A stretch of 6,067 nucleotides of DNA, taken from NCBI GenBank assembly GCA_023418535.1, contig JAEZZN010000094.1, positions 1 to 6,067 on the forward strand, written 5' to 3'. Source of the DNA: Bacillota bacterium. GTDB taxonomy: Bacteria > Bacillota_A > Clostridia > Tissierellales > Peptoniphilaceae. How positions within the stretch are numbered: position 1 is the stretch's first letter; each line of letters opens with the position of its first letter. The notes beneath the pieces were generated by a model, which was given only the letters and a program-made list of their open reading frames with translations, searched no databases and was not told the DNA's origin. This document shows, piece by piece, positions 1 to 6,067 of this stretch. Made by a program: the position numbers and the translations under genes.

Positions 1-5
1 TACTA

Positions 6-41
6 ACCCTATTTTTAATCTTAAACTTTAGGGTGCTTTTT
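6..41 (+). terminator. Weak possible Rho-independent terminator at the left edge
   Basis: Arms ACCCTA (6-11) and TAGGGT (29-34) are perfect complements. They are separated by a long 17-base AT-rich loop and followed by GC and then five T (37-41). This could end a plus-strand gene lying to the left of the window. The short stem and long loop make it weak. The rest of 1-144 contains no convincing gene: the best minus-strand frame is 19 codons (73-132) with no ribosome binding site. Confidence 0.3.
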
Positions 42-144
42 CATGCTTATTTTTATTCAGTTTTTATCAATATCATTCCTTATATTTTCTTTGTTTCACC
101 TCTTGACTTTTAATAGTTAGTCTTTCAATCATGATATGTTGATA

Positions 145-558
145 TTATTCTTCTTCAATCTTATATTTCTTTGGTGTATATTTCTTATTTTCAATTTTTG
201 CCATGTAAAAAGCTTCTTGCACAGCATTTAATATTGTTTCTTTATCTTCTTCTGGCAATTCTCCACCAGCCATTAGACCAATCATGCCGTTAACTATTTC
301 CTCAGCATCTTTTGATCCCTTATAACCAAATTCTTTTCTAGCATTTAGTAAAAAATTAGTTTCTTGTGAGAAAAGATAGTCAGTATCAACTTCTAGAGCA
401 TTTGCGAGTTTCTCATAATATTTTCCAGAACGAGGGATTGTTTCACCTAGCTCATATCTTGAAATAGATTTTATGGAGATACCAGACTTTTTAGATAGGT
501 CTTCCTGGGTTAAGTTCTTTTCTGTTCTTAATTTTTTTAATTTTGTGGCGAAGTTCAT
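145..558 (-). CDS. XRE-family helix-turn-helix transcriptional repressor
   Basis: This 137-residue protein is probably a DNA-binding repressor acting in the cytoplasm. Residues about 6-62 form a lambda-Cro/C1 type HTH_3 domain: the run LTQEDLSKKSGIS gives the first two helices, and ISIKSISRYELG with the following PR is the typical recognition-helix region. The C-terminal half (about 66-137) is helical and ends in the basic stretch NKKYTPKKYK followed by an acidic tail. From memory, that ending is common in Bacillota phage- and ICE-type repressors that often precede an ImmA/IrrE protease. No such protease gene starts in the 144 bases downstream. The start is supported by AGGAGG (565-570, read on the minus strand) six bases before ATG. 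The gene is divergent from the fic gene, and its promoter is surrounded by repeats, so autoregulation is likely. Whether it also controls fic is inference. Confidence 0.9.
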   Translation of the reverse strand: MNFATKLKKLRTEKNLTQEDLSKKSGISIKSISRYELGETIPRSGKYYEKLANALEVDTDYLFSQETNFLLNARKEFGYKGSKDAEEIVNGMIGLMAGGELPEEDKETILNAVQEAFYMAKIENKKYTPKKYKIEEE

Positions 559-604
559 ATTTATCCTCCTTTATAGTCACTAAAAATGAAATTTAATATT
601 GATA

Positions 605-682
605 TAAGTCGTTAAGAGACTTAATACAATATCTAAAAAGACTTTTAATGACTATATTATACTTTTAAAGTCCTATTAAGTC
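605..682. promoter_or_regulatory. Candidate operator cluster for the XRE repressor
   Basis: Five related half-sites lie in 78 bases: TAAGTC (605-610), GACTTA (618-623), GACTTT (640-645), AAAGTC (667-672) and TAAGTC (677-682). The first two form an inverted repeat with a 7-base gap. ACTTTTAA also occurs twice in the same orientation at 641-648 and 661-668, exactly 20 bases apart, about two helical turns. The cluster covers the spacer, the -10 box and the likely start site of the repressor's own promoter, which fits autorepression by a dimeric XRE protein. Binding itself is inferred. Confidence 0.45.
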
Positions 683-684
683 AA
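656..684 (-). promoter_or_regulatory. Promoter of the XRE repressor gene
   Basis: On the minus strand there is a -35 box TTGACT (679-684), a spacer of exactly 17 bases, and a perfect -10 box TATAAT (656-661). Transcription would start near 649 and give a leader of about 90 bases before the ATG at 558. It is one of the two best promoter matches in the window. Confidence 0.75.
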
Positions 685-696
685 TTAAAAATTTCG

Positions 697-726
697 AAAG
701 ACATATTTCTAAAGCAAAGACATATT
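697..726. repeat. 11-base direct repeat AAAGACATATT in the control region
   Basis: AAAGACATATT occurs at 697-707 and again at 716-726, offset by 19 bases. It lies upstream of both divergent promoters. The spacing suggests two binding sites on roughly the same face of the DNA, but the protein that would bind is unknown, and AT-rich DNA can produce short repeats by chance. Confidence 0.45.
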
Positions 727-754
727 AAAAATAAAGAAAAAAGTAAAAAATAAT

Positions 755-867
755 ATTTCAAGTAATAGATAGATGAAATTTATCAAATAAAAATTAAACA
801 GGCCTATCTTATTTCAGATAATTTTGATTTTGTGAAATAATATTGATATAATTTTATTAGTATTTCA
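755..867. promoter_or_regulatory. Repeated ATTTCA/TGAAAT hexamers around the fic promoter
   Basis: ATTTCA occurs at 755-760, 811-816 and 862-867, and its complement TGAAAT at 774-779 and 834-839. Two pairs face each other: 755-760 with 774-779, and the longer arms TTATTTCA (809-816) with TGAAATAA (833-840). The second pair brackets the fic -35 box, and the last copy lies just after the likely transcription start. This is a plausible operator array for fic. The winged helix at the end of the Fic protein is one candidate ligand and the XRE protein another; neither is shown by the sequence. Confidence 0.4.
824..852 (+). promoter_or_regulatory. Promoter of the fic gene
   Basis: A -35 box TTGATT (824-829), a 17-base spacer and a perfect -10 box TATAAT (847-852) predict a start near 859. 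The leader would be only about 28 bases and includes the GGAGGA ribosome binding site at 875-880. Confidence 0.7.
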
Positions 868-886
868 AAATAATGGAGGAAGTCAT

Positions 887-2053
887 ATGCAAAAAGAAAG
901 AGCTGGTAATTTTAAAAAAAAATTATCAGGAGAATTGTCGTATTTTTCATATATGCCGGCAAAATTGCCGCCTAATCCACCAATAGAAATTAGTAATGAT
1001 ACTATTGAAATTTTAATAAAGGCTCATAATGTATTAGCGATACTTGATGATAGAGCGAAAAACATTTCAAACATGAATTTATTTGTTTCTATGTATGTAC
1101 AAAAGGAAGCACTTTTATCTTCTCAAATTGAGGGAACACAGGCGACACTAGAGGATATTTTTAATCCGGCAATATCTTCTAATATAAACGCTGATGTTGA
1201 GGAAGTGGTAAATTATGTAAAAGCGACGAATTATGCAATTGAAAGATTGAATACATTGCCTATTTGTAACAAACTTTTATTAGAGACACATGAGATTTTG
1301 TTATCTGGAGTGCGAGGTAAAGAAAAAAATCCTGGAGAATTTAGACAAAGTCAAAATTGGATAGGAGGCCTTGGATCTACACTTAAAAACGCAAGATATA
1401 TTCCTCCTGCTGTTAATGATATGAGAGTAGCTTTATCGGATTTAGAAAAATATATAAATGAGAAAAATGGTCTAGACCATTTAATTAGAATTGCATTAAT
1501 CCACTATCAATTTGAATCAATACATCCTTTTTTAGATGGAAATGGACGTATAGGAAGACTGTTAATTATACTTTATTTGCTGGAAAAGAAAGTTATTAAA
1601 ACCCCAGCATTATATATTTCATACTATTTGAAACAAAATCGAATTGAATATTATGACAGAATGACTTCTGTAAGAGATACGGGAAATTATGAACAATGGA
1701 TAAAATTTTTCCTTGAAGCTATTTACAAAAGTGGAAAATCAGCTATAGAAACAGCCGATAAACTAATCACTTTAAAAGAAAAAAATATTAAACTTATTGA
1801 AAATGAAAAATTTACAAAAAGTACTCAAGAAACTGTAATAAAAGTGTTTCAATATTTAGAATCTCATCCAATTATTGATATTTCAAAGACTGCAAAAGAT
1901 TTATCTATGTCATATAATACAATTTCTAAAGCTGTACAAAGATTAGAGCGAATAGGAATTTTGAAATTGGCGAATAATCAAGAAAGAAATAGAGTTTTTA
2001 TCTATCAAGAATATGTTGATATTTTAAGTACTGGAACAGAATTGGAAGATTAG
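887..2053 (+). CDS. Fic-family protein AMP-transferase with C-terminal winged helix
   Basis: This 388-residue protein is predicted to transfer AMP from ATP to hydroxyl side chains of target proteins. The Fic core motif HPFLDGNGRIGR (residues 213-224) is intact, including the catalytic His213, Asp217 and Arg224. The preceding NWIGG...ARYIPP stretch (157-174) matches the target-docking flap. An inhibitory helix motif S-x-x-x-E-G (Ser78, Glu82, Gly83) lies before the core, which marks a class II Fic that restrains itself and needs no separate antitoxin. Residues about 313-375 form a winged helix (DISKTAKDLSMSYNTISKAV), suggesting DNA binding. Length and layout match the SoFic/BtFic type, so it looks complete. 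GGAGGA six bases upstream fixes the start. Codons 9-12 contain TTT followed by nine A (914-922), a possible slippage site. The stop is a tandem TAG TAG. Its target and its link to the adjacent restriction system are unknown. Confidence 0.93.
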   Translation: MQKERAGNFKKKLSGELSYFSYMPAKLPPNPPIEISNDTIEILIKAHNVLAILDDRAKNISNMNLFVSMYVQKEALLSSQIEGTQATLEDIFNPAISSNINADVEEVVNYVKATNYAIERLNTLPICNKLLLETHEILLSGVRGKEKNPGEFRQSQNWIGGLGSTLKNARYIPPAVNDMRVALSDLEKYINEKNGLDHLIRIALIHYQFESIHPFLDGNGRIGRLLIILYLLEKKVIKTPALYISYYLKQNRIEYYDRMTSVRDTGNYEQWIKFFLEAIYKSGKSAIETADKLITLKEKNIKLIENEKFTKSTQETVIKVFQYLESHPIIDISKTAKDLSMSYNTISKAVQRLERIGILKLANNQERNRVFIYQEYVDILSTGTELED

Positions 2054-2164
2054 TAGAATTTTGTTCATAATCAAATTCTTACATATGAAAAAATAATTAA
2101 TTATGTAGGAAGTGATAAAAATGGATATTGGAAGGTGAACAAATAGAATTAGTACACAAATAAG

Positions 2165-2204
2165 CTAGGATGAATCTTAAAATAATTCATCCTAGTTATT
2201 GTTT
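2165..2204 (+). terminator. Rho-independent terminator after fic
   Basis: A perfect 11-base stem, CTAGGATGAAT (2165-2175) with ATTCATCCTAG (2185-2195), encloses a 9-base loop and is followed by the T-rich run TTATTGTTT. It lies 112 bases past the fic stop and should separate fic from the restriction operon. The minus strand on the other side is also T-rich, so it may work in both directions. The interval 2054-2164 before it holds no convincing gene. Confidence 0.75.
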
Positions 2205-2227
2205 ACCGATAAAGTGTTAAATATGAT
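2199..2227 (+). promoter_or_regulatory. Promoter of the hsdM-rhuM-hsdS operon
   Basis: A -35-like TTGTTT (2199-2204), a 17-base spacer and a good -10 box TATGAT (2222-2227) lie just downstream of the fic terminator, whose T-tract supplies part of the -35. The predicted start is near 2234, giving a leader of roughly 38 bases. The weak -35 suggests modest activity or help from a regulator. Confidence 0.55.
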
Positions 2228-2241
2228 AACATATATCATAT
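2221..2241. promoter_or_regulatory. Palindrome over the -10 box of the hsd promoter
   Basis: Arms ATATGATA (2221-2228) and TATCATAT (2234-2241) are perfect complements around a 5-base centre. The palindrome covers the -10 box and the expected transcription start, the usual place for a repressor operator. It is AT-rich, so chance is possible. No binding protein can be assigned, though the neighbouring XRE protein and the winged helix of Fic are candidates. Confidence 0.45.
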
Positions 2242-2271
2242 AGATTAAAACTTAAAAATGAGGTATTTAAA

Positions 2272-3852
2272 ATGTCAAATTCTCCAAATAAAAACAATGA
2301 AAGAACTCAAAGAGCAGAGCTTCACAGAAAAATATGGGCTATTGCAGATGATGTAAGAGGTGCAGTAGACGGCTGGGATTTTAAGCAGTATATATTAGGT
2401 ATACTTTTTTATAGATTCATCTCTGAAAATATCACAGAATTTTTTAATAAAGCAGAGAATGAAGCTGGTAATGAAGATTTTAATTACGCAGATATTACAG
2501 ATGAATTGGCAGAAGAATATTTTAGAGAAAATACAGTAGAAGACAAAGGTTTCTTTATATTGCCAAGTCAACTATTTCAAAATGTAGTTAAAAATGCACA
2601 TGAAAATGAAAATTTAAATACAGATTTAGCAAATATATTTAAAGAAATTGAGGGTAGTGCTATAGGTCATAGATCTGAAAATGATATAAAAGGTTTATTT
2701 GAAGATATTGACACAACAAGTAATAGACTTGGCGGAACAGTTAAAGAGAAAAATAAGAGATTAGCAGATATATTAAAAGGAATAGCAAGTATTAATTTCT
2801 CAAGTTTTGAAGATAATGAGATAGATGCCTTTGGTGATGCATACGAATATTTAATTTCAAATTATGCAAGTAATGCTGGGAAGTCAGGTGGGGAGTTTTT
2901 CACGCCTCAAACAGTGTCAAAATTACTTGCTAGAATAGTTATGGATGGTCAAAAGACTGTAAACAAGGTATATGATCCTACTTGCGGAAGTGGAAGTTTA
3001 TTGCTTCAAATGAAGAAGCACTTTGATGAACACATAATCGAAGAAGGATTTTTTGGTCAAGAAATAAATATGACAAACTTTAACCTTGCTCGTATGAATA
3101 TGTTTTTACACAATGTAAACTATGATAAGTTCTCAATAATAAGGGGGGATACTTTATTAGATCCAGGTCTTCTTGATGAAAAACCATTTGATGCAATAGT
3201 ATCTAATCCACCATATTCCGTTAAATGGATTGGTGATGGAGATCCAACCTTAATCAATGATGAAAGATTTGCGCCAGCTGGAAGATTAGCTCCCAAATCT
3301 TATGCTGACTATGCCTTTATAATGCACTCATTACATTATTTATCAAGTAAAGGAAGGGCAGCTATAGTATGCTTCCCAGGTATATTTTATAGAAGTGGTG
3401 CAGAAAAAGCTATAAGAGAATACCTTGTAGATAATAACTTCATTGACTGTGTAATTCAATTACCAGAAAATCTTTTCTTTGGTACTTCGATAGCGACATG
3501 TATATTAGTACTTGCAAAGAATAAGACAGAAAATAAAATATTATTTATAGATGCAAGTAAAGAATTTAAGAAAGAAACAAATAATAATATACTTGAAGAG
3601 AAGAATATAAACAAAATTGTTGAAGAATTTAGAAATAGAGAAGAATTAGAGCATTTTTCAAGATATGTAGGTAAAGATGAAATTGCAGAAAATGATTATA
3701 ATCTATCAGTATCAACTTATGTAGAAAAAGAAGATACAAGAGAAATAATTGACATCAAGGTATTAAATAAAGAAATAGAAGAAACAGTTAATAAGATAGA
3801 TGAGCTAAGAGCTTCTATAAATGAAATTGTGAAAGAGCTAGAAGATGAATAA
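2272..3852 (+). CDS. hsdM: Type I restriction-modification methyltransferase subunit HsdM
   Basis: HsdM transfers a methyl group from S-adenosylmethionine to N6 of adenine, working as M2S1 with HsdS and as part of R2M2S1 when HsdR is present. The 526-residue length is normal. Residues 10-170 are the helical HsdM_N domain ([16 protein letters not shown]... onward). The N6-methylase domain follows, with GEFFTP (207-212), the AdoMet-binding motif [10 protein letters not shown] (234-243), GQEIN (262-266) and the catalytic NPPY (312-315). The last 40 or so residues are charged and probably helical, the part that contacts HsdS. All key residues are present, so it should be active. A ribosome binding site TGAGGT (2259-2264) lies seven bases before the ATG. 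It is first in an operon, and its stop overlaps the rhuM start by 8 bases. A G6 run (3143-3148) in codons for Arg291-Asp293 is unusual in such AT-rich DNA. Confidence 0.97.
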
Positions 3853-4870
3853 TCAAAATATAAACTTCTTAATTTATAGATTACCAGACGAAGAAGTAAG
3901 CGTAGATATTTTAGTTAAAAATGAGAATATATGGATTAATCAAAAAGGAATGGCTGAGCTTTTTGGTATAGATAGATCTGGAATAACTAAGCATTTAAAA
4001 AATATATTTTTAGAAGGTGAATTAGATGAGAAAGTGGTATGTGCAAATTTTGCACACACCACTGAACATGGTGCAATTAAAGGGAAAACTCAAATTTCAA
4101 ATACGAAATATTATAATTTAGATGCTATAATTTCTGTAGGTTATAGAGTTAATTCTTATAAAGCTACAAAATTTAGAATGTGGGCGACATCTGTTCTAAA
4201 AGAGTATATAAAAAAGGGCTTTGTTTTAGATGATGAAAGATTGAAACAAGGTCAAGATGTATTTGGAAAAGATTATTTTAAGGAACTTCTTGAAAGAGTA
4301 CGCTCAATAAGAGCTAGCGAAAGAAGGATTTGGCAACAAATAACGGATATATTTGCAGAATGTAGCATCGACTATAACAAAAACTCTCAAATTACAAAAG
4401 ATTTTTATGCTATGGTTCAAAATAAATTTCATTATGCAATAACTGGAAAGACTGCAGCCGAAATAGTAGAAAGTTCAGCTGACCATAAAAAAACAAATAT
4501 GGGTTTAACAACTTGGAAAAATTCCCCAGATGGTAGAATCTTAAAATCAGATGTAACAGTAGCAAAAAATTACTTGAATGAAAAAGAAATAAGAAGATTA
4601 GAAAGAGCAGTAAGTGGATTTTTTGATTATGTAGAAGATTTAATAGAAGATGAAAACACCTTTACAATGGAAGATTTTGCTGAAAGTATTAATGCATTCC
4701 TAAATTTTAGGAGATATAAAATCTTAAAAGATAAAGGAAAAATTAGCAAAAAAACAGCTGATGAAAAGGCAAAATTAGAATATGATAAATTTAATAAAAT
4801 ACAAAAAATAGTTTCTGATTTTGATAAGGGAATTTTGAAAGGTTCATTTATGGAGGAAGACGATGAGTAA
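3845..4870 (+). CDS. rhuM: RhuM family protein within the type I operon
   Basis: This 341-residue protein matches the RhuM (virulence_RhuM) family, named after a Salmonella SPI-3 gene and often found inside type I restriction operons. Its biochemical role is not established. The family features are present: an N-terminal putative DNA-binding region ([25 protein letters not shown], about 29-53, HTH-like), the conserved block [12 protein letters not shown] (65-76), the signature [14 protein letters not shown] (91-104), then [21 protein letters not shown] (157-177) and a C-terminal part with [12 protein letters not shown] (196-207) and [14 protein letters not shown] (235-248). The ATG overlaps the end of hsdM by 8 bases and has only a weak site, AAAGAG (3832-3837), so translation is probably coupled to hsdM. 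Its own end overlaps hsdS by 8 bases. It appears complete. A strong inverted repeat (4033-4063) lies within codons 63-73. Possible roles, such as a regulator or accessory of the modification complex, are inference. Confidence 0.92.
4033..4063 (+). repeat. Strong 31-base inverted repeat inside rhuM
   Basis: Bases 4033-4045 pair with 4051-4063 with a single A-C mismatch (4039/4057), leaving a 5-base AATTT-type loop. The arms start AGTGGT and end ACCACT, with GTGCAA facing TTGCAC nearer the loop. In mRNA this would be a stable hairpin within codons 63-73. No T-run follows, so it is not a standard terminator. The encoded block is conserved in the family, so codon constraint may contribute. Confidence 0.7.
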
Positions 4871-6067
4871 AGTAGATGAGCTATTATATGGTGAAAAAGT
4901 TGAGTGGAAGAAAATTGGAGAGATTGCAAAAATACAAAGAGGAAGAGTGATTTCAAAAAAGTATATCCAAGATAATGCAGGGATTTATCCTGTATACTCA
5001 TCTCAAACAAAAAATGAAGGTGAAATAGGAAAGATTAATACTTATGATTTTGACGGAGAATATGTGACATGGACTACTGATGGAGCATATGCAGGAACGG
5101 TATTTTATAGAAATGGTAAATTTTCAATCACAAATATTTGTGGATTAATTGACCCTATTGATAAAACTAAAGTTTTACATAAATTTATAGCTTATTGGTT
5201 ACAAATTGAATCTGAAAAACATGTAAAAGGTGGTTCTGGAAATCCTAAATTAATGAGTAATGTTATGGCCAACATTACTATCCCAATTCCACCCCTAAAA
5301 ACGCAAGAAAAAATTGTAAAAACACTTGACAAATTAACAAATTATGTTTCAGAATTACAGGCAGAATTACAGGCTAGAGGTAAGCAATACGAGTACTACA
5401 GGGACGAGTTATTGAGTGAAGAAAATTTGAAGGTGATGTCTGAGAGAATTTTCATTAAAAATAATTTAGAGTTAAAAAGTTATAAAATACAAGATTTATG
5501 CATAAGACAAAAAGGAATAAACATTACAGCAAAAACTATGAAAGAGCTTGATAATAAAAATTCTTCAGTAAAAGTTTTTGCTGGTGGACAGACTACTGCG
5601 AGGTTAGAAGTTAAAGATGTTGGAGAAGAAAATGTTATATATAATCCGAGTGTAATTGTAAAATCAAGAGGTAATATAGATTTTGAATATTGCGATGAAC
5701 CATTTACGCATAAAAACGAATTATGGTCATATTCAACAAACGATGAAAGCATAAATATTAAGTTTTTATATTACACATTAAAAAGCAATTTACAATATTT
5801 TAGAGATAGAGCTATATCAGGTAAATTACCACAAATATCAACAGGTGTTACTGATAATTATAAAATACTATTACCATCAATAAGCATACAAAACAAAATA
5901 GTACAAATATTAGATAATTTCCAAAATTTAGTATCTCAAACACAAGGTCTTCTACCAGAAGAAATAGAACAAAGACAAAAACAATACGAATATTATCGTG
6001 AAAAACTGTTGACATTTGATTTAGATAGCGACACAATCACTAGACAGACAGACAGACAGACAGACAG
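4863..6067 (+). CDS. hsdS: Type I restriction-modification specificity subunit HsdS, 3' end beyond the window
   Basis: HsdS recognises the bipartite DNA target of the HsdM/HsdR complex. The frame opens at ATG 4863, five bases after GGAGGA (4852-4857), overlaps rhuM by 8 bases, and stays open for 401 codons to the window edge. TRD1 spans about residues 14-150 (starts VEWKKIGEIAKIQRG; contains YVTWTTDGAYAGTVFYRNG, followed by SGNPKLMSNVMANITIPIPP). The central conserved region has ELQAELQARGKQYEYYRDELL (split here as ELQAELQA, 164-171, and RGKQYEYYRDELL, 172-184). TRD2 is about 200-350 (IQDLCIRQKG, VKVFAGGQTTA, NPSVIVKSRG). The distal conserved region LPEEIEQRQKQYEYYREKLL (364-383) echoes the central one, as expected for HsdS. 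Family members usually end soon after LLTF; here the frame continues through LDSDTIT into a repeated RQTD tract coded by an AGAC repeat. The true end and any downstream fusion cannot be seen. Confidence 0.95.
   Translation, partial: MSKVDELLYGEKVEWKKIGEIAKIQRGRVISKKYIQDNAGIYPVYSSQTKNEGEIGKINTYDFDGEYVTWTTDGAYAGTVFYRNGKFSITNICGLIDPIDKTKVLHKFIAYWLQIESEKHVKGGSGNPKLMSNVMANITIPIPPLKTQEKIVKTLDKLTNYVSELQAELQARGKQYEYYRDELLSEENLKVMSERIFIKNNLELKSYKIQDLCIRQKGINITAKTMKELDNKNSSVKVFAGGQTTARLEVKDVGEENVIYNPSVIVKSRGNIDFEYCDEPFTHKNELWSYSTNDESINIKFLYYTLKSNLQYFRDRAISGKLPQISTGVTDNYKILLPSISIQNKIVQILDNFQNLVSQTQGLLPEEIEQRQKQYEYYREKLLTFDLDSDTITRQTDRQTD
5256..5279 (+). repeat. Perfect short inverted repeat in hsdS near the end of TRD1
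   Basis: Arms AGTAATGTT (5256-5264) and AACATTACT (5271-5279) are perfect 9-base complements around ATGGCC. The site lies at residues about 132-139, where the first recognition domain passes into the central conserved region. It may be a local mRNA hairpin. A role in recombination between hsdS copies would need a second copy, which is not in the window. Confidence 0.5.
5352..5375 (+). repeat. Two 12-base units coding (Glu-Leu-Gln-Ala)x2 in the HsdS central spacer
   Basis: GAATTACAGGCA (5352-5363) is followed directly by GAATTACAGGCT (5364-5375), differing only in the last base, and codes for ELQA twice (residues 164-171). The position corresponds to the TAEL repeats of EcoR124I-type HsdS. 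There, two or three 12-base units set the distance between the two recognition domains and so the length of the non-specific spacer in the DNA target. The copy number here is two. Change in copy number by slippage or unequal crossing-over keeps the frame. Confidence 0.85.
6042..6067 (+). repeat. Tetranucleotide simple sequence repeat (AGAC)n at the 3' end of hsdS, running off the window
   Basis: Six and a half copies of AGAC fill 6042-6067 with no interruption up to the last base, so the true copy number is unknown. The tract begins at codon 394 of hsdS. As 4 is not a multiple of 3, each unit gained or lost shifts the downstream frame. The repeat itself has no stop in any plus-strand frame and reads Arg-Gln-Thr-Asp in a cycle in all three. 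Tracts of this kind are classic phase-variation elements, for example GACA repeats in Haemophilus lgtC. Confidence 0.95.

Follow-up and report, generated by a model that had tools for sequence, protein, structure and literature searches.

A putative repeat-controlled third recognition domain in type I specificity genes

INTRODUCTION

What can a frame-breaking repeat achieve in a type I specificity gene when both recognition domains (TRDs) have already been encoded upstream of it? The question is raised by the window, by which we mean the whole 6,067-nt stretch analysed here (contig JAEZZN010000094.1 of a Bacillota bacterium), whose sequence stops inside an AGAC tract in hsdS. Known SSR phasevarions turn a methyltransferase on and off or swap its specificity, and an SSR survey of type I systems was reportedly published by Atack et al. 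(FASEB J, 2020). In the accessible parts of the open literature searched, a scope outside which the main SSR survey lies, we found no description of a repeat-controlled third TRD. SSRs are stated to occur in 7.9% of hsdS genes in the available text of PMC7394358, so that SSRs in hsdS as such are already known, and this figure may include genes of the kind described below.

RESULTS

An in-frame AGAC tract follows two complete TRDs

The hsdS gene of the window (4863..6065, forward strand) encodes two complete TRDs and the beginning of a repeat-coded linker, (RQTD)n, and matches PF01420 in two stretches. The TRD1 half lies at 4896..5369 on the forward strand (Pfam Methylase_S residues 12-169), and TRD2 with the second conserved region at 5470..6025 on the same strand, with approximate limits set by eye; the QYEYYREKLLTF motif closes this second conserved region directly 5′ of the AGAC tract. 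Both Methylase_S stretches precede AGAC, as the original prediction had stated for the two recognition domains, and its reading of at least 6.5 AGAC units in frame was borne out by Tandem Repeats Finder (6.5 copies, 100% matches) and by the hsdS frame, which is open from 4863 across the tract as far as the window end. The tract, a predicted TRD2/TRD3 switch point, lies at 6042..6067 on the forward strand and runs off the window, and its 6.5 units are a minimum, as the sequence breaks off before the repeat does. A 22-base pattern matched in two registers within the tract and nowhere else in the window, and its largest count across 200 dinucleotide shuffles was 0. The unit, four nucleotides, is not divisible by three.

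A second repeat in the same gene keeps the frame: the 12-nt unit CAGAATTACAGG is present in 2.1 copies at 5350..5374 (forward strand), encodes ELQA ELQA and lies in the TRD1-TRD2 connector. Across 231 proteins the copy number of ELQx ranged from 0 to 3.

Upstream on the forward strand lie hsdM, the N6-adenine methyltransferase subunit (2272..3852; PF02384, PF12161, TIGR00497), and, within the operon between hsdM and hsdS, a rhuM-family gene (3845..4870; PF13310). hsdR was found only in the relative L051 (TIGR00348), from Helcococcus massiliensis, where a rhuM-family gene (2980-4005) also separates hsdM from hsdS; the operon of another relative, L003, has no rhuM-family gene, and hsdM overlaps hsdS there. 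The window hsd operon is preceded by a Fic-domain protein gene (887-2053) and a divergent helix-turn-helix regulator gene (145-558), matches to which, at 90-93%, sit at other distances in Helcococcus-genus genomes. Among three such genomes compared, G062 matches window positions 122-730 and 773-2065 at 92-93%, and G001, the genome of L051, matches 782-2200 at 90%. Together with the close match to L051 described below, this makes a Helcococcus the most likely source of the window. An origin of the window from a mobile element or phage was considered and rejected: there was no near phage match, in plasmids only hsdM matched, at 71-73% in six records, and parts of the window match Helcococcus-genus genomes at 90-95%. 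Relatives of HsdS were found at 61 loci in viral contigs, with a best identity of 58%.

A close relative continues into a complete third TRD

Between L051 and the window, nucleotide identity is 95.1% over window positions 2193-4927 (hsdM-rhuM) and 93% over 5860-6067, and the LLTFDLDSDTIT prefix is common to both. In L051 the tract is (AGAC)9.25, with a stop directly after it in the hsdS frame. After the tract follows a 215-codon frame, different from that of hsdS, which matches PF01420 (E 5e-28); it encodes an entire Methylase_S domain with a QYEYYRDKLLDF motif of its own at the end, and hsdR comes next. Since this TRD3 frame and hsdR follow the tract, we read the natural gene as a three-TRD hsdS in its out-of-frame state. 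The original prediction had placed the tract at the hsdS 3′ end, and this does not hold in relatives: L051 and others have a further, complete TRD after it, which comes with a conserved region of its own. The switch is therefore best described as one between a two-TRD and a three-TRD subunit.

TRD1 and TRD2 are different sequences in the window and in L051, whereas hsdM, rhuM, the tract region and parts of the conserved helices are common to both, and protein P0012 combines the TRD2 and RQTD tail of the window with another TRD1. TRD3 of L051 is distinct in sequence from its own TRD2, unlike in JHP1422, where the two are identical, and it is 75% identical to TRD1 of P0020. A direct repeat of 69 nt (83% identical) lies at the ends of TRD2 and TRD3 in L051.

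An inverting hsdS was also considered and is not favoured, as L051 has neither a second hsdS nor a long inverted repeat in 1400-9798. With a minimum length of 24 nt, no inverted repeat was found in window positions 2200-6067, and a single AT-rich palindrome was the only one in L051 1400-9798.

A repeat marks the same junction in nearly all three-TRD loci

A profile built from 19 three-TRD proteins was run on genome contigs, with QYxYYRxxLL-like and EWKKLGE-like stretches, and not the tract itself, as scan patterns, and the best 80 of 560 relatives were retained. On whole genomes this profile, two-TRD genes included, had matches in 25 of 130 genomes of the Helcococcus family and in 13 of 348 drawn from the Lachnoanaerobaculum family; a 45-protein profile, again with two-TRD genes included, had matches in 1 of 28 genomes of the Veillonella family and, for the class to which Eggerthia belongs, in 22 of 395 drawn. 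An earlier set of 35 loci was chosen by hand; for the present set a script with a fixed rule reduced 162 loci to 44 candidate three-TRD rows, of which five were dropped, namely L037, L047 and L088 (read as TRD1-TRD2 pairs with no third TRD), L062 (a poly-G gene of another build) and L157 (many stops). The remaining 39 rows and L095, which fell under the length cut of the script, make up 40 three-TRD loci. These are not independent, given their relatedness and the use of three-TRD protein profiles to find them.

An SSR was present at the junction in 38 of the 40, its start lying 35-107 nt from where the second conserved motif begins. Unit lengths were 2 nt at nine loci (AG at six, AC at three), 4 nt at 23 (AGAC kind 17, AGCA kind 3, ACGC kind 2, CGAA 1), 5 nt at two and 7 nt at four; there were 11 unit sequences when rotations were counted once, and none of the 38 units was divisible by three. 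Tract lengths ran from 12 to 111 nt, the two shortest (12-13 nt) being those of L016 and L063. The two loci without a tract are L095, which has none and is in frame, and L099, which has a worn remnant and is out of frame.

In 20 of the 40 loci the third TRD is in one frame with the first two (ON; in L003, for instance, PF01420 matches in three stretches), and in the other 20, L051 among them, it is out of frame (OFF); the window ends before the TRD3 position. Because the searches favoured full-length matches, we make no claim that the ON share exceeds one third. After the tract, in the 38 loci, the TRD3 frame is open for 184-227 codons, and the other two frames stop within 8.

As a control, 672,456 bases (loci L001-L080) were screened by the same rule, and 91 SSRs were found outside junctions, 44 of them with 12-nt units, which is the unit size of the ELQA repeat. 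Only four outside the 20 junctions combined a unit of 2, 4, 5 or 7 nt with a length of at least 17 nt, and three of these (L035, L069, L070) represent this very junction in genes that are incomplete; each of the 20 three-TRD loci picked by hand within L001-L080 carries a junction SSR. At the ends of two-TRD genes an SSR was present in 4 of 85 rows, a rough contrast since internal and repeated hits are mixed in, and the four are L046 (8-nt unit, after the stop) and L069, L119 and L130 (contig edges). That the repeat is neutral or fixed and serves no function is thus very hard to reconcile with 11 unit sequences at one place, none divisible by three, and with so few comparable SSRs elsewhere in the 672 kb, and we regard it as highly improbable.

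That the repeat itself had caused the contig to break, as was suggested for the window, agrees with the contigs of L035, which starts within this tract, and of L069, L119 and L130, which end within it. Repeat-caused breaks may account for some contigs ending at the tract.

The three-TRD layout occurs in loci from Helcococcus, Peptoniphilus, Lachnoanaerobaculum, Veillonella, Eggerthia and others. Proteins under the names Streptococcus suis and Parvimonas have it too, as does a single Saccharibacteria-labelled MAG. This last locus, L044, with its label taken as given, has a (GA)14.5 tract and is out of frame. L157, outside the counts, is from the class Bacilli and has many in-frame TGA codons; at about position 535 a (GA)7 run coding ERER lies at the same junction, and its host is perhaps a mollicute with another genetic code. 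An AAA_13 ATPase gene (5861-6946) stands between the three-TRD hsdS and an hsdR-like gene in L006, with a similar start in L072 (5996), a position which we take to be the place of PrrC-type anticodon nucleases. At about 5972 in L067 (Lachnoanaerobaculum) the start of the next gene after TRD3 is unlike hsdR and resembles a Panacea/SocA-type protein.

Most length alleles differ by three or six units

In a protein search, relatives of the window protein came in two forms, of about 400 and about 600 residues. Among 231 proteins (the best 120 of each search), at least 10 kinds of repeat peptide were present in the linker, for example RERE, HTHT, RQTD, SKQA, THAR, NERT, VSQS, STVQY, QVKSS and HAARRTP. 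We collected pairs of long proteins that were at least 96% identical, had gaps and had unlike linkers (n = 44, many pairs sharing members). In 31 of the 44 the linkers differed by three or six units of 2, 4, 5 or 7 nt, with unit sizes inferred from the peptide and not read from DNA, which corresponds to steps of 2 residues in 1 pair, 4 in 18, 5 or 10 in 10 and 7 in 2; the remaining pairs had a linker substitution only (10 of 44) or a one-residue difference (3 of 44). Steps of three units are expected in such a set, because only in-frame alleles appear as long proteins.

Both frame states of otherwise identical genes were found in relatives only, in three protein pairs of a short and a long member (P0004/P0001, P0086/P0014 and P0111/P0026), which are 99-100% identical over 384-402 residues and in which the short member ends just past the tract. 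All of this length variation is across database alleles, many of them metagenomic, at the protein level, and not within one clone. The slipped-strand phase variation of the original prediction thus gains support from relatives, namely from length alleles, ON/OFF pairs and frame-breaking unit sizes, and so does its expectation that switching would alter a fusion to the next frame and leave recognition in place.

These alleles also bear on the possibility that TRD3 is an unexpressed donor whose sequence is recombined into the TRD1 or TRD2 position, with the tract only as a by-product or as a recombination handle. TRDs are indeed common to different positions (see the core comparison below), TRD1 and TRD2 of the window and L051 differ though hsdM and rhuM are 95% identical, and L051 has the direct repeat at the ends of TRD2 and TRD3. 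However, a recombination handle needs no frame-breaking units, and both the in-frame fusion in half of the loci and the three- or six-unit steps speak against a store of cassettes, which we therefore consider an unlikely explanation of the tract.

TRD3 is intact in both frame states

TRD3 was intact in the ON and OFF groups alike. That it is a genuine TRD is supported by a comparison of cores, in which 126 of 206 from TRD3 had a counterpart of at least 40% identity among the TRD1 or TRD2 cores of other proteins. For a stretch comprising TRD3 and part of its conserved helix, dN/dS was 0.06-0.18 in the 28 of 39 pairs for which it was computable, OFF-OFF pairs included, with many dS values above 1 and 11 pairs saturated; in the OFF-OFF pair L108/L134 it was 0.063 at a dS of 0.39. 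These low values could partly reflect the past of TRD3 in the TRD1 or TRD2 position.

Out of frame, TRD3 might be translated separately as a half-subunit, giving mixed S pairs. Half S subunits can function as dimers, according to the accessible text of PMC3874165 and PMC3936762, and Staphylococcus xylosus is described in part of PMC12429846 as needing both a full-length and a truncated HsdS. Moreover, a start codon (ATG, GTG or TTG) lies in the TRD3 frame within 45 nt after the tract in 16 of the 35 hand-picked loci. Against this, the post-tract starts of the 35 loci have no common position and are mostly GTG or TTG, and in the other 19 the first start comes 48-287 nt after the tract (276 in L051), so separate translation seems to us quite improbable. 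The scattered starts and the low dN/dS, taken together, suggest instead that out-of-frame TRD3 is probably silent in most loci and owes its maintenance to intermittent expression.

The ON protein of L003 was modelled with AlphaFold (mean pLDDT 72.6, pTM 0.61), and linker residues 418-428 scored under 50; the model is too poor to tell how the TRDs pair. Fold searches with it returned HsdS chains again, at a whole-chain rmsd of at least 20, and TRD-bearing methyltransferases that match the second TRD alone. By sequence, the solved HsdS nearest to this ON protein is 7bst, of the EcoR124I/EcoR124II system. The tract was 12 to 103 nt long in the 19 ON loci of the fixed-rule set, and the joint to TRD3 must therefore tolerate many lengths.

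This spread, unusual for a precisely spaced assembly, together with the two TRDs that type I S subunits normally have, would suit an activity switch, in which the three-TRD fusion cannot assemble with HsdM and methylation is on with two TRDs and off with three. An extension of no use would need no intact and varied TRD, however, and the low dN/dS of TRD3 argues against it, as does the activity of the three-TRD JHP1422 protein of H. pylori, as given in the accessible part of PMC3936762. We hold an activity switch to be improbable, on a par with the donor explanation.

DISCUSSION

The reading that we prefer, and consider probable from the sequences compared, is that the AGAC tract acts as a slipped-strand frame switch where TRD2 meets TRD3 in a type I specificity gene with three TRDs. 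In two of the three frames (OFF), a stop within a few codons would leave a normal two-TRD HsdS, and methylation would continue with the specificity of TRD1+TRD2. In the third frame (ON), the repeat would be translated as a linker, and the third TRD with its own conserved helix would be joined. ON cells would then gain or exchange methylation sites (TRD2+TRD3 and/or TRD1+TRD3), a change that is expected since HsdM and HsdR work with any S subunit available to them.

For the window itself, we infer from L051 and other relatives that its gene continues into a TRD3 of its own, and the alleles of relatives suggest that the tract slips in living cells, those of its host included. By the same comparisons the three-TRD protein is presumably produced, and published systems suggest by analogy that specificity and methylation would change between the two states; the ON form could also be inactive.

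If the frame switch is true, a working enzyme would be present in every frame and a third recognition domain would be added in one of three, which would offer these bacteria more varied methylomes and restriction at little cost. Two repeat-length variants of one strain are then predicted to differ by whole methylation motifs. Switching between two and three TRDs may also explain the HsdS forms of about 400 and 600 residues. More tentatively, and with slightly less than even confidence, we propose a widespread type I class with a spare third TRD that is shut off by a frame-breaking repeat; repeats of differing unit would have originated over and over at this one position. Cells would flip reversibly between a single-specificity two-TRD state and a multi-specificity three-TRD state, TRD3 working with TRD1 and/or TRD2, so that a slip would add a genome-wide methylation pattern and keep the old one.

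Several known systems resemble this arrangement in part, and the comparisons below rest on the accessible text of the papers cited. In EcoR124I/II the TAEL repeat (12 bp) sets the spacing of the half-sites, and the ELQA repeat of the window resembles it in being 12 nt long, in frame and located between TRD1 and TRD2; the EcoR124 repeat keeps the frame and alters spacing only, whereas the AGAC tract breaks the frame and would add a domain (PMC3874165). Inverting hsdS systems, as in S. pneumoniae and S. suis, likewise change type I specificity at random in a population, but their switching relies on inverted repeats and on a further copy of hsdS (PMC7394358, PMC6265453), neither of which was seen in L051 1400-9798.

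Three-TRD HsdS proteins are mentioned as already reported in PMC12429846, as a hint of non-canonical assemblies, and other three-TRD genes are described as arising by recombination (PMC3077401). JHP1422 of H. pylori J99 likewise carries three TRDs in a single S protein, all of them flanked by conserved sequence (PMC3936762, PMC3077401); it methylates two motifs, and constructs with TRD1+TRD3 and with TRD2+TRD3 are active (PMC3936762). Its third TRD duplicates the second, and the accessible text of both papers describes no repeat-controlled junction, whereas the loci studied here have unlike TRDs, and the reading frame decides whether the third is attached.

A close parallel is NgoAV of Neisseria gonorrhoeae, where slipping of a poly-G tract in hsdS fuses a further part and changes specificity (PMC9577141). 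In hsdS1/hsdS2 of NgoAV, as is proposed here, a slipping tract decides the fusion of a following TRD and thus whether the S protein is truncated or fused, a 208-residue S becoming full-length S by the G tract (PMC9577141). The window has no poly-G tract joining hsdS halves; its repeat consists of AGAC units and comes after TRD2. G tracts of 9-12 after conserved hsdS motifs were noticed, mostly at the TRD1-TRD2 place, in L062 (4571, 5146, 5688), L102 and L076, from a Flavobacteriaceae MAG, a Helcococcus-family genome and a Prevotella MAG, and the layout of these three loci is closer to NgoAV. The three-TRD loci differ from NgoAV in that two TRDs would become three, that the units are of 2, 4, 5 or 7 nt and that the OFF form is a full canonical HsdS. 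Our best reading of the arrangement is therefore that of the NgoAV principle moved one domain along.
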